From an uncultured Bdellovibrio sp. (GTDB taxonomy: Bacteria > Bdellovibrionota > Bdellovibrionia > Bdellovibrionales > Bdellovibrionaceae), in NCBI GenBank assembly GCA_946482355.1, contig CAMLRE010000145.1, positions 1-6,079 on the forward strand: 6,079 bases of DNA. The letters run 5' to 3'. Shown in pieces: positions 1 to 6,079 of this stretch; within the stretch, counting starts at the first letter, position 1, and each line of letters starts with the position of its first letter. The notes under the pieces were generated by a model. The model worked only from the letters and a program-made list of their open reading frames with translations. It was not told where the DNA came from and did not search any database. The translations under genes were made by a program, and so were the position numbers.

Positions 1-404
1 TTAAAATGTTTAGGCGTATACAACCTATCTTTGGCCGAAGTATTCGCGCATAAAGGAATTTTCTTTGTTAAGCGCTTTAGCGGAACGCTGGTATGGTCGA
101 TTTCAGCCCAGCAAAGGTTAGCAATACTTCTAATAAGCAAGGGGTAATACGCATAGTGATCAAGATCAGGGTGTGAAAGATGTAAAACATTTTGTTTGTT
201 CTTACATAGTTTTAGAAAAAGATTTTTGTTTTTGTTCCATCGCATAAGTTCGCCGCCGAAATCATAGTGAAGACACTGATCCGGAGTTACCGCGGTAATC
301 CATTGCCCTTGGCCAACGTTCCAAAAAACGATCAACGAAAACCATGACTTATTCGCGCAAAGGCTTGAGTGAAAAACAAAAAACAGAAATAAATACTTAG
401 CCAT
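1..404 (-). CDS. ComEC C-terminal part as separate secreted metallo-beta-lactamase-like protein (partial, runs off left edge)
   Basis: This frame opens with ATG at 404..402 and stays open to the window edge (134 complete codons). Residues about 4-17 are hydrophobic (YLFLFFVFHSSLCA) and look like a signal peptide or signal anchor. VGQGQ at 30-34 matches the VGQGD motif that opens the ComEC metallo-beta-lactamase-like domain. DFGG (48-51) fits the conserved D-x-G strand, and SHPDLDH (77-83) is the family's H-x-D-x-D-H metal-binding signature. In whole ComEC proteins this domain follows the membrane channel, sits outside the inner membrane and is thought to act on incoming DNA. Here it begins one codon after the stop of the channel gene, in the same frame (TAA-ACC-ATG). 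No clear Shine-Dalgarno is visible, so translation probably depends on re-initiation after the upstream stop. The usual GG after the DH is replaced by AYY. Domain identity is fairly sure; activity is inferred. Confidence 0.82.
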   Translation of the reverse strand, partial: MAKYLFLFFVFHSSLCANKSWFSLIVFWNVGQGQWITAVTPDQCLHYDFGGELMRWNKNKNLFLKLCKNKQNVLHLSHPDLDHYAYYPLLIRSIANLCWAEIDHTSVPLKRLTKKIPLCANTSAKDRLYTPKHF

Positions 405-407
405 GGT

Positions 408-1316
408 TTAAACTACTTTCGCTGTGCGGTTTAAAAACAAGTGAATAGATAAAATAAGAATCCAGTTTAAAAAGATCAGCTTTTCGTTTTCGTAGGGTCT
501 GAAAATCACCGTGAGTTCTAAGCGTGCAAGAAAGCTGTTTAATATAAATATAAGACCGTCAAAAATTTTTGCCAAAAACGGAAAAAGATAAACTGCTAAA
601 GCGAGCGGAAATAAAACAAATTCTAAAAACTTGGTAAATAACGTTGATACTCCAATAGAAACCGGCTGTGGAATACCGATAAAATTAAACGTCGTTAAGT
701 AGTTTACATAGAACAAAGAATTTTTAAAAAGCTCAGAACTTTTCACGAAGAAAAAACTAATCACTGCTAAAGTTAAACTTGCGATCCAGCTCATTTGAAA
801 CGACAGGGAATTAATCCACTGGGGAGAAAGCCCCAAACAAATCAATCCAGAAATCAAAATCAGCTGTTCAGATCGCCAGCGTAATTTGTATTTTGTAAGC
901 ACTGCTAAAAGAACAAGCGCTATAAAACTTCGAAAGATCGGTGGATTAAATTTGCAAATTGCACAATAGAAAAACAGCAGTGAGAAAATAATCAGCTGCA
1001 AAAATTTTGTTAAAGAAAAATATTTGTTACATAATAAATAAAATACTATTTTGTGCAAAATTTTTAGGTGTGAACCTGACACGACAAAAAGATGAATTAA
1101 ACCTGATGCGATCAGTAAATTTGTTTGCTCAACATCAGAAAAATTTTTTCCACACACTAACGCATGTAAGGATTCGACCGATCTTACATTTTCTGGAGCT
1201 GACTTAAGGCAACTTACATGAGCGAAAGAAAAAAATCCGATGAAAAAATCGACAACCGAAAAGCGGAAGGTGTGTGAAATTAGCGATAGATAGATTAAAA
1301 TATAGACGAAGTTCAT
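408..1316 (-). CDS. comEC: ComEC/Rec2 membrane channel domain (Competence domain), N-terminal half of a split comEC
   Basis: This 302-residue polytopic membrane protein carries the ComEC 'Competence' domain, the inner-membrane channel that passes single-stranded DNA during natural transformation. Visible motifs are LLIASGLIHLFVVSGSHL (67-84), which matches the G-x-x-H-x-x-x-x-SG-x-H signature, PPIFRSFIALV (125-135), SPQWINSLSFQMSWIA (164-179), matching the P..l.SFQLSF block, and NFIGIPQPVSIG (211-222). Roughly eight to ten hydrophobic segments are present. Full ComEC is usually 500-800 residues. This one lacks the N-terminal OB-fold (DUF4131) region, and its metallo-beta-lactamase-like domain is the next ORF. 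ATG at 1316..1314 is the first possible standard start, because an in-frame TAA lies 11 codons upstream; no convincing Shine-Dalgarno precedes it. It diverges from the lipoprotein-LysM-dprA operon. The family call is secure; function after splitting is inferred. Confidence 0.88.
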   Translation of the reverse strand: MNFVYILIYLSLISHTFRFSVVDFFIGFFSFAHVSCLKSAPENVRSVESLHALVCGKNFSDVEQTNLLIASGLIHLFVVSGSHLKILHKIVFYLLCNKYFSLTKFLQLIIFSLLFFYCAICKFNPPIFRSFIALVLLAVLTKYKLRWRSEQLILISGLICLGLSPQWINSLSFQMSWIASLTLAVISFFFVKSSELFKNSLFYVNYLTTFNFIGIPQPVSIGVSTLFTKFLEFVLFPLALAVYLFPFLAKIFDGLIFILNSFLARLELTVIFRPYENEKLIFLNWILILSIHLFLNRTAKVV

Positions 1317-1525
1317 GCATTCTATGCAAAAGCAAAACGCAGGAATTTAAGATTTCTGTAAAAACTTGTAAGATTTTTTGAAGATTTTCAATTTACTAAG
1401 AGATTTCATGTACTTATCTGAGATTGAAATATAAGCAATCCGCTGAAAACGCTGATAATCAACGAGTCCAAAGTCTAGAAACATGAGTTAATAACATTTT
1501 ATGTGGATAAGTCGGATAACTTTCA

Positions 1526-1554
1526 TTGAATTAGCTTAAAGAGTTGAGTTTAAT
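1526..1554 (+). promoter_or_regulatory. Putative sigma70-type promoter for the lipoprotein-LysM-dprA operon
   Basis: TTGAAT (1526-1531) and TTTAAT (1549-1554) are separated by 17 nt, giving 4/6 and 5/6 matches to the -35 and -10 consensus. Transcription would start near 1561, leaving about a 10-nt leader that still contains the Shine-Dalgarno. The rest of the 1317-1525 gap is AT-rich, and I found no convincing promoter in it for the divergent comEC. Confidence 0.4.
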
Positions 1555-1560
1555 TATATC

Positions 1561-1566
1561 AGGGGG
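1561..1566 (+). promoter_or_regulatory. Ribosome binding site that fixes the lipoprotein start
   Basis: AGGGGG lies 4 nt before ATG 1571. The alternative in-frame TTG at 1544 has no comparable site, and starting there would put nine extra residues ahead of the lipoprotein signal peptide. Confidence 0.6.
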
Positions 1567-1570
1567 CGAT

Positions 1571-2005
1571 ATGAGATTTTCACTTCTTATCACTTTAGTT
1601 ACGTTTTCATTTTTGAGTTGTCAGACTGTGAGCAAGTCGGCTAGCAACGGTGTGAAATCTGCAAACACAACTGCTAAAAAATCGAATCCGACACTGATTA
1701 AGAATCAACCAGTGACAAAACAGCCAGCGTCAAATCCTGCCTTAGCTCAAAAAACTATTTATGAAGAATTAACTGGGCAAAAAGGTTTATCAGGTAAACA
1801 AGCACCTGCTCGAATTTTAGAAATGGCTCGCGATGTAAAATGGAAACGCGATTACGTAACTGCTCTTAAAAGATACAATACGATTATTGTGAAATTTCCA
1901 AAATCTAAAGAAGTGCGCCAAGCTTATTTAGATAAAGCGGCTCTTTATAAAGAGATGGGTCTGTTAGAACAATCTAAATACAATATGCAAAAGGCTAAAA
2001 AATAA
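1571..2005 (+). CDS. Small TPR-like lipoprotein
   Basis: This is a 144-residue protein, taking ATG 1571 as start. Residues 1-17 form a lipoprotein-type signal: MR, a hydrophobic stretch, then FLSC with Cys17 as the likely lipidated residue. The -3 position is Phe rather than the usual Leu, so the lipobox is slightly off consensus. Residues 18-60 are a Ser/Asn/Lys/Gln-rich linker with no recognisable fold. Residues about 90-144 are amphipathic helices resembling one and a half tetratricopeptide repeats (YVTALKRYNTIIVKFPKS, then DKAALYKEMGLLEQSKYNMQ), a protein-interaction fold. It shares the TAATG junction with the LysM gene, so the two are translationally coupled and the products probably work together in the periplasm. 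One possibility is a pilotin- or scaffold-like partner of the LysM protein, but this is inference. The exact function is not recognised. Confidence 0.8.
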   Translation: MRFSLLITLVTFSFLSCQTVSKSASNGVKSANTTAKKSNPTLIKNQPVTKQPASNPALAQKTIYEELTGQKGLSGKQAPARILEMARDVKWKRDYVTALKRYNTIIVKFPKSKEVRQAYLDKAALYKEMGLLEQSKYNMQKAKK

Positions 2006-3558
2006 TGATTTGTCGCTTTAGAAAAAGCATCTTAGTTACGACAGCGGCAATTTCATTCGTATCACTTCAAGCTTTTACGCAAGAAGATCCCGCTGCGCCA
2101 AGCACTCCGCCGCCACCACCGGCGCAGGAGATGCCTGCTAATCGTCCGAAGTACGATATTGATTTAAATAAAGAAAGTTCGTCTTTCGTAGCGGACCCTG
2201 ATTCTTTGGATCCGTTGCCGTTAAAAAAAGAATCTTTAAAAGAAGATGATGAGCCGGTCTTAGACGACATCAAGTCGATCTTGAAACAAAAACCAGCGAA
2301 GCCAAAACCAAAAAAAGATGGCGCAGCCGGTGCTTCGGGTGAAGCGAAAGCAAAACCAAAGAAAAAAGTAGCACGTAAAAAGGCTAAAAAATCTTCGAGC
2401 GCTCCGGTAGATATGTCGAATCGTAATCCTGATGATCCAGATTTAGCCTTAGAGCAAAGATTTAACGACATCTATAATAAGTATAATATTAATCCCACGT
2501 CTGATGAGGTTTGGGGAGCGGCTTCAAGTAAAGCGGCCAATGTCTACGTTGTGCAAAAAGGGGATACGTTATTTACGATCAGCCGCACGCTTTTTGGTGA
2601 CCCACAGTTTTGGCCAAAAATTTGGGCCTTAAATAATAATGGCATTACAAATCCACATATTATCGCGCCAGGCACTCAGATTTTTTTCTATCCAGGTGAA
2701 GCGGGAGCCGCGCCTTCATTATCTGTTGGTCAACCAGCGCCAATTGCCGCACCGATTGATCCGGATGAGCCGCGCCCGCGTGATTTTGCGTTAAAACAAA
2801 ATACCGAATTTAATAAATTAGTCGAAGAAGGAAAAAAAGGTAAAATGGATGTGCAAAACATTCCGCCAAGTTTTCCTCCGTATAAAGGATCTTTAGCGAC
2901 TAAACCTAAACAGTCGACAGAGATTATGATTACCCCAAAACCTGAGATTGTTGATCCGGCACCGGAAAATCCGTTTGTGTTAACTTCAGCTCCGATTACA
3001 ACTGAATATAAAGTTTCAGAAAAAAATGCGAACTCATTGGTGTGTAAAGAAAATCAATACGTACCAACGGTTTTAAAAATCGGAAAAAACGCAGTTCCTG
3101 GTAAATACAGTATGCTTGTGCAAGAGACCTTTAATTTTGGTCGCTTAAAAAGAACGTACATTTACCGTGTGATCGGTGAGGCTCAGGTGGGAAGCGATGA
3201 ATCGCTTCGTATTTCTCAGTGTATTAAACCTGTGAACACGGATGTGTTGCTGGTGAATAGCGAAGATTTAGAAAGCGTTAAGCCACCGACAGAGCTAATT
3301 CCAAATACGCGTTCACAAATCATTGAAGGTGTAGATGTAAATGCCCAAGAGTATTACTACGCTCACCAGTACGTGATTTTAAATATGAGCCAATTGCCGG
3401 CTTTAGAGGGTGCTGATTTAAAAGTTTATTCAGCTTCTGTAGGCGGAGTCGTTGGTGAAATCCGTATTTTAAAACGCACAGGCACAATGGCCATTGGCTA
3501 CGTTATGAAAAATGATGACGTCGTTCAAGTCGGCGACCGCGTGATTATTCCTGAATAG
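2005..3558 (+). CDS. LysM peptidoglycan-binding periplasmic protein, TsaP-like (type IV pilus secretin-associated)
   Basis: This is a 517-residue exported protein. Residues 1-25 are a signal peptide (RFRK, then a hydrophobic core, probable cleavage near LQA). A Pro-rich stretch follows (32-43), then a strongly basic Lys/Ala/Pro-rich linker (about 94-134). A single LysM domain occupies 180-229 (YVVQKGDTLFTISRTLFGDP through APGTQIFFYP), which would bind peptidoglycan. After another disordered Pro-rich linker, residues about 340-517 form a beta-rich region. Its end (VVGEIRILKRTGTMAIGYVM, then VVQVGDRVIIPE) resembles the FlgT-like C-terminal domain of TsaP. TsaP anchors the type IV pilus secretin to the cell wall, and in Pseudomonas the tsaP-type gene lies directly upstream of dprA, as here. 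It is longer than typical TsaP (about 350-420 residues), mostly because of linkers. The LysM call is certain; the TsaP role rests on domain order and synteny. Confidence 0.85.
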   Translation: MICRFRKSILVTTAAISFVSLQAFTQEDPAAPSTPPPPPAQEMPANRPKYDIDLNKESSSFVADPDSLDPLPLKKESLKEDDEPVLDDIKSILKQKPAKPKPKKDGAAGASGEAKAKPKKKVARKKAKKSSSAPVDMSNRNPDDPDLALEQRFNDIYNKYNINPTSDEVWGAASSKAANVYVVQKGDTLFTISRTLFGDPQFWPKIWALNNNGITNPHIIAPGTQIFFYPGEAGAAPSLSVGQPAPIAAPIDPDEPRPRDFALKQNTEFNKLVEEGKKGKMDVQNIPPSFPPYKGSLATKPKQSTEIMITPKPEIVDPAPENPFVLTSAPITTEYKVSEKNANSLVCKENQYVPTVLKIGKNAVPGKYSMLVQETFNFGRLKRTYIYRVIGEAQVGSDESLRISQCIKPVNTDVLLVNSEDLESVKPPTELIPNTRSQIIEGVDVNAQEYYYAHQYVILNMSQLPALEGADLKVYSASVGGVVGEIRILKRTGTMAIGYVMKNDDVVQVGDRVIIPE

Positions 3559-3576
3559 TTCTTATGACAAAACATT

Positions 3577-3603
3577 GGCTTAGGGTTTGTAAAACCTTAA
3601 GCC
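3577..3603 (+). promoter_or_regulatory. 12-bp hairpin ending exactly at the dprA start codon
   Basis: GGCTTAGGGTTT (3577-3588) pairs with AAACCTTAAGCC (3592-3603) across a 3-nt GTA loop. All 12 positions pair in RNA, with one G-U. The right arm ends one base before ATG 3604, so the hairpin occupies the space where a Shine-Dalgarno would sit, and none is visible. There is no T-run after it, so it is not a standard intrinsic terminator. It most likely lowers or conditions dprA translation relative to the upstream genes, or stabilises the upstream message. Confidence 0.6.
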
Positions 3604-4455
3604 ATGAACAAAGCCGTTATATTTAAAGCCTTACAAAGATCGTTAGGATTCCGCAATCCGGAATCTATTCTTGAAATAACCTCTGACTTAACCGCTAAGC
3701 TTTTGCCGCAAGAACTGCTGCTGGCTGAACGTTATCTTTTATCGCTTCGTGATAAAGGGATTAAGTACACTTATCCGGGCCATGAAGCCTATCCGCAAAG
3801 TTTCTATAAAATGTTAGAGCCACCGCTTTTCTTAGAGTACTTAGGAGAGCCCGTGTGGCTGCATCATGAGGTGTTGGCTATTGTGGGGTCGCGAAAGATG
3901 CATTCATTCACGCAAAGGTGGTTACAGCAAGAAATACCCGCGTTTTTAGAAGCTAAGCCCAATGTGGCCATTGCCAGCGGTGGGGCTATGGGTGTGGATC
4001 AGTGCGCACATTGGGTTGCGGTTAAAACATCAAGGCCTACGATTGTGGTGCTTCCGTGCGGCATTGAGAATTTGTTTCCGCAGAATTTAAACAAACTTAA
4101 AAAATATATTTTAGAAAGTGGCGGTTGTTTTCTCTCTGAGTTTGAGATTGAACAGCAGGTCAGAAAACATTTTTTCTTTTTTCGTAATCGTTTAATTACG
4201 AATTTATCTTCAGTCACAATGATTGCGCAGGCTGAAAGAAAGAGTGGAAGTTTTCTAACTGTTCATCACGCTCTTCAAAATGGGCGTATGATGGTGACTT
4301 TACCGGCGCATCCGGAGATGTCTGACTTCTCGGGAAACCTGCATTTGATGCGAGAAGGATGTTTTTATGTGCTTACAAACAAGGATTTGCTTAACTTTTG
4401 GGAGGCTGAATCTTGGTCTGGTCGAGGTTTAACACTAGATATGGGCCGTATTTAG
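3604..4455 (+). CDS. dprA: DNA processing protein DprA (short form)
   Basis: DprA (Smf) is a cytoplasmic protein that binds incoming single-stranded DNA during transformation and loads RecA. The 283-residue product shows the Rossmann-fold domain in order: AIVGSR (92-97), ASGGAMGVDQCAH (124-136), PCGIENLFPQN (151-161), LSEF (177-180), FRNRLI (193-198), SGSFLTVHHAL (214-224) and NLHLMREG (245-252). The usual Arg/Lys of SGxARGxD is Met129. The N-terminal 80 residues fit the helical (SAM-like) region. It is shorter than typical DprA (about 330-380 residues): it ends soon after the Rossmann fold and lacks an obvious C-terminal winged-helix domain. ATG 3604 is the earliest possible start, since an in-frame TAA lies at 3598. 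There is no Shine-Dalgarno, and a hairpin abuts the start. It is the third gene of the operon, 45 nt after the LysM gene. The family call is secure. Confidence 0.93.
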   Translation: MNKAVIFKALQRSLGFRNPESILEITSDLTAKLLPQELLLAERYLLSLRDKGIKYTYPGHEAYPQSFYKMLEPPLFLEYLGEPVWLHHEVLAIVGSRKMHSFTQRWLQQEIPAFLEAKPNVAIASGGAMGVDQCAHWVAVKTSRPTIVVLPCGIENLFPQNLNKLKKYILESGGCFLSEFEIEQQVRKHFFFFRNRLITNLSSVTMIAQAERKSGSFLTVHHALQNGRMMVTLPAHPEMSDFSGNLHLMREGCFYVLTNKDLLNFWEAESWSGRGLTLDMGRI

Positions 4456-4464
4456 TAAAAATGC

Positions 4465-4514
4465 TTGACCACTCCCACTAGGTCTAGTGACCCCTGTGAC
4501 TAAGGTCAATTTTT
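4465..4514 (+). terminator. Probable intrinsic terminator of the dprA operon, with alternative pairings
   Basis: TGACC (4488-4492) can pair with GGTCA (4504-4508), followed by ATTTTT. TTGACC (4465-4470) can instead pair with GGTCAA (4504-4509), enclosing a hairpin CACTAG-GT-CTAGTG (4476-4489). Either fold places a stem directly before the T-run at 4510-4514, only 10-50 nt past the dprA stop. Confidence 0.5.
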
Positions 4515-4546
4515 ATAAGAAAAGTGAAATAATCTAAAAAAACCTA

Positions 4547-4576
4547 TTGAGAAAAAAAGAAAGATACATCTAGAAT
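4547..4576 (+). promoter_or_regulatory. Sigma70-type promoter for the structured RNA
   Basis: TTGAGA (4547-4552) and TAGAAT (4571-4576) are 18 nt apart, each matching 5/6 of consensus. The expected start, about 7 nt downstream, is A4583 or A4584, right at the beginning of the folded element. Confidence 0.6.
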
Positions 4577-4582
4577 AAGAGT

Positions 4583-4649
4583 AAGGGAGGGGCGATGTGG
4601 TCACGGATGACCCTGGTAGTAAGGATGCTACTGCATCGTCTCGTTTTTT
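4583..4649 (+). ncRNA. Candidate small RNA, CsrA/RsmA-binding type (three-way junction ending in a U-tract)
   Basis: A GC-rich, self-complementary island sits in very AT-rich DNA. The outer stem GGGGCGATG (4589-4597) pairs with CATCGTCTC (4634-4642), nine pairs with two G-U. Hairpin 1 is GGTCA-CGGA-TGACC (4599-4612). Hairpin 2 is GTAGTA-AGGA-TGCTAC (4616-4631), six pairs with one G-U and extendable by two wobbles. GTTTTTT (4643-4649) follows directly and would terminate transcription. Both loops show ANGGA followed by UG, and a third ANGGA (AGGGA, 4584-4588) is in the single-stranded 5' end. ANGGA in hairpin loops is the recognition element of CsrA/RsmA/RsmE, and sRNAs with several copies sequester that protein. 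Hairpin 1 contains UCACGGAUGA, the core of the hcnA hairpin bound by RsmE. An sRNA is likely from promoter, fold and U-tract together; the CsrA role is inferred. The rival reading is a 44-codon ORF starting at 4595. Confidence 0.6.
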
Positions 4650-4729
4650 CTTCTAAAATAAATCCAAAAAATTTAAATCAAGAAATAAGAAAAAGAAGCA
4701 GCATTACAGTAAATGTTGCAATGAAGTAA
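4595..4729 (+). CDS. Possible 44-residue basic small protein overlapping the RNA candidate (alternative reading)
   Basis: ATG 4595 is preceded by GGGAGGGG (4585-4592), a strong Shine-Dalgarno-like run only 2-4 nt away, and the frame stays open to TAA 4727-4729. The product would have a hydrophobic/basic start (MWSRMTLVVRMLLHRLVF) and a Lys/Arg/Asn-rich tail; I recognise no family. Against it, the ribosome site and start codon lie in the left arm of a 9-bp stem, and the T-tract at 4644-4649 would end the transcript at about codon 18. The tail also runs through the lptF terminator. I consider the RNA reading more likely. Confidence 0.2.
   Translation: MWSRMTLVVRMLLHRLVFSSKINPKNLNQEIRKRSSITVNVAMK
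4680..4719 (-). terminator. Intrinsic terminator of lptF
   Basis: Read on the minus strand, GCAACATT (4719-4712) pairs with AATGCTGC (4705-4698) around a 6-nt loop, with one A/C mismatch. It is followed by a T-rich tail (TTCTTTTTCTTATTTCT, 4697-4681). It begins 11 nt past the lptF stop, as expected for a terminator facing the convergent RNA gene. Confidence 0.55.
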
Positions 4730-5827
4730 TTAAGATAATTTCTTTTGAATTTGTCTTACAGAGACCACGGCGAAGATTGCGTTCGCAATCCATGGCCCAA
4801 CATAAGGTGGAAGTTTTCCGCTGCGTGATAGGCCTTCAAACGCGATATACACCACGAAATAACCCACGATGAATCCAACTGATACCACAAAGCCAGAGTT
4901 CTTTCCTGAACGGCGTTCGTTCACCACGCCATAACCAACACCCACTAACCCGAAAATCAAGCAGGCAGCGGCTAAGGCGAAGCGTTTATGAAACTCAACC
5001 TCAAAACCGATCTTTTCGTTAGGTTTGATTTCTGGATCGTTAATACGGTTTTGTAATTCGCCGTAATTAAGCGATGGGGCTGATTTTTTACGTTCTTCGA
5101 ACTTCACCGGGTCATTCAATAAAACGTCGTAAGATTCAAAGTTAACCACAGTGTGCGCTTGGCCGCGGCGGTGAATCTGGCCGTTAAACAAACGAAGTAA
5201 AACGCTATGCCCTGGGTTATCAAGGTCAGGAATAATATGACCTTGTGGAGCGATAATTGTAAGTGGTGAAGTCGGGTTTTTATCATCGTATATAAAAAGA
5301 TCCTGAAGTAAACCTTCTTCAGAGTTTACTTTGTTGGCGTAGATCACCATATCAAAGAAACCTTCAGAGAAAGTTCCTTCTTTAATGCTGGCTGCGGCTT
5401 TTGTATTTCCTAAGTGGGTAATTAATAATTCGAACTGACGATTTCCCCAAGGGGCCACAAAGAAAGCGGTTTGTGCCGAGATCAGAGTTACTACTAAAGC
5501 TAGCACTACTGCAGGAATTAACATCGTAGATCCGTGATAGCCAGCACCTTTTAAGGCGATGATTTCTGAATCGTGAGATAAACGATTGTAAGTCATTAAC
5601 ACGGCGAATAGTAACGACATGGGTAAAATCATGGGTAAGAATGAAATACTCATATAACCCATGATGTCTAAAATAAATGAGAATTTAATCCCGTGAACCA
5701 ACACGAATTCGGTTAGACGAAGGGCTTGAAACATTAACAGGATAGAAATAAACACCAATACGCCCAGAATAAAGGTCGGCACCATTTCAGAGAGTAAATA
5801 AAAAAAGACTCGGCGTGATTTCCACAT
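4730..5827 (-). CDS. lptF: LptF/LptG family permease (lipopolysaccharide export inner-membrane subunit), LptF type
   Basis: The 365-residue protein belongs to the YjgP/YjgQ (LptF/LptG) family, whose two members form the inner-membrane part of the LptB2FG transporter that extracts lipopolysaccharide for delivery to the outer membrane. Layout is typical. Three N-terminal membrane segments lie at about 16-36, 60-80 and 102-124. The family block LPMSLLFAVLMTYNRLSHDS, continuing EIIALKGAGYH, occupies 69-98. A periplasmic beta-jellyroll-like domain spans about 125-275. EFHKRFALAAACLIFGLVGV (278-297) starts the second half, with three more segments at about 283-303, 312-330 and 343-358. The LPMSLL..RL..DSE wording is closer to LptF than LptG. 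Length is normal. No LptG partner is adjacent in the window. It is a single-gene unit convergent with the RNA candidate and divergent from the right-edge gene. ATG 5827 lacks a Shine-Dalgarno and may start a nearly leaderless mRNA. Confidence 0.9.
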   Translation of the reverse strand: MWKSRRVFFYLLSEMVPTFILGVLVFISILLMFQALRLTEFVLVHGIKFSFILDIMGYMSISFLPMILPMSLLFAVLMTYNRLSHDSEIIALKGAGYHGSTMLIPAVVLALVVTLISAQTAFFVAPWGNRQFELLITHLGNTKAAASIKEGTFSEGFFDMVIYANKVNSEEGLLQDLFIYDDKNPTSPLTIIAPQGHIIPDLDNPGHSVLLRLFNGQIHRRGQAHTVVNFESYDVLLNDPVKFEERKKSAPSLNYGELQNRINDPEIKPNEKIGFEVEFHKRFALAAACLIFGLVGVGYGVVNERRSGKNSGFVVSVGFIVGYFVVYIAFEGLSRSGKLPPYVGPWIANAIFAVVSVRQIQKKLS

Positions 5828-5836
5828 CTAAAGACT

Positions 5837-5865
5837 ACTATAAATAATTTCTTTGCTATCGTCAT
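5837..5865 (-). promoter_or_regulatory. Putative lptF promoter, nearly leaderless
   Basis: On the minus strand ATGACG (5865-5860) and TATAGT (5842-5837) are 17 nt apart (4/6 and 5/6 matches). Transcription would start near 5830, only about three bases before the lptF ATG, which fits the absence of a Shine-Dalgarno. Confidence 0.35.
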
Positions 5866-5882
5866 CGCTTGGATTTTAGAAT
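5853..5882 (+). promoter_or_regulatory. Putative promoter of the right-edge gene, possibly leaderless
   Basis: TTGCTA (5853-5858) and TAGAAT (5877-5882) are 18 nt apart, with the same -10 hexamer and spacing as the RNA promoter at 4547-4576. The expected start, about 7 nt downstream, falls on the ATG at 5889. No Shine-Dalgarno is present. Confidence 0.35.
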
Positions 5883-5888
5883 AGACCT

Positions 5889-6079
5889 ATGGATAGAGTG
5901 CTTATTGTCAGTGAAGAAGTGATTTTTGCCTCGCATGTCGAAAAAACCTTAATGGAAGTTGGTTTTGACGTCGCTATTCAATCCAGCGAGACAGGATTAC
6001 AGCAAGCTATCCAAAATTTTTCGCCGCATGTTTTAGTCGTTAAGGGCGCTTCGGCAAAACTTTCATCTTTGCGGGTTGG
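5889..6079 (+). CDS. Partial CDS, N-terminal alpha/beta domain (phosphoglycerate dehydrogenase-like or degenerate receiver)
   Basis: The frame opens at ATG 5889 and runs off the right edge (63 codons visible). Predicted order is strand RVLIVSE (3-9), helix (11-23), strand FDVAIQSS (26-33), helix LQQAIQNF (37-44) and strand HVLVVKGASAKLS (47-59). This fits two families. It resembles the N-terminus of D-2-hydroxyacid dehydrogenases such as SerA, where the third strand reads like LVVRSATKVT. It also resembles a response-regulator receiver domain, but then Lys52 sits near where the phospho-accepting Asp should be, and the acidic pair after strand one is shifted. I lean slightly to the dehydrogenase because nothing essential would be missing. 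Downstream sequence would settle it. It diverges from lptF with a 61-nt gap and has no Shine-Dalgarno. Confidence 0.65.
   Translation, partial: MDRVLIVSEEVIFASHVEKTLMEVGFDVAIQSSETGLQQAIQNFSPHVLVVKGASAKLSSLRV

Follow-up and report, generated by a model that had tools for sequence, protein, structure and literature searches.

Between dprA and lptF of a Bdellovibrio-type bacterium lies a gene for a small RNA of about 67 nt (predicted start and end 4583–4649, plus strand; covariance models R1 and R2), and comparison of its sequence with those of relatives makes it rather probable that this is a stand-alone RNA that takes up roughly one CsrA dimer and, together with the protein FliW, lifts the repression of flagellin. 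The parts of this reading differ in firmness: there is next to no doubt about the RNA gene and its fold, CsrA is very likely the ligand in the group to which the window belongs (the window being the whole analysed stretch of 6,079 nucleotides), and net antagonism of CsrA by the RNA is likely. Computation established the gene, its fold and loops and a promoter-like sequence, together with csrA, fliW and hairpins in flagellin leaders; comparison across relatives, rather than promoter score or folding energy, is what carries the evidence beyond chance. The first-pass annotation, made from the sequence of the window, had read the RNA as a sponge for CsrA, a reading that this comparison appears largely to support.

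Structure and conservation of the RNA gene

The window encodes, as judged by Pfam, a ComEC fragment, a LysM protein, dprA and lptF. The RNA element sits in the gap between the last two, on which both genes converge: dprA (3604–4455, plus strand; DNA_processg_A, E = 2.4 × 10−51) lies upstream and runs parallel to the RNA, and lptF (4730–5827, minus strand; LptF_LptG, E = 2.2 × 10−83) is convergent. Relatives were gathered via LptF, giving 59 loci, mostly titled as Bdellovibrio-type organisms, of which the nearest to the window is a Pseudobdellovibrio MAG (locus L001; LptF identity 96%). A blastn search recovered the element from 34 of the 59 loci, where it stands behind lptF on the opposite strand, at a distance from lptF of 13–140 nt in 33 loci and 637 nt in L011; dprA stood upstream of it in 32 of the 34, the contigs of L016 and L013 ending too early. 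The L013 contig, titled as a Streptomyces griseus MAG, bears a Bdellovibrio-type lptF and the RNA, and its bin name looks wrong.

Folding of 4583–4655 gave a closing stem (4589–4598 with 4633–4642) around two hairpins on the plus strand: hairpin 1 (4599–4612) with hexaloop ACGGAT at 4603–4608, and hairpin 2 (4615–4632) with hexaloop AAGGAT at 4621–4626. The tightest pairing narrows these loops to CGGA and AGGA, and six T follow the closing stem (4644–4649), which confirms the fold as it was first described; the 3′ arm of the closing stem (4633–4642), defined by fold and alignment, forms an intrinsic terminator together with the T run. In the minimum-free-energy structure the 5′ tail (4583–4587) also pairs with the T run, whereas both are single-stranded in the centroid; the folding energy is only moderately unusual (z = −2.16; 6 of 200 shuffles fold equally well). 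Given 35 aligned sequences, RNAalifold returned the same 20 pairs unprompted, and standard pairs fill 98.3% of the pair cells in this 35-row alignment. Four pairs have changed on both sides, all within the two hairpins (three in hairpin 2; the outer pair of hairpin 1 occurs as G-C, C-G and A-U), a count that 5 of 500 shuffles reach. The covariation score of 0.217, against 0.160 in shuffles, was reached by none of 500; because the shuffles ignore kinship, the number of doubly changed pairs is the safer measure. In the closing stem, changes among the 35 sequences were one-sided only, with pairing retained, so that the compensatory changes for which the first-pass annotation had proposed searching all three stems were found in both hairpin stems and not in the closing stem.

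Counted on the LptF tree of the 35 sequences, changes at the loop positions A, N, G, G, A and N number 0, 9, 0, 0, 0 and 5 in loop 1 and 0, 11, 0, 0, 0 and 7 in loop 2; the proposed invariance of the GGA loops thus holds, in both loops, for A, G, G and A throughout the 35 sequences of the window's group. ANGGA stands in both loops of 34 of the 35 (L013 lacks the N in loop 2 and keeps GGA), and the two sites lie 18 nt apart in 34 of the 35 copies. Among 53 further strong copies that we examined, 37 were distinct and 12 of these fell outside the 35-row alignment; all 12 distinct copies outside the model carry both ANGGA at a spacing of 18. Across 1,359,108 bases (both strands of the 59 loci, 34 of them RNA-bearing), we counted 151 ANGGAN hexaloop hairpins, and every one of the 32 pairs of neighbours no more than 30 nt apart was this RNA. 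A third site of the ANGGA type, AGGGA, lies in the 5′ tail (4584–4588, plus strand; GGGA in 35 of 35 sequences, the preceding A in 34), giving the 67-nt RNA two GGA sites in hairpins and one in its tail, as the annotation had counted them; no GGA was found in the 5′ tail of the 18 divergent copies used for model R2. The CsrA ligand has been described as ANGGAN on a stem, a pattern that these loops fit, and CANGGANG hexaloops, the form of hairpin 1 in the window, are named as high-affinity ligands in the same description (PMC4894983). CsrA is reported to bridge sites separated by 10 to 63 nt, and to do so best above 18 nt in one account (PMC7652899) and at 18 nt in another (PMC4894983). Placed 18 nt apart, the two ANGGAN hexaloops would offer one CsrA dimer both of its binding sites.

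Upstream of the RNA, on the plus strand, stand a −35 hexamer TTGAGA (4547–4552) and a −10 hexamer TAGAAT (4571–4576), separated by 18 nt; this pair, already pointed out in the first-pass annotation, was recovered by a promoter scan and matches 10 of 12 consensus positions. The scan found 17 promoter-like sites in the window against 14.4 expected by chance, with TTGAGA/TAGAAT among the two best, so the pair taken alone means little. Across relatives, TAnnnT occurs at the −10 place (searched over 14 positions) in 30 of 35 copies in the dprA context (base shuffles: mean 13.2, maximum 20) and in 22 of the 29 divergent copies with enough upstream DNA (shuffles: mean 10.4, maximum 17). A TTG hexamer heads 20 of the 30 best pairs in the dprA context, at a spacing of 16–18, and 17 of the 22 among divergent copies; that most relocated copies keep this promoter-like sequence argues for an independent gene. 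On this layout, we infer that 4583–4649 would be transcribed as a small RNA from its own promoter and ended by the intrinsic terminator. An A-rich block (AAAAGTGAAATAATCTAAAAAAACC; 4518–4545, plus strand) lies in the window just where relatives are also A-rich; blocks of this kind (AAAAGTGAAATnnTCTnAAAAAA type) precede the −35 hexamer in dprA-context copies and resemble an UP element or curved DNA, and an UP-element-like function may be supposed.

Spread of the family across the phylum

The first-pass annotation had called the RNA an orphan, a label that has to be given up: it is a family, with one copy in each of 99 genomes (union of R1 and R2 after exclusions) among the 368 searched from the phylum. 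Searched against the 368 genomes at E ≤ 0.01, R1 matched 93, of which 60 were strong (E < 1 × 10−17) and 33 weak. R2, built solely from 18 divergent copies that R1 had itself found, matched 105 genomes, including all 60 of the strong R1 genomes (E = 9 × 10−11 to 1 × 10−6), a recovery that argues for one family with one copy per genome; the extra second matches of R2 within one genome were at chance level. Exclusions were made in two steps. Dropped first, leaving 101, were G075, G325 and G347, on R1 matches (L122, L131 and L132) that had another closing stem or were plain terminators (plain terminators in L131 and L132, doubtful in L122; G347 also had an R2 match, E = 0.0024), and G036, G053, G082, G130 and G190, for which the E-values (0.004 to 0.009) were the sole ground. 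The second step removed G225, a plain terminator, and G218, which has neither GGA nor GGGCGATG, bringing the count to 99. Ten of the kept genomes were reached from loci and every other one falls between G141 and G267, suggesting that the family belongs to one class.

The arm GGGCG[AG]TG (GGGCGATG or GGGCGGTG), followed by a CATCG-like stretch and a T run, is present in 30 of the 33 weak R1 copies. Between the arms of these 30 divergent copies there are two or more GGA in 24 and one in 6, and strict ANGGA occurs twice in only 7, making the signature looser outside the window's group; hairpin 1 of divergent copies often reads CAGGA and folds poorly. Two weak R1 copies, L103 and L113, adjoin dprA (tblastn), and dprA was not found in the flanks examined of the other weak copies (short for L100 and L123). 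Among nine R2-only copies, five have two GGA and two (L206 and L208) have one; L207 (in G228) and L209 (in G227) fold alike and have no loop GGA, with csrA present in both genomes. The R2-only matches L210 and L211 are not family members.

In Bdellovibrio bacteriovorus HD100 (G143), the RNA lies at 2,374,936–2,375,007 on the minus strand. The c-di-GMP-I aptamer of HD100 was located at 1,073,868–1,073,951 (minus strand), inside the published merRNA (1,073,741–1,074,185, reverse; PMC3627812). The position of the RNA overlaps none of the eight attack-phase-specific sRNAs in Table 2 of that paper; as the list holds only RNAs far stronger in the attack phase, it is no test of a constitutive or growth-phase RNA, and growth-phase non-coding RNAs, in the authors' words there, may exist in HD100 but could not be placed (PMC3627812). 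A 261-bp sRNA gene reported between bd0103 and bd0108 lies elsewhere than this RNA (PMC3818213).

CsrA as the ligand, and other readings

Of the 99 RNA-positive genomes, 96 have a csrA gene, whose presence the first-pass annotation had proposed to check; 237 of the 269 genomes counted as RNA-negative have it too (333 of 368 in all), and it is present in G003, the genome of L001 and thus of the window's nearest relative. The co-occurrence of csrA and RNA (Fisher P = 0.0086, ignoring kinship and assembly gaps) is weak evidence, because csrA is near-universal in the phylum. Among RNA-positive genomes, csrA was not found in G166, G210 and G240, and the csrA match of G160 was weak (E = 3.9 × 10−5). 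FliW was found in 317 of the 368 genomes and in 87 of the 99 RNA-positive ones; presence of csrA and of FliW was assigned to genomes by eye from match listings. Genomes G227, G228, G235, G236, G251 and G252 (1.2–2.0 Mb) have csrA and the RNA with no FliW match, assembly gaps being possible, and G227 and G228 are also the two whose RNA loops lack GGA. In G240 (L109) and G210 (L114), which gave no csrA match, the RNA copies have lost GGA in one hairpin, which may be chance, as some copies in genomes that do have csrA are also short of one GGA.

Residues L4, R6, R44 and N55 of CsrA are kept in all 10 of the proteins examined, the first three being what we take to be RNA-binding residues. Among the CsrA relatives found is a chain named translational repressor, presumably RsmE, for which there are eight solved structures, 2jpp among them. 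Together with a C-terminal extension, N55 is described for the FliW-bound type of CsrA, in which it is a FliW contact (PMC13407953).

Flagellin leaders point to CsrA from the side of its putative targets. From 94 flagellin matches, 44 loci were fetched and 6 were dropped for having no recognised start, leaving 38 usable leaders in 13 genomes (a fourteenth genome was searched and gave no flagellin match). An ANGGAN hexaloop hairpin occurs in 22 of the 38 leaders, with 30 hairpins in total (500 shuffles: mean 0.6, maximum 4), compared with 11 of 508 background leaders, whose starts were set at the first ATG in mechanically called frames; the Fisher P value for this difference, 3 × 10−21, overstates it, since paralogous flagellin leaders are not independent. 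When the loop pattern was permuted in 90 ways (mean 2.3), the next best,.AGGA., reached 22 against 30 for ANGGAN, so that part of the leader signal is shared with Shine-Dalgarno-like AAGGAGG. Two of the four HD100 flagellin leaders tested have the hairpin (L142 and L148, not L140 and L150). One or two ANGGAN hairpins, often over the ribosome-binding site, were seen at flagellin loci L142, L146, L149, L162, L171, L175 and others. This pattern suggests that flagellin is under CsrA control in relatives of Bdellovibrio, and a ligand presented alike by the RNA and by many flagellin leaders is what a sponge needs.

The CsrA binding, titration and effect on flagellin that we infer would then run as follows. 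The RNA would compete for CsrA with target mRNAs, above all those of flagellins, many of which have such a hairpin in their leader, frequently covering the ribosome-binding site. When abundant, it would remove CsrA from its target mRNAs and would thereby be the RNA counterpart of FliW, the protein antagonist of CsrA for which most of these genomes have a gene. Against a sponge, a single copy with two or three sites could titrate little CsrA unless the RNA were present at very high levels, and FliW is already a CsrA antagonist elsewhere, so that there is no prior need for one.

CsrA binding also leaves one feature unexplained, namely the 5′ arm of the closing stem (GGGGCGATGT; 4589–4598, plus strand), which has zero changes in the 35 sequences; its GGGCGATG is invariant in all 35 copies, and the partner arm varies mostly between C and T. 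Such constancy, retained in 30 of the 33 weak copies and going beyond the needs of pairing, would suit a base-pairing sRNA whose contact with mRNAs is made by the invariant GGGCGAUG stem or by the GGA loops, CsrA, if bound at all, only stabilising or assisting, and published findings hint at roles for CsrA in sRNA–mRNA pairing (PMC7652899). However, the loop N changes freely (9 and 11 times), which would be intolerable for a pairing seed, and the invariant arm is tied up in a strong stem leading into the terminator; we consider base pairing an unlikely main function. The same unexplained stem could also belong to a structured RNA made for another partner, be it a different RNA-binding protein or the ribosome (AGGA loops being Shine-Dalgarno-like), as some divergent copies have lost the loop GGA and retained the stem, and CsrA is itself a predicted ligand. 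Set against this are the facts that ANGGAN on a stem is the described ligand of CsrA and is seen again in the flagellin leaders of these bacteria, and that mimicry of a Shine-Dalgarno sequence would not keep an A and a free N before GGA, as the window's group does; a partner other than CsrA thus seems improbable.

Two further readings were rejected. That the element is only the terminator or 3′ untranslated region of dprA, with no function of its own, accords with its place downstream of dprA, in the same direction and with an intrinsic terminator at its end, but is very improbable given its own promoter-like sequence, found also at most copies away from dprA, an arm kept in 30 of 33 weak copies of which only two were found beside dprA in the flanking DNA examined, and invariant ANGGA loops for which a terminator has no need; the promoter-like sequence and the copies away from dprA decided the matter. 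Least credible of all is a short peptide gene overlapping the RNA (Shine-Dalgarno-like GGGAGG, ATG at 4595, MWSRMTLVV...), which could claim an invariant GGGAGGGGCGATG in 35 of 35 dprA-context copies and a frame open for 44 codons in the window, but whose frame is broken in 3 of 35 copies (by frameshifts in L012 and L013 and by a stop after a single codon in L030) and ranges from 1 to 75 codons, with a freely varying residue 7, hairpin changes that follow base pairing, no GGAGG before GATG in the 18 divergent R2 copies and no Pfam match; conservation of this frame without the stems, which the first-pass annotation had named as telling against its own reading, was thus not what the relatives revealed.

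An upstream palindrome and comparison with known regulators

A palindrome, CACTAGGTCTAGTG, lies upstream of the RNA at 4476–4489 and is an exact match to the core CACwAnnnnTwGTG, making it an NrdR-box-like candidate operator; it fits the NrdR consensus given as acaCwAtATaTwGtg (PMC4009431). With at most one mismatch, CACTAnnnnTAGTG is found in 24 of 34 loci (window included; 12 exact; shuffles: mean 0.13, maximum 2) and is missing from the other 10 loci of this dprA-context group, and of the 24 palindromes, 19 end 93–96 nt before GGGAGG, four end at 108 nt and one at 86 nt. Genome-wide, seven genomes have 1–8 exact copies each, compared with 6–14 exact sites for the same pattern read backwards. 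We examined 17 of the 26 exact sites: five are the RNA site and eight lie inside open reading frames. The box, around base 1501 in each of these loci, precedes an nrdA-like ribonucleotide reductase gene in L188, L189 and L191, and in L193 as judged by a shared neighbour gene; the three exact sites of HD100 are at the RNA, at nrdA and within a long frame. NrdR is encoded in 13 of the 14 genomes.

Tight NrdR binding is described as needing two good boxes, the partner lying 15–16 bp away (PMC12051234). A weak partner was found at offset −32, where NrdR box pairs are expected (PMC12051234), with a mean of 4.58 mismatches in 10 positions against at least 6.38 at the other offsets from −45 to −20. 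In the upstream DNA of 28 relocated weak R1 copies (260 nt; less than 160 nt for L100 and L123), 27 had no box at up to two mismatches and L115 had two sites with two mismatches, so the box belongs to the dprA-context group. These sequences make NrdR control of the RNA gene possible, with the counterpoints that two good boxes are needed, that about −95 is far for a repressor and that relocated copies have no box. We offer tentatively, as a rather doubtful extension, that an RNA antagonist and FliW might act in one cell with the RNA gene wired in many relatives to NrdR, which represses ribonucleotide reductase; this would bring dNTP or replication state into the CsrA–flagellin circuit. If this is true, the NrdR-wired RNA would help to switch the predator between a replicating growth phase and a flagellated attack phase; an operator-like palindrome common to the RNA gene and nrdA suggests a link between the supply of DNA precursors and the control of motility.

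No Rfam family matched 4583–4649 at E up to 5, nor did any match at gathering score in L089, L107, L118, L126 or L101; at that E limit the window gave just two Rfam matches, msr and SNORD22, both at chance level and outside the RNA. Phage records gave no match. The guanidine-II (mini-ykkC) riboswitch, a two-hairpin RNA with loop motif ACGR, was considered and rejected, there being no Rfam match over the element and loops that follow ANGGAN. Among the open-access literature matches listed, no title or abstract opening named a CsrA-binding RNA in this group.

The RNA resembles CsrB/CsrC and RsmX/RsmY/RsmZ in being non-coding, with GGA in hairpin loops and an expected sequestration of CsrA; CsrB/RsmZ-type sRNAs likewise end in an intrinsic terminator. 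It differs in scale, CsrB having 22 GGA by published count (PMC7652899) against two hairpin sites and one tail site in 67 nt here, and falls short of the more than four GGA sites of the CsrB/RsmZ families. It also stands apart from the gammaproteobacterial Csr sRNAs in that FliW is mostly co-resident and an NrdR-box-like palindrome lies upstream: CsrA-sequestering sRNAs are described as mainly gammaproteobacterial, where FliW is absent, FliW being thought the antagonist elsewhere (PMC7652899, PMC13407953), and control of Csr sRNAs by BarA–UvrY is reported to be anti-correlated with FliW. RsmU, RsmW and other sRNAs of Xanthomonas and Pseudomonas, described as binding or sequestering RsmA, are likened to it by description only. 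Within the same organism, merRNA of B. bacteriovorus is likewise a non-coding RNA and proposed sponge; it differs in being a 445-nt c-di-GMP riboswitch, proposed to hold c-di-GMP, with another locus and fold (PMC3627812).

With one dimer's worth of hairpin sites in 67 nt, the RNA would, if our reading is true, be a minimal sponge and useful for structural work. A 2020 review left it to be determined whether FliW and an sRNA act jointly in any species (PMC7652899); HD100, a model organism that can be cultivated, has csrA, fliW, the RNA and some hairpin-bearing flagellin leaders, so the question is directly testable there. The Campylobacter jejuni flaA leader is alike in architecture: it has two neighbouring ANGGA hexaloops at a spacing of about 20 nt (21 nt as published), belongs to a CsrA–FliW system, is reported to titrate CsrA (PMC4894983) and, as here, would probably bind one CsrA dimer. 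The flaA leader is part of a coding mRNA, whereas the RNA described here is non-coding and has a gene to itself, complete with promoter-like sequence and terminator.
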